The translations under genes and the position numbers were made by a program. The notes below the pieces were generated by a model. It was given only the letters and a program-made list of their open reading frames with translations, was not told the DNA's origin and ran no database searches. Shown piece by piece: positions 1 to 40,267 of a DNA stretch of 40,267 nt. The stretch lies in the IMG/VR virus record IMGVR_UViG_3300032073_000069, positions 1 through 40,267 of that record, one strand, 5' to 3'. Position 1 is the first letter of the stretch; each line of letters begins with the position of its first letter. The DNA is from a virus.

Positions 1-1
1 T

Positions 2-58
2 ACGCAAGGTTCAACAGCGAATATTGCAGGGAGCATACACGCAGTATGCCATCCATGA
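2..58 (+). CDS. 3' end of an upstream gene (partial, frame uncertain)
   Basis: The first 58 bases probably hold the end of a gene that starts before the window. All three plus frames are open here. Frame 2 (TGA at 56-58) has the most AT-rich third codon positions, like the neighbouring genes, so it is preferred. Frame 3 would run to 102 and overlap the next gene, and frame 1 would stop at 63. Nothing can be said about function beyond its place next to virion-type genes. Confidence 0.3.
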   Translation, partial: TQGSTANIAGSIHAVCHP

Positions 59-69
59 GGTGATTAAAA

Positions 70-723
70 ATGGGCAGACAAGCATTCAGAAGAAGAAAGA
101 GTGATGGAACAGTAGATGATGGAACAGGGGGTGGTGGAACTCCTTCTGCTCATCCAATGTTTACAGACAAAGTTGGAACAGGTGTAAAGTATTACCCAAT
201 CGGATTTGAACACGTTAGTTCTGCTACTCAAAGAACTCACAATATAATATCAACTCAAACATATGTCTATCCATTTAGAGCAGACTACACAGGAACAGTA
301 ACAGGTCTTTCTATATATACAGCAGGTGGAACTGCACCCAACCCTTCATCAATTATTGTAGGCATATACGATAGTGATGATGATGGTGCGCCAAACGATA
401 GAATAGGTCACAACACATTTAGCACATCAGGACTCGGTGCTTCATCTTACCTTAACGACACTTCAATTGACGATGACTTTGCTACTACTGCGGGTCAAAT
501 ATATTGGGTTGCTTTTACTTCAACGGGCGGAACAGTAGGTTTGTATGGATGGGATAGGTCACCAATAAGAATAGCGAGTAATCAAATGCCTATCTTCTAT
601 TGGAAATATCTAAGATTACTTTCAGGTGGTTCGCTTCCATCAACAAGTCTTAGTAGTGCTACTTGGTATCAAGGAAACATAGCAGACCAACCGAACATGG
701 TTATGACGTATTCAGGATTGTGA
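70..723 (+). CDS. Virion surface or tail-fibre-like beta-rich protein
   Basis: A 217-aa protein. It starts with a short basic stretch (RRRK) and a Gly/Ser/Thr-rich linker at about residues 9-28. A beta-rich domain follows, full of Thr, Ser, Gly, Tyr and Asp, with a segment like VGIYDSDDDGAPNDR that resembles carbohydrate-binding or jelly-roll modules. No signal peptide or membrane helix is visible. GAGGTG lies 6-7 bases before the ATG. It is followed after 4 bases by a tail-chaperone-like gene, a pairing common for tail fibres and their assembly factors. A receptor-binding or tail-tip role is inferred from composition and context only. Confidence 0.5.
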   Translation: MGRQAFRRRKSDGTVDDGTGGGGTPSAHPMFTDKVGTGVKYYPIGFEHVSSATQRTHNIISTQTYVYPFRADYTGTVTGLSIYTAGGTAPNPSSIIVGIYDSDDDGAPNDRIGHNTFSTSGLGASSYLNDTSIDDDFATTAGQIYWVAFTSTGGTVGLYGWDRSPIRIASNQMPIFYWKYLRLLSGGSLPSTSLSSATWYQGNIADQPNMVMTYSGL

Positions 724-727
724 TAAA

Positions 728-976
728 ATGAGAAAACAAAGAATAGATGGTGTTGATTCCGAAAGGGATGTTGATTGGGAAGAAGTGCAAGGATTTAGAA
801 TATCGGCTTTATTATTAATTGACGAATATCAAGGTGTTATGAGATGGGCTGATTTAACTACTGAGCAACAGAATGAATTAATTGCATTTCGTAGGGCATT
901 GTTGGATAAGCATTTGTATTCATCTGCTAATGATTGGGCTGATGCTATCGAATCTGCTATGCCTTTTTGGGTATAG
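728..976 (+). CDS. Tail fibre assembly chaperone-like small protein
   Basis: An 82-aa protein. The pattern is an Arg-rich start, then LLLIDEY, a stretch like WADLTTEQQNELIAFRRALLDK, and a C-terminal W-rich tail ending in MPFWV. This order resembles the phage tail assembly chaperone family, in which a short W/Y..R.AL helix is preceded by an LL...D segment. It starts 4 bases after the adhesin-like gene, which fits a chaperone for that protein. The family match is by eye and short, so other small virion proteins remain possible. Confidence 0.4.
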   Translation: MRKQRIDGVDSERDVDWEEVQGFRISALLLIDEYQGVMRWADLTTEQQNELIAFRRALLDKHLYSSANDWADAIESAMPFWV

Positions 977-1015
977 GAAATAATTATAAAAAGAAAACGA
1001 CACGGAGAAAATAAG

Positions 1016-1321
1016 ATGGCTTTAGAAATTGATTACAATACAAACTTTGGAATACTATGTAGAGATGCAATATGTGTAATAGTTGATACTAGATGTAATA
1101 AAGAAGTAGATGAAGAAGGAAATAAAACATTCCCTGTTCAATACAATGGAAAAATATATGCAAATGCAGAAGCATATGCTGATGATGCATCTCCTGTTGG
1201 CGGTTTCAATGGTAATTTTTTGATGAGTAAATCTGCTGCTAAAACACAACACAATATAATCAAACAGTGTTATATAGATTTGAAAACTAAAGATGGTTTT
1301 ACCGAAGGCGTAGATTGTTAA
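1016..1321 (+). CDS. Small protein of the virion/tail region, unknown function
   Basis: A 101-aa protein preceded by GGAGAAA about 8 bases before the ATG. It has five cysteines (around residues 15, 20, 27, 85 and at the C-terminus) and a central part like YNGKIYANAEAYADDAS, the kind of small beta protein often found beside tail genes of marine viruses. No membrane helix or signal is visible. An open frame on the opposite strand (1055-1345) is a shadow. Function is not recognised. Confidence 0.5.
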   Translation: MALEIDYNTNFGILCRDAICVIVDTRCNKEVDEEGNKTFPVQYNGKIYANAEAYADDASPVGGFNGNFLMSKSAAKTQHNIIKQCYIDLKTKDGFTEGVDC

Positions 1322-1322
1322 T

Positions 1323-1664
1323 ATGTCTTGGATTAATATACTCAAAGGTAAGAATGATGGCGGTACTTGTTATCCTGATGCTTATAATTGGATGATAGAA
1401 AACGCTCATAAAATGGGTGATAGTGCTAAGTTAGCACACGCAACAGTTACAGGCACAGGTGGCGGTATAGAAGGAGTTGAATATGGACATGCCTTTATTT
1501 TAATTAACAATGGTTTTGTTATAGACGTAGCAACAGGAAAAGAAGTAGGCTTTCCTAAAGACGAGTATTATAGAGTAGGAAAAGTAAAGGATGTTAAACT
1601 ATATACTTTCGATGAAATGCTTGAAGTTTCAATGATTAAAGGCACATATGGGCCGTGGCATTGA
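1323..1664 (+). CDS. Papain/NlpC-like Cys-His-Asp hydrolase
   Basis: A 113-aa protein with a likely catalytic triad: Cys16 in GGTCYPDAYNW at the start of a helix, His56 in EYGHAFILINN, and Asp68 in FVIDVATG. The order Cys, then H-A-F on a strand, then V-I-D on the next strand is that of small transglutaminase/NlpC/papain-like hydrolases found in many phage genomes, often ending in YGPW as here. The start is one base after the previous stop, so the genes are probably coupled. It could be a virion-associated protease or cell-envelope amidase; the substrate is unknown. It is the last plus gene before a convergent terminator. Confidence 0.5.
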   Translation: MSWINILKGKNDGGTCYPDAYNWMIENAHKMGDSAKLAHATVTGTGGGIEGVEYGHAFILINNGFVIDVATGKEVGFPKDEYYRVGKVKDVKLYTFDEMLEVSMIKGTYGPWH

Positions 1665-1690
1665 GAATAGCCGATAGTTCCCACTGAAAT

Positions 1691-1719
1691 ATGCGTTTTT
1701 TAATTTTTGCATAAAAAAA
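1691..1719. terminator. Convergent oligo-T terminator region
   Basis: Between the convergent genes lie T6 at 1696-1701 and T5 at 1704-1708 on the plus strand, and A7 at 1713-1719, which is T7 on the minus strand. ATGC (1691-1694) and GCAT (1709-1712) can pair around the T-runs. Archaeal RNA polymerase terminates at oligo-T runs, so this short segment can end both transcription units. Confidence 0.6.
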
Positions 1720-1727
1720 GCGTAGGC

Positions 1728-1880
1728 CTACACAGAGTCTAAGATTTTTTCAGACCATAGAGCATTACACTCTCGGCATTCCCAAATCTTAATTCTCTGT
1801 GTAGAACCTACATAAAACCCTTGTATTCTTCTAGGGATTGTTTCTTCACCACAATTGCTACACTGTTCTTTAAGTGCCAC
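1728..1880 (-). CDS. 50-aa zinc ribbon protein
   Basis: A 50-aa protein with CSNCGEE near the N-terminus and CRECNALW about 30 residues later: two CxxC knuckles that would bind one zinc. The start is a GTG at 1880, preceded by GAGG at a normal distance, and it overlaps the end of the preceding membrane protein by 11 bases. It is the last gene of the long minus-strand block. A role in nucleic-acid or protein binding is possible; nothing more specific is visible. Confidence 0.6.
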   Translation of the reverse strand: MALKEQCSNCGEETIPRRIQGFYVGSTQRIKIWECRECNALWSEKILDSV

Positions 1881-2025
1881 GTTGTTGTTCCTCGTTGATT
1901 AGATTATCCATATATTCTTCTATGGTTTGATTAGATACTTTATCTGAACCAAAAGCCGCAAAGAATAGTAAACTTATCACAAGAATAAAAACGAACCACA
2001 ATACTATTTCTATTGTACTTACCAT
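1870..2025 (-). CDS. 51-aa single-pass membrane protein
   Basis: A 51-aa protein with one hydrophobic helix at about residues 5-25 (IVLWFVFILVISLLFFAAF) followed by a charged tail with the segment NQTIEEYMDNL. Its ATG shares one base with the TAA of the exonuclease gene (TAATG), the usual coupling here. Function unknown. Confidence 0.6.
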   Translation of the reverse strand: MVSTIEIVLWFVFILVISLLFFAAFGSDKVSNQTIEEYMDNLINEEQQRGT

Positions 2026-2633
2026 TACCACTCCACCTCCATTGTTTTTTCTTCTACTTCATCAATAGAATATCCTTTAATGAAACCATTATCTTTACCA
2101 TGTTTCCATAAATCATATACTAATTGACAATCTTTTATACAATACTTTGCTACTTCTTCATAGCCACCTGCTTTCCATACAACAGGTGCGTCTGCACTAT
2201 CCATAATCTTTTCAGAACCTAAAGTATGTTGCACTAAATTATTTAGACTATACCTTTGTTTCGTTATAGAACTTACCATCCTACTTGTATCGAAATACTG
2301 TTTAGTATTGAAATACTTATTGATACAATATATATCCATTGAATCTCGTAACACAGGTAAGTCAAATGCGGCTATGTTATGTCCTAACAATATACCGCCT
2401 TCTTTATGTAAGTCATCTAAATCAAACTTAAGTTGTCTTAATGTCTTAATAACAGTGCCACTCTTTTGTAAATCATCTAATGATTTCATTAAGTCCTGTT
2501 CTACATACACAGTTCCTACGCTACCATCCCAAGTGCAAACAACAGATGGCTGAAACATATGTGTATTACTCCAACCGCCTATATCATTGGCGAAGTTTTT
2601 CGTTTCAATATCAATCGCTACTACTTTACTCAT
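2025..2633 (-). CDS. DEDDy-type 3'-5' exonuclease
   Basis: A 202-aa RNase H-fold exonuclease like the proofreading domain of B-family polymerases, here as a separate protein. Exo I is AIDIETKN (Asp8, Glu10), Exo II is LLGHNIAAFDLP, and Exo III is YCIKDCQLVYD, with the Tyr-x3-Asp of the DEDDy class. The acidic residues for two-metal hydrolysis of DNA 3' ends are all present. The chosen ATG at 2633 overlaps the stop of a 26-aa gene (ATGA) and gives the expected N-terminus just before Exo I; a longer in-frame start at 2681 would add an unconserved tail. Likely role: 3' end processing in replication or repair. Confidence 0.8.
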   Translation of the reverse strand: MSKVVAIDIETKNFANDIGGWSNTHMFQPSVVCTWDGSVGTVYVEQDLMKSLDDLQKSGTVIKTLRQLKFDLDDLHKEGGILLGHNIAAFDLPVLRDSMDIYCINKYFNTKQYFDTSRMVSSITKQRYSLNNLVQHTLGSEKIMDSADAPVVWKAGGYEEVAKYCIKDCQLVYDLWKHGKDNGFIKGYSIDEVEEKTMEVEW

Positions 2634-2710
2634 CCTAAAAACACCCCAATTATAGCCAAAGGAAGAATGAAAATACACCATAGGAAAAACTTTGCTGTTT
2701 CAGCAATCAT
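2630..2710 (-). CDS. 26-aa membrane microprotein
   Basis: A 26-residue open frame consisting mostly of one hydrophobic helix (FFLWCIFILPLAIIGVFLG). It overlaps the preceding stop and the following start by ATGA, exactly as its larger neighbours do, which is the main evidence that it is translated. Such short membrane peptides recur through this block. Function unknown. Confidence 0.5.
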   Translation of the reverse strand: MIAETAKFFLWCIFILPLAIIGVFLG

Positions 2711-2949
2711 TCGTTTCCACCCCATAATGAACTTAACGTTCTTTCTCTTTCTTCTTTAGGTTCAATAACCTTAACAATCTTCTTTCTCATTAAGAATGTA
2801 ACTATTCTATCATCACTAATAGAAAGGTTATCATATGCTGTCCATCCTTCATCACCTTCTGCATTCAGATTATCTATCATATTTTTTGGCCCATTTAATA
2901 TACTAAATACAAGAAACTTATATTCATATTTATCTCCTTCATAACTCAT
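2707..2949 (-). CDS. DUF4177-like small protein
   Basis: An 80-aa protein with the layout of the DUF4177 family: an N-terminal strand YEYKFLVFSI, a helix ending in LNAEGDEGWTAYD (the family's LNxxGxEGWE-like signature), and a final strand FLMRKK. Family members are small alpha/beta proteins of unknown role, common in phages and bacteria. It overlaps the helicase-like gene by 4 bases. Confidence 0.55.
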   Translation of the reverse strand: MSYEGDKYEYKFLVFSILNGPKNMIDNLNAEGDEGWTAYDNLSISDDRIVTFLMRKKIVKVIEPKEERERTLSSLWGGNE

Positions 2950-4403
2950 TTGCTTTCCTCCTTTAATTTAACGTATGCTCTTTTATCTATTCTATTCTCT
3001 TCAAAGTATGTTTCTACTTCTTTCTTCCACCAATTGTAAATAGTCGCTTGACTTTTCTTTGTGTGTTTTCTAACCTCTTGTAACAATCTAGCCTTATGCA
3101 CCCAACCATTGTTTTTCTCCATTTTATTGAATATTGCTTTAAATACTCCTAAATTGGCTTGGTCTGCTACCGCCTGTCTTTCGACTCTAAGTGCTTCATC
3201 AAGCCATGATACGAGGCTCTTATAACATTGTCGAACCAAATAAGCCGCCTGTTCTACGTTTTTTGCAGTAACAATAAACCTTTTACTCTTATCACTTATA
3301 CTAGGTGCTTCAGCCACGCAACATAATACTGCTAGTTTTTGTATGTGTTTCAATATCCTATTAATGAAAGTCTCTACCGCACTGAAAACTTCAGGCCTAC
3401 TATGCGTAATATATTGTTCCATAAGAATACATTCTCTAAGCAAAGCATCCTTTGCATCTGGTGCAATACGAATAACTTTCAAAGGGTCTTGTTCTACTTC
3501 ATCATATCTTTCTTTTACAGCATCATATATTTTTGCTAGTGCATTGGCGTATTTTAGTTTAGGTGCTTCGTTCTCACGAATTACACCAAAATCGCTTATC
3601 AGTTGCCTTCTCATCTTCTTCTGTATGTCTTGAGGGACTTCCCAAATAAAGGTCAATAACCTTTGGAGAACACCCTTTTCTGTTATCACAGTAGTAAGAC
3701 TTTTTGGTATATACGATGTAGCATAAATTGAACGCTTACATTTACATTCAATAGGCTCATCACCTTGTTTCAACTTCTTAGAAATAACCCAAGTCTCACC
3801 ATGTAAGGTATTCATAAATGTATTCAAATATACAATCGCATTCTCTTTATGTTGCGACTGTTTGAATATACCTGAATACTCAAACTCATCCCATACCGCT
3901 AAACCTTCACCATCTAATTGGCCTGGAACTTGCACTACCACATCTACCGTTCTGGTGCGCCCGTCTTCATCTTCTACTTCTTCCTTTTGTTGTTCAAAAG
4001 AACCAATTAATGCGGCATCAGTATAGTCTGTTATATCAAACAAATCAAACTCAGTTCCATGTTTTTCATTTACTAGTCTAAATGCTTCTTTAACAATAGG
4101 TAGATACCAATTAGTTAAGGTTGATTTACCAGTCCCAGAAGTTTGTAACCAAAGAAACTGCAACCTAGTATCATCAATGTTTGCACCACTAGGTATTGCT
4201 ATCATATCTTTAACCAACTGTCCTACCATTGTAAAAAATGACAGTGTTGCCGGTGTATAGTTATAGTTTGACGCTTTAACAGCATCTGCGGTATAACTAA
4301 CCGCAACAGCAGGTAAGGTTACTTTCGTAATTTCTTCTTGCATTCCATTATCTATAAAATTATAGTATAGTTCATCTTCATCCATTATTCTTCTATTAAT
4401 CAT
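2946..4403 (-). CDS. P-loop ATPase, probable replicative helicase
   Basis: A 485-aa ATPase. Walker A is TSGTGKST at about 88-95, Walker B is LAVWDEFE at about 168-175, and a sensor-1-like polar strand IYATSY lies further on. The C-terminal region (about 410-475) is helical and HTH-like, with KARLLQEVRKHTKKSQATIYNWW. The layout, with an N-terminal helical part, a central ATPase and a C-terminal winged-helix-like end, resembles virus or plasmid helicases that act with primases of this type, and a primase lies two genes upstream. The ATG overlaps the nuclease stop (ATGA). No MCM-specific feature is evident, so the exact helicase superfamily is uncertain. Confidence 0.6.
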   Translation of the reverse strand: MINRRIMDEDELYYNFIDNGMQEEITKVTLPAVAVSYTADAVKASNYNYTPATLSFFTMVGQLVKDMIAIPSGANIDDTRLQFLWLQTSGTGKSTLTNWYLPIVKEAFRLVNEKHGTEFDLFDITDYTDAALIGSFEQQKEEVEDEDGRTRTVDVVVQVPGQLDGEGLAVWDEFEYSGIFKQSQHKENAIVYLNTFMNTLHGETWVISKKLKQGDEPIECKCKRSIYATSYIPKSLTTVITEKGVLQRLLTFIWEVPQDIQKKMRRQLISDFGVIRENEAPKLKYANALAKIYDAVKERYDEVEQDPLKVIRIAPDAKDALLRECILMEQYITHSRPEVFSAVETFINRILKHIQKLAVLCCVAEAPSISDKSKRFIVTAKNVEQAAYLVRQCYKSLVSWLDEALRVERQAVADQANLGVFKAIFNKMEKNNGWVHKARLLQEVRKHTKKSQATIYNWWKKEVETYFEENRIDKRAYVKLKEESK

Positions 4404-5077
4404 ATTATCACTCTATCCTCACTATTCATTACATCTACGATGCGTTCTGCTGTCTTTGTTCCTATTCCCTCTATCTTTGTTATTTCTTCTATACTTGCTT
4501 CGCCTACTTCCATTAGTGAACCAAACTCATCAATTAATTGTTGAGCCTTCATTTCACTAACTCCTTTAATACTTGCTAGTAGGTTTATTCTTAAATCATC
4601 TGTTGTTATTCTTTTTAGTAAACTTGGTTTAATTACTGTTCTATTGATTGGTCTCATTTTACATATGGTAGTCATTATCTTAGCGGCTTTTCTCGGCCCT
4701 TCTACCCAGAATACTTTTACATCTGTATCTAAACTAATCTTTCCTATTGCACCATAAAACTTGTTTGTTATTAGTTGTTCTGTCATATTGACATTTACAT
4801 ACTTAGGGTATTTCATAGCCTCATGTAACGAGCCATGTATTATCAGAAAACAATGTTCGTAATGTCTATCCATATTGTCTAATTGATTCCACAATCTTTT
4901 GTTTATCACAGACTGTAAAAAATCAATAGTAGATTTAGCCTCAAAACAAACATCTTGAAAAACATAATCACCTATTTCTAACCATTGTTTTTCAGTCATC
5001 AGATTAAGTTTAATACATTCATCCCTGACTGCACTATACAATTCTGAGTTTTCTCTGCTATCTATTATTAGTTTCAT
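4400..5077 (-). CDS. ERCC4-type (XPF/Hef-like) nuclease with HhH domain
   Basis: A 225-aa structure-specific nuclease. The N-terminal ERCC4 domain has IIDSRE (residues 4-9), LEIGDYVF, and FEAKSTIDFLQS in place of the usual ERKxxxD, so the catalytic Glu, Lys and Asp are kept while the Arg is Ala. The C-terminal half has two helix-hairpin-helix motifs, SIKGVSEMKAQQLIDEFG and KIEGIGTKTAERIVD, which bind the DNA backbone. This is the domain order of XPF and Hef nuclease halves, which cut branched or forked DNA. A strong Shine-Dalgarno (GGGGAGGGGAAGG) precedes the ATG. Likely role: resolving replication or recombination intermediates. Confidence 0.85.
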   Translation of the reverse strand: MKLIIDSRENSELYSAVRDECIKLNLMTEKQWLEIGDYVFQDVCFEAKSTIDFLQSVINKRLWNQLDNMDRHYEHCFLIIHGSLHEAMKYPKYVNVNMTEQLITNKFYGAIGKISLDTDVKVFWVEGPRKAAKIMTTICKMRPINRTVIKPSLLKRITTDDLRINLLASIKGVSEMKAQQLIDEFGSLMEVGEASIEEITKIEGIGTKTAERIVDVMNSEDRVII

Positions 5078-5244
5078 ACCTTCCCCTCCTTGAAATCTTT
5101 AGTAAATCTTATTTTACTAGTATAACCACAATCTTTACACAATCCTGTTGCATATCCCATTATTTTATAACCGAATCCTTGATAGACACATTCACATTTT
5201 AGACAAGTATAGTAACTATCTTCTCTATGTTTTTTCTTTTTCAT
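5074..5244 (-). CDS. 56-aa zinc ribbon protein
   Basis: A 56-aa protein starting at the ATG at 5244, with GGAGG 7-8 bases upstream. A further 6 codons upstream are open but lack a ribosome site. It has a basic start (MKKKKHRED), then CLKCEC and, 18 residues later, CKDCGYTSK, two CxxC pairs for one zinc. It sits between primase and nuclease with 4-base overlaps on both sides. A small nucleic-acid-binding protein is likely; no specific role can be assigned. Confidence 0.6.
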   Translation of the reverse strand: MKKKKHREDSYYTCLKCECVYQGFGYKIMGYATGLCKDCGYTSKIRFTKDFKEGKV

Positions 5245-6239
5245 TTTGGATACCTCCAACATTTACCTATACAATATCCTTGAGGCACAAGTATTGCTTC
5301 ACAACTAGGTGCATGATAACCTTTTGATACCATCCACCTTACATTTTTTAGGGTTACGTTCTCATCCCAATCTAACCAAACACCATCGTGTGATACAATA
5401 GATTTAATCTCATTCATTATAATCTGAATGATTACTTCTTGCTTGTCCTCCGTTAGTTCTCTTTCACCTATCGCTAATATATCTCTATACCATTGGACTA
5501 AATATACTCTAGCATAATGGCCTGGATTTTCTACCATGATTGAATTATACAAACATGGTAGTATAGGTAATTCCCCTGGTGGTTTAGGTGCTACAACTTC
5601 TACATCAGAAGTTTCTATAGGTTTAACGCTGTCCCAGAACATAGGTTTAGTTCCATAGGTCATAGTAGGATAATTACCTGTCTTTGCTTTATTTAGAACA
5701 TAGTCCATACCTTCTAATAAGTCTTCATAAGTTAAAGGAATACAATAATATGGCCCTTCACTACTAAGATTGACAGTATTAGGAATACGCCTAAGCCTAT
5801 TAGTTTGAACACCCGTTCTATCCAACGTAGGGCTATCAATAGCCAATCTGGAAAAACTACTTTGAATGCTTCTAATATCATCTGTCTTATTCCCCATTAC
5901 TATTATATGAAAACCTTTACCACTAAAATACATTTTGAATACTATATCTTTAGTCATCAATATATTTACTACTATGTGATTAAAGTCCTTCCATGCATTA
6001 ATTAATGGTTCTCCGTGTGCATCAAAATCTAAAAACATTCTGTCCTTAACACAAGTAGATTCTACCTTTGCTGTTTCAGCATATTCTTCAAAATCATACA
6101 CTGTTGTATAGCAATTCATCTTACCATTAAAGGAATTAACCCATTCAGTAAACTCTTGCTTACTCTTCACTATCACTCGTTTCATCTGGGGTGCGTCCTT
6201 TAGATGACTGCCCGCCCATACTTCTCTCGGAAACTTCAT
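5241..6239 (-). CDS. priS: Archaeo-eukaryotic primase, PriS-like
   Basis: A 332-aa primase of the archaeo-eukaryotic superfamily, which makes primers for the polymerase. The metal-binding motif is FLDFDAHG (Asp71, Asp73), the nucleotide-binding motif is FSGKGFHIIV (about 105-114), and RRIPNTVN is the third conserved block. The last 25 residues hold three Cys (SCEAI, GYCIGKCWRYP) and a His, which could bind zinc or a cluster as in primase C-terminal domains. A strong GAGG lies upstream of the ATG at 6239. The start overlaps the end of the preceding gene by about 80 bases, much more than usual here; the N-terminus FPREVWAG is typical for the family, so the long form is kept. Confidence 0.8.
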   Translation of the reverse strand: MKFPREVWAGSHLKDAPQMKRVIVKSKQEFTEWVNSFNGKMNCYTTVYDFEEYAETAKVESTCVKDRMFLDFDAHGEPLINAWKDFNHIVVNILMTKDIVFKMYFSGKGFHIIVMGNKTDDIRSIQSSFSRLAIDSPTLDRTGVQTNRLRRIPNTVNLSSEGPYYCIPLTYEDLLEGMDYVLNKAKTGNYPTMTYGTKPMFWDSVKPIETSDVEVVAPKPPGELPILPCLYNSIMVENPGHYARVYLVQWYRDILAIGERELTEDKQEVIIQIIMNEIKSIVSHDGVWLDWDENVTLKNVRWMVSKGYHAPSCEAILVPQGYCIGKCWRYPK

Positions 6240-6534
6240 TTTTATCTACCTCATTTTTATTAAATACTATTTTTGCTAATGATAATTCATCTTTAACAAT
6301 ATCAGCAACCATTACTCTTAATTCTGACATTATCGTTCTTGAGTATAATTCACCAAAGTAAATCTTTTCTTCAGAAAAAACTTCTACATCCCACACTATT
6401 TCTAATTTATCTTTTGTAGGGATTTTATCATATACTATTTGAGTTAATAACTCAACAGTGGTTGAGACATCTGCTATTTCTGTAAAAGTCCAAACTCTTG
6501 TGTTTAATTCATCTCTCACTATCTTTTCTATCAT
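6160..6534 (-). CDS. Conserved-looking acidic protein, unknown function
   Basis: A 124-aa protein rich in Glu, Val and Ile. It has an alpha/beta pattern up to about residue 100, then a polar tail with Gly, Ser and acidic residues (DETSDSEE). That tail is encoded in the overlap with the primase start, which explains its low complexity. The ATG at 6534 overlaps the preceding stop (ATGA); an ATG two codons upstream is also possible. No family recognised. Its place between a Cas4-like nuclease and a primase suggests a replication accessory. Confidence 0.55.
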   Translation of the reverse strand: MIEKIVRDELNTRVWTFTEIADVSTTVELLTQIVYDKIPTKDKLEIVWDVEVFSEEKIYFGELYSRTIMSELRVMVADIVKDELSLAKIVFNKNEVDKNEVSERSMGGQSSKGRTPDETSDSEE

Positions 6535-7409
6535 AACCATTCACTCTCCTGTGCTGATGGACATATACTGTAAAAACTACAATGCTGACAAGTATTGTAA
6601 TAATACTTGGCATTAAACTCTTTCTGCTCATAAGCATGTAGTAATTGACATATACCATTCATTACTGCTTTGTAACTGCTAGTCTTAACAGGCTCTACAT
6701 GTATGTAATTAGATGCGGGATAATACCAACCCCAATTAGTTATAGGTATATCTCTACTAATACCTGCATTTGCTAGGCTTTCATCAGTAGCATTCTCTAC
6801 TAACATCTTATAGAAGGCCATTTCTTTTCTCATGCTTGTCGTTTTATAATCCTTCCATGCACCTGTCTTCAGTTCTAAGGGAATATATTTGTTATCTTGA
6901 ATAAACATTCTATCTATTATCCCCTGTAAATGAACAACATAATCACGTTGTAAAACGTATTTAGGATTAAATGCATGAGGTATAGTTATCTCAGCATCTA
7001 ACATTGATTCATTTACAACAGGTAGATATTCATGTATTGTGTCATCTTCTTTAGATTTAAGAAATCTATCTGCTTCAAAGGTTGATATGATTTTATACAT
7101 ATCACTATACCCATCTATTGGATATAGACTCATGTTATACTCTACCAATTCATGGTAACTTAGGTCTTCTGCTTTCTTTACGTCAAACACGTTAAAGAAA
7201 TCTTCTCTACTATTGTGAACTGCTGTTCCTTTTATCATTGCTTCTGATGTAGATTGAGGTAGCCTGTGTATGTAGTTAAACTCATACTTCTTAGGACACC
7301 ATTGAAATGAACCAAATGAAGATTTTGTTATCTTCAATATGGGTTTTGTATCATCATCATAATTTTCTGCATTCCATTTATATGTATATTCTTTTAATTC
7401 TTCTGTCAT
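6531..7409 (-). CDS. PD-(D/E)XK nuclease with Fe-S cysteines (Cas4/RecB-like)
   Basis: A 292-aa nuclease of the RecB/Cas4 family. The motifs are in order: a first Cys in FQWCPKKYEF (Cys38), GTAVHN (motif I His), an acidic strand, PLELKTG (the E-x-K core near residue 176), the helix MAFYKML (QxxxY-like), and a final cluster CQHCSFYSIC. The one-plus-three cysteines are the arrangement that binds a 4Fe-4S cluster in Cas4, AddB and Dna2. Such enzymes degrade or trim DNA ends and flaps. It lies between polymerase and primase genes, so a Dna2-like role in replication is more likely than CRISPR adaptation; no cas genes or arrays are in the window. Confidence 0.8.
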   Translation of the reverse strand: MTEELKEYTYKWNAENYDDDTKPILKITKSSFGSFQWCPKKYEFNYIHRLPQSTSEAMIKGTAVHNSREDFFNVFDVKKAEDLSYHELVEYNMSLYPIDGYSDMYKIISTFEADRFLKSKEDDTIHEYLPVVNESMLDAEITIPHAFNPKYVLQRDYVVHLQGIIDRMFIQDNKYIPLELKTGAWKDYKTTSMRKEMAFYKMLVENATDESLANAGISRDIPITNWGWYYPASNYIHVEPVKTSSYKAVMNGICQLLHAYEQKEFNAKYYYNTCQHCSFYSICPSAQESEWL

Positions 7410-7413
7410 TTTA

Positions 7414-8319
7414 TTACCACCATTCTTCTAGGTTTGTTTGATTTACATCGTTTCTAATTGGTTTTAAATCCCATCCCATAGCATTGTAAATCGGTTCTGC
7501 TTTTTTGATTATAGAATCTGAATAGTGTCTATAATCTGGGATATGATTCGGCATTTGTTCTTTACTTGGTGCCGCTAAGTAAGTTGGTCTTTTATGTATT
7601 CCTGTTATTGGATTAATATATTTAAGCCTTAACGGGTCATCTTGGACTCTAACATAAAAATACGATTCACTAATAGGTGTAGGATATGTTTGGTTCCACC
7701 AAATTACCCCTTCTACTCCACTACCTATACTTGGTTGTTTACCTTCAAGAGTTTTTAAGTCTAACTCGGTGCCGCACTTTCCACAAAAAGAAGTAGTAAA
7801 CTCCTTGTGTCTTTTAATTGCATCATCTACGGTGTATTCTTTATTACAATCATTACACTTATAGACGAATCTTTCGGGTCTATACCTACTTCTATTTGTT
7901 ATCTCATCAATTTCAATTTGACCGTTTAATACTCTATTGTATTGAGTCTTAAGATATGAAGTAATACTCTCTTCACTCTCTTCATTGACCCAACGATTAA
8001 GCACTTCTAATTGAATTGTCTTTGCTAATGTAGTTACTGCTACTCTTTTAGCAGAAAAACCTGTCATAACAAACTCCGGTTCTTCTAATGTTTTACCATC
8101 TTTCCATATTATTAGACCTGCATTTCTGTTCTTAGTAACTCCTACCCCTAAAGTCTTGTAGTATTTCTCAAACTCTAAAGTTACAGGGTGTTCTTTTAGA
8201 CCCAATAGGTTTGGAAAATGGTTTCTAACATGATTATTTAGTAATGCTAAAGTTTCATCTGCCTGTTCCATAGGCATCTGAACGTATATTGAATCTGTAT
8301 GTCCGTAAACTACTCTCAT
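7414..8319 (-). CDS. polB: B-family DNA polymerase, C-terminal part (split gene)
   Basis: A 301-aa protein that begins directly at polymerase motif C (MRVVYGHTDSIYV) and continues with the palm-thumb KKRY-like region (KYYKTLGVG, GFSAKRVA) and a zinc-ribbon-like insert CNDCNKEY...CGKCGTE at about 150-180. Together with the gene ending at 8405 it would make one polymerase of about 850 aa. Motif C reads Tyr-Gly-His-Thr-Asp-Ser instead of Tyr-Gly-Asp-Thr-Asp-Ser: the first Asp is His and the second, essential one is kept. The ATG at 8319 overlaps the stop of a 30-aa gene, and GGTGGAG provides the ribosome site. The two proteins presumably assemble, as in the known split PolB of Methanothermobacter. 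Confidence 0.85.
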   Translation of the reverse strand: MRVVYGHTDSIYVQMPMEQADETLALLNNHVRNHFPNLLGLKEHPVTLEFEKYYKTLGVGVTKNRNAGLIIWKDGKTLEEPEFVMTGFSAKRVAVTTLAKTIQLEVLNRWVNEESEESITSYLKTQYNRVLNGQIEIDEITNRSRYRPERFVYKCNDCNKEYTVDDAIKRHKEFTTSFCGKCGTELDLKTLEGKQPSIGSGVEGVIWWNQTYPTPISESYFYVRVQDDPLRLKYINPITGIHKRPTYLAAPSKEQMPNHIPDYRHYSDSIIKKAEPIYNAMGWDLKPIRNDVNQTNLEEWW

Positions 8320-8408
8320 TTTCTCCACCTACCACTATTAAATCTACTAATTATAGTAGATACTTTTCCTATCATGTATATTAAATATAACGCAAATCTT
8401 GTTCTCAT
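8316..8408 (-). CDS. 30-aa basic/hydrophobic peptide between polymerase halves
   Basis: A 30-codon open frame that lies exactly between the polymerase parts. Its ATG overlaps the stop of the N-terminal part and its TGA overlaps the start of the C-terminal part (ATGA both times). It reads RTRFALYLIYMIGKVSTII, then a short Arg-rich tail. It has no polymerase similarity, so this is not a simple frameshift. It may be a coupling peptide or a remnant of the event that split the gene. Confidence 0.45.
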   Translation of the reverse strand: MRTRFALYLIYMIGKVSTIISRFNSGRWRK

Positions 8409-10066
8409 AATTCCATCACCTTAAATGCCGCACATCTAATTGCTTCTCTAGCACTAGCAGTTATTGAAGCCGCTATATCTACGTCAGCCCAACCAAAGCC
8501 TTGATATGCGGTGATGCCGTAAAAAGATGCCATTAATCTCTTTACTGCTAGTTGATTACTATTCCATTTAGCACGTTCTTCTACTGTGATAGATTCATAC
8601 ATTTTTCTTTTATACTCATCTCTCAGTTCTTTTAGTTCTAATACTGCTCTAGGCAATAGTCCTAACTTATCTGTTTTGTAATATTTCATATCTTCTTTAG
8701 TTACTTCGCTAAAGTCTCTAGGTGTTAAAATGTTAATAGAGAAATCAGTGCGAACGTCGCTCTTAGTTTCCCAAGAAATATTTCTTGCTATCATCATCGA
8801 AGGATATAGTTGTGCGAAGTCAAAAGCGGCCACACCTAAATGTAGTCCATTTGTGCCTTCGGTTAGAGGGTCGTAAATCATAGCACCCTCATAATTTACA
8901 CGTTCACCTTTTTCGCCAGTAGGGGCTTTCCACCATGCGTTACGCATAAAGTATATGCCACCCATATTACTTGCATAGAAACACGCTTCAAAGGGTGCTT
9001 TTAGTAATCGTTGTAATGCTATTACAGATTCTGATGTGTTCATATTGTCATCAATCTGAACTAGAAGTTCTACATCAACCCTAGCATAATCTAAATATCT
9101 TTGAGTATCTTCAAGCCATCCTCTTTGAAAGAAATCATTCTTATCAGGAAACTTTTCACTAACAAGTTTCTTAGTTCCTAATACTAATTCAGATACATAA
9201 TCTAAAGCCATAGAAGGTAACGTTCCTCTTTGTGAGTCATTCCATTGTCTTTCAAATGCTAAGTCTAGGTTAAGAACAAGTCTTCCACGAATAGGTTGTT
9301 CTATTGGTGAATAAGTATTCACAGCCTTTGAGAGTTTAATTCCTTTGCCTGATTCAAAGTATACACCTTTAACATCGTGATAAGGAGATAAACGTCTAGG
9401 GTCTATATCATTAACGTGTAGTCTTTCAATTAACTTAGGTATATCGAACTTAGAACCAAACCATGCAACTAGCATATCTGGGTCAGAACCTTCTATAAGT
9501 TTAAGAAAACATTCTAACATATCATGTTCACTTTCATTAGGTTTACAATGTCCTGTAATATCAGGAACAGCACCTAATGGCGTCCACCATAATACATTAC
9601 ATTTACCTTGATAACTATCATAGTAAGAAATACAGGTAACTGCCCCATCATGTTCTCCACCTTGTTGCCACTCCATATCCCAATAGAACTTTCTAAGGTC
9701 ATACTCCGGCATATCATGTATGTTATCAACAGCATATCTGTATGAGTATGCTACATCTGCTTCATACGTTTTATTGAATTGATTCTTTAATGTTTTACCA
9801 TACCACGGTTTAGGAGGAGTCCATGTAACTTTAGTTAGTTTCTTCTTCTCTAAAGAAACATAATCACCTTCTTCATAACTAACATTAATAGTGAAACTTT
9901 GCCCGTATTCTTTAACAGACATTCTTTTGATTTTATTAGCACTTTGTTCTACAAAGAAATAGGGAGGGGCTTCCTCGTAAGAAACCTCCTCCTCTACTCT
10001 TTTGTTATTATCATCTCGCCATCTAAGGCCAATCATATTATTCTTATCTACTGTGCTTATTATCAT
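8405..10066 (-). CDS. polB: B-family DNA polymerase, N-terminal part (exonuclease, palm A and B motifs)
   Basis: A 553-aa polypeptide with the N-terminal and 3'-5' exonuclease domains followed by the first half of the polymerase core. Exo I is FYWDMEW (about residue 130), Exo II is LVAWFGSKFDIP, and Exo III is YLDYARVDVELL. Motif A is AFDFAQLYPSMM with the catalytic Asp. Motif B is NQLAVKRLMASFYGI near 510. The protein ends soon after, at KVMEL, before motif C, which is in the separate downstream gene. The proofreading acidic residues are present. The ATG at 10066 is preferred to an in-frame GTG at 10075. Its product is presumably inactive alone and must pair with the C-terminal part. Confidence 0.9.
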   Translation of the reverse strand: MIISTVDKNNMIGLRWRDDNNKRVEEEVSYEEAPPYFFVEQSANKIKRMSVKEYGQSFTINVSYEEGDYVSLEKKKLTKVTWTPPKPWYGKTLKNQFNKTYEADVAYSYRYAVDNIHDMPEYDLRKFYWDMEWQQGGEHDGAVTCISYYDSYQGKCNVLWWTPLGAVPDITGHCKPNESEHDMLECFLKLIEGSDPDMLVAWFGSKFDIPKLIERLHVNDIDPRRLSPYHDVKGVYFESGKGIKLSKAVNTYSPIEQPIRGRLVLNLDLAFERQWNDSQRGTLPSMALDYVSELVLGTKKLVSEKFPDKNDFFQRGWLEDTQRYLDYARVDVELLVQIDDNMNTSESVIALQRLLKAPFEACFYASNMGGIYFMRNAWWKAPTGEKGERVNYEGAMIYDPLTEGTNGLHLGVAAFDFAQLYPSMMIARNISWETKSDVRTDFSINILTPRDFSEVTKEDMKYYKTDKLGLLPRAVLELKELRDEYKRKMYESITVEERAKWNSNQLAVKRLMASFYGITAYQGFGWADVDIAASITASAREAIRCAAFKVMEL

Positions 10067-10067
10067 T

Positions 10068-10841
10068 TCAATCACTTCTAACGTATGGTGCTACCACCAT
10101 CTTTCTACTTTCCCCAATTAACATAACAGGTAAGTTATCACCTGTTAATATTGTCATCTCACTATCTATACAAAACTTATCTAATGGTGCAGAAAATGAA
10201 ACTGTTGCATCATAATCATTTTCTGATAGTAATGATACGTTTACTTCACTAGTATCTGTGCCACTATTGCTTGATGACATAAGTTTAAACTCATCATTCC
10301 CACCCCAATGCACAATAGTATATGTTGCTGTGCCAGATACAGAACAAAACTTAACTGCTTCTTTCAATTCATTACCATTAAATGACAATTGACAAGGTAA
10401 TTCTGTCTTGCCGAATATGGCCTTACCACCATGCTCATAGTTAAATGACATAATCATAGTAATTAGATTCATATTAGTATGCTCTAACAGTCTTGGTAAT
10501 TTAACTGTTTTAACTAATCCTTTAATTACTATTTCAGATTGTTTAATCTCTATGTTAAGATTCTCACATTTAATATGTTTAACATATTTCATTAGTTTCT
10601 CTATATCAAATATAACCATCTCACTTTTTATTGACGGTTGATGAGGGATTGGTATTATAACACTCAATGCTGTTTTATCATTACCGTTCAATAACTCTAA
10701 CTCTTCACTTCTAACAATTGCTACACATGTATTACTGATAACATCAGTCTTAGAAGTAGTAGAGGACTTATATTTACCTTTAAGCCAAATTGCCTCTATT
10801 GCTTCTATAAATGATTTAGTGTTCACTTGAATACTATTCAA
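10068..10841 (-). CDS. pcn: PCNA-like sliding clamp
   Basis: A 257-aa protein of the length expected for a PCNA monomer (about 245-260). The sequence is diverged, but the C-terminus MTILTGDNLPVMLIGES...MVVAPYVRSD has the clamp's final strands (x-x-D-x-P-L and the APR-like end). The start is taken as TTG at 10841, which overlaps the TGA of the RecA-like gene (TTGA) and has GAGGG upstream; an ATG at 10877 would add 12 residues. The clamp would tether the split polymerase and other PIP-box proteins. Neighbours (polymerase, RFC, RPA-like protein) fit the call. Confidence 0.75.
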   Translation of the reverse strand: MNSIQVNTKSFIEAIEAIWLKGKYKSSTTSKTDVISNTCVAIVRSEELELLNGNDKTALSVIIPIPHQPSIKSEMVIFDIEKLMKYVKHIKCENLNIEIKQSEIVIKGLVKTVKLPRLLEHTNMNLITMIMSFNYEHGGKAIFGKTELPCQLSFNGNELKEAVKFCSVSGTATYTIVHWGGNDEFKLMSSSNSGTDTSEVNVSLLSENDYDATVSFSAPLDKFCIDSEMTILTGDNLPVMLIGESRKMVVAPYVRSD

Positions 10842-11737
10842 AGAGTTCCCTCTCGTAGTTCTGCTATTCCGTTCCATTTGTTCTCACCATTTGTTGTAAA
10901 GATAGTCCACTCATTACCTACAAGAGATGGGTTTGTTTTACTTGCATCTAATTTAGCAATGTAGTTAGTCTGTTCACTATCCCCAATTCTTCTTAGTTCT
11001 TGTCTAATATGAATCATCTGAACGAACCTTGCCGGTGTTGATTTATGCCAATCAGGTGTATGACCTATTGGTGTAGGCACGTTGATATTATCATACAATG
11101 GTTTCATGTGAGTAATTAAAAACCTATCACATTGTAAGTTACAAACTAAATCCAATAATCTATTGTATACTCTATTTCTAATTTTCCAATCAAGAGTAGA
11201 TACTTTCACTGAATCGGTAGCGTGAACAACCGTTCCTTCTCTTGTCTGTTGCTTAACAAGTAACTCTCTTAACACATCACTAGAACCCTCAAAGGCTTTG
11301 TCTACTCCGTCTAAAACGAAAGTGCATATACTTCCAGGTTCTTCTGTTAATGCTTCTTTAGCCAATTGACAGAAACTACCTGCATTCTTAAACGTACTTT
11401 CCCAATTAGTAGAACCATCTGCTCTCATCTCAATAGGGTCAAAGATAACTATATTCTCATCTCTATCCCAACAAGAATCCCATGTAGGTTCTGCGCCTCT
11501 ATCAAAATCTAAGATGTATATTTTCTTACCTTCTGCTATTTGTTCTTCAGTCCTAGAGTCTAATACTAGACCTGTCTTACCTGTCTTTGGGTTGCCTGTA
11601 ATAGAACATAGAAGATGACTTCTATCTCTATCCAATCTTGCCTGTATTTGTGCGAGTATCTTTGCCTTCTGTAGTGCAAAGAAATCGTCTTCATCTTCTT
11701 TATGTGCTTCGCCTTTTCTATCTTTTGTCCAATCCAT
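10838..11737 (-). CDS. RecA-superfamily ATPase (RadA/Sak4-like)
   Basis: A 299-aa single-domain P-loop ATPase. Walker A is GNPKTGKT at 48-55, followed by a RecA-like strand IYILDFDRGAEP; Walker B is CTFVLDGVD; FLITHMKP is the next core strand. There is no N-terminal HhH domain as in full RadA. This compact form resembles Sak4-like viral recombinases that anneal or pair single strands together with an SSB. The single-strand-binding protein is encoded just upstream. The ATG at 11737 has AGGTGA at a good distance; an ATG at 11746 and a GTG at 11749 are alternatives. Confidence 0.75.
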   Translation of the reverse strand: MDWTKDRKGEAHKEDEDDFFALQKAKILAQIQARLDRDRSHLLCSITGNPKTGKTGLVLDSRTEEQIAEGKKIYILDFDRGAEPTWDSCWDRDENIVIFDPIEMRADGSTNWESTFKNAGSFCQLAKEALTEEPGSICTFVLDGVDKAFEGSSDVLRELLVKQQTREGTVVHATDSVKVSTLDWKIRNRVYNRLLDLVCNLQCDRFLITHMKPLYDNINVPTPIGHTPDWHKSTPARFVQMIHIRQELRRIGDSEQTNYIAKLDASKTNPSLVGNEWTIFTTNGENKWNGIAELREGTL

Positions 11738-11969
11738 AATTTTCATCACCTATATTTAAATCAATATTTCCATTTTGTGTCCATTGTTCTACAATGTTTC
11801 TTACATCAGTCTCGCTGACTTTCAATCTTATTTCTTTACTTGAGGGTAAATGCATCTTAAGCCAATATTCATTGGTCTCTTCATTCAATCTCATAGTTAG
11901 AAACTCTATGGTATCAAGTTCCACTGCGAAACTTGAACCATGTATTATTCTATCTGTTATTTCATACAT
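11718..11969 (-). CDS. 83-aa protein of unknown function
   Basis: A short alpha/beta protein: strands around FAVELDTIEFLTMRL and YWLKMHLPS, then a helix TDVRNIVEQWTQNG. AAAGGAAG precedes the ATG. It lies between the RPA-like and RecA-like genes and may assist them. No family recognised. Confidence 0.55.
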   Translation of the reverse strand: MYEITDRIIHGSSFAVELDTIEFLTMRLNEETNEYWLKMHLPSSKEIRLKVSETDVRNIVEQWTQNGNIDLNIGDENYGLDKR

Positions 11970-11993
11970 ATTTTTTTCTTCCTTTATTTGGTT

Positions 11994-12010
11994 GGGGGCT
12001 TTGCACCCCC
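11994..12010 (-). terminator. G5/C5 hairpin between genes
   Basis: GGGGG at 11994-11998 and CCCCC at 12006-12010 pair around a 7-base loop (CTTTGCA), the strongest GC stem in the block. It lies in the spacer between the RPA-like gene and the next gene. On the minus strand it is followed by CAACCAAATAAAGG, with no long T-run. It may be a processing or attenuation site rather than a full terminator. Confidence 0.45.
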
Positions 12011-12046
12011 TCGTTGGTCGCTACTACCAATAAGATACAATTGGTT

Positions 12047-13264
12047 TCAGAACCAATCTAGGTCTTCTTCTTCTGCCTCAAATGGTTCTGCTACAACGCC
12101 CATGTTGTTAATACAAAGTATTCCACTAAGGTTCAAAGAAACTTCTCTAAAACTACCATCATCGTTTCTTCCTTGTGAAGTCCTACCCACAACTAAAACA
12201 TTTGAATTAATTCCAAAGTCTAAGTCTAAGTGTGCAGGTATCCAACAAGTTGTTCCCGCCCATGAACCATCATAACTATAATCAGAGTTTACATCTGTAA
12301 TTGTTATTCTTCGACTACCTAACCTATTAGGTGTCATGTTCATGCTAGTAACGGTTCCGTCTGTTATTACAAACTTCTCAGCATAGTTCCTATCAGCAAC
12401 ATTAGTATGATACATACCAACATCAATCAATGGGCTATAATTATTCATAGCATGTTCCATTGTATAATTCTGCATATCAGAAACACTTGGTTCTGGTAAT
12501 TTACTTCCTTCTTCTAAGTCAGCATTATACTTCAAACTGTTTGCTGTGCCATCTTTGAAACCATATATACGGTTTGGGTTATTACTATCTTTAATTACTT
12601 CCATACTTAGAAGTTTAAAGGTTCTTGGTGTAAAGGTTTTAGCAGAGGTTCCCTTGTAAGAGAAGTAATATAAATTACTTTCACCATCTACTTCACCCAA
12701 GAATACACCTTGCATTCTACTTTGGTTAGCAGGTAAAGGTTTACCGTATGCTTTGTTCTTTCTTTCGCCGTAAGCAGGAATGTTATCCAATGGTATTACC
12801 CACTGTCCAAACTCTACTTCGTGGCTGTTATCAGGTAATGCTGATAGAGTTTTATCTTGTTGTTCTCCATTGTGCATTCTTGAGATAACATATCCCTCGC
12901 CTTCTCTTCTAGCAGTAGCAACTTTTCCTGTGCTAAATGTGCCTTGTTGGTCTCTCTTATAGTCGCCAAGAATCTGTTCATTTCTTCTAGCACCCATATC
13001 CATAGGTTCGCTAACTGAGATAAAATATCCTACTGCATCTTTAATCAAACTATTGCTTTGTCGTGTTTCTTGCTGTGGTGCATCTTTATATTGGTAAGCA
13101 CCGCTAAACCATTGCCTGAATAATGAACGTGCTAATAACACATCACTAACAGGGTCGAGGTTGTTTGCTTGGCATATTTCCATATACTTTGCTTCTACCT
13201 CACTTACTTCCATCTGCAACATTTCTGCTGCCTTGTTTACTTCATTTACTATTTGTTCTTCCAT
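12047..13264 (-). CDS. RPA-like single-strand DNA-binding protein
   Basis: A 405-aa protein. Residues 1-60 are helical, the middle is OB-fold-like, and the region near 360-390 (NVLVVGRTSQGR...REVSLNLSGILCI) matches the strand pattern of replication protein A OB-folds. The tail is strongly acidic and ends in an aromatic residue (EAEEEDLDWF), a hallmark of single-strand-binding proteins that use it to contact partners. It lies upstream of the RecA-like ATPase and PCNA. The OB-fold call is by pattern, so a confidence limit remains. Confidence 0.65.
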   Translation of the reverse strand: MEEQIVNEVNKAAEMLQMEVSEVEAKYMEICQANNLDPVSDVLLARSLFRQWFSGAYQYKDAPQQETRQSNSLIKDAVGYFISVSEPMDMGARRNEQILGDYKRDQQGTFSTGKVATARREGEGYVISRMHNGEQQDKTLSALPDNSHEVEFGQWVIPLDNIPAYGERKNKAYGKPLPANQSRMQGVFLGEVDGESNLYYFSYKGTSAKTFTPRTFKLLSMEVIKDSNNPNRIYGFKDGTANSLKYNADLEEGSKLPEPSVSDMQNYTMEHAMNNYSPLIDVGMYHTNVADRNYAEKFVITDGTVTSMNMTPNRLGSRRITITDVNSDYSYDGSWAGTTCWIPAHLDLDFGINSNVLVVGRTSQGRNDDGSFREVSLNLSGILCINNMGVVAEPFEAEEEDLDWF

Positions 13265-13337
13265 TTTTATTACTTCCTTTTTTTCTTTCTTGCCATTTCT
13301 TTTTTGCTTTTTTATACGATTCCCAAGATTGGCTCAT
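13242..13337 (-). CDS. 31-aa lysine-rich peptide
   Basis: A 31-codon frame, MSQSWESYKKAKKKWQ followed by more Lys, Arg and Asn. Its ATG overlaps the stop of the 84-aa gene (ATGA) with GAGGAAG upstream. Its end overlaps the start of the RPA-like gene by 23 bases. It is very basic and may bind nucleic acid; whether it is translated is inferred from the coupling pattern. Confidence 0.4.
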   Translation of the reverse strand: MSQSWESYKKAKKKWQERKKGSNKNGRTNSK

Positions 13338-13588
13338 CTTTCTTCCTCGTTTAGTATTCGCATTACAATACTATCATCCTTTACGGACACCGTTAAGTGT
13401 GCGAATGCATGTTCACTATCATCTAAATACAGTCTAACTAATGTTTCACCATTAGTTGAATGTATTTGAATGTCTTCACAACGTATGACGTATGTATCAT
13501 ATGTCTTACCACCTGGATAAACAGGTTGTTCGGTTTTCTTCATTTCATCATTATAGAATGCTTCTGCATCCATTTCATTTTCAATCAT
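13334..13588 (-). CDS. 84-aa acidic protein, unknown function
   Basis: An 84-aa protein with strands around TYVIRCEDIQIHS, ETLVRLYLDD and LTVSVKDDSIVMRIL. A strong GGAGG precedes the ATG. The all-beta second half could be a small barrel. It is coupled to the 31-aa gene downstream. No family recognised. Confidence 0.5.
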   Translation of the reverse strand: MIENEMDAEAFYNDEMKKTEQPVYPGGKTYDTYVIRCEDIQIHSTNGETLVRLYLDDSEHAFAHLTVSVKDDSIVMRILNEEER

Positions 13589-13820
13589 TCTTTTTCCTCC
13601 TTTCGTGTATAATTTCTAATACTGCTTCTGCGCTAATGACAATACCTGCCAAAACCCAGAACGTATCAGAATCTACTTCTATTACTCCCATTGAGTTTAG
13701 TATAGGCAATATAATTAATGCCATACCTCCCAATAGAATTATTTCATACCTTAACATAAGGTGTTTAAAATCTTCACGGTCTACTTTACCGTCGTTATTA
13801 AAATCAAAAAATTTCTTCAT
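13581..13820 (-). CDS. Two-helix membrane protein with an EF-hand-like loop
   Basis: A 79-aa protein. Residues 6-18 (DFNNDGKVDREDF) form an EF-hand or dockerin-type calcium loop with acidic or polar ligands at positions 1, 3, 5, 9 and 12. Two hydrophobic segments follow (IILLGGMALIILPIL and FWVLAGIVISAEAVL) and a basic C-terminus. A calcium-sensitive membrane protein, for example in lysis or exclusion, is possible but unproven. AGGAGGG precedes the ATG. Confidence 0.6.
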   Translation of the reverse strand: MKKFFDFNNDGKVDREDFKHLMLRYEIILLGGMALIILPILNSMGVIEVDSDTFWVLAGIVISAEAVLEIIHERRKKND

Positions 13821-13831
13821 TCTTTTCCCTC

Positions 13832-13906
13832 CTAATAATATTGTCTATCCCTTGTCATCCACCAATATAGTATTAAACTAAATATAATTAATACTCCAAC
13901 ATCCAT
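13832..13906 (-). CDS. 24-aa membrane microprotein
   Basis: A 24-residue frame (DVGVLIIFSLILYWWM plus a short charged tail) whose ATG shares a base with the TAA of the RFC gene (TAATG). It is a single hydrophobic helix. Its evidence is the coupling and its likeness to the other membrane microproteins at 2630-2710 and 1870-2025. Confidence 0.4.
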   Translation of the reverse strand: MDVGVLIIFSLILYWWMTRDRQYY

Positions 13907-14823
13907 TAAATCATCTGACCTATCATCCATGAAGATAGTATCTTAGGTGTCATACTGTTGCTTCTCCATTCGGCTTCACCTATAACTCTAAGATACTTAA
14001 ACTTCTGGCCGTTATCTAAATCATTCATATCTATCACCGTATCATGTAAACTTTGACATATTACTTTCATATCTACCGATAGGTATACTAATTTATGCAT
14101 TGTATCGAGAGCCTTATTATAATCTTTATTTAGAACCAATGACATTATTTCTTTGTAAGGTGCATGTGTTCTTTCTATTAGTATCTTTATCGGGGTATTG
14201 CTGTTCACTGAGGCTTGAAGTTCAGTGAGTCCCCTACGAATATCACCTTGTAAACTACTAATAAAGGTGTCGAAATCTGAAGAATCTGGCGTGGGTTGCC
14301 CTTCTCTTTTCAAGACAGATACCAAAACTTCTTTCACATCGACATCGGATAAACGGGTAAAATGATAATTAGCACACCTAGATTGTAATGGTGGTATTAT
14401 CTTATGTCTACGATTACAAGTAATTATGAATCTACAATTGTGGCTGTATCTTTCCATCACACGCTTTAGTGCATTCTGAGCATCTGGTGTCATACCATCC
14501 ATCTCATCTAGCAGTATTATCTTGTGAGGCACATCACCTATTTTCATAGACATGGCTATATCTTTTATTGTTGTTCTTACTGTCTCTAACTTTCTATCAT
14601 CTGATGCGTTAATCTCAAAGAAGTTTGATTTCTTATTGTCGCCTAGTAATCTATTGGCAAGCACATGAGCCGCCGCAGTTTTACCTACACCTGCTACACC
14701 GTATAGTATAACATTAGGCATAGTTGTTTTAACGCCATCCCAATGCATTGCATCATTAACAAACTTATTTTGTCCCATAATTTCATCTAATATCTTAGGT
14801 CTATATTTTTCTGTCCATAACAT
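13906..14823 (-). CDS. rfcS: Replication factor C small subunit (clamp loader)
   Basis: A 305-aa AAA+ clamp-loader subunit that opens the PCNA ring and places it on primed DNA. The N-terminal RFC box LWTEKYRPK is clear. Walker A is GVAGVGKT (42-49), Walker B is ILLDEMD (103-109), sensor 1 is FIITCN, and the SRC arginine-finger motif is LQSRC (146-150). The C-terminal collar is slightly shorter than in cellular RFC-S (about 320 aa). GGAGGAATAAGA precedes the ATG. It overlaps the previous gene by 23 bases. Small subunits form most of the loader, and the ATPase with a PIP-like tail at 15630-16472 may act as the large subunit. Confidence 0.92.
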   Translation of the reverse strand: MLWTEKYRPKILDEIMGQNKFVNDAMHWDGVKTTMPNVILYGVAGVGKTAAAHVLANRLLGDNKKSNFFEINASDDRKLETVRTTIKDIAMSMKIGDVPHKIILLDEMDGMTPDAQNALKRVMERYSHNCRFIITCNRRHKIIPPLQSRCANYHFTRLSDVDVKEVLVSVLKREGQPTPDSSDFDTFISSLQGDIRRGLTELQASVNSNTPIKILIERTHAPYKEIMSLVLNKDYNKALDTMHKLVYLSVDMKVICQSLHDTVIDMNDLDNGQKFKYLRVIGEAEWRSNSMTPKILSSWMIGQMI

Positions 14824-15367
14824 TCTTATTCCTCCTCATTTCTATTTCATTCATTTTTATATTGTAATGGTTTTTAGGCCACCATTCTGGCTCTTGTGTT
14901 TTCCATTCTGCAAACCACCACTTATCTTCTATGTAGTAGTTGCGATATTTATCTGCTACTGACATATTGTCAAACCCATCTAATTTTCTACAATTCATAT
15001 TTGGACTTATAGCCACAGCAAATGGAGTTAAACCAATATCGGGTAATACATCTAATACAGATTGCCATGTATCTTGATACTCTAATAACGTAGTTTCTAC
15101 TTTATGTTTCTTACCATAACGTATAGTATATTCTTTACATAATGCATCTGTATGGTCTAACAAAAATTGAAAGTTATCTTTACTTTTTCTAGCCCATATA
15201 GTGCAGGGATGATTTAACATTACAGGTTTATACGGACTACTGAAACCTAAATGGTTTGCATTAGTTGAAAGCATTTGCATACTTTCAGTTGGCATTTTTA
15301 CTACGTGCTTGTTTATCATAAGTTTAGCACATTCTGTTGGGTCATTATCTAAAATAAATATATTCAT
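14801..15367 (-). CDS. Phage-type conserved protein (NIFILDNDP...HVVKMPTES family)
   Basis: A 188-aa protein of a family that is widespread in phages and large viruses. The signature is an N-terminal FILDNDPTECAKLM, then NKHVVKMPTES, LNHPCTIWAR, CKEYTIRYGKKH, TPFAVAISP and YRNYYIEDKWWFAEWK. Conserved His, Lys, Cys and aromatic residues suggest an enzyme acting on nucleic acid, but I know of no firm biochemical role. The ATG overlaps the preceding TGA (ATGA). Confidence 0.6.
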   Translation of the reverse strand: MNIFILDNDPTECAKLMINKHVVKMPTESMQMLSTNANHLGFSSPYKPVMLNHPCTIWARKSKDNFQFLLDHTDALCKEYTIRYGKKHKVETTLLEYQDTWQSVLDVLPDIGLTPFAVAISPNMNCRKLDGFDNMSVADKYRNYYIEDKWWFAEWKTQEPEWWPKNHYNIKMNEIEMRRNKNVMDRKI

Positions 15368-15630
15368 TGTTTATCCCTCAAAGTTGATACACCATCAAAT
15401 CTCCATTCACCATCACCAAGACTTGTGAACATACCTGTATTTCTTAATAGCATTGGTAGTTGTCTACTATCAGTTTGGGTTTGTTTATGGGGTCTATTTG
15501 TTCCTATTGCCTTTCTAGTATTAAGAAAGTCTACACATCTTGTAATGTGAAACTGTCTACCTTCTATCAAGGTATCAGCAAACTCATGTATTGCTATTAT
15601 ACGATATATATTCTTATTATGTCCTGCCAT
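15364..15630 (-). CDS. 88-aa protein, possible small DNA-binding module
   Basis: An 88-aa basic protein with a helical first half (YRIIAIHEFADTLI, then HITRCVDFLNTR) and a strand pair at the end (MFTSLGDGEWRFDGV). The layout, with helices followed by a beta wing, resembles a winged helix such as those deciding on RNA or DNA binding in phage proteins. The ATG shares a base with the previous TAA (TAATG). No family assigned. Confidence 0.5.
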   Translation of the reverse strand: MAGHNKNIYRIIAIHEFADTLIEGRQFHITRCVDFLNTRKAIGTNRPHKQTQTDSRQLPMLLRNTGMFTSLGDGEWRFDGVSTLRDKQ

Positions 15631-16472
15631 TAAAAATCACCTAATGTTAATTGCGAAGTATCTGTCTTCTCTACTTTTATTTTCTTGGTAACGCCAACCT
15701 TTACTCTATCTACTTTGGTTAGTTTAGAATAAATGTAGTTTTGAAACTCAGGGTCTTGTTTTAATAAATCAATTAAACCATAATCTATTTTTCTAAGACC
15801 TAGTTTTCTACAAAGAAGGGGGCGTTTATCATATGTCCTTCTTGAAGGGAATGTAATCTTTCCCGTATATTTTCCATCGTGGGAATATCCCAACAATTCA
15901 AACAAGTAGTTTGAAGACCACTTGCGCTTGACCTTAGCATCAAGATATGATATTTTAGAAATACCTACTACATCTTGTAGCCAAGATAATATCTGCTCAT
16001 CAAAAGGCTTGTTGTGCTTTAAATGTTTTATCACTAACTCTCTATCTTTATTCTTAGCGAAGTCATATGTTAAATCAAATATACTCTTATCCAATTGATA
16101 GGAGTCTCTTGTTCTATTCACACAACCCTTCTCTAGTAATTCTTTATCCACATGATTTGTGCTACCTGCTCTCTTTAATTTACACATTGTAAATATAGAT
16201 TTAGGAACATCTTTTTGATTTAGTGATGTTAAAACTATTTGTCCTTTATATTCTAATAGAGTTCTAGTTATCAACTCTATGTTAGGTTTAAAGTGAACCT
16301 CTTCGATTAGTATGCCTCTATCTCTAGGTATGCTAAAATTATCATCTATGTCATATTCATCTGCATATCTAATAATAGGATTAACAGGTAACATCTCTAA
16401 TGCTTTAGTTGTTTTACCTGTACCTGTTTTTCCTACTATTATTATTGCTCTATTTGTATTTATATTAATCAT
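15630..16472 (-). CDS. P-loop ATPase with C-terminal PIP-like motif, possible RFC large-subunit analogue
   Basis: A 280-aa ATPase. Walker A is VGKTGTGKTT (13-22), Walker B is GILIEEVHF, and a sensor-like strand IVLTSLNQKD follows. The C-terminus ends in QLTLGDF (274-280), which matches a PCNA-interacting box (Q-x-x-L-x-x-F). Archaeal RFC large subunits carry such a box at their very end. The length is well below a normal RFC-L (400-500 aa) and the RFC box is absent. So it is a candidate replacement for the large subunit, or another clamp-bound ATPase. It lies two genes upstream of RFC-S. Confidence 0.5.
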   Translation of the reverse strand: MININTNRAIIIVGKTGTGKTTKALEMLPVNPIIRYADEYDIDDNFSIPRDRGILIEEVHFKPNIELITRTLLEYKGQIVLTSLNQKDVPKSIFTMCKLKRAGSTNHVDKELLEKGCVNRTRDSYQLDKSIFDLTYDFAKNKDRELVIKHLKHNKPFDEQILSWLQDVVGISKISYLDAKVKRKWSSNYLFELLGYSHDGKYTGKITFPSRRTYDKRPLLCRKLGLRKIDYGLIDLLKQDPEFQNYIYSKLTKVDRVKVGVTKKIKVEKTDTSQLTLGDF

Positions 16473-16686
16473 CGTTATCCCTCATTGCCATAATGTCTGT
16501 ATATTCAGCACCACAGTTAGGACATTCTACTTCCAGAAAAAAACACTTAATTCCATTTGGTTCTAGTGATACGTTTGTAGTGAATACAATGTATCTAAAC
16601 TCACATTCTTTACAACCATGTTCAAGCGTTTGCCTGACAGATTTTTCTAAAAGTGTAATGTCTTTAGAAGTAAAGTCCCTCATCAT
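16465..16686 (-). CDS. 73-aa zinc ribbon protein
   Basis: A 73-aa protein with CKECEF at about 25-30 and CPNCGAEY at about 54-61, separated by a strand pair. This is a classic zinc ribbon. The start ATGATG overlaps the previous TGA; the second ATG is equally possible. The N-terminal helix DITLLEKSVRQTLEHG may add contacts. Function unknown. Confidence 0.6.
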   Translation of the reverse strand: MMRDFTSKDITLLEKSVRQTLEHGCKECEFRYIVFTTNVSLEPNGIKCFFLEVECPNCGAEYTDIMAMRDNDD

Positions 16687-17084
16687 AACTCTCCTTTTAT
16701 TTGTAAGATTCTTTCTAAACCTTCTAAGGTATGATGTTTGCCTTCATCCATAAGAGTAATTACTTCTCTGAAATCACCCCATGCGCTCTTAGCGTCTGGC
16801 ATATTTTTAGGAATTAATTCCGATAATTTCCAAAGATTTACTAAACCACTAATTGTTAGTATGGGTCTAGGTCTACTCTTATGTTCTATCTTTTTATATT
16901 TAGATTCAATACCTTTCATTAGTAATGCTCTCTCTATCCATATTAGAAAATCATCAGAACCTCTTATATTTACTCTAACTCTAACTCTATAACCTATTTG
17001 AATACTATCTGAGCGACCAATATGTATTTCCGGTTTAGCGATTGATACTAAGATACCTCTCAATTCATCAGTATTAAACGACAT
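16683..17084 (-). CDS. Degenerate LAGLIDADG-like protein
   Basis: A 133-aa protein. The order resembles half of a LAGLIDADG endonuclease fold: a strand pair (GYRVRVRVNIRGSDDF), a helix (LIWIERALLMKGI), two strands (SKYKKIEHK and RPILTISGLVNL), and the C-terminal FREVITLMDEGKHHTLEGLERILQIK. The last block is close to the 'GxHxTxEGLxxI' ending of that family. No acidic LAGLIDADG helix is obvious, so it is probably not an active homing enzyme. It may be a DNA-binding protein domesticated by the virus. GAGGGG precedes the ATG. Confidence 0.45.
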   Translation of the reverse strand: MSFNTDELRGILVSIAKPEIHIGRSDSIQIGYRVRVRVNIRGSDDFLIWIERALLMKGIESKYKKIEHKSRPRPILTISGLVNLWKLSELIPKNMPDAKSAWGDFREVITLMDEGKHHTLEGLERILQIKGEL

Positions 17085-17535
17085 TATTTCCCCTCAAATA
17101 TTCTTTATATTCTTTTGCTATCTCTTTATGAGAAGGCCAATAACCATCACCTTGATGCATCCCTAATTGTAGGTTATACCAATGATTTGGAGTTATCCTA
17201 TCATCATCTCTATACTGTGCATTCTGTTGTGCTTTAATGGCTAAGTCTCTAATTAGAGTATCTAATTGTTCAGCAATAAAATAAGCCAAGTCATGTGAAA
17301 CGGGGATATCTATCTCTTCTTTAATCACTTTCATATAATGAAAACGTGTCATTTTTTTCCTGTTCATAGGTGGTGGCTTTGGAGTTACGAGTTGATTATT
17401 TTCATCAACATAGGGAACTAATTTCGCATCCATTTTTTTGAATCTACCCCGCTTATCTTCACCGACTCTTTGTAAAAACGCCACGCTACCTTCGATTTTT
17501 ACACAAGTATAAGGTATCGCTTCGATTAATGTCAT
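17074..17535 (-). CDS. 153-aa protein with a possible histone-fold-like segment
   Basis: A 153-aa protein. The first half is beta-rich and basic (FKKMDAKLVPYVDENNQLV). The second half contains VSHDLAYFIAEQLDTLIRDL, AIKAQQNAQYRDDDRITPNHW, which resembles the long middle helix, loop and 'RKT-x-x-x-x-D' third helix of archaeal histones. The likeness is by eye. It sits beside the DNA ligase. The rest (WYNLQLGMHQGDGYWPS) is not recognised. Confidence 0.4.
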   Translation of the reverse strand: MTLIEAIPYTCVKIEGSVAFLQRVGEDKRGRFKKMDAKLVPYVDENNQLVTPKPPPMNRKKMTRFHYMKVIKEEIDIPVSHDLAYFIAEQLDTLIRDLAIKAQQNAQYRDDDRITPNHWYNLQLGMHQGDGYWPSHKEIAKEYKEYLRGNNVV

Positions 17536-17549
17536 AGACCCGATTTCGA

Positions 17550-19091
17550 TTATAACATCATCTCCCTAACTGTTTGTATGGTGTCCACATCACTAGCAAA
17601 CTTATCATGTCTTACTCTCATGCTTCTAGGAAATCTTAGTCCTATATTACCATCAGCATCGTTAGTAACTAAATCACTTGTTACTTGTAATACAATTCTA
17701 GGTAGGAAATAATACACACCATTATCCATTCTATCAATGCTCTTTCTTAATTCATTAGTTAGCCATACTAAGTCTTCATCAGAAAACCCTGTTCCTACTT
17801 TACCTACATTGACATAATTACTACCTTCTTTAACTGATATACCAAATGAACCAAACAACCCTGTTCTTGTTCCTTTACCATATGTGCCAGAAGTTATTAC
17901 TACATCTAATTCAATGCGTGGTGGTTTATATTTCAACCAACCTTTGCTTCTTTTACCTGCCTCATAAATCATAGATGCATCTTTAATCATTATACCTTCA
18001 TAGCCCCAATCAATTGCTTTGTTATATGCTGATTTGATAGTGTCATCCTCAAAGATATGTGTTTGATATTCTTTAGGCACTACTTCTAATAGTTTCTTCA
18101 TTCTTACTTCTTGTGTTTCTACCAACAATGAGATTCCATCGAAAGATAATACATCAAACACAGCAAGATTAACAGGACATTCTCGCACTGCCTCCGCTTT
18201 GTCTTTCTTGTGGACTCTTTTACCTAACTTCTTGTGTTCAGCAGGTGAGCCATCTCTATTGATAGGATATATTTCACTATCTAATATCATATCTCCATTA
18301 AACTCTTTGACTATCTCAACAATATCTGGGTATTGGTCTGTTGCTATATTGCCTTTACGATTAAAGATAATTATGTGTTTATCCTTCTTATGTATAATAT
18401 ACCTATTACCATCATACTTAATATCAATAATATACTTATCTGGCTTTTCAGCCCCTTTTCTAGCCTTTGCTAACATAGGAGTTACAAACTGTCCGTGTTT
18501 TAGTTTACACTCAGGAATATTACCTACTCTTAAATCTAAACATATCTCATACAATGAATTGTATTGAGCGTATTTATTAATCTCTCTTACACCTTTATTA
18601 AAATATCTAGCCATTGCCTTCTTTGGAATTGTAGTATGCACTCCGTTTCTTGGCTTATGTAACCAATAACGTAGAAACCACTTCTTCTCTCTAGCACTCA
18701 TCAAAACCAATGCTTCGGAAAATAAATCGTATGAGTTACTATTGATTCTTGAACAATCTAAACTTAACAAACGATGTAGTTGTTTAATTGTTATGTCAGA
18801 ATCATTCTCATTACCTGTATCTAATTCATAGACGGCTTCGCCTATGTCGCCCCATGTATGAATGTATGAATCTAACTCTTCATCAAATATACCTAGTGCC
18901 TTAGCAACCCATGTCTTTGCCCTAGTTTCACCTATGTTATTCACATCATACTCTAGTGCAAGTATCTGTATTACTAACGCTTTATCATCACCAATAAAAG
19001 CACTTAAAGAATTACTTAACTCTTCTACTTGTTGCTTTGGTGTGATTCCGTCTAATCTCTCATTCATTCTTGAAAATATGCTCAATGTCAT
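17550..19091 (-). CDS. lig: ATP-dependent DNA ligase
   Basis: A 513-aa ligase that seals nicks such as those between Okazaki fragments. The N-terminal DNA-binding helical domain covers about 1-200. The adenylation motif is DIKYDGNRYIIHK with the reactive Lys at about 225; motif III is ILDSEIYPI; motif IV is YEGIMIKDAS; motif V is KGWLKYKPPR. The C-terminal OB domain (about 390-513) includes RFPRSMRVRHDK (motif VI). The length is near the 550-600 aa of archaeal ligases. AGAGGTAATAAAA precedes the ATG at 19091. It overlaps the preceding gene by 32 bases. Confidence 0.93.
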   Translation of the reverse strand: MTLSIFSRMNERLDGITPKQQVEELSNSLSAFIGDDKALVIQILALEYDVNNIGETRAKTWVAKALGIFDEELDSYIHTWGDIGEAVYELDTGNENDSDITIKQLHRLLSLDCSRINSNSYDLFSEALVLMSAREKKWFLRYWLHKPRNGVHTTIPKKAMARYFNKGVREINKYAQYNSLYEICLDLRVGNIPECKLKHGQFVTPMLAKARKGAEKPDKYIIDIKYDGNRYIIHKKDKHIIIFNRKGNIATDQYPDIVEIVKEFNGDMILDSEIYPINRDGSPAEHKKLGKRVHKKDKAEAVRECPVNLAVFDVLSFDGISLLVETQEVRMKKLLEVVPKEYQTHIFEDDTIKSAYNKAIDWGYEGIMIKDASMIYEAGKRSKGWLKYKPPRIELDVVITSGTYGKGTRTGLFGSFGISVKEGSNYVNVGKVGTGFSDEDLVWLTNELRKSIDRMDNGVYYFLPRIVLQVTSDLVTNDADGNIGLRFPRSMRVRHDKFASDVDTIQTVREMML

Positions 19092-19326
19092 TTTTATTAC
19101 CTCTATTTAATTTTATTATTTGCTTCGCCCATGCTGTATAAACGTGGGACTTTCTTATGGCTTTATCGCCACCATTACTATATTCAATTAGTATTGCCTC
19201 TAACAGCGAATCTAATTCTACTTCCATTATTCCACTCATCAATTCGTAAACACCTTCACGAACATGAGTCTTTGGTGGTAGTTTTTCTTTAATCTTCTCT
19301 TTCAATTTCCTTTGACTTATTATCAT
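19060..19326 (-). CDS. Small histone-fold-like protein
   Basis: An 88-aa protein. After a basic start (SQRKLKEKIKEKLPPKTH) comes a long helix VYELMSGIMEVELDSLLEAI, a loop with two Gly (SNGGDKAI), and RKSHVYTAWAKQI. This matches the helix-long helix-loop-short helix plan of archaeal histones, including the 'RKT/S-x-x-x-x-A' start of the last helix, and the length is close to theirs (65-75 aa plus tails). It could compact viral DNA or regulate transcription. A DUF of similar helices cannot be excluded. The start at 19326 is preferred over a TTG at 19335. Confidence 0.45.
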   Translation of the reverse strand: MIISQRKLKEKIKEKLPPKTHVREGVYELMSGIMEVELDSLLEAILIEYSNGGDKAIRKSHVYTAWAKQIIKLNRGNKNDIEHIFKNE

Positions 19327-19525
19327 TTTTACCAACTATCTTTTCTAACGCTCTAACTAATGTTAGTGCTTCTTCCATATTTACTCTTAGCCCTTTACGG
19401 CTAACTGAGCCATTGTTATACCAACGCATATCAACGATTTCTATATTCCAATATTCCCCTGTCCTTACTACTAATTCCTGTGTAGCACTTCTAGGTATTC
19501 TTGCTATTATCTTTTCATTATTCAT
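19289..19525 (-). CDS. PC4/p15-like transcription coactivator or ssDNA-binding protein
   Basis: A 78-aa protein with the strand-rich pattern of PC4-like single-strand DNA binders: LVVRTGEYWNIEIVDMRWY, a turn (NNGSVSRKGLRVN), then the C-terminal helix MEEALTLVRALEKIV. PC4-like proteins bind melted DNA and can act in transcription or as replication accessories. The tail is charged (KNDNKSKEIERED). It overlaps the next gene by 38 bases, and TFB lies further up the same block. Confidence 0.5.
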   Translation of the reverse strand: MNNEKIIARIPRSATQELVVRTGEYWNIEIVDMRWYNNGSVSRKGLRVNMEEALTLVRALEKIVGKNDNKSKEIERED

Positions 19526-19526
19526 A

Positions 19527-19946
19527 TTAACTACCTTTAAAATCTCTTAATTCTTTATTGGTGTAGAAGTATCTAGGTGAAGCAAACTCGTCTAACCTAT
19601 TGGCTATCCAAACTGCCCCACCCAGACTACTAACTTGAACAATCTCATATTGTCCAACTCCACCATCTTCTGATTTATCTATTATTTCCAGAGTATTAAC
19701 TTCTGGAACTAACCCTGTAACTCTTGTCAATTCAGATGCTATAACACTTAGATTATCTGAAACATACTTTATGATATGCCCCCTTTGTATAGGTATTTTA
19801 GCATCTACTGTTATCAACAGTTTTCCTTCAAACTCACATACTTTACAACCATTACCTTTCCTTCCTTCTTCTAAGGAACATATAGGACATGGTACTTCAG
19901 CAGGTAAAGGTGCGGGAAAACGTATAGTTACAGCGTTAGGCTTCAT
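19527..19946 (-). CDS. Zinc-knuckle protein, unknown function
   Basis: A 139-aa protein. Near the N-terminus, after a Pro-rich strand (RFPAPLPAEVPCPIC), CPIC and CKVCEFEGK form two CxxC pairs 15 residues apart with a GNG turn, like the DnaJ-type zinc module. The rest is alpha/beta with a helix NLSVIASELTRVTG and a strand pair EIVQVSS...AVWIANRL. The ATG at 19946 overlaps the stop of the lipoprotein gene (ATGA). No family recognised. Confidence 0.55.
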   Translation of the reverse strand: MKPNAVTIRFPAPLPAEVPCPICSLEEGRKGNGCKVCEFEGKLLITVDAKIPIQRGHIIKYVSDNLSVIASELTRVTGLVPEVNTLEIIDKSEDGGVGQYEIVQVSSLGGAVWIANRLDEFASPRYFYTNKELRDFKGS

Positions 19947-20407
19947 TCTCTTCCATCCCAAACACGATACTCTACTTCATAGTGAACAGTTATATCAAAA
20001 GGGAATGAGGCAAACTTAAGTGTTGCATCTCCCCAATCAGGTGCTATTCCACTGTTAAAGTAAATACCATCTTGTTCTAAGTAACCATTCATGTTAAACG
20101 AATAATTGTAGAACTTAACTGTATTATTAACTACTTCAAAACTAAGATGTTCTGCTGTATAGTTAAACCTTTTAACTTCTAGTAAACCATATGTCTTGTT
20201 AGTTTCTAACAATATAGTAGGTGCTTCTAGCAAGGTTAGGTTGTCAGTGGTGTTATCAAACACTAGAGTAAAATTACCTGATAGTACAACCCAATCCTTC
20301 TGGATAGTATTATCTTCATTATACACATCATCAGGGTCAGGTATTGCATCTGCACACCCTGCTAATAATGTAGACAACATTAATAGAATCATAATTTGAG
20401 CCTTCAT
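19943..20407 (-). CDS. Secreted lipoprotein with many N-glycosylation sequons
   Basis: A 154-aa protein with a lipoprotein signal peptide: MKAQIMILLMLSTLLAGC, with the lipobox LAGC at Cys18. The mature part is beta-rich and has at least seven Asn-x-Ser/Thr sequons (NFT, NTT, NLT, NKT, NYT, NNT, NYS), as expected for an archaeal surface glycoprotein. It would be anchored outside the host membrane. Within a replication block such a gene could change the infected cell surface, for instance to exclude other viruses. It overlaps the JAMM gene by 4 bases, which may or may not mean shared function. Confidence 0.7.
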   Translation of the reverse strand: MKAQIMILLMLSTLLAGCADAIPDPDDVYNEDNTIQKDWVVLSGNFTLVFDNTTDNLTLLEAPTILLETNKTYGLLEVKRFNYTAEHLSFEVVNNTVKFYNYSFNMNGYLEQDGIYFNSGIAPDWGDATLKFASFPFDITVHYEVEYRVWDGRE

Positions 20408-20952
20408 TCTTCTTCACCTCTTCCTATCTGTCCCCAAGTAAACTGTGTCCATTCATGATAATCATTACCATCAGCGTCATACCTGAAGTATGATGTTTGC
20501 TTCTCACCATTACCTATAACAGTAGCGGAGTTTAAAAATCTATGATACATATTAATAGTATTCATATCAGTACCACTCCAAAACGCTTGTCCGAAAGGAT
20601 GAGTATGAATCCATTCTTTTAACGGAAACTTCATACCTGCAAGTCCTTCTTCTTGTCCTCCAAATGTAACATAGCCTGGATTTCCAGCACTAATATGGCA
20701 CTTATCATTACCATCAATTACTATCTGAATCTCTCTAGGTTTATCAAAAGCCATTGTAGACATTTCCCATATTGCTTTATGGAAATTATCTATTGTTTTC
20801 TTAAGTTGAGAACGGTGTATTAAACATACATCCTCATACCTAGATTCTATTATTGTTTTCCACTCAGGAATTAACTCCTGAAAGTCATCACCTCTATAAT
20901 CTACAAGATTAGTCCTTCTTCCTGTGTAATCTATTTCTTTACCATTAAGCAT
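20404..20952 (-). CDS. JAMM/MPN+ metalloprotease (Rpn11-like deubiquitinase-like)
   Basis: A 182-aa protein with a complete JAMM zinc motif: EWIHTHPFGQAFWSGTDMNT gives His116, His118, Ser126 and Asp129 with H-x-H-x7-S-x2-D spacing, and Glu63 is the likely upstream catalytic Glu. The segment is strikingly like the Rpn11 active site (HSHPGFGCWLSGVDINT). JAMM enzymes in archaea cut ubiquitin-like SAMP proteins from targets and trim precursors. An E1-like gene lies two genes upstream and a ubiquitin-like gene with Gly-Gly near its end lies at 27886. Role inferred: maturing or removing the viral modifier. Confidence 0.8.
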   Translation of the reverse strand: MLNGKEIDYTGRRTNLVDYRGDDFQELIPEWKTIIESRYEDVCLIHRSQLKKTIDNFHKAIWEMSTMAFDKPREIQIVIDGNDKCHISAGNPGYVTFGGQEEGLAGMKFPLKEWIHTHPFGQAFWSGTDMNTINMYHRFLNSATVIGNGEKQTSYFRYDADGNDYHEWTQFTWGQIGRGEEE

Positions 20953-21424
20953 AGAAATACCACCCTAAACATGAACACCCAAGTATTACTAACAGTGCTA
21001 GAATCCTAACTCCATACTTGTTGTCTTTCTTTGAAGAATTACTTTCTATTGAATCTGCAACATTATTCACTTGTTCTTCTTTTAATTCTTCTTTTACTTC
21101 TTTCAGTTTACCATTAGTTGCTGCTAACTCTGCTTCACTGTGTTCTATGATTTCAGTTATCTTTTCACTAATTTCTTGTGCCGCTTTTGTTGGAGTAATA
21201 GTTTCTTTAATTTCTTCTACTACTTCTTCTTTCATTAGTTGAACCTTTTCAACATAAGCATCACCTGTCAAATCTTTTGCAGGTGTTTCTTTAATCAACT
21301 TACGATAACGTGTAGCGCAAGCCGCTTTACTTCTACCTAATTCTTCTGCTATCGCATCTCTATGCTCTTTAACAGGCCAACCTTGTATTATTTGTTCTTC
21401 TTCATCTTTTGTCCATTTTACCAT
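20945..21424 (-). CDS. Myb/SANT-like HTH, coiled coil and C-terminal membrane anchor
   Basis: A 159-aa protein with three parts. Residues 1-45 (VKWTKDEEEQIIQGWPVKEH, then IAEELGRSKAACATRYRKL) are a Myb/SANT-like trihelical domain. Residues about 55-130 are a Glu/Lys-rich coiled coil. Residues about 137-157 (VRILALLVILGCSCLGWYF) form one membrane helix. A DNA-binding domain tethered to the membrane is unusual: it could hold viral DNA at the membrane or act as a membrane-bound regulator. It is coupled to the JAMM gene (8-base overlap) and sits 9 bases after the E1-like gene. Confidence 0.7.
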   Translation of the reverse strand: MVKWTKDEEEQIIQGWPVKEHRDAIAEELGRSKAACATRYRKLIKETPAKDLTGDAYVEKVQLMKEEVVEEIKETITPTKAAQEISEKITEIIEHSEAELAATNGKLKEVKEELKEEQVNNVADSIESNSSKKDNKYGVRILALLVILGCSCLGWYFYA

Positions 21425-21433
21425 ATTATCACT

Positions 21434-22054
21434 TCATACGTTTATTATATATTTGTCTTTTACTTCATCACCTGCGAACCATCGTTGCATCCATTGTGCG
21501 CCATACCCCGCTATTGCTACGTGAGTGAAGTGTAAATCCTCTGTATTTAAGGATTCATTAAAGTTCTCTCCTTGACAAGAGAAAGAACCTTCGGGGCCAT
21601 TTAGTAATGTTTCACTAAAATTACCCTCTGTAAGATAACTAATCAAAGCACCATTTCTGCCTTGCGCTCTAAGGTCTAACCAATGTGTTTGACAATCATC
21701 TTTGAACCCTTGAGCATACAAGAGTTTTCTTACTGCTAGATTATCAGCACAACATACTATTAAATCAAAACCTTCTAACTGTTTCTTAGTTAGTATCGGG
21801 TATGCTTTACCCTGATTCAGTCCAACATCAGTCAAGTGATTCATACAAGTAGTATTGATACGCATTGCAGTTACTTTATTCAATCCAATATCACCATGAT
21901 TAAAGTTTTGATAACTGATGTTTTTCAAATCAACAGTATCAGGGTCATGTAATGTAATATCATACAACCCTGTCCTATGAAGTAGAGGGGTTAGGAAACT
22001 ACCTATTCCGCCTACTCCAATCACTAGCACTTTTCTTTTTGTTTTTGTCTTCAT
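21434..22054 (-). CDS. E1/ThiF-like activating enzyme
   Basis: A 206-aa Rossmann-fold protein of the E1/ThiF/MoeB superfamily, which adenylates the C-terminal Gly of ubiquitin-like proteins. The nucleotide loop is VLVIGVGGIGS (9-19); the acidic motif is HDPDTVDLKN (Asp37, Asp39), followed by GDIGLNK with Lys60. LIVCCADN holds the Asp that binds Mg. A possible thioester Cys is Cys160 in GSFSCQG. The usual Arg of the N-x-x-R-Q motif is replaced (NISYQNF), and the two CxxC zinc pairs of MoeB are absent. Strong AGGAGG precedes the ATG. Partners: JAMM at 20404 and the ubiquitin-like gene at 27886. Confidence 0.85.
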   Translation of the reverse strand: MKTKTKRKVLVIGVGGIGSFLTPLLHRTGLYDITLHDPDTVDLKNISYQNFNHGDIGLNKVTAMRINTTCMNHLTDVGLNQGKAYPILTKKQLEGFDLIVCCADNLAVRKLLYAQGFKDDCQTHWLDLRAQGRNGALISYLTEGNFSETLLNGPEGSFSCQGENFNESLNTEDLHFTHVAIAGYGAQWMQRWFAGDEVKDKYIINV

Positions 22055-22056
22055 TA

Positions 22057-22989
22057 TTATTGTCCTCCTATTCTTATACCAGATACAAACTCTTTCACCG
22101 TTAATACCTTCAGTTTATCTTTCTGTAAGTTTAACATGGGAAATAATTTCTTCGCAATTAAACGCTGTGCAACTGCTGAACAATTACAAGCATTACATAT
22201 TATTTCTTGGGTATATTCTGGTTTACCCTGCGCTCTTAGTAGAGATGTTATCCATATTCCTGTTGCCATATAACTTCTTGAGAAGTGTATGTCATGGTCT
22301 AATACTAACTGATGCAGATACTCTACTACTATCCTACAATCACTTGTGAACTCTCTACTTGCATCTAAGTCATTACATACTCTATCAATCCACGGAGAGA
22401 TAGGCATGCTTTGTAATATACTAGATTTACCTAAGAACCTAGCAAAATGCCTAGCATATTTAGACACCTTATGTGGGTCTTCATTATTTGCATCTGCTAA
22501 TTCGTTGATGCTTATAGGTAAGCCATATTCTCTAAGACATATAATTACTACACCACATGCTCTAAGAGATAATGGAATACCTGTAAACTTATGGTCGAAG
22601 TATAATCTTCGATAATAAGAATGAACATTTTCCTTCAATCTAATGTTAGGTAGATATGGGGATAACACCATATTACACTCCATGATTCCTCGGTTGATTG
22701 AAATATCTTTCTTGTTTCTAAACCTTCTTTGGGTTCTTCTCAAGGATTGGAGTAACTCAGTATTATTGGTACGTTCTTCCCCAATGAATGAACCTAATGT
22801 TCTATCTGCACCTTTAATAAAAATACCTGCACCTAAATTATAGTGATGGTCTGTTGAAACAATTGTTTTATTAGTCTCCTCAAAGATATGAGTTACCTGA
22901 ACAAAGCCACATGATACACATATGCGTTCACCTAACCTATCATCAAACTCAAACTCTCTACCTTCACACTCTATACAAATGCTACTCAT
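22057..22989 (-). CDS. tfb: Transcription factor B (TFIIB homologue)
   Basis: A 310-aa TFB, the archaeal factor that recruits RNA polymerase to TATA-bound TBP. The zinc ribbon is CIEC...CVSCG (Cys5, 8, 24, 27). A B-reader/linker-like stretch follows (about 45-100), then two cyclin folds of about 95 aa each (roughly 105-200 and 205-300), with HTH-like endings such as ISINELADANNEDPHKVSKY and YTQEIICNACNCSAVAQRL. A viral TFB probably redirects the host polymerase to viral promoters; the conserved CTTAAATAGT boxes in the 34-37 kb region may be targets. The ATG overlaps the preceding stop (ATGA). Confidence 0.9.
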   Translation of the reverse strand: MSSICIECEGREFEFDDRLGERICVSCGFVQVTHIFEETNKTIVSTDHHYNLGAGIFIKGADRTLGSFIGEERTNNTELLQSLRRTQRRFRNKKDISINRGIMECNMVLSPYLPNIRLKENVHSYYRRLYFDHKFTGIPLSLRACGVVIICLREYGLPISINELADANNEDPHKVSKYARHFARFLGKSSILQSMPISPWIDRVCNDLDASREFTSDCRIVVEYLHQLVLDHDIHFSRSYMATGIWITSLLRAQGKPEYTQEIICNACNCSAVAQRLIAKKLFPMLNLQKDKLKVLTVKEFVSGIRIGGQ

Positions 22990-24326
22990 AATAACTTACT
23001 CCAATCTAATGAGTCTCCATCTAATTCTGCTAATGGTATTTTGGATGTTTTAAATATCCTACATTCATCATTTTCTTCTGTGCAATCGTTAGGTATATAC
23101 CTTTCAATAGTGTATATTAATTTAACAGTTAATGTATCGTTTAATAAAGCCAATGCTCTTGAAGCGAATTGGTCTCCTAAACTTGAATTAGAATGTATGT
23201 TATCAATACAAATTGGGCCTTTAAAAACCCCTTCATCAGAAGATATAGTATCATAAAAATATACTTGCACTTTTTGAGTGGCACTTCTATTACTCGCATT
23301 ACCAGTTGCTGTTATAGCCCAATCACCTAACTTACCTGCAACAAGCATAATAGTTTTATTATCATGGTTTATAATATTAATTCTGTCTGGATATTTAACT
23401 TCCAGACTAGCCATCAATTCCTTTGCTCGATTCTCTATCAAATCTTTAGTTCTATTCTGAACCAGAAACTCTTTCATTAAATCTAACTGTGAACTAGTTG
23501 GTGCTTCACCCATAGTCATAGTCCACAATCTTTTAGGTGAAGCATTCCTCCATGTTTTAGAACGGGTATGTTCGTGGTAAAAGTAATTTACCATAGTATC
23601 TAAATCTTCTACTGACAGTGAACCCCAAATACCATCTGATACTTCTATTGCTACTTCTGAAGTACCTATTAATTCAGCATTAAGTCTACAATGAACCTTC
23701 TGTCTAGTCTCCATATCAAAGAACCAAAATGGTACTCGATTTTCTAAAACATAGGATACATTTTCAGGTAATACCATCATCTTCATTAAGTATGTTAATA
23801 GACTAACTCCATCTTTGTCTGTCGTAGAACGATACAAATATCTTGATATAGCAAACATTAGATTCTTCTTCTTAATCCTTTGATTCATTAACTTATAGTA
23901 GGTTTTACCCTTCTCTATCATTATAGCCATATTACCTGCGTCTGGTAAAACCAGAGCAATCTTAAACTCATCTGGTGTATGAAATCTCCTAGTTTGTCTT
24001 CTACCTCCCCAACCGAAAACAAACTGTAATGTTCTCTGCATCTCTTGAATAAGAGGTTCACCTTTATTGTAGCCACCAGATTGATTCTGAACAGATACAT
24101 TAACGAATGTTCCATCAATATTACTTGTGTGGTCAATCATCATGCCTCCATGCCTTCTGCCTTGAGCAAAATGCGGATTCCATCTTCTTTCTACACTACG
24201 CTCTAAAGTCTCTATTTCGTATGTGGAATAAACAACCACATTAGTAGTTTGAAAATCTGAAGTAGAATCACTAGCACCGTATATTTTTAATGTAAAACTA
24301 TATTCGTTTCCATAATGACTAAACAT
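22986..24326 (-). CDS. Large protein of unknown function upstream of TFB
   Basis: A 446-aa protein with mixed alpha/beta composition and no membrane helix. Segments such as FHTPDEFKIALVLPDAGN, FWFFDMETRQKVHCRLNAEL, and an acidic end (LAELDGDSLDWSKLL) are visible, but no motif I can name. The C-terminal D-W-S-K-L-L resembles the acidic/aromatic tails of replication proteins. It is coupled to TFB by a 4-base overlap, which suggests a linked role in transcription. The start at 24326 has GGTGA upstream; in-frame starts 9-12 bases earlier exist. Confidence 0.55.
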   Translation of the reverse strand: MFSHYGNEYSFTLKIYGASDSTSDFQTTNVVVYSTYEIETLERSVERRWNPHFAQGRRHGGMMIDHTSNIDGTFVNVSVQNQSGGYNKGEPLIQEMQRTLQFVFGWGGRRQTRRFHTPDEFKIALVLPDAGNMAIMIEKGKTYYKLMNQRIKKKNLMFAISRYLYRSTTDKDGVSLLTYLMKMMVLPENVSYVLENRVPFWFFDMETRQKVHCRLNAELIGTSEVAIEVSDGIWGSLSVEDLDTMVNYFYHEHTRSKTWRNASPKRLWTMTMGEAPTSSQLDLMKEFLVQNRTKDLIENRAKELMASLEVKYPDRINIINHDNKTIMLVAGKLGDWAITATGNASNRSATQKVQVYFYDTISSDEGVFKGPICIDNIHSNSSLGDQFASRALALLNDTLTVKLIYTIERYIPNDCTEENDECRIFKTSKIPLAELDGDSLDWSKLL

Positions 24327-24744
24327 TAGATTCACCAATCCAACCTTTAGGTTTGATTAAGAATCCTCCAGATACTCCTATAATCACTTTACCATCTTCA
24401 CGCGCTTTCGCTCTAAGTTTCTTATTCACATCAAACCAACCTCTCTTTTGTAGAGCAAGTAAGTAATCTAAATCACAACCTGTCATTAGACAGTAAACTA
24501 ATACTACATCTTTATGGAGTTTACTAAAGGAGTTCCATGAATAATATTTACCATTAATACATGGTCTTTCTAATCCATTACCTTTCCTTCTACCAAAACC
24601 ATCAGATTTATTTCTGGGTCTATTATTATCTTTTAGATATTTCTTAAGCCCTTTAAGTAAGTCTGATTTCATAAACGAATCATACTTTATCTGTAGTTCT
24701 TCTTGTTGTTGTTTTATTTCTTGTTCATTTTTATTGTTTTGCAT
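24319..24744 (-). CDS. Basic protein of unknown function
   Basis: A 141-aa basic protein. The first 25 residues are Gln/Glu/Lys-rich and helical; a Gly/Arg/Lys stretch (NKSDGFGRRKGNG) follows. The C-terminal half (HKDVVLVYCLMTGCDLDYLL) is helical and ends in strands with GVSGGFLIKPKG. GGAGG lies before the ATG. The basic middle suggests nucleic-acid binding. No family recognised. Confidence 0.5.
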   Translation of the reverse strand: MQNNKNEQEIKQQQEELQIKYDSFMKSDLLKGLKKYLKDNNRPRNKSDGFGRRKGNGLERPCINGKYYSWNSFSKLHKDVVLVYCLMTGCDLDYLLALQKRGWFDVNKKLRAKAREDGKVIIGVSGGFLIKPKGWIGESNV

Positions 24745-25193
24745 TTAGATTCCTCCTTAGTTTCTATTTCGACATACTGTATGTCTTTGACAAAGTATCC
24801 ATTACCTAATCTAGTGGTAAACTTACCTATAGGTATTACACTGATAAACTCTAACTCAAGCCTTTTACGCTTCTCGTTATATCTATATTTCCATATGATA
24901 TGTCTGTCTTTCCATCTAGTGCATTGAAACTTCTTTCTCTTTGCTTTCTTCTCTATTGCAGATGCAATCTCTAACACATCTTCTACTTCAGCACCTGGGA
25001 TTCTCTCAGATAATCTTTCCATAAAATGGGGTGTAAATACAGCCCAAAAATAATGGAAGCCATCGTCTTTAATCACCTTATACATTTCTGCTTCAAATGG
25101 TTTAAACTCAGCACCACACGCTTGACATATCATTTTTCCTTTCATATCTAAATTGAACTTATTACATCCACATTTACAATCACTAAACTTCAT
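24714..25193 (-). CDS. Zinc ribbon fused to a RelE/DUF4258-like domain
   Basis: A 159-aa protein. Residues 6-27 (CKCGCNKF, then ICQACGAEF) are a zinc ribbon. The rest has the pattern seen in small RelE-like or DUF4258 proteins: HFMERLSERIPGAEVEDVLE, then basic strands (RHIIWKYRYNEKRKRLELEF) and a further strand. Such domains often act on RNA or ribosomes. This is a resemblance only, with no catalytic residues identified. It overlaps the next gene by 31 bases and the previous one by 11. Confidence 0.45.
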   Translation of the reverse strand: MKFSDCKCGCNKFNLDMKGKMICQACGAEFKPFEAEMYKVIKDDGFHYFWAVFTPHFMERLSERIPGAEVEDVLEIASAIEKKAKRKKFQCTRWKDRHIIWKYRYNEKRKRLELEFISVIPIGKFTTRLGNGYFVKDIQYVEIETKEESKCKTIKMNKK

Positions 25194-25512
25194 TTTTATT
25201 CACCTCTATATATTCTGCAAGTTGTTTCAATTCTGCTATCTCCAAGTAAAACTTGCTATTACTTGGTGATAATGATGATGCTATAAATATTCTTCTAACA
25301 TAGTGAATATAAGATTCAACTGCATAGATACGATTTATTGCATCATTTGATGCTTGTATAAAAGAATCAATCATCTCTTCTTTATTCCTGTAAGGATATC
25401 TACCCCCACGGCTTATTGTGGTGGGTAAAACATGCTTAACAGTCATTACCTTCTCTAGTAGAAAAGGATATATCATCTCAATATCGGCAGGTGTTTTAAT
25501 ATTATATTTCAC
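25183..25512 (-). CDS. Helical protein of unknown function
   Basis: A 109-aa protein taken from a GTG at 25512, with GGTGG upstream; a GTG at 25527 is the alternative. It is mainly helical, with SFIQASNDAINRIYAVESYI and YLEIAELKQLAEYIEVNK. The central ISRGGRYPYR is basic. It overlaps the end of the reductase gene by 11 bases. No family recognised. Confidence 0.5.
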   Translation of the reverse strand: MKYNIKTPADIEMIYPFLLEKVMTVKHVLPTTISRGGRYPYRNKEEMIDSFIQASNDAINRIYAVESYIHYVRRIFIASSLSPSNSKFYLEIAELKQLAEYIEVNKNEV

Positions 25513-27433
25513 ACACACCACCGGCACAAGCAGGGTCTACACCAAAATTACTATCATCTTCATACTCTATTATTTTTGTTAAATCTACTTCTTTAAGATA
25601 TTCAAACATTCTATCATATGTATCTTTATCACATGATTCAAAAGGTGCTTGAACATATACACTATCATCATTTGGAAAGCATGATAGTCCATTGTAGAAA
25701 TGTCTGTTATTCCACATCCATTTTCCTACGTCATCCCACTGGTCTTTATCAATGTAAACTGTTGCAGATACATTGTGGGTATTCTGGCCGTTGTTATGAC
25801 CATGTTTAACCCAACCTACTGAAGTCTCCTTCACTCTTTCTAAGAAATCAAAGGTGCTTTCATTCCTTTTGATTAATGCACCTTCTGGTGCTTTCTGCGG
25901 TATCTCTATTATTCTGCCATCTGGGTTAAACTCATCATCAACAATAAGTTCTGGATGGTTGTCAGTTAGATATGTGCAGATTGCTTCTGTCTTACCGACT
26001 CTAATTCTTCTAATATAATATTCATCATGCCAAGCATGTATTCCTGATGAGGAACCTAATACCATAGAAGCAGTTCCTGATGGCTTAACACAGGTTACTC
26101 TTGCCGCCGGATTAATCCGCAACATTGTAGCCCAATATCTATTCACTTCTTTAGCCATTACAGCCATTCCTGTAACGTCTAAACCTTCTAAGCGGTTAGA
26201 TGCTAGTCCTGTCATAGAAACACCCAACAGTGCGTCTTTTTCAGTAGTAGTCCTCCATATATCTCTAAGGTAATGGAAGTCAGTATATGTTGCTTGCATT
26301 GTACCTAAAATAGTTGCCGCCTTTACTCTCTCTTCCAAATCTTCTTGGCTTTCTACTGTTGATGAATTAACTTCTGTAAGATTACAGAATTGATATGGTC
26401 TAAGTGCTATTTCACAACAAGGATTTGTTCCCCAATCTTTGTCATTAGTTAGGTATATTCCTGGCTCTCCAGAACCACCTGCTTGCACACGATTCCACAA
26501 CCCATCAAAGAATGGTTTAGTTACTCTATGTCTTAATAATACAGCAGAATTATTTGCTCTAAATCTTTGTGCGTTATCAACATAGAAATCACCTGCTTTA
26601 CAGTTAATCATATGTTGGTCGTCAGCACTAAATAAACTAATTAATGCTGCTCGTCTATTACCACCTGCTGTAACTGCATCAGCAATATGACACATAATAT
26701 CATGGCATTCTAATGTTGTAAGTTTATCACCATTAGTTTTGTTTTGAAGTATATGTTCTACCTTAAGCATACATTCTTTCAATGGTTGTGGGCCAGGTGC
26801 TTGTCCTCCTCTAGTTTTGAGTCTAGTTCCTTTAGGTCTAATATCATCATAAATGAATCTAGGAGTTTGACTTAACTCGCCTGTATATGACCTAAACAGT
26901 TCTTTAACTGCATCAGCCCAACCAATGATAGAGTCTTGAATAACTATCTTTCTTGTTCTATTAACATTTGGTAATTGTATCTCAGGTAGTTGTTCTACAT
27001 GATGTCTTTGAACAGAATAACCTACACCTGTTCCATTCATCAATAAAAACATACATTCGTGAAAACATTCTACTGAATCAACTGGCATGTATGCACAATT
27101 GTAGATAGAATTAGGGGATACTTCTATTGCTTTACCTGCATATTGCATGGAACGCATAGATGGGAGTATCTTGAATGTTCTAACATAGTTATTGTAAACA
27201 TCAGTTAATTCTGCCTTCATCTTCTGCTTAGATAGGTAAATACCATTATCAATAGTATCAATTTTTCTAAGATGCATCTCTAGATTTCTATCTACTATCT
27301 CATCCCAAGTCTCCTTTCTATATTGTTGAGGAAGCCACTTAGCATATTTCATATATACTGTAATATCGCTCATTATCTTACTTGCCTTGTCGTCATCATT
27401 TGGTTTTTTGATTGTATTTATTTGTTTACTCAT
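25502..27433 (-). CDS. nrdJ: B12-dependent (class II) ribonucleotide reductase
   Basis: A 643-aa ribonucleotide reductase that makes deoxynucleotides for viral DNA. It has NCAYMPVDSVECFHE and NGTGVGYSVQ near the N-terminus. The active-site block NPCCEIALRPYQFCNLTEVN carries the radical Cys and the N-x-C-x-E motif. CVKPSGTASMVLGSSSGIH is the phosphate-binding loop. A C-terminal redox pair is CAGGVCEI at the end. The length and single-chain layout match the monomeric adenosylcobalamin-dependent type (NrdJ/RTPR). No small R2-like subunit is nearby, as expected. GAGGTG precedes the ATG. Confidence 0.93.
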   Translation of the reverse strand: MSKQINTIKKPNDDDKASKIMSDITVYMKYAKWLPQQYRKETWDEIVDRNLEMHLRKIDTIDNGIYLSKQKMKAELTDVYNNYVRTFKILPSMRSMQYAGKAIEVSPNSIYNCAYMPVDSVECFHECMFLLMNGTGVGYSVQRHHVEQLPEIQLPNVNRTRKIVIQDSIIGWADAVKELFRSYTGELSQTPRFIYDDIRPKGTRLKTRGGQAPGPQPLKECMLKVEHILQNKTNGDKLTTLECHDIMCHIADAVTAGGNRRAALISLFSADDQHMINCKAGDFYVDNAQRFRANNSAVLLRHRVTKPFFDGLWNRVQAGGSGEPGIYLTNDKDWGTNPCCEIALRPYQFCNLTEVNSSTVESQEDLEERVKAATILGTMQATYTDFHYLRDIWRTTTEKDALLGVSMTGLASNRLEGLDVTGMAVMAKEVNRYWATMLRINPAARVTCVKPSGTASMVLGSSSGIHAWHDEYYIRRIRVGKTEAICTYLTDNHPELIVDDEFNPDGRIIEIPQKAPEGALIKRNESTFDFLERVKETSVGWVKHGHNNGQNTHNVSATVYIDKDQWDDVGKWMWNNRHFYNGLSCFPNDDSVYVQAPFESCDKDTYDRMFEYLKEVDLTKIIEYEDDSNFGVDPACAGGVCEI

Positions 27434-27434
27434 A

Positions 27435-27818
27435 TTAACACCTCAGTGCTTGTCTGTATGGCATTTCTGCTAGATTGGTGAATGCCGCCACCCATTGACC
27501 GTTCTTTTTAACAGTCCATTGTTTTTCCATTTTAATATCCCACTTTGGAAATGTGGCTATTGCTTTGGTTCCATATCTTTTCTCTAATTCTGAAAAGTCT
27601 GTATAAGTTTCACCCTTGTAAGTGATACTCATTTTACCATCACAAACGATAACAGCCTTATCGCTGAAAGCGAATACATGACCAGTAGGATAAAAGTCTG
27701 CTCTAACAACAGCCATGTCCTTGTAGGTCAAGAAATCCTCTTTTGCATTCCAACCGAATATTTTCATCAGTGTAGGGAATACATCTTTGTCTATAAAATT
27801 AATATTATCTTTAAGCAT
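27435..27818 (-). CDS. 127-aa protein of unknown function
   Basis: An alpha/beta protein with strands such as MAVVRADFYPTGHVFAF, AVIVCDGKMSITYKG and WTVKKNGQWVAAFTN. The ATG at 27818 has AGAGG upstream and is preferred to a start at 27857. It lies just downstream of a hairpin and the ubiquitin-like gene and one base from the reductase. No family recognised. Confidence 0.5.
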   Translation of the reverse strand: MLKDNINFIDKDVFPTLMKIFGWNAKEDFLTYKDMAVVRADFYPTGHVFAFSDKAVIVCDGKMSITYKGETYTDFSELEKRYGTKAIATFPKWDIKMEKQWTVKKNGQWVAAFTNLAEMPYRQALRC

Positions 27819-27836
27819 AATAATGCCTCTTTGTAG

Positions 27837-27873
27837 GAGGGTGGGTAGTGAAGGCATCTACTACCCAACCCTC
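27837..27873 (-). terminator. 13-bp hairpin downstream of the ubiquitin-like gene
   Basis: GAGGGTGGGTAGT (27837-27849) pairs with ACTACCCAACCCTC (27860-27873) with one extra base, around a 10-base loop. It lies between the ubiquitin-like gene stop and the next start. With a second hairpin at 28122-28146 it brackets the ubiquitin-like gene. It could be a terminator, an RNA-processing site or a stability element; there is no T-run. Confidence 0.5.
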
Positions 27874-27885
27874 AAGATGGAACGC

Positions 27886-28092
27886 TTACTGTGTTCCGCC
27901 GACTATTGCCGGAATAAGGTCTACTGATGTTACAGTATCCCAACTTACTTCTGAAATCATTTCTCTTGATGTCAAATCACCATCAATAATCACCCAATGA
28001 GATGGGTGGTCGTTTATCTGGTCTATTACTTGTGATGCCGTTTGGCTCACTAATTCTGTATGTCCTGTTTCGTTAATTATTGTTAATAACAT
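27886..28092 (-). CDS. Ubiquitin-like/MoaD-like beta-grasp protein ending in GG-TQ
   Basis: A 68-aa protein with a ubiquitin-like layout: a beta hairpin (LLTIINETGHTELV), a helix (ASQVIDQINDHPS), a strand (WVIIDGDLTSREMI) and the final VTSVDLIPAIVGGTQ. The end is close to the MoaD/SAMP terminus (...PPVSGG), with Gly65-Gly66 followed by two residues that a protease would have to remove. The virus also encodes an E1-like enzyme and a JAMM protease, the two activities such a modifier needs. The start at 28092 is 9 bases after GGAG; an ATG two codons upstream is possible. It is flanked by hairpins on both sides. Confidence 0.7.
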   Translation of the reverse strand: MLLTIINETGHTELVSQTASQVIDQINDHPSHWVIIDGDLTSREMISEVSWDTVTSVDLIPAIVGGTQ

Positions 28093-28121
28093 TTTCATTT
28101 TCTCCTTGTTTTTTTCTTATT

Positions 28122-28146
28122 GAGGTAGGTCTATTAACCTTACCTC
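28122..28146 (-). terminator. 8-bp hairpin upstream of the ubiquitin-like gene
   Basis: GAGGTAGG (28122-28129) pairs with CCTTACCTC (28138-28146) with one bulged base and an 8-base loop. On the minus strand it covers the stop of the coiled-coil gene and is followed by AATAAGAAAAAAACAAGGAG, leading to the ubiquitin-like gene. It may separate that gene from upstream transcription or translation. Confidence 0.4.
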
Positions 28147-28385
28147 GATTCCTCTGATGCTACTCTCGCATCACGTTTTGTTTCTATCAATCTTGCAGTT
28201 AGCAAGTTGATTGTTTCTTCATATTTATCTACTAGAACACTTAAGTTTGTGTTCGCATTTAGAATGGCTTGGTATGCTGAACTTAATTGTTGAAGTTGAT
28301 TCTGTTGTTCAACATTTGATTCAATTACCATATCCAATTCCATTTCTAACTCTTTCTTACTTTTACCTTTATCTTTCTTTTCCAC
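28140..28385 (-). CDS. Coiled-coil protein
   Basis: An 81-aa protein that is almost all helix: a Lys/Glu-rich start (EKKDKGKSKKELEMELD) and heptads in QQNQLQQLSSAYQAILNANT and LVDKYEETINLLTARLIETK. It probably oligomerises. It is followed by the hairpin before the ubiquitin-like gene. No specific function visible. Confidence 0.55.
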   Translation of the reverse strand: MEKKDKGKSKKELEMELDMVIESNVEQQNQLQQLSSAYQAILNANTNLSVLVDKYEETINLLTARLIETKRDARVASEESR

Positions 28386-28389
28386 TTTT

Positions 28390-29526
28390 TCAACTCCAAT
28401 TTCCTTTTAGTTTTTTTATTTGCTCGCTTGCTTCATGTTTCGTTAGTTCATCTACGTCGCCTTCATAACTTAGCCTAACTAAATACTCCTTCTGCTTTTG
28501 AGTTGCTTGTTGTTGTCTACTATCACCATCTAATATATTCCATAGTGTAGAGACTTGTCCTTCTGTCAGGGTGTTCCCCGATATTATTAATTTCTTAGCA
28601 TTATTTAAGAAGTTTTCTTCCCAAGTGTTTCTTCCTTGCTCCTTAATGAATGGTTTTACTCCATAGAAATCACAACATTCTATAAAAAACGGTTCAAATG
28701 TAATCTCATGTACTTTATTTGCTATTTTAATTCGCCTTTTTCTTTGTTCATTTCTGATATTAATCTGATTTTCTTTATGTTTCTTTAGATTATTTGTTCT
28801 ACGTTCAACAAAATCGTCTTCTTTTTTAACAATTGATTCTGCTTTCTCTACATTAAAGTAGAACATTAATAGGTCATTCCATAGTTTTTGGTTAGGAAAA
28901 CCCTTTCTATTTATCTGTGCTTTAGGATTATCTGGGTGATTCCACCTCCAAACTATACTAGCCATTTGATAATCTAAGTCCCCAAACTCATATTTAGATA
29001 CCTTTCTAATGAAGGTAGTATCTCTATATAATTGTAGGTCAGAGTCATAGTGTCTACCTTTCTTTCTTACATTAACTCGTAAGTCTAGGTCTTTAACTCT
29101 ATCAAACATTAGTGTGAATTGTTCACCGTTTTCTCTCCACCAAACCTTTTGTTTTAGTGCTTCAACTCTAACATTAATCCACTCTTCAATCATGTCATCT
29201 GTTATCATTTCGTCAGACAACGAAGGATTCTCTTCCTTGATTGCTCTAAAGATTAGATATGAATTGATGTGGTCTGAACCAACACATTCTCTTATTCCAT
29301 TCTCAGTATTAAGAATCTCAAAGTGATAGTATATGTTGTGTCCACATAGGCATTTAGCATGATGTTTAGCCGCCCAATCTGGCATTGCACTTAACGCAGT
29401 CCACCAAACTTCTCCGGTTGCTATCCATTCATGTTTAGCCTCTTCATAGTTGTCTGATACAGATAACTCAACCATATTCTGGATTAGTTTCTTATCCCAT
29501 CTACCTGTTCCTAATTCTCTTCTCAT
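28390..29526 (-). CDS. 378-aa protein with zinc-like site and C-terminal helical tandem motif
   Basis: A mainly helical protein. Near residue 60 AKCLCGHNIYYHFEI with a later REC gives a Cys/His cluster that may bind zinc. The middle is highly basic (RRTNNLKKHKENQINIRNEQ). The C-terminus carries two helix pairs, NTLTEGQVSTLWNIL and TQKQKEYLVRLSYEGD, then LTKHEASEQIKKL, a module also seen at the ends of various phage DNA-processing proteins. The ATG at 29526 overlaps the stop of a 29-aa gene (ATGA); a GTG at 29547 would extend it by 7. Function unknown, likely nucleic-acid related. Confidence 0.5.
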   Translation of the reverse strand: MRRELGTGRWDKKLIQNMVELSVSDNYEEAKHEWIATGEVWWTALSAMPDWAAKHHAKCLCGHNIYYHFEILNTENGIRECVGSDHINSYLIFRAIKEENPSLSDEMITDDMIEEWINVRVEALKQKVWWRENGEQFTLMFDRVKDLDLRVNVRKKGRHYDSDLQLYRDTTFIRKVSKYEFGDLDYQMASIVWRWNHPDNPKAQINRKGFPNQKLWNDLLMFYFNVEKAESIVKKEDDFVERRTNNLKKHKENQINIRNEQRKRRIKIANKVHEITFEPFFIECCDFYGVKPFIKEQGRNTWEENFLNNAKKLIISGNTLTEGQVSTLWNILDGDSRQQQATQKQKEYLVRLSYEGDVDELTKHEASEQIKKLKGNWS

Positions 29527-29612
29527 TTCATCACCGTTATTCGGCACTTCTTCAGTTCTACATCGTAATACTTGTAGGCTGGTAATATTCTATTACAGCA
29601 AGGGCATATCAC
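29523..29612 (-). CDS. 29-aa cysteine microprotein
   Basis: A 29-codon frame starting at GTG, reading ICPCCNRILPAYKYYDVELK, with one more Cys. A CPCC knuckle plus the extra Cys could hold a metal in a dimer. The GTG overlaps the preceding TGA and the stop overlaps the next ATG, the usual pattern here. Confidence rests on the coupling. Confidence 0.35.
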   Translation of the reverse strand: MICPCCNRILPAYKYYDVELKKCRITVMK

Positions 29613-29695
29613 GCCATCACCTTAACATTACAAGACTTGCACTTGATTTTATTCATACTTATTATTTTTCCACATTCGCATTGATTTATTTGCAT
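29609..29695 (-). CDS. 28-aa zinc ribbon microprotein
   Basis: A 28-codon frame with CECGK and, 13 residues later, CKSCN: two knuckles, a minimal zinc ribbon. A perfect AGGAGG lies 9 bases before the ATG, which strongly supports translation. Confidence 0.5.
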   Translation of the reverse strand: MQINQCECGKIISMNKIKCKSCNVKVMA

Positions 29696-29708
29696 TTTCT
29701 TTTTCCTC

Positions 29709-29915
29709 CTAATCTTTCATCCATGTAAGAAATCTTTCGACATCTTCTGGTTGAATTGTAAACACCGTTCCACTATGTAAGTGAACGTCAATATAAGTAG
29801 TTTCATAACTACCCATTACTTTACGTGGTGTTTTTTCTACTACTGTCGTATACGCACAGATTGCACCGTGGTATATTACAGTATGACCTCTCGCTGTTTT
29901 AAACTTATTATTCAT
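29709..29915 (-). CDS. 68-aa protein of unknown function
   Basis: A small beta-rich protein with strands TVIYHGAICAYTTVV, YIDVHLHSGTVFTI, and a final helix PEDVERFLTWMKD. The pattern fits a small barrel. It overlaps the preceding gene by 4 bases. No family recognised. Confidence 0.5.
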   Translation of the reverse strand: MNNKFKTARGHTVIYHGAICAYTTVVEKTPRKVMGSYETTYIDVHLHSGTVFTIQPEDVERFLTWMKD

Positions 29916-30058
29916 TTCTTCATCTCCATTTCTATTACTTTCCTAATACTGAAATCTGCTTTCTGTTTGCGCCAATGCACAATTTCTTCCTCTAACCAAT
30001 CTAACTGTTCATCACTTAGTAATGATAAATTAGATACTATAAATGCGACATCAATCAT
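29912..30058 (-). CDS. 48-aa helical protein
   Basis: A 48-aa protein from the ATG at 30058, with a purine-rich GGGGGAAGAGGA upstream and an ATGA overlap with the zinc-ribbon stop. The sequence (VAFIVSNLSLLSDEQLDWLE, then HWRKQKADFSIRKVIEMEM) is two amphipathic helices. A longer in-frame start at 30130 lies inside the preceding gene and is unlikely. Function unknown. Confidence 0.45.
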   Translation of the reverse strand: MIDVAFIVSNLSLLSDEQLDWLEEEIVHWRKQKADFSIRKVIEMEMKK

Positions 30059-30171
30059 TCCTCTTCCCCCTTTACTGCTATTAAAAAGACTAGACATTCT
30101 GGACATAAATCCTGTGTTTGTCTCATCCATTTATTGCATTCAGGGCATTTTATTTTAATTATTCCACTCAT
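30055..30171 (-). CDS. 38-aa zinc ribbon microprotein
   Basis: A 38-aa protein with CPECNKW and, 13 residues on, CPECLVF, a clear two-knuckle zinc ribbon, ending in Glu-rich GEEE. Its stop overlaps the next ATG. No classic Shine-Dalgarno is seen; it follows the preceding stop by 4 bases. Confidence 0.5.
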   Translation of the reverse strand: MSGIIKIKCPECNKWMRQTQDLCPECLVFLIAVKGEEE

Positions 30172-30175
30172 ATTA

Positions 30176-30421
30176 TCATTCCATAGTTTCATACATTCTT
30201 TGCTCTTTCAAATGTCCCGAAAGCAAGTCATCTATCTTACCGAATAACTCCTCTGAGATACCACCTATAAGTTTTCTATTCAAAGACAGCCAAATAGTAT
30301 GACATCGGTTAATTACTACCTTTGGGTTGTCATCTTCATCCATCGTTATAATGATGGGAGGCATCTCCGCATTCTCGATATAAGTAAAGTCTACGGGTTT
30401 TCTTTCTTGTGTAATAACCAT
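30176..30421 (-). CDS. 81-aa protein of unknown function
   Basis: An alpha/beta protein with strands VDFTYIENAEMPPIIITMD and NPKVVINRCHTIWLSL, then the helix ISEELFGKIDDLLSGHLKEQ. The ATG at 30421 follows the previous TAA by one base; an upstream in-frame start at 30454 overlaps the neighbour. No family recognised. Confidence 0.5.
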   Translation of the reverse strand: MVITQERKPVDFTYIENAEMPPIIITMDEDDNPKVVINRCHTIWLSLNRKLIGGISEELFGKIDDLLSGHLKEQRMYETME

Positions 30422-30422
30422 A

Positions 30423-30812
30423 TTAACTACTCTCCGATACGCCGGTTTTATCAAGCATTTCTGATAGTGCTTCCTGTTGTGCCATGTTATTTCTTTGAAT
30501 CTCTAGTTCATTATCTAGGTTCTTCAATCTCATTGTAGCAGAATCTACTACTTGTGCTTCTGATAGTTGAGTCCACTTTGGCATGGTGTCCCATTCAATT
30601 TTCAATATTAATCCGAATGCAATACTTATTACTTTACCAGTAAGTGCATCTCTAATATTCAAGAAGGAATTAGCCATTGGCATATTTACATATGCTAGTG
30701 TTCCTTCAATTTTTCGGAAAGTATCTTCATACTCTTCCGACTCCTTATACTTATCATAAGTATAAGTTACTGTCATTCTTTGTGTGTTTTCTTTCTTCCA
30801 ACTTTTCGTCAT
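30423..30812 (-). CDS. 129-aa protein of unknown function
   Basis: The first two thirds are strand-rich (RMTVTYTYDKYKE, IEGTLAYVNMPMANSFLNIR, VISIAFGLILKIEW). The end is a long polar helix (ATMRLKNLDNELEIQRNNMA). The ATG at 30812 has AAAGGAATG upstream and is preferred to 30821. Function unknown. Confidence 0.5.
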   Translation of the reverse strand: MTKSWKKENTQRMTVTYTYDKYKESEEYEDTFRKIEGTLAYVNMPMANSFLNIRDALTGKVISIAFGLILKIEWDTMPKWTQLSEAQVVDSATMRLKNLDNELEIQRNNMAQQEALSEMLDKTGVSESS

Positions 30813-30813
30813 T

Positions 30814-30939
30814 TTAATCATTCCTTTGTTTTAATTCATTGAACCAATTTTTTATTGTGCAAGTGCATGGTTCCGCACTCCATTCAGATATCGCTATCTG
30901 TTTCATTATTATACCTTTTACGCATTGTTCACATTTCAT
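30814..30939 (-). CDS. 41-aa Cys-containing microprotein
   Basis: A 41-aa frame with CEQC at the start and CTC 19 residues later (SAEPCTCTIKNW), which could bind a metal. The ATG overlaps the preceding stop (GAATGAAATG) and the stop overlaps the next gene's in-frame region. Translation is supported mainly by the coupling. Confidence 0.45.
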   Translation of the reverse strand: MKCEQCVKGIIMKQIAISEWSAEPCTCTIKNWFNELKQRND

Positions 30940-31124
30940 TCTTCTTCATCTCCAAATGCTTCAGCAATATCGAGAATCAATTGCCTGTGAATCTTCATAT
31001 CTAATACTCCGTTAAATCTCTTGTCGTCATCGAATACAAACGATATACCCAATTTACCTTTAGGTATAGGGTCTCGCAAGATTAGTATTTGTGTTCCATT
31101 ATTTATTTCATTTATTATATCCAT
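30936..31124 (-). CDS. 62-aa acidic protein of unknown function
   Basis: A small protein with strands GTQILILRDPIPKGKLGISF and the helix HRQLILDIAEAFGDEEE. AGAGGAATT lies before the ATG. It is the first gene after the structured spacer at 31146-31295, so it may start a transcript of its own. Confidence 0.5.
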   Translation of the reverse strand: MDIINEINNGTQILILRDPIPKGKLGISFVFDDDKRFNGVLDMKIHRQLILDIAEAFGDEEE

Positions 31125-31145
31125 TTTAATTCCTCTGTTATATTA

Positions 31146-31295
31146 TTGAGTTAGGAAGATAAGACCTTCACATTGCAGTGTGAAGTTGTCAGTGTTGCCT
31201 AGTCCTAGTTGCATTTTGATACAACCTATGAGACGTCAAAAATAACCATTTGATACTAACATTATTTATCTTTTTGTAGGACAAACCTAACTCAA
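31146..31295 (-). ncRNA. Candidate structured RNA: closed multi-branch junction
   Basis: A 150-base spacer that can fold almost completely. The closing stem is TTGAGTTAGG (31146-31155) with CCTAACTCAA (31286-31295), 10 perfect pairs. Directly inside are AAGATAA (31156-31162) with TTATCTT (31266-31272) and a separate hairpin TTTGT-AGG-ACAAA (31273-31285). Within the inner domain are CTTCACA/TGTGAAG (31166-31172 with 31179-31185), a GTTG/CAAC hairpin near 31208-31225 and TCAAA/TTTGA near 31235-31252. It lies between two minus genes. Strand is assumed from these neighbours. It matches no RNA family I know; it could be a regulatory leader or an excised RNA. Confidence 0.5.
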
Positions 31296-31305
31296 CGTGT
31301 GAGTT

Positions 31306-31863
31306 TTACTCTCTCATATTTATGAGTAATAATACAAGATAACCTATCAAGTCTTTAATCACATCTTCATCTGATTCCATACTATCATTACCTTGCACAA
31401 TCCTATTGATTTTATCATCAATTCTTACCTTGATTTGTTCAGTTGTGTCAGCCGTAGAAAAGACTCTAACTGGCTGTAAAGCGGAGTCGCCATACTGAAC
31501 ATTTTTAGCCAAAAGCATGGTCTTAATTTCATCCACAAGTCCTGCTATTTTGACCTGGTTAGCCCCAAGCACTTTACTTCCTTTTATAGAGGGTAATTGT
31601 TGTTGTGGTAAAGCACCCTTTACAACACTCTTTGGTGTTGCTTTCATTGGTGTATAATTTAACTTATTCATTCTAATTTGAGGCTTAACACTTTTAGGTT
31701 TATTGCTATATCTCTTAGGTAAAATACCTAAGCCTTGTAGGTGGTAAATCTTAGACGTTACTTTACTTTGATTAACACCTAACTCTGATGCTATGTCCTT
31801 TGTTTTCATACCTTCTTTATATCGTTTAATTATTTTCTTTTCTTCTTTCTTAGTTAATACCAT
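31306..31863 (-). CDS. HTH protein with C-terminal Nmad1/MazG-like domain
   Basis: A 185-aa protein. Residues 1-50 are a helix-turn-helix (KKIIKRYKEGMKTKDIASEL, then VNQSKVTSKIYHLQGLG). A Lys/Pro-rich linker follows. The C-terminal part, about 105-185 (DEIKTMLLAKNVQYGDSALQ, VRIDDKINRI, DEDVIKDLIGYLVLL), resembles the DUF1599/Nmad1 domain, a MazG-like helical fold linked to nucleotide metabolism or DNA modification. It is the first gene of the minus block and could regulate it. The ATG at 31863 follows GGAGAATAAAAGAA. An upstream GTG lies in a hairpin and is less likely. Confidence 0.6.
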   Translation of the reverse strand: MVLTKKEEKKIIKRYKEGMKTKDIASELGVNQSKVTSKIYHLQGLGILPKRYSNKPKSVKPQIRMNKLNYTPMKATPKSVVKGALPQQQLPSIKGSKVLGANQVKIAGLVDEIKTMLLAKNVQYGDSALQPVRVFSTADTTEQIKVRIDDKINRIVQGNDSMESDEDVIKDLIGYLVLLLINMRE

Positions 31864-31893
31864 TTCTTTTATTCTCCTTTTTGTGTTAAACAA

Positions 31894-31914
31894 GTCCACG
31901 CGCTACTAGTGGAC
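31894..31914 (-). promoter_or_regulatory. 6-bp hairpin in the leader of the HTH gene
   Basis: GTCCAC (31894-31899) and GTGGAC (31909-31914) pair around a 9-base loop, about 30 bases upstream of the HTH gene start. It could be an operator for the gene's own product or a leader RNA hairpin. Confidence 0.3.
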
Positions 31915-31943
31915 AGTACAATGTCGCTATCGGCTACAACGCC

Positions 31944-32217
31944 TTTCTAACATTATTCTAATCCCATTGGAAACACATTTTGCACCAGATACTTTATGAT
32001 AACTGATACAATTTGACTTGTTTTGACTGTCATTTCTAATTTCTAACGTTTCTAACCCCCCATCAGGGTAGGTAGGTAGGTAGGTAGGTAGGTAGTTGTT
32101 ATATATATTAGTTAGAAATATTATAATATTATAAATATATAATTTTAACATACTTACTATACCCTAACCCACTCATTTTGACCAAACTCATTTCCAATCC
32201 AAATTAGAAATTAGAAA
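31944..32217. other. AT-rich spacer with TTAGAAA iterons, candidate origin/control region
   Basis: Seven copies of one 7-mer: TTTCTAA at 31944, 32033, 32040 and 32049, and its complement TTAGAAA at 32112, 32204 and 32211. The inverted clusters flank a GGTA microsatellite (32067-32094) and an extremely AT-rich core (about 32098-32150). No credible gene lies here; the frame 31927-32151 owes part of its length to the microsatellite. The change in gene direction and an HTH gene next door make this a candidate replication origin or master promoter. From 32218 to 32524 I see only AT-rich sequence, a TATATATA-like stretch near 32450 and a weak GGTGG/CCACC hairpin near 32385-32428. Confidence 0.45.
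32067..32094. repeat. GGTA tetranucleotide microsatellite, 7 units
   Basis: Seven perfect tandem GGTA units. It is the only simple tandem repeat in the window. Such tracts change length by slippage and could tune spacing in the surrounding control region. Confidence 0.95.
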
Positions 32218-32541
32218 CGTATTCGATAAACTATCATATCATATAGGATATGCCATATTGATATGTGTATAAGATAAGACATATATTATACATAGATAGC
32301 CTTCTCGGTTCATTAATCCTAAACTATGCTTATTCACTGTATAATAAATTAAGCCATTAAATGTAATAGGTATAAATAGGCCATTGGTGGAATGCGTGTT
32401 TAACAGGCCATTAGATTTTAATTGCCACCGACATTACAATCAAATCGAGTTAGTATATATACTGCGCGGCACCCCTCGATGCCCTCGCTCTACAATACGC
32501 TATTCTTTTTTTATTACTCTACAACCATATGGAGTTAGCGT

Positions 32542-32587
32542 TTGTTGTAATGTGTCATTGAGAACACTTGCTAGGCAAGGACAACAA
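32542..32587 (+). ncRNA. Structured element Y, copy 1
   Basis: A 46-base fold: TTGTTGT (32542-32548) with ACAACAA (32581-32587), inner GTGT/ACAC (near 32552-32566), and CTTGC-TAG-GCAAG (32567-32579). A second copy lies on the minus strand at 38338-38383 with the same length, the same CTTGCTAGGCAAG and a GTCATT-AGAAC core, but a different closing stem. That is evidence for conserved structure. Confidence 0.5.
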
Positions 32588-32735
32588 TAGCGGCATCCAC
32601 AAATGAGGTAAGCCCTAAACGCTCACCATGAATTCACTATGTTATGGACAACCATATGGTTCTAAACTTTGTTCATAGAACCAGAAGTTTTGGAGACAAG
32701 AATAGGTATTTTTCAACCTATCCTTGCCTACCGTT

Positions 32736-33327
32736 GTCGCTGACCAAAACTAAAGTTCAGAAGGCGATTATTCCTCCTCCTGAACTTCGTCATAAGATGC
32801 ACAAGCATCTAAGCCGATAGTAGTGCCATCCCATTCTTTGGATTTGAATAATTCTCTAGCAGTTTGCTTGGCTTTAGCCACTAAAGTATTTGCGTAGTCA
32901 TCAGCATCTAAAAACACAGGTGCGCCTTTAGATTTACCATGCTTTCTTAGCAGGGGTTGTGAATAAGTCTGAGTGGTAGTGAAAAACAGATGAGCCGCTT
33001 CTCTAATTTCTGCACAAGCAGTTTCAACAACCATACTTGCCTCAATAGACAATAGCCCTTGATTACCTCTTCTCCAGACTACTTGACCAGACGGGAAATC
33101 TTTCAACATTGCTTTTACTGATGCCGCTAGTGCAGCACGGTTTGCGACATTATTATCTCCTGTCTCCATTAGCATACTTACTAATGCTTTCACATCAACA
33201 GGTATTTCACCGTCAATGTCCCCATCTAAGCATGAGGCTATTTTGTTCTTTACATTATTCCAATTACTTTCTTCCATTTTAATTACCTTCCTGATAATCC
33301 ATTCTTCCCTTTAGTTAGGTCAGCGAC
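32736..33327 (-). repeat. Inverted repeat enclosing the 169-aa gene
   Basis: GTCGCTGACC followed by AAAACTAAAG (32736-32755) is the complement, with one extra base and one mismatch, of CTTTAGTTAGGTCAGCGAC (33309-33327). The gene 32768-33277 lies entirely inside. The outer edge of the right arm is 25 bases from a TATA box, so the transcript probably begins with this arm. Confidence 0.7.
32768..33277 (-). CDS. HGKSxG family protein, 169 aa, inside the palindrome array
   Basis: A mostly helical acidic protein. Its C-terminal part (RKHGKSKGAPVFLDADDY, then a helix, then KSKEWDGTT and an EEE end) matches the plus-strand protein at 35449-35988 (KTHGKSGGILYRDMED, helix, KRYFWDGT and QEEE end), so the two are likely paralogues. 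No known family or catalytic motif is recognised. GGAAGGTAATTAAA precedes the ATG. The gene lies inside an inverted repeat with its own TATA box. Confidence 0.7.
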   Translation of the reverse strand: MEESNWNNVKNKIASCLDGDIDGEIPVDVKALVSMLMETGDNNVANRAALAASVKAMLKDFPSGQVVWRRGNQGLLSIEASMVVETACAEIREAAHLFFTTTQTYSQPLLRKHGKSKGAPVFLDADDYANTLVAKAKQTARELFKSKEWDGTTIGLDACASYDEVQEEE

Positions 33328-33343
33328 ATATCAATCTAATATC

Positions 33344-33384
33344 GTTAGTATATAAGGGGTTCTTGACAAAGTCGAACCATATGG
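33344..33384 (-). promoter_or_regulatory. Promoter of the 169-aa gene: CCATATGG, hairpin and TATA box
   Basis: Read on the minus strand: CCATATGG (33384-33377), a GGTTC/GAACC hairpin with a GACTTTGTC loop, then CTTATATACTAAC (33356-33344) as TATA box. Twenty-five bases on is 33327, the edge of the inverted repeat, a typical archaeal start-site distance. About 50 bases of leader precede the gene. Confidence 0.65.
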
Positions 33385-33477
33385 TGTTGAATAAGAGGTA
33401 TTCGATAAGAATTGGCGTTAAGCCTAACTCTAAACACCCCAAGCGGCTTACTGCCTTAACGGGTAGATGATAAGAAT
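33377..33477 (+). repeat. Structured element Z, copy 1
   Basis: After CCATATGG comes GGTGTT (33383-33388) pairing with AACACC (33433-33438), an inner GAAT/ATTC hairpin and GGCGTTAAGCC (33414-33424). It ends with GGGTAGATGATAAGAAT (33461-33477) and then AAAAATATATTTTT (33487-33500). Copy 2 is at 34715-34825. Confidence 0.5.
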
Positions 33478-34298
33478 CACTGGAACAAAAATATATTTTT
33501 GGAGCATTTCCTCATCACGGTTATGCTTTTTTCAAATAGTATTAATAATACAGAGGGCTAAATGCCCACAACCTGTACAAATTACTAATACTAAAAATCA
33601 TAATCATGATACACCAATGCACCCAAAAATATATTTTTTTCCGTTCCTTTCTTTACACTACCATATGGTTTGTCATAATTGAAAGACAGTTGATGTGAAC
33701 AGTTAGGTGTCAATAAGGTAGCGCAATAATAGTGCTACATTAGTTACACCGTGAACATTGTTACTGTATGATGTATAGACAATACCACATAAAGACCGTA
33801 TGCGGTAAGGATACTACCATAGTTATTTACGCTTAATGCGTATACGAAACCTAACCATATGGTTGCAGTTCGTGATAAATACGGCCAACGGCAGTGATTT
33901 ATCAAACGATACAAATACATAGTTTGCCCCAGGCTTTAAACCCTTTGTGGATGCGATTAGTATAAGATGAAACACCTAGTTTACACTGGCTTAATGCCAT
34001 AAATACGCTGTTCCATCCATTATTACTTACTTACCATATGGTTGCATTAAGCAAGGAACGTAGTCCCACTGAACTACGAGACATTTCCCCACCGAAATCT
34101 GGTTTTGACTTCCGCTAACCGCTTAACTAAACTCCGCAAAACTTGCTAAACTCTGCAAAACTTGCCGAGATTATGTAAAATCAAAACCATATGGTAGTCC
34201 ATAATGAATGGAATGGAAAGGGTTAGGACTTACCTTATTCCCATGTGAGGGAGTAAGGTTGACGACTATTCTTGTGCATAATGCACACTACCTTACTC
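33385..34298. other. Non-coding palindrome-rich stretch
   Basis: No credible gene. It contains six CCATATGG sites, centres at 33414, 33555, 33828, 33988, 34042 and 34274, paired AAAAATATATTTTT tracts at 33487 and 33625 flanking a hairpin, and element X copy 1. CCTTATTCCC...GGGAGTAAGG forms a hairpin near 34232-34257. The open frame at 33467-33682 crosses these palindromes and is not gene-like. Confidence 0.7.
33706..33750 (+). ncRNA. Structured element X, copy 1
   Basis: The core AATAAGGTAGCGCAATAATA followed by GTGCTA (33712-33737) is identical in copy 2 at 38121-38146. Here the closing stem is GTGT/ACAC (33707-33710 with 33747-33750); in copy 2 it is GTAT/ATAC at the same spacing. GTAGC and GCTAC pair inside. 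A compensating base change with a frozen core points to a selected fold. Confidence 0.6.
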
Positions 34299-34340
34299 CC
34301 ATATGGTAGGACAACTTTGTTAAGGACTACCTTAAATAGT
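34299..34340 (+). promoter_or_regulatory. Promoter of the 67-aa gene: CCATATGG, hairpin, CTTAAATAGT
   Basis: CCATATGG (34299-34306) begins a GGTAG/CTACC hairpin with ACTTTGT in its loop, directly followed by the TATA box CTTAAATAGT (34331-34340). About 27 bases beyond the box centre, at 34362, the AGACAGCCC arm of a leader hairpin begins. The same arrangement is seen at 35343-35383 and, on the minus strand, 36686-36726. Confidence 0.65.
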
Positions 34341-34361
34341 AACTAATATTCATTGTAATGT

Positions 34362-34464
34362 AGACAGCCCACCAATGCTTGACCGCTATCCAACAACACG
34401 ATGATGCCATGAGACAATCTGAGTGTATTTATTGGAAGCATAGCCACTTGGTTAAGGGCTGTCT
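34362..34464 (+). promoter_or_regulatory. Long hairpin in the 5' leader of the 67-aa gene
   Basis: AGACAGCCC (34362-34370) pairs perfectly with GGGCTGTCT (34456-34464). ACCAA/TTGGT and TGCTT/AAGCA extend the stem inward. The hairpin starts at the predicted transcript start and ends just before the ribosome site GGTGA, so it could control translation. Confidence 0.55.
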
Positions 34465-34482
34465 CACCCTTTGGTGATTTTA

Positions 34483-34686
34483 ATGAATAACGAAACTACT
34501 ACTATTATACAACAAGTGAACGCCCCTAAATATGCTATCAAATTGAAACATATGAAATCAGGTCAAAACATTGTCCTCTCTATTGAGGAATTGAAGGTAT
34601 CTGGTGATGACCTTTCTATGGTTATGGCCGAATTAAGACAGGCTTTAGACGAATATATGTCTATAACGGGGGAATCTGAAGATTAA
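34483..34686 (+). CDS. 67-aa acidic protein inside the palindrome array
   Basis: A small protein: NETTTIIQQVNAPKYAIKLK, a beta pair, then the helix DLSMVMAELRQALDEYM and an acidic tail. The ATG at 34483 has GGTGA at good spacing. It has its own promoter and leader hairpin, and its 3' flank holds the GGTTCTA-loop-TAGAACC element before CCATATGG (34692-34722). No family recognised. Confidence 0.6.
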   Translation: MNNETTTIIQQVNAPKYAIKLKHMKSGQNIVLSIEELKVSGDDLSMVMAELRQALDEYMSITGESED

Positions 34687-34691
34687 CTTCA

Positions 34692-34722
34692 GGTTCTACT
34701 AACAAAGTTTAGAACCATATGG
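34692..34722 (-). repeat. GGTTCTA/TAGAACC hairpin joined to CCATATGG
   Basis: On the minus strand CCATATGG runs into GGTTCTA-AACTTTGTTAG-TAGAACC. A near-identical hairpin lies at 32652-32682, there on the plus strand. Each follows the 3' end of a gene, and both share AACTTC next to the stem. They may act in 3' end formation or as DNA recognition sites. Confidence 0.6.
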
Positions 34723-34825
34723 TGTTAGGAAAAACTATACTGATTAGTTCTTGAAACTAAGAAGTGGCGTTAAGCCAAGTCTAACATCCTAAGAGCCTAC
34801 GGCGTGAGGGGTAGATGATAAGAAT
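34715..34825 (+). repeat. Structured element Z, copy 2
   Basis: TGTTAG (34723-34728) pairs with CTAACA (34781-34786), TTAGTT pairs with AACTAA inside, GGCGTTAAGCC is at 34766-34776, and the element ends with GGGTAGATGATAAGAAT (34809-34825) and AAAAATATATTTTT (34838-34851). Order and conserved blocks match copy 1 at 33377, while the stems have other sequences. Confidence 0.5.
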
Positions 34826-35342
34826 ACACTTACAAGCAAAAATATATTTTTGTAAGCGCAACGCGGGGGCTTTACAGATTTTTAACCGATAATATTACGC
34901 AGTGGCTTAATGCCACTAATTGCTAAATTAATACCATCTGAATCTGTAAAACCCCACGCGCTTGCCGCACTACAAAAATATATTTTTACAATGTTCCATC
35001 TTTACACTACCATATGGTTGATAAACGTATGTAGGTGGCATTAAGCCACATCTTGAGGACAGTTTACAATCCCAATACATCGGATATTGTACCAACTAAG
35101 CCGACAACATGAATTGACGAATACTTCTCATCGTTACTCTACGACTAGACGATGACAAGCCTTCTTACAACCCATAACGTCTATCGTTTAACACTACCAT
35201 ATGGGTGTAAGCCTTAAGGCACGAATGGATAATTCTCTTATTCATCGCAATTATATATTCAACGTATTTCTAGGGCTTAATGCCCTTACTAATATATAAT
35301 TACTCTTCACTTCAAGCAATCATCAATTACCACTTCGTTGTA
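34723..35342. other. Non-coding palindrome-rich stretch
   Basis: No credible gene. The clearest unit is the inverted repeat CGCGGGGGCTTTACAGATT (34862-34880) with AATCTGTAAAACCCCACGCG (34941-34960) around the centre GTGGCTTAATGCCAC (34912-34926). It is flanked by AAAAATATATTTTT on both sides (34838 and 34974). Other centres are at 35035, 35211 and 35273; the last has AATTATATATT/AATATATAATT arms. Confidence 0.75.
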
Positions 35343-35383
35343 CCATATGGTGTGATACTTTGTGGATGAACACCTTAAATAGT
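35343..35383 (+). promoter_or_regulatory. Promoter of the 179-aa gene: CCATATGG, hairpin, CTTAAATAGT
   Basis: CCATATGG, a GGTGT/ACACC hairpin with ACTTTGT in the loop, then the TATA box CTTAAATAGT (35374-35383). Twenty-five bases past the box centre is 35403, the first base of the GAAGGTGGCC arm. TFB encoded at 22057 could use it. Confidence 0.65.
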
Positions 35384-35402
35384 AAGCAAAATTGACTGTA
35401 AT

Positions 35403-36008
35403 GAAGGTGGCCTAACACCTAGTTATTTATAACTTGGAGGAATAAATTATGGTAGATTACAGTATGGAAGATAACACATGGAATGCTAAGAAAGAATTGA
35501 TTGCAGAATGGTTCGATGCGAACCCTCAACATGAGGGTAGACGAGTCATTGCTGATGGACTATTTGCTATAGGTGATATGCAAAGCGACCTTCGTAAGAA
35601 GCATTGGTCTAGCATTAGTGGGATATTTGCTGATTTGAGCAATTCCCCTATTGGCGGCGGTAGAAGGTCATTGATGACCACCGCTATTAAATCGGATTTT
35701 GATACATACAAAGCAGATTATTGGCAGTATCAATATGACGTAGCATACAATCAAGAACGTGGATTTGCTAAAACACACGGTAAATCCGGCGGAATCCTCT
35801 ATAGAGATATGGAAGATGGACGCACCTCATACGCAGACAATCAAACTAAGGTTTTGTCCTTATTTTTGAGTCAATGCTACAATGCGTATGCTAAGAATGA
35901 CGTATCAAAGCGTTATTTCTGGGACGGGACTTTCACAATGGAAGGTTATCCGAATGTAGTAGATAATGGGGGACAAGAAGAAGAGTGATTAGGTGATAGG
36001 CCACCTTC
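35403..36008 (+). repeat. Inverted repeat enclosing the 179-aa gene
   Basis: GAAGGTGGCCTAACACCTA (35403-35421) and TAGGTGATAGGCCACCTTC (35990-36008) are complementary at 18 of 19 positions. The gene lies inside. The mRNA would thus have base-paired ends. Chance formation of such a repeat exactly around a gene, twice in the region, is unlikely. Confidence 0.75.
35449..35988 (+). CDS. HGKSxG family protein, 179 aa, inside the palindrome array
   Basis: The paralogue of the 169-aa protein at 32768. It has an acidic N-terminal helical part, GGGRRSLM near residue 67, AKTHGKSGGILYRDMED near 112, a helix, FWDGTFTMEG and a QEEE end. No known family is recognised. GGAGGAATAAATT precedes the ATG. Dedicated promoter and enclosing arms suggest high or specially controlled expression. 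A structural or nucleoid role is possible, but nothing in the sequence decides it. Confidence 0.7.
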   Translation: MVDYSMEDNTWNAKKELIAEWFDANPQHEGRRVIADGLFAIGDMQSDLRKKHWSSISGIFADLSNSPIGGGRRSLMTTAIKSDFDTYKADYWQYQYDVAYNQERGFAKTHGKSGGILYRDMEDGRTSYADNQTKVLSLFLSQCYNAYAKNDVSKRYFWDGTFTMEGYPNVVDNGGQEEE

Positions 36009-36718
36009 ACCCTTCTTTTTGTCCCTTTTTTCAGGTTCACGTTCTTTTAACAAAGTATTACCACTCCCACCATATGGGTGTAGCCCTTATGGAGACTTTT
36101 TCGTTAAAATTTCATGGCTTCACGCCTTTTCACATTAATTGTAATCAAGTGCTAAATGCACTATACAATGTTAAAAAACCTTCACCATTTCAAGTTTTCA
36201 CAAAAAACCATTTCATTGTTCCATATGGGTGTATACTTTGTTAATAGACCCACAAGGCCGAGCGTTGTTTATAACACCTGCAACCTACTAACGCACTAAT
36301 GGCTAGCCTTTCGGTTGGATGCACTGGAATAACTTACGGGATTTCCACTTTTATGCCCCACTCGTTTGTGTGGTCTAGTTTTTTTATTTTATGAGTCCAT
36401 TAAACTATCGTTTGGCTCAAACCTTGTAAACTAGAAAAACAGGGGAGTGAGTGGGTTGATGTTTCCACCGTCCACCAATTCTGAATGGGTGTCTATATTT
36501 GCATGTAGCATTCACCCCAGAAAACATACCATAGGAAAGTTACTTCCCTTTTACTGACCGCCTTATGATTAGCGACCTCGTTGTTCCACCACAGAACATG
36601 ATATTCCATTAGCCCTAGACAAAGGACTTATTCTGGCACACTCATGCCGAGTTACGTTTCCTCGACATAATAATAGATACTGATGACTATTTAAGGTGTG
36701 ATTCTACAAAGTATAACA
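36009..36718. other. Non-coding stretch with a large folded unit
   Basis: No credible gene; frames here cross palindromes. It holds CCATATGG at 36070 and 36221 and a centre at 36148. The unit between 36229 and 36718 is the largest one without a gene. It can form CCCACTC/GAGTGGG with CTAGTTT/AAACTAG (about 36357-36455) and TTCTG...TGGGTG/CATTCACCCC-AGAA (about 36479-36522). A minus promoter faces into it, so a structured RNA of about 400 bases on the minus strand is possible. Confidence 0.55.
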
Positions 36719-36726
36719 CCATATGG
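36686..36726 (-). promoter_or_regulatory. Promoter facing a non-coding unit: CCATATGG, hairpin, CTTAAATAGT
   Basis: On the minus strand: CCATATGG (36726-36719), a GGTGT/ACACC hairpin with ACTTTGT in the loop, then CTTAAATAGT (36695-36686). The arrangement is the same as at 34299 and 35343. The predicted start is near 36666. No gene follows, so the product would be a non-coding RNA. Confidence 0.6.
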
Positions 36727-36913
36727 TATTAAATTAGATTTTCAAGATTTCTAGTAACGTAGTGGTTAAAGTATTTAATGAAACATTCAGTGAAAGTGAA
36801 GCGTTGAATGCTTTAAACTATACAATCGCAGGAAATTTAACAGCGAAGCGTTTCTTACCTTAAGGGTGCTTAACGCTACACTACACCCATATGGGTGGAG
36901 TGCAGTAATTGTT

Positions 36914-37141
36914 TCATTCCATCAAGTCTTCAAAGGATGAATACATATAGTCTTCTGATATTTCATCATCAGACGTATTCAGCCAAAGAAGCGCAGAGGT
37001 AATGATTACAATAACAATCGCAAGCCATATAATCTGGTTCTGTCCCTCTACGATGAACCATATGGTTGCATAAAAGATGTAGGAGTAGGTGATAATTCTC
37101 CAGCCTCCTTGTTGGCTAGTGAAAGGTAATGCATTAGGCAT
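36914..37141 (-). CDS. Small membrane protein with acidic tail
   Basis: A 75-aa frame with hydrophobic helices (IITYSYIFYATIWFIV and IIWLAIVIVIITSALLWL) and an acidic tail (SDDEISEDYMYSSFEDL). The tail resembles that of the other small membrane protein at 37860 (FVYEDDMY). The gene spans one CCATATGG (as Thr-Ile-Trp) and its ATG lies in the loop of an inverted repeat. No ribosome site is clear, so the start is uncertain. Confidence 0.4.
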   Translation of the reverse strand: MPNALPFTSQQGGWRIITYSYIFYATIWFIVEGQNQIIWLAIVIVIITSALLWLNTSDDEISEDYMYSSFEDLME

Positions 37142-37198
37142 TAGTGAAACGTTTATGGAAACGTGCCAACGGAGGATGCTGGTAGAGTTATCTACCTA
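37086..37198. repeat. Long inverted repeat at the start of the membrane gene
   Basis: The left arm 37086-37116 (TAGGTGATAA...CCAGCCTCC...GTTGGC) pairs with the right arm 37165-37198 (GCCAAC...GGAGGATGCTGG...TTATCTACCTA) with a few mismatches. The 48-base loop contains the start codon of the 75-aa frame. Confidence 0.6.
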
Positions 37199-37859
37199 TG
37201 ACTAATATTTTATGTGATAAACCACATCCTTCAGGTGCGATTCATTCGCACTGCTTGCATGTCCTCTATAGAACATTGTTCTATTCTCACTGTGCTTAAT
37301 GCACTAATCGTTTAACCGAGAAGATACAACGTTCTACTAACGACACGCAATGCTTTACGTTTCTCACACCATATGGTTATATTCAAGGATTATACTTGGA
37401 AGACGCTAGTATATTCAGATGTTCTTGTTGATGTAGAACATTAGCAAGAACCATGCATTAAGCATGATGATAGCGTCTCTCCATTATAAGAGTTAATAAT
37501 AACCCTAAATGGGGTATTGTAATAGTTCCCTACGACTTTACTCTGTTAGGCAAAACTGAACATGGTTACTCGGTAAGTATTACTTAACTGACACATATAA
37601 CCGTGCTTAATGCACTATTAGTTATCTTATGTTTACATATAATACGTACCAGTTCACCTCGTTCCGCTTTTGCCTAACAGAGTAAACTCTTGTATAACTT
37701 AACACTACCATATGGCATCATATTGTGAGGTAGGTCGAACTTAGATAGTCCCCAATGAGGTAAGTACGCAAAAGCCCTTCCACTCTGTTATAGGCTTAAC
37801 GCCTAGAGTCCTTTTACTCCTACCATATGGTAAGAGGAAGTCTGCCGATGATAGACTGT
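37199..37859. other. Non-coding palindrome-rich stretch
   Basis: No gene seen. It contains CCATATGG at 37370, 37708 and 37823, and centres GTGCTTAATGCAC (37292), CATGCATTAAGCATG (37452), GTGCTTAATGCAC (37603) and TAGGCTTAACGCCTA (37791), each with its own arms. The best arms are listed separately at 37537-37686. Confidence 0.7.
37537..37686. repeat. 150-bp unit with 19-bp perfect inverted repeat
   Basis: TTTACTCTGTTAGGCAAAA (37537-37555) and TTTTGCCTAACAGAGTAAA (37668-37686) are perfect complements. GTGCTTAATGCAC (37603-37615) sits at the middle. This is the cleanest example of the unit type: outer arms, weaker inner arms (ATAAC/GTTAT) and the conserved centre. Confidence 0.85.
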
Positions 37860-38051
37860 TCAATACATGTCATCTTCGTATACAAAATAAGACAGTCTTC
37901 TCTGTTGAGCAGTGATAAGGTCATCCTTATCAGTGCCATCAGGCATTGATGCTATTATAGCATCTTGTCTTCTTTCGTAGAAGAAGATGTATATGTGCAG
38001 GGCAGTCGCTAATAAGGCACTAATGATGATTATCCATAAATCTGTGGTCAA
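37860..38051 (-). CDS. 63-aa single-pass membrane protein
   Basis: A small protein with one helix (LWIIIISALLATALHIYIFF), then charged residues and a tail FVYEDDMY. The only upstream start is a TTG at 38051 with an in-frame stop just before it and no ribosome site. A leaderless or alternative start is possible. It lies between CCATATGG sites at 37823 and 38068. Function unknown. Confidence 0.4.
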   Translation of the reverse strand: MTTDLWIIIISALLATALHIYIFFYERRQDAIIASMPDGTDKDDLITAQQRRLSYFVYEDDMY

Positions 38052-38115
38052 TTATGCTAACGCATGACCATATGGAGGGTCATGAAGTGATAAAAGGTAA
38101 TGTATGAACATAACA

Positions 38116-38158
38116 GTATGAATAAGGTAGCGCAATAATAGTGCTATCTTAGTAATAC
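38116..38158 (+). ncRNA. Structured element X, copy 2
   Basis: The same 26-base core as at 33712, with the closing stem GTAT (38116-38119) and ATAC (38155-38158) instead of GTGT/ACAC. TGAACA (38105-38110) and TGTTCA further out form an additional stem around it. The next palindrome centre is at 38233. Confidence 0.6.
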
Positions 38159-38337
38159 CGTGAAATACATTATTTGTTCATGATAGATTTCTCCACAAGA
38201 ACTGAGGTAGCCCGCTTCGCTGTGGCGGAGAGATGGCTTAATGCCATTATCCTCTTGTTTCCACAAGCCTACCATATGGTGTTAAAAGTTCTAGGCTTGC
38301 CTATGGTAATAACATCCTCATTCGGGACTGCGCTCTC

Positions 38338-38383
38338 CTGTCCCACTTGCCTAGCAAGCGTTCTTAATGACATACTGTGACAG
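38338..38383 (-). ncRNA. Structured element Y, copy 2
   Basis: On the minus strand: CTGTC...GACAG closing stem, GTCATTAAGAAC core and CTTGCTAGGCAAG hairpin. It is 46 bases, like copy 1 at 32542, which closes with TTGTTGT/ACAACAA. The open frames that cross the two copies share SLRTLARQ, which is explained by this common sequence. Confidence 0.5.
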
Positions 38384-38641
38384 TATCCGCCTCCATATGG
38401 TAGTGTTAAAGTGTAGGTTACTTTACCTAAGTCTTCGGAGACTTTCAAGGGTAGGAGAATATTTAACAGTATACATACGCGCTGAACCAACCCAGGTTCA
38501 GGTAAGTAATGTATTGGCATTAAGCCAATGTTTATTCGACTAGACTTACAGTTGGAAGAGACATTAGAGTTTAAGTAACTAAACAATAACATCTACCCCA
38601 TGCCGTCTACTGTGGGATGTCTGCAATCTGGTTGTTCTACA

Positions 38642-38692
38642 TAGTATCCATAGAACGGCTTAATGCCTTATTGTTCTATTACCTAGATACTA
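38642..38692. repeat. Short inverted-repeat unit
   Basis: TAGTATC (38642-38648) with GATACTA (38686-38692) and ATAGAAC (38650-38656) with GTTCTAT (38673-38679) enclose GGCTTAATGCC (38657-38667). Two perfect 7-bp stems flank the conserved centre. Confidence 0.8.
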
Positions 38693-38788
38693 TGACAACC
38701 ATATGATTGTGCATTATGCACACCGTTAGGGAAGTCCCAATCCTATTTGGTTGAACTCGCTTCGCTCAGACACATTACAACCATATGC

Positions 38789-39138
38789 TTTGTCTGTCGA
38801 TTTTTTTTTATTTTAATTGACATAAGATTTTGTCTCTACAAACCCTAAATTAATATAGTGTTACTCATGTGGGTCTGATAGAGGGCTGTTGAGCATCAAT
38901 GTATGAATCGCTATTAATAATCTATTCGCGGTACATCAAGGATACAAATGAATCAATAAAAGAATGCACATTAACCACCAATGCTCATATAAACCCTCAC
39001 TACACGCAATGAATTAATTCTTATTCTGGGAATGGACAAAAAGGGGCAAAAAAATAAACGCAAGTGCCAGATAAATAACACCCCAAAAATAGGATAAAAA
39101 AGGTCTAAAAAATATGCCCCAAAAAAATGGTGAATAAA
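38789..39138. other. Non-coding end of the palindrome region
   Basis: No gene seen. After a T9 run near 38801 comes a last inverted repeat: GAGGG (38881-38885) and GAGCAT (38891-38896) pair with ATGCTC (38981-38986) and CCCTC (38994-38998). From 39030 the sequence is A-rich, with repeated AAAAA and CCCC tracts leading to the next gene. T9 could terminate plus-strand transcripts of the array. Confidence 0.6.
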
Positions 39139-39486
39139 ATGGTTTGGTTTAATATTATAAAAGGACTAACCCCACAAGAAAGAAGGCAAACTATTGATTT
39201 TTGGCCTAAAGAAAATAAAGGTATGCTGTCAGGTTATCGAAGTTGGCCTAAAGAAAGAAAGGCGGCCTATATAAGAATAAGAAGAAGGCATAAAAGAGAG
39301 GGAAAACCAGCACCAACTATTGAGGAGGTAGAAGAAGAATTAAGTAATCCTATTAGATTACCTTCTGGTGGACGAAAAGGAATGTTTGGAGAAAAGGGAT
39401 ACCCACATAAAGGCAAAAAGAACATTAATGGTATAGATACTAGACCAGGGGTTCTTCAGCGAAGAAAAAAGGAGAGAGAACAATGA
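39139..39486 (+). CDS. Basic protein of unknown function
   Basis: A 115-aa protein rich in Lys and Arg (YIRIRRRHKREGKP, GGRKGMFGEKGYPHKGKK, LQRRKKEREQ). The ATG at 39139 follows GGTGAATAAA; an ATG at 39127 is also in frame. The high basic charge suggests binding to DNA or packaging into the virion. It starts a plus-strand run of overlapping genes. Confidence 0.55.
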   Translation: MVWFNIIKGLTPQERRQTIDFWPKENKGMLSGYRSWPKERKAAYIRIRRRHKREGKPAPTIEEVEEELSNPIRLPSGGRKGMFGEKGYPHKGKKNINGIDTRPGVLQRRKKEREQ

Positions 39487-39737
39487 CTGATTGTTTTAAG
39501 CATATTCAAAGTCTTATTAAGACAGATAATGAAGCGTGGTACATGAATAATGCACACATAGTAAATGACCGTTCCACTTTATACCAATGGTTGGATGATA
39601 ATCAACACCTAACTGTTGATAATCCCTCTATGAAAAACATACCTAAAGGACATGTTAATCGAGTAATCAAGATTATGAAAGATTTAATGGTTATTTGGGA
39701 AGAGTGCGAAACGAATAATATACAGGAGTTGATATAA
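39483..39737 (+). CDS. 84-aa helical protein of unknown function
   Basis: Helices are visible around CFKHIQSLIKTDNEAW, STLYQWLDDNQHL and HVNRVIKIMKDLMVIWEE. The ATG overlaps the previous stop (ATGA). No family recognised. Confidence 0.5.
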   Translation: MTDCFKHIQSLIKTDNEAWYMNNAHIVNDRSTLYQWLDDNQHLTVDNPSMKNIPKGHVNRVIKIMKDLMVIWEECETNNIQELI

Positions 39738-40199
39738 ATGTGCAGTAATTGTGATGATATTAATAAATCAGAAGATTGGAAAGAGATACTAAAAGAAGAT
39801 ATAGAAAAACAATGGGGAAACCGAAGCCCAGGACAAGGTTATGGAACAAGACAAACACATAATGAAAGTCAGTATGGTTCGGATTACGAAGGTTTTGGAG
39901 AAGACCAAATACAAGAAAGAACGGAACAGTATCACGAAGGAATGAAATGCTTTTATTGTGATGAAGATGCAGAATGGAAATGCACTAATGGTAAACATGG
40001 TGGTTGCCGATATGAAGGTGATAGATTTGATGGTGTTCAAGTATGTGGTGCAAATAGCGAGTTTGCTAGTGATGAATATCCTGAAGGTCATAAAACTTAT
40101 GCTAATAGAAACAATAGTGGACATAGTTGGGTTCCTATTGATGAGTTCCCACATGATGACGAATGGGGATACAATCAAGATAAAGGTAGGAAACGATAA
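39738..40199 (+). CDS. Zinc-binding acidic protein
   Basis: A 153-aa polar protein. CSNC is near the start, a Gly/Gln/Tyr-rich stretch follows, then CFYCDEDAEWKC and, further on, a CRYEG and VCGAN segment that could form zinc knuckles. The His/Asp/Trp-rich tail ends in basic residues. The start follows the preceding stop directly. Function unknown. Confidence 0.5.
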   Translation: MCSNCDDINKSEDWKEILKEDIEKQWGNRSPGQGYGTRQTHNESQYGSDYEGFGEDQIQERTEQYHEGMKCFYCDEDAEWKCTNGKHGGCRYEGDRFDGVQVCGANSEFASDEYPEGHKTYANRNNSGHSWVPIDEFPHDDEWGYNQDKGRKR

Positions 40200-40267
40200 T
40201 GCAATCAATGTTAGAGTGTCATAATCATGATAAAATAATGAATTCTTTGTTTGAAGAAGAAGAAGAA
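40199..40267 (+). CDS. Start of a gene cut by the window end (partial)
   Basis: The ATG shares one base with the previous TAA (TAATG). The 23 visible codons read QSMLECHNHDKIMNSLF, then a run of Glu. Nothing more can be said. Confidence 0.5.
   Translation, partial: MQSMLECHNHDKIMNSLFEEEEE

Follow-up and report, generated by a model that had tools for sequence, protein, structure and literature searches.

A probable cassette array bounded by a palindromic octamer in a presumed magrovirus-like marine archaeal virus

The window, i.e., the whole analysed stretch of 40,267 nucleotides (IMG/VR record IMGVR_UViG_3300032073_000069), is probably part of the genome of a marine, magrovirus-like virus of archaea. 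Pfam matches of the virus comprise an archaeal tailed-virus replisome with split PolB, RFC, ligase, and TFB, and its assignment to the Magrovirales relies on the split PolB/RFC/ligase/TFB gene set described for the Aoguangviridae (PMC10768690). The octamer CCATATGG occurs 23 times in exact form, all within 32525-38400, followed by the two variants CCATATGA at 38699 and CCATATGC at 38781. A recount thus confirmed the number of octamers given in an initial annotation of this DNA; dinucleotide shuffles of the whole window yielded a mean of 0.51 and a maximum of 3 copies, and the letter-reversed octamer, which served as control, has 0 occurrences. The array and its flank are composed as follows, with the strand given where one is assigned.

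31306..31899, minus strand: flanking gene with an N-terminal HTH and a conserved C-terminal domain (phrog_1485), adjoining the array in 10 of 10 loci retrieved
32116..32485: conserved non-coding flank separating the array from the flanking gene, 76% to locus L040, with L032 and L025 matched in part
32525..38788: whole array, 22 units between 23 exact CCATATGG, then 2 units bounded by the variants CCATATGA and CCATATGC
Exact octamer starts 1-12: 32525, 32652, 33377, 33661, 33855, 34034, 34187, 34299, 34715, 35010, 35197, 35343
Exact octamer starts 13-23: 36070, 36221, 36719, 36887, 37058, 37369, 37708, 37823, 38068, 38272, 38393

The array sits at a strand switch; apart from this position, no observation favours the role in replication or priming that had been suggested initially. 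The extended octamer consensus, ACCATATGGT, is palindromic, and only approximately 5 bp past the octamer are informative. Sites of tyrosine or serine recombinases are usually longer than such a flank allows. Degenerate octamers are almost absent from the interior of the arrays.

The octamers delimit discrete units of two classes, namely expression cassettes, which contain either a manA-type RNA or small orphan genes, one to a few in number, and short non-coding units with a median length of 142 bp. Since at least 4 of the 22 units of the window (32652, 34299, 35343, and 36221) are gene or RNA expression cassettes, the array is more than a series of hairpins.

32652..33384, minus strand: expression cassette 1, half-site hairpins at both ends, relatives in 12 contigs
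32768-33277, minus strand: orphan protein of cassette 1, 169 aa, acidic tail EEE
32658..32682, plus strand: half-site hairpin GGTTCTA-AACTTTGTTCA-TAGAACC, 3' end of cassette 1
33350..33378, minus strand: 5' end of cassette 1, half-site GGTTCGACTTTGTCAAGAACC and next to it TATA-like CTTATATA
34299..34722, plus strand: expression cassette 2, protein family in 18 contigs
34471-34686, plus strand: small protein ORF of cassette 2, 71 aa
34305..34338, plus strand: half-site GGTAGGACAACTTTGTTAAGGACTACC and TATA-like TTAAATA of cassette 2
34692..34716, minus strand: half-site GGTTCTAAACTTTGTTAGTAGAACC, 3' end of cassette 2
35343..36077, plus strand: expression cassette 3
35449-35988, plus strand: orphan protein of cassette 3, 179 aa, tail QEEE, a distant relative of the protein in cassette 1
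35349..35381, plus strand: half-site GGTGTGATACTTTGTGGATGAACACC and TATA-like TTAAATA of cassette 3
36221..36726, minus strand: expression cassette 4, a probable manA RNA in place of a protein gene, a CTTTG half-site at either end and a 5' TATA-like TTAAATA
36440..36667, minus strand: match to manA RNA (RF01745), 50.2 bits, E 8e-11

The cassette proteins are orphans for which no family was found in Pfam, PADLOC, and PHROGs, and an AlphaFold model of the 179-aa protein matched no solved structure. In case of cassette 4, the score remains below the RF01745 gathering score of 55.2 and represents a near-miss. Four relatives contain the RNA as well, with 41.9-54.3 bits, and E-values range from 8e-11 to 2e-7 across the window and these relatives; the RNA is probably a divergent member of manA RNA. 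It begins 59 nt past the 5' octamer in the window, and 59-62 nt from the octamer in 5 of 5 cassettes.

Half-sites start at the octamer and have the form of a hairpin, GGTNNN-[A/G]CTTTG-NNNACC, with a variable but pairing stem. At the two ends of an expression cassette they are inverted relative to each other, CTTTG reading inward. In the pooled contigs, with 93 coding cassettes and 199 non-coding units, the [A/G]CTTTG half-site was observed at the 5' end of 84 and at the 3' end of 75 of the 93 coding cassettes, and 183 of the 199 non-coding units lack it at either end. Its orientation is specific (257 CTTTG vs 4 CAAAG within the first 20 nt), and the coding cassettes themselves are oriented in plus in 47 and in minus in 46 cases. 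Under strict pairing, 63 of 158 stems have at least two pairs past GGT/ACC, with a maximum of 24 in 200 permutations; a looser hairpin score, which allowed G-U pairs and mismatches, separated real and permuted half-sites poorly. A TATA-like box past the half-site is present at 57 of 90 5' ends vs 21 of 90 3' ends.

Considering this box and the fixed distance of the manA RNA start, octamer and half-site may be read as an early-gene operator plus promoter that controls an accessory or anti-defence regulon, the shuffling being neutral mosaicism in which selection keeps the regulatory boundaries. A precedent is given by archaeal virus early genes with conserved regulatory sequences, which are inverted repeats in one case (PMC11065993). 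However, 3' ends carry the half-site almost as often as 5' ends, in most cases with no TATA-like box, and the 199 non-coding units have the octamer, mostly without a half-site. Stems that vary and still pair are also unlike a sequence-specific operator, and the inversions described below are not explained by regulation itself, which leaves this reading unlikely.

The folding of the non-coding units was assessed after removal of the terminal octamers, as their trivial pairing must not count. The fold z-score averages -2.07 over 197 non-coding units from 38 contigs, with 42% below -2, compared to a mean of -0.47 with 11% below -2 for 120 gene-derived control windows. The 18 non-coding units of the window range from +0.7 to -9.5.

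33377..33668: structured non-coding unit, arms AAAAATATATTTTT, fold z -6.3
34715-35017: paralogue of unit 33377..33668, fold z -6.8
33661..33862: non-coding unit with a paralogue (38068-38279) and inverted orthologues in the relative G002
33855..34306: three non-coding units (33855, 34034, 34187)
35010..35350: two non-coding units (35010, 35197), still adjoining cassette 3 in G002
36070..36228: non-coding unit, G002 copy inverted and 94% identical
36719..38400: eight units (36719, 36887, 37058, 37369, 37708, 37823, 38068, 38272), strongly folded 37369 (z -9.5), 37058 (z -6.95), and 37823 (z -5.96)

The units had been described initially as self-complementary. An excess of folding over shuffles is indeed observed overall, but several small units (32525, 37708, and 38272) exhibit none, and at least four units are cassettes. 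The accompanying claim that the arms vary and yet still pair is borne out: orthologous units show 34 compensatory pairs vs 18.4 +- 3.9 (maximum 30) in a substitution-shuffling null, and 184 broken pairs vs 252 in this null. For the suggestion of an array of small structured RNAs, the folding excess, the compensatory changes, and the one manA RNA unit provide partial support.

Relatives were found by protein similarity, and each contains a CCATATGG cluster, at one locus. Octamers are clustered in 38 of 38 contigs with 2-24 copies each, compared to 0-3 for the reversed-octamer control. Absence from close relatives had been set beforehand as a refutation; the array is present in all relatives. 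Matches to the full half-site pattern were obtained in at least 119 stretches of the viral collection. No similar DNA was found in the phage DNA collection, and for the 19 pattern matches in cellular genomes the octamer positions suggest pairs formed by chance or tandem repeats of short length. Hairpin-rich DNA is prone to misassembly, but an assembly artefact is highly improbable given that this architecture is repeated across many contigs of various samples, in which genes are intact and proteins conserved.

Compared to the close relative G002, the units of the window are reordered and inverted, and 22 of 31 homology breakpoints are located at octamers (approximately 2.3 expected, 7.5%). For the pair G014 and G021, this applies to 14 of 16 breakpoints (6.3% expected), and for all pooled breakpoints to 99 of 337 vs 17.5 expected. 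The array flanks are collinear and approximately 91-93% identical where the array is scrambled; in pairs of approximately 96-97% identity the arrays are collinear as well. Unit maps reveal moves and inversions in several lineages. Some breakpoints lie off the octamers, and some units are internally chimeric. Of the options considered initially, a cassette-like recombination unit is well supported, as breakpoints fall on octamers and relatives differ in the order and orientation of their units.

In the comparison of the window with G002, the order of gene cassettes is kept, mainly non-coding units are displaced, and these turn over faster than genes; with the relative G035 the window has no non-coding unit in common. 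Both observations would also fit MITE-like, non-autonomous mobile hairpins, which insert into and duplicate CCATATGG, the octamer as target duplication and the gene cassettes as targets. MITEs combine terminal inverted repeats with a target-site duplication and are mobilised by a transposase. In G014 and G021, however, gene cassettes too move and invert, the non-coding units share no terminal inverted repeat past the octamer, and in a search of 23 records for one transposase family, Y1 (PF01797), none was found. We therefore regard such elements as improbable.

Taken together, the array is probably a cassette array in a variable region of the virus that is rearranged by recombination at the palindromic octamer. 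Each unit would be a discrete cassette bounded by ACCATATGGT, and recombination within the palindrome would move, invert, add, and remove units. Because the octamer core is identical to its reverse complement, every unit end would be joinable to every other, and thus both orientations occur. Expression cassettes possess an inverted terminal half-site at both ends and, past the 5' half-site, would have their own predicted TATA-like promoter with a transcription start approximately 59 nt from the octamer. Due to this promoter, each would be expressible at any position. The short non-coding hairpin units would represent the faster-moving class, and the array presumably serves accessory-gene diversity.

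We presume an octamer-specific recombinase, viral or host, that was missed by the family search. Tyrosine recombinases (PF00589) were found in 0 of 23 records, which may be fragments, with 14 of 14 control genomes positive, and serine recombinases (PF00239) in none of the 23 records. The conserved unknown proteins tested did not match a recombinase: PDB profile searches with A1, A3, A4, and A5 gave nothing usable, an AlphaFold model of a 450-aa conserved protein matched no solved structure, and the single BFVD structure match, A0A516LI30, has no name. The flanking gene was likewise rejected as recombinase. Its conserved part, phrog_1485, is a separate domain that occurs without the HTH in most relatives and in unrelated phages; the gene was kept as flank marker only.

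Joining may also proceed without a dedicated enzyme, octamer and hairpins acting as breakage points or microhomology and viral replication and recombination proteins joining the units, a mechanism reportedly proposed for the mobile regulatory cassettes found in T4-type phages. Among the proteins of the virus are PD-(D/E)XK (RecB-like), ERCC4-HhH, and ATP-dependent ligase proteins, palindromic microhomology permits inversions, and both the lack of a detected recombinase and the internally chimeric units are in agreement with this possibility. On the other hand, most non-coding units with a G002 counterpart match over at least 93% of their length, octamers inside the arrays are hardly ever degenerate, and simple microhomology needs no inverted terminal hairpins at both gene ends. 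Enzyme-free joining thus appears possible, though rather doubtful.

An integron-type array, or an attC cluster without integrase in a phage, was considered due to the cassettes with folded sites, since virulent phages carry integrase-less attC clusters (PMC9892861). IntI could act from the host. Adjacent to the octamer, however, GTTRRRY occurs in only 15 and RYYYAAC in 3 of 715 half-sites (first 5-nt bin), no tyrosine recombinase was detected in the 23 records, and the cassettes possess a promoter-like box of their own and are oriented at random, whereas those of integrons mostly share one orientation and lack promoters. The comparison with attC hairpins drawn initially is fair as a functional analogy and fails as membership; identity with integrons is refuted by the defining features core, integrase, orientation, and promoters, and is extremely unlikely.

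As order and orientation of the units differ between relatives with breaks exactly at the palindrome, the array looks like an undescribed system of accessory-gene reshuffling. In the literature searched, no description of the octamer in this context or of cassettes in magroviruses was found. It is quite possible, and tentatively proposed here, that an unrecognised recombinase acts on palindromic octamer and folded half-sites and keeps reshuffling cassettes with promoter-bearing genes or non-coding RNAs in ocean archaeal viruses, as an undescribed virus-borne, site-specific cassette system independent of integrons and all known recombinase families. If true, this points to a recombinase missed by current family models, and octamer and CTTTG half-site would provide a sequence handle for accessory genes of uncultured archaeal viruses.

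IS200/IS605 elements, mobilised by a Y1 HUH transposase, have subterminal hairpins beside a short fixed cleavage sequence, and those of the two ends share one orientation. The array likewise has hairpins next to a short fixed sequence, but those of the two ends are mutually inverted, and PF01797 is absent in the 23 records. Shufflons and invertases act by multi-segment inversion at short repeats through a tyrosine (R64 Rci) or serine (Hin/Gin) recombinase. The array shares this type of inversion with the R64 Rci shufflon; in contrast, the core of the array is fully palindromic, its units translocate and turn over, and PF00589 and PF00239 are absent in the 23 records. PeSL cassettes of T4-type phages (Arbiol et al. 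2010) reportedly combine an early promoter and a stem-loop at gene boundaries with modular shuffling. A promoter-like box and stem-loop at gene boundaries of a variable region, linked to shuffling, are found here too, but an invariant palindromic octamer bounds every unit, including the non-coding ones, and hairpins are located at both ends.

With early anti-defence regulons of archaeal viruses (PMC11065993) the array shares small accessory orphan genes and a common promoter-proximal conserved sequence, but its element is a covarying hairpin at both gene ends and the octamer bounds non-coding units as well. One cassette contains a recognisable manA-type RNA (RF01745; PMC2864571); unlike known manA RNAs, it is a stand-alone cassette in an archaeal-type virus, below the gathering score and without a metabolic gene behind it. 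If true, the proposed system explains where stand-alone manA-type RNAs occur in magrovirus-like viruses.

As in integrons and attC clusters (PMC9892861), small, mostly orphan gene cassettes are bounded by one short site, the sites are folded hairpins with variable stems, and cassette order differs between relatives. Unlike integrons, the array has neither an integrase nor a GTTRRRY/RYYYAAC core; its core is palindromic, both orientations are equally common, half-sites occur at both cassette ends together with a promoter-like box, and most units are non-coding. The array works like an integron array, but is none. To our knowledge, integrons are the only well-known system of interchangeable gene cassettes bounded by one site; if our interpretation is true, a second, unrelated cassette system exists in widespread marine archaeal viruses, and this solution evolved more than once.

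All 23 exact copies of the palindromic octamer CCATATGG in the window are located within 32525-38400, compared to 0.51 in whole-window shuffles, which confirms the array described in the initial annotation. Including two variants, the array reaches the end assigned there:

38699, octamer variant CCATATGA
38781, octamer variant CCATATGC

Octamer spacing varies from 112 to 727 bp, and ACCATATGGT is all that the boundaries have in common, apart from a weak preference up to 5 bp beyond. The array is situated between leftward and rightward gene blocks, at the turn of the cumulative GC skew. A GTAG microsatellite (about 32064-32094) adjoins the array, and the conserved non-coding stretch 32116-32485, between the flanking gene (31306-31899, minus strand) and the first octamer, is common to distant relatives. 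Small hairpins of the type GC-RTTAA-GC (or complement) occur almost exclusively within the array in the window and the relatives G002 and G035 (14, 14, and 13 inside, respectively, and 0-3 outside); other lineages nearly lack them.

Among relatives, the array is a conserved locus. Octamers occur beside the flanking gene in 10 out of 10 relatives that were retrieved through this gene only, and the array is also present in further relatives retrieved via cassette proteins. All 38 contigs examined whole contain 2-24 octamers, compared to 0-3 reversed octamers, and absence from a relative was not encountered; in the contigs whose octamer positions were inspected, the octamers form a single cluster, and strays are few or absent. 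At least 119 stretches in the viral collection fit the pattern of octamer plus half-site (a hairpin beginning at the octamer), and 65 of 68 newly fetched loci contain at least two octamers. A search of cellular genomes for octamer pairs yielded 19 matches, which resemble chance pairs or short tandem repeats. Considering the flanking protein, its HTH part is present only near the lineage of the window; phages of Microbacterium, Synechococcus, and Cellulophaga have the C-terminal domain without it.

In G002 (IMGVR_UViG_3300006921_000010), the closest relative having a complete array, the flanking genes are collinear with the window and approximately 93% identical beside the array, but inside the array the units occur in other order and several are inverted. 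The homologous segments of this pair have 31 interior ends, of which 22 coincide with an octamer in both genomes (expectation 7.5%), as do 14 out of 16 and 11 out of 19 segment ends for the relatives G014/G021 and G014/G028, respectively; over all genome pairs, 99 of 337 were counted versus 17.5 expected. The four expression cassettes retain order and orientation between the window and G002, and the non-coding units move; in case of G014/G021, gene cassettes move and invert too. With the more distant G035 the window has gene cassettes in common, two of them swapped; none of the non-coding units is shared. Pairs of very high identity (about 96-97%) are collinear. Both the anatomy of the array and its octamer breakpoints are established by observation, and from these breakpoints and the unit maps it follows that the units are discrete cassettes, of which the non-coding ones turn over faster. 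The initial annotation, which had offered structured RNAs, cassette-like recombination units, or replication hairpins, was therefore partly right: the cassette-like units are borne out by breakpoints and reordering, and are extended here.

The 318 units cut from the window and 38 contigs comprise 97 with a confidently called gene (median length 725 bp; 47 and 46 on the two strands), 199 short non-coding ones with a median of 142 bp, and 22 of undecided class. Among coding cassettes, 84 of 93 have the motif [A/G]CTTTG no more than 30 nt from the octamer at the 5' end and 75 of 93 have it at the 3' end, whereas 183 of the 199 non-coding units lack it at both ends. It reads inward (CTTTG 257 times versus CAAAG 4 times in the first 20 nt) and represents the loop of the half-site hairpin GGTNNN-loop-NNNACC, the stem of which starts at the octamer's own GG. 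These stems vary among sites yet pair, with at least two pairs past GGT/ACC in 63 of 158 (maximum 24 in 200 permutations). A TATA-like box, by a loose search pattern, was observed behind the 5' half-site in 57 of 90 cases versus 21 of 90 at 3' ends. All five manA-type RNAs (one in the window, four in relatives) are situated in cassettes bearing half-sites and start 59-62 nt past the octamer, which fits a putative promoter at a set place. Given the half-sites, the TATA-like box, and this fixed start, the first class represents expression cassettes for protein or RNA, with predicted promoter activity. The window contains four:

32652-33384, expression cassette 1
34299-34722, expression cassette 2
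35343-36077, expression cassette 3
36221-36726, expression cassette 4

The manA-type RNAs (36440-36667, minus strand, and those of loci L006, L018, L025, and L040) score slightly below the Rfam gathering score and form stand-alone cassettes in archaeal-type viruses. The presumed 5' and 3' transcript ends of cassette 3 are complementary (GAAGGTGGCC and GGCCACCTTC, about 35404-35413 and 36000-36009).

Compared to dinucleotide shuffles, and with terminal octamers removed, non-coding units have a mean fold z-score of -2.07 (n=197, 38 contigs) versus -0.47 for gene windows (n=120), in agreement with the self-complementary units noted initially; the window units 32525, 37708, and 38272 exhibit no excess. 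The strongest folded window units are:

37369, z -9.5
37058, z -6.95
34715, z -6.8
33377, z -6.3
37823, z -6.0

Among orthologous units, 34 compensatory changes (18.4 ± 3.9 expected) and 184 broken pairs (252 expected) suggest that varying arms retain pairing above expectation, as annotated before; the test is supporting rather than conclusive, since the structure used is a prediction from one member. Non-coding units of four lineages (33855-33951, G002.08, G014.13, and G028.03) share an octamer-adjacent block, GGTTGCAGTTCGTGATAAA..ACGGC..CAACGGCAG, and differ in their other halves.

Cassette proteins are without recognisable relatives in Pfam, PADLOC, and PHROGs, as is the AlphaFold model of a 179-aa cassette protein among solved structures. 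An acidic tail (EEE or EEEE) is frequent, e.g., at 32768-33277 (minus strand) and 35449-35988 (plus strand), and 27% of cassette proteins have at least three acidic residues among the last five versus 10% elsewhere. Approximately 27 short units in relatives, none in the window, carry a Shine-Dalgarno-like AGGAGG, a start codon, and a very short acidic frame such as MFFDDDE, MYDDED, or MFDEED (0-1 in shuffled units), e.g., in L011 (G007.03-05), L009 (G005.02), L071 (G031.06), and L083 (G026.01). Codon changes therein are mainly GAT/GAC and GAA/GAG, as if these frames were translated.

Among the proteins encoded in the window are a split family B DNA polymerase, a clamp loader, an ATP-dependent ligase, a ribonucleotide reductase, ERCC4-type and PD-(D/E)XK nucleases, and a TFIIB zinc ribbon. 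Since this gene set agrees with that described for magroviruses (PMC10768690), the host is probably an archaeon of Poseidoniales type.

Because the octamer is the sole common boundary sequence and palindromic joining matches the unit maps, we propose that recombination takes place within the octamer. Its palindromic core would allow any end to join any other in either orientation, the pattern seen in the maps; folded half-sites would serve as recognition features of expression cassettes, each bringing its own promoter, with a presumable benefit to the virus. A family search that detects tyrosine recombinases, serine recombinases, and Y1 transposases in control genomes found none of them in 23 records, which may be incomplete; the presumed recombinase may be provided by the host or represent a family not recognised so far. 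In the main rival explanation, the boundaries are broken and joined through microhomology by the virus's own replication proteins, as reportedly occurs in mobile regulatory cassettes of T4-type phages, but intact unit ends and the near-absence of degenerate octamers inside arrays favour a site-specific process. If recombination proves enzyme-free, the array would be nearer to a known kind.

Functionally, the array resembles the cassette array of an integron. It differs in that no integrase was found in 23 records, in its own promoter-like boxes, and in random orientation; with an attC core at only 15 of 715 half-sites, integron membership was rejected on these four points. In contrast to shufflons, no recombinase was found and units translocate as well as invert; in contrast to IS200/IS605 elements, the hairpins are inverted and no Y1 transposase was found. 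Early anti-defence genes of archaeal viruses share promoter-proximal sequence (PMC11065993), described around promoters, whereas here both gene ends are concerned. A literature search of incomplete coverage yielded no description of such an array. No other kind of array is known to combine such a site with two-ended folded half-sites and two unit classes.
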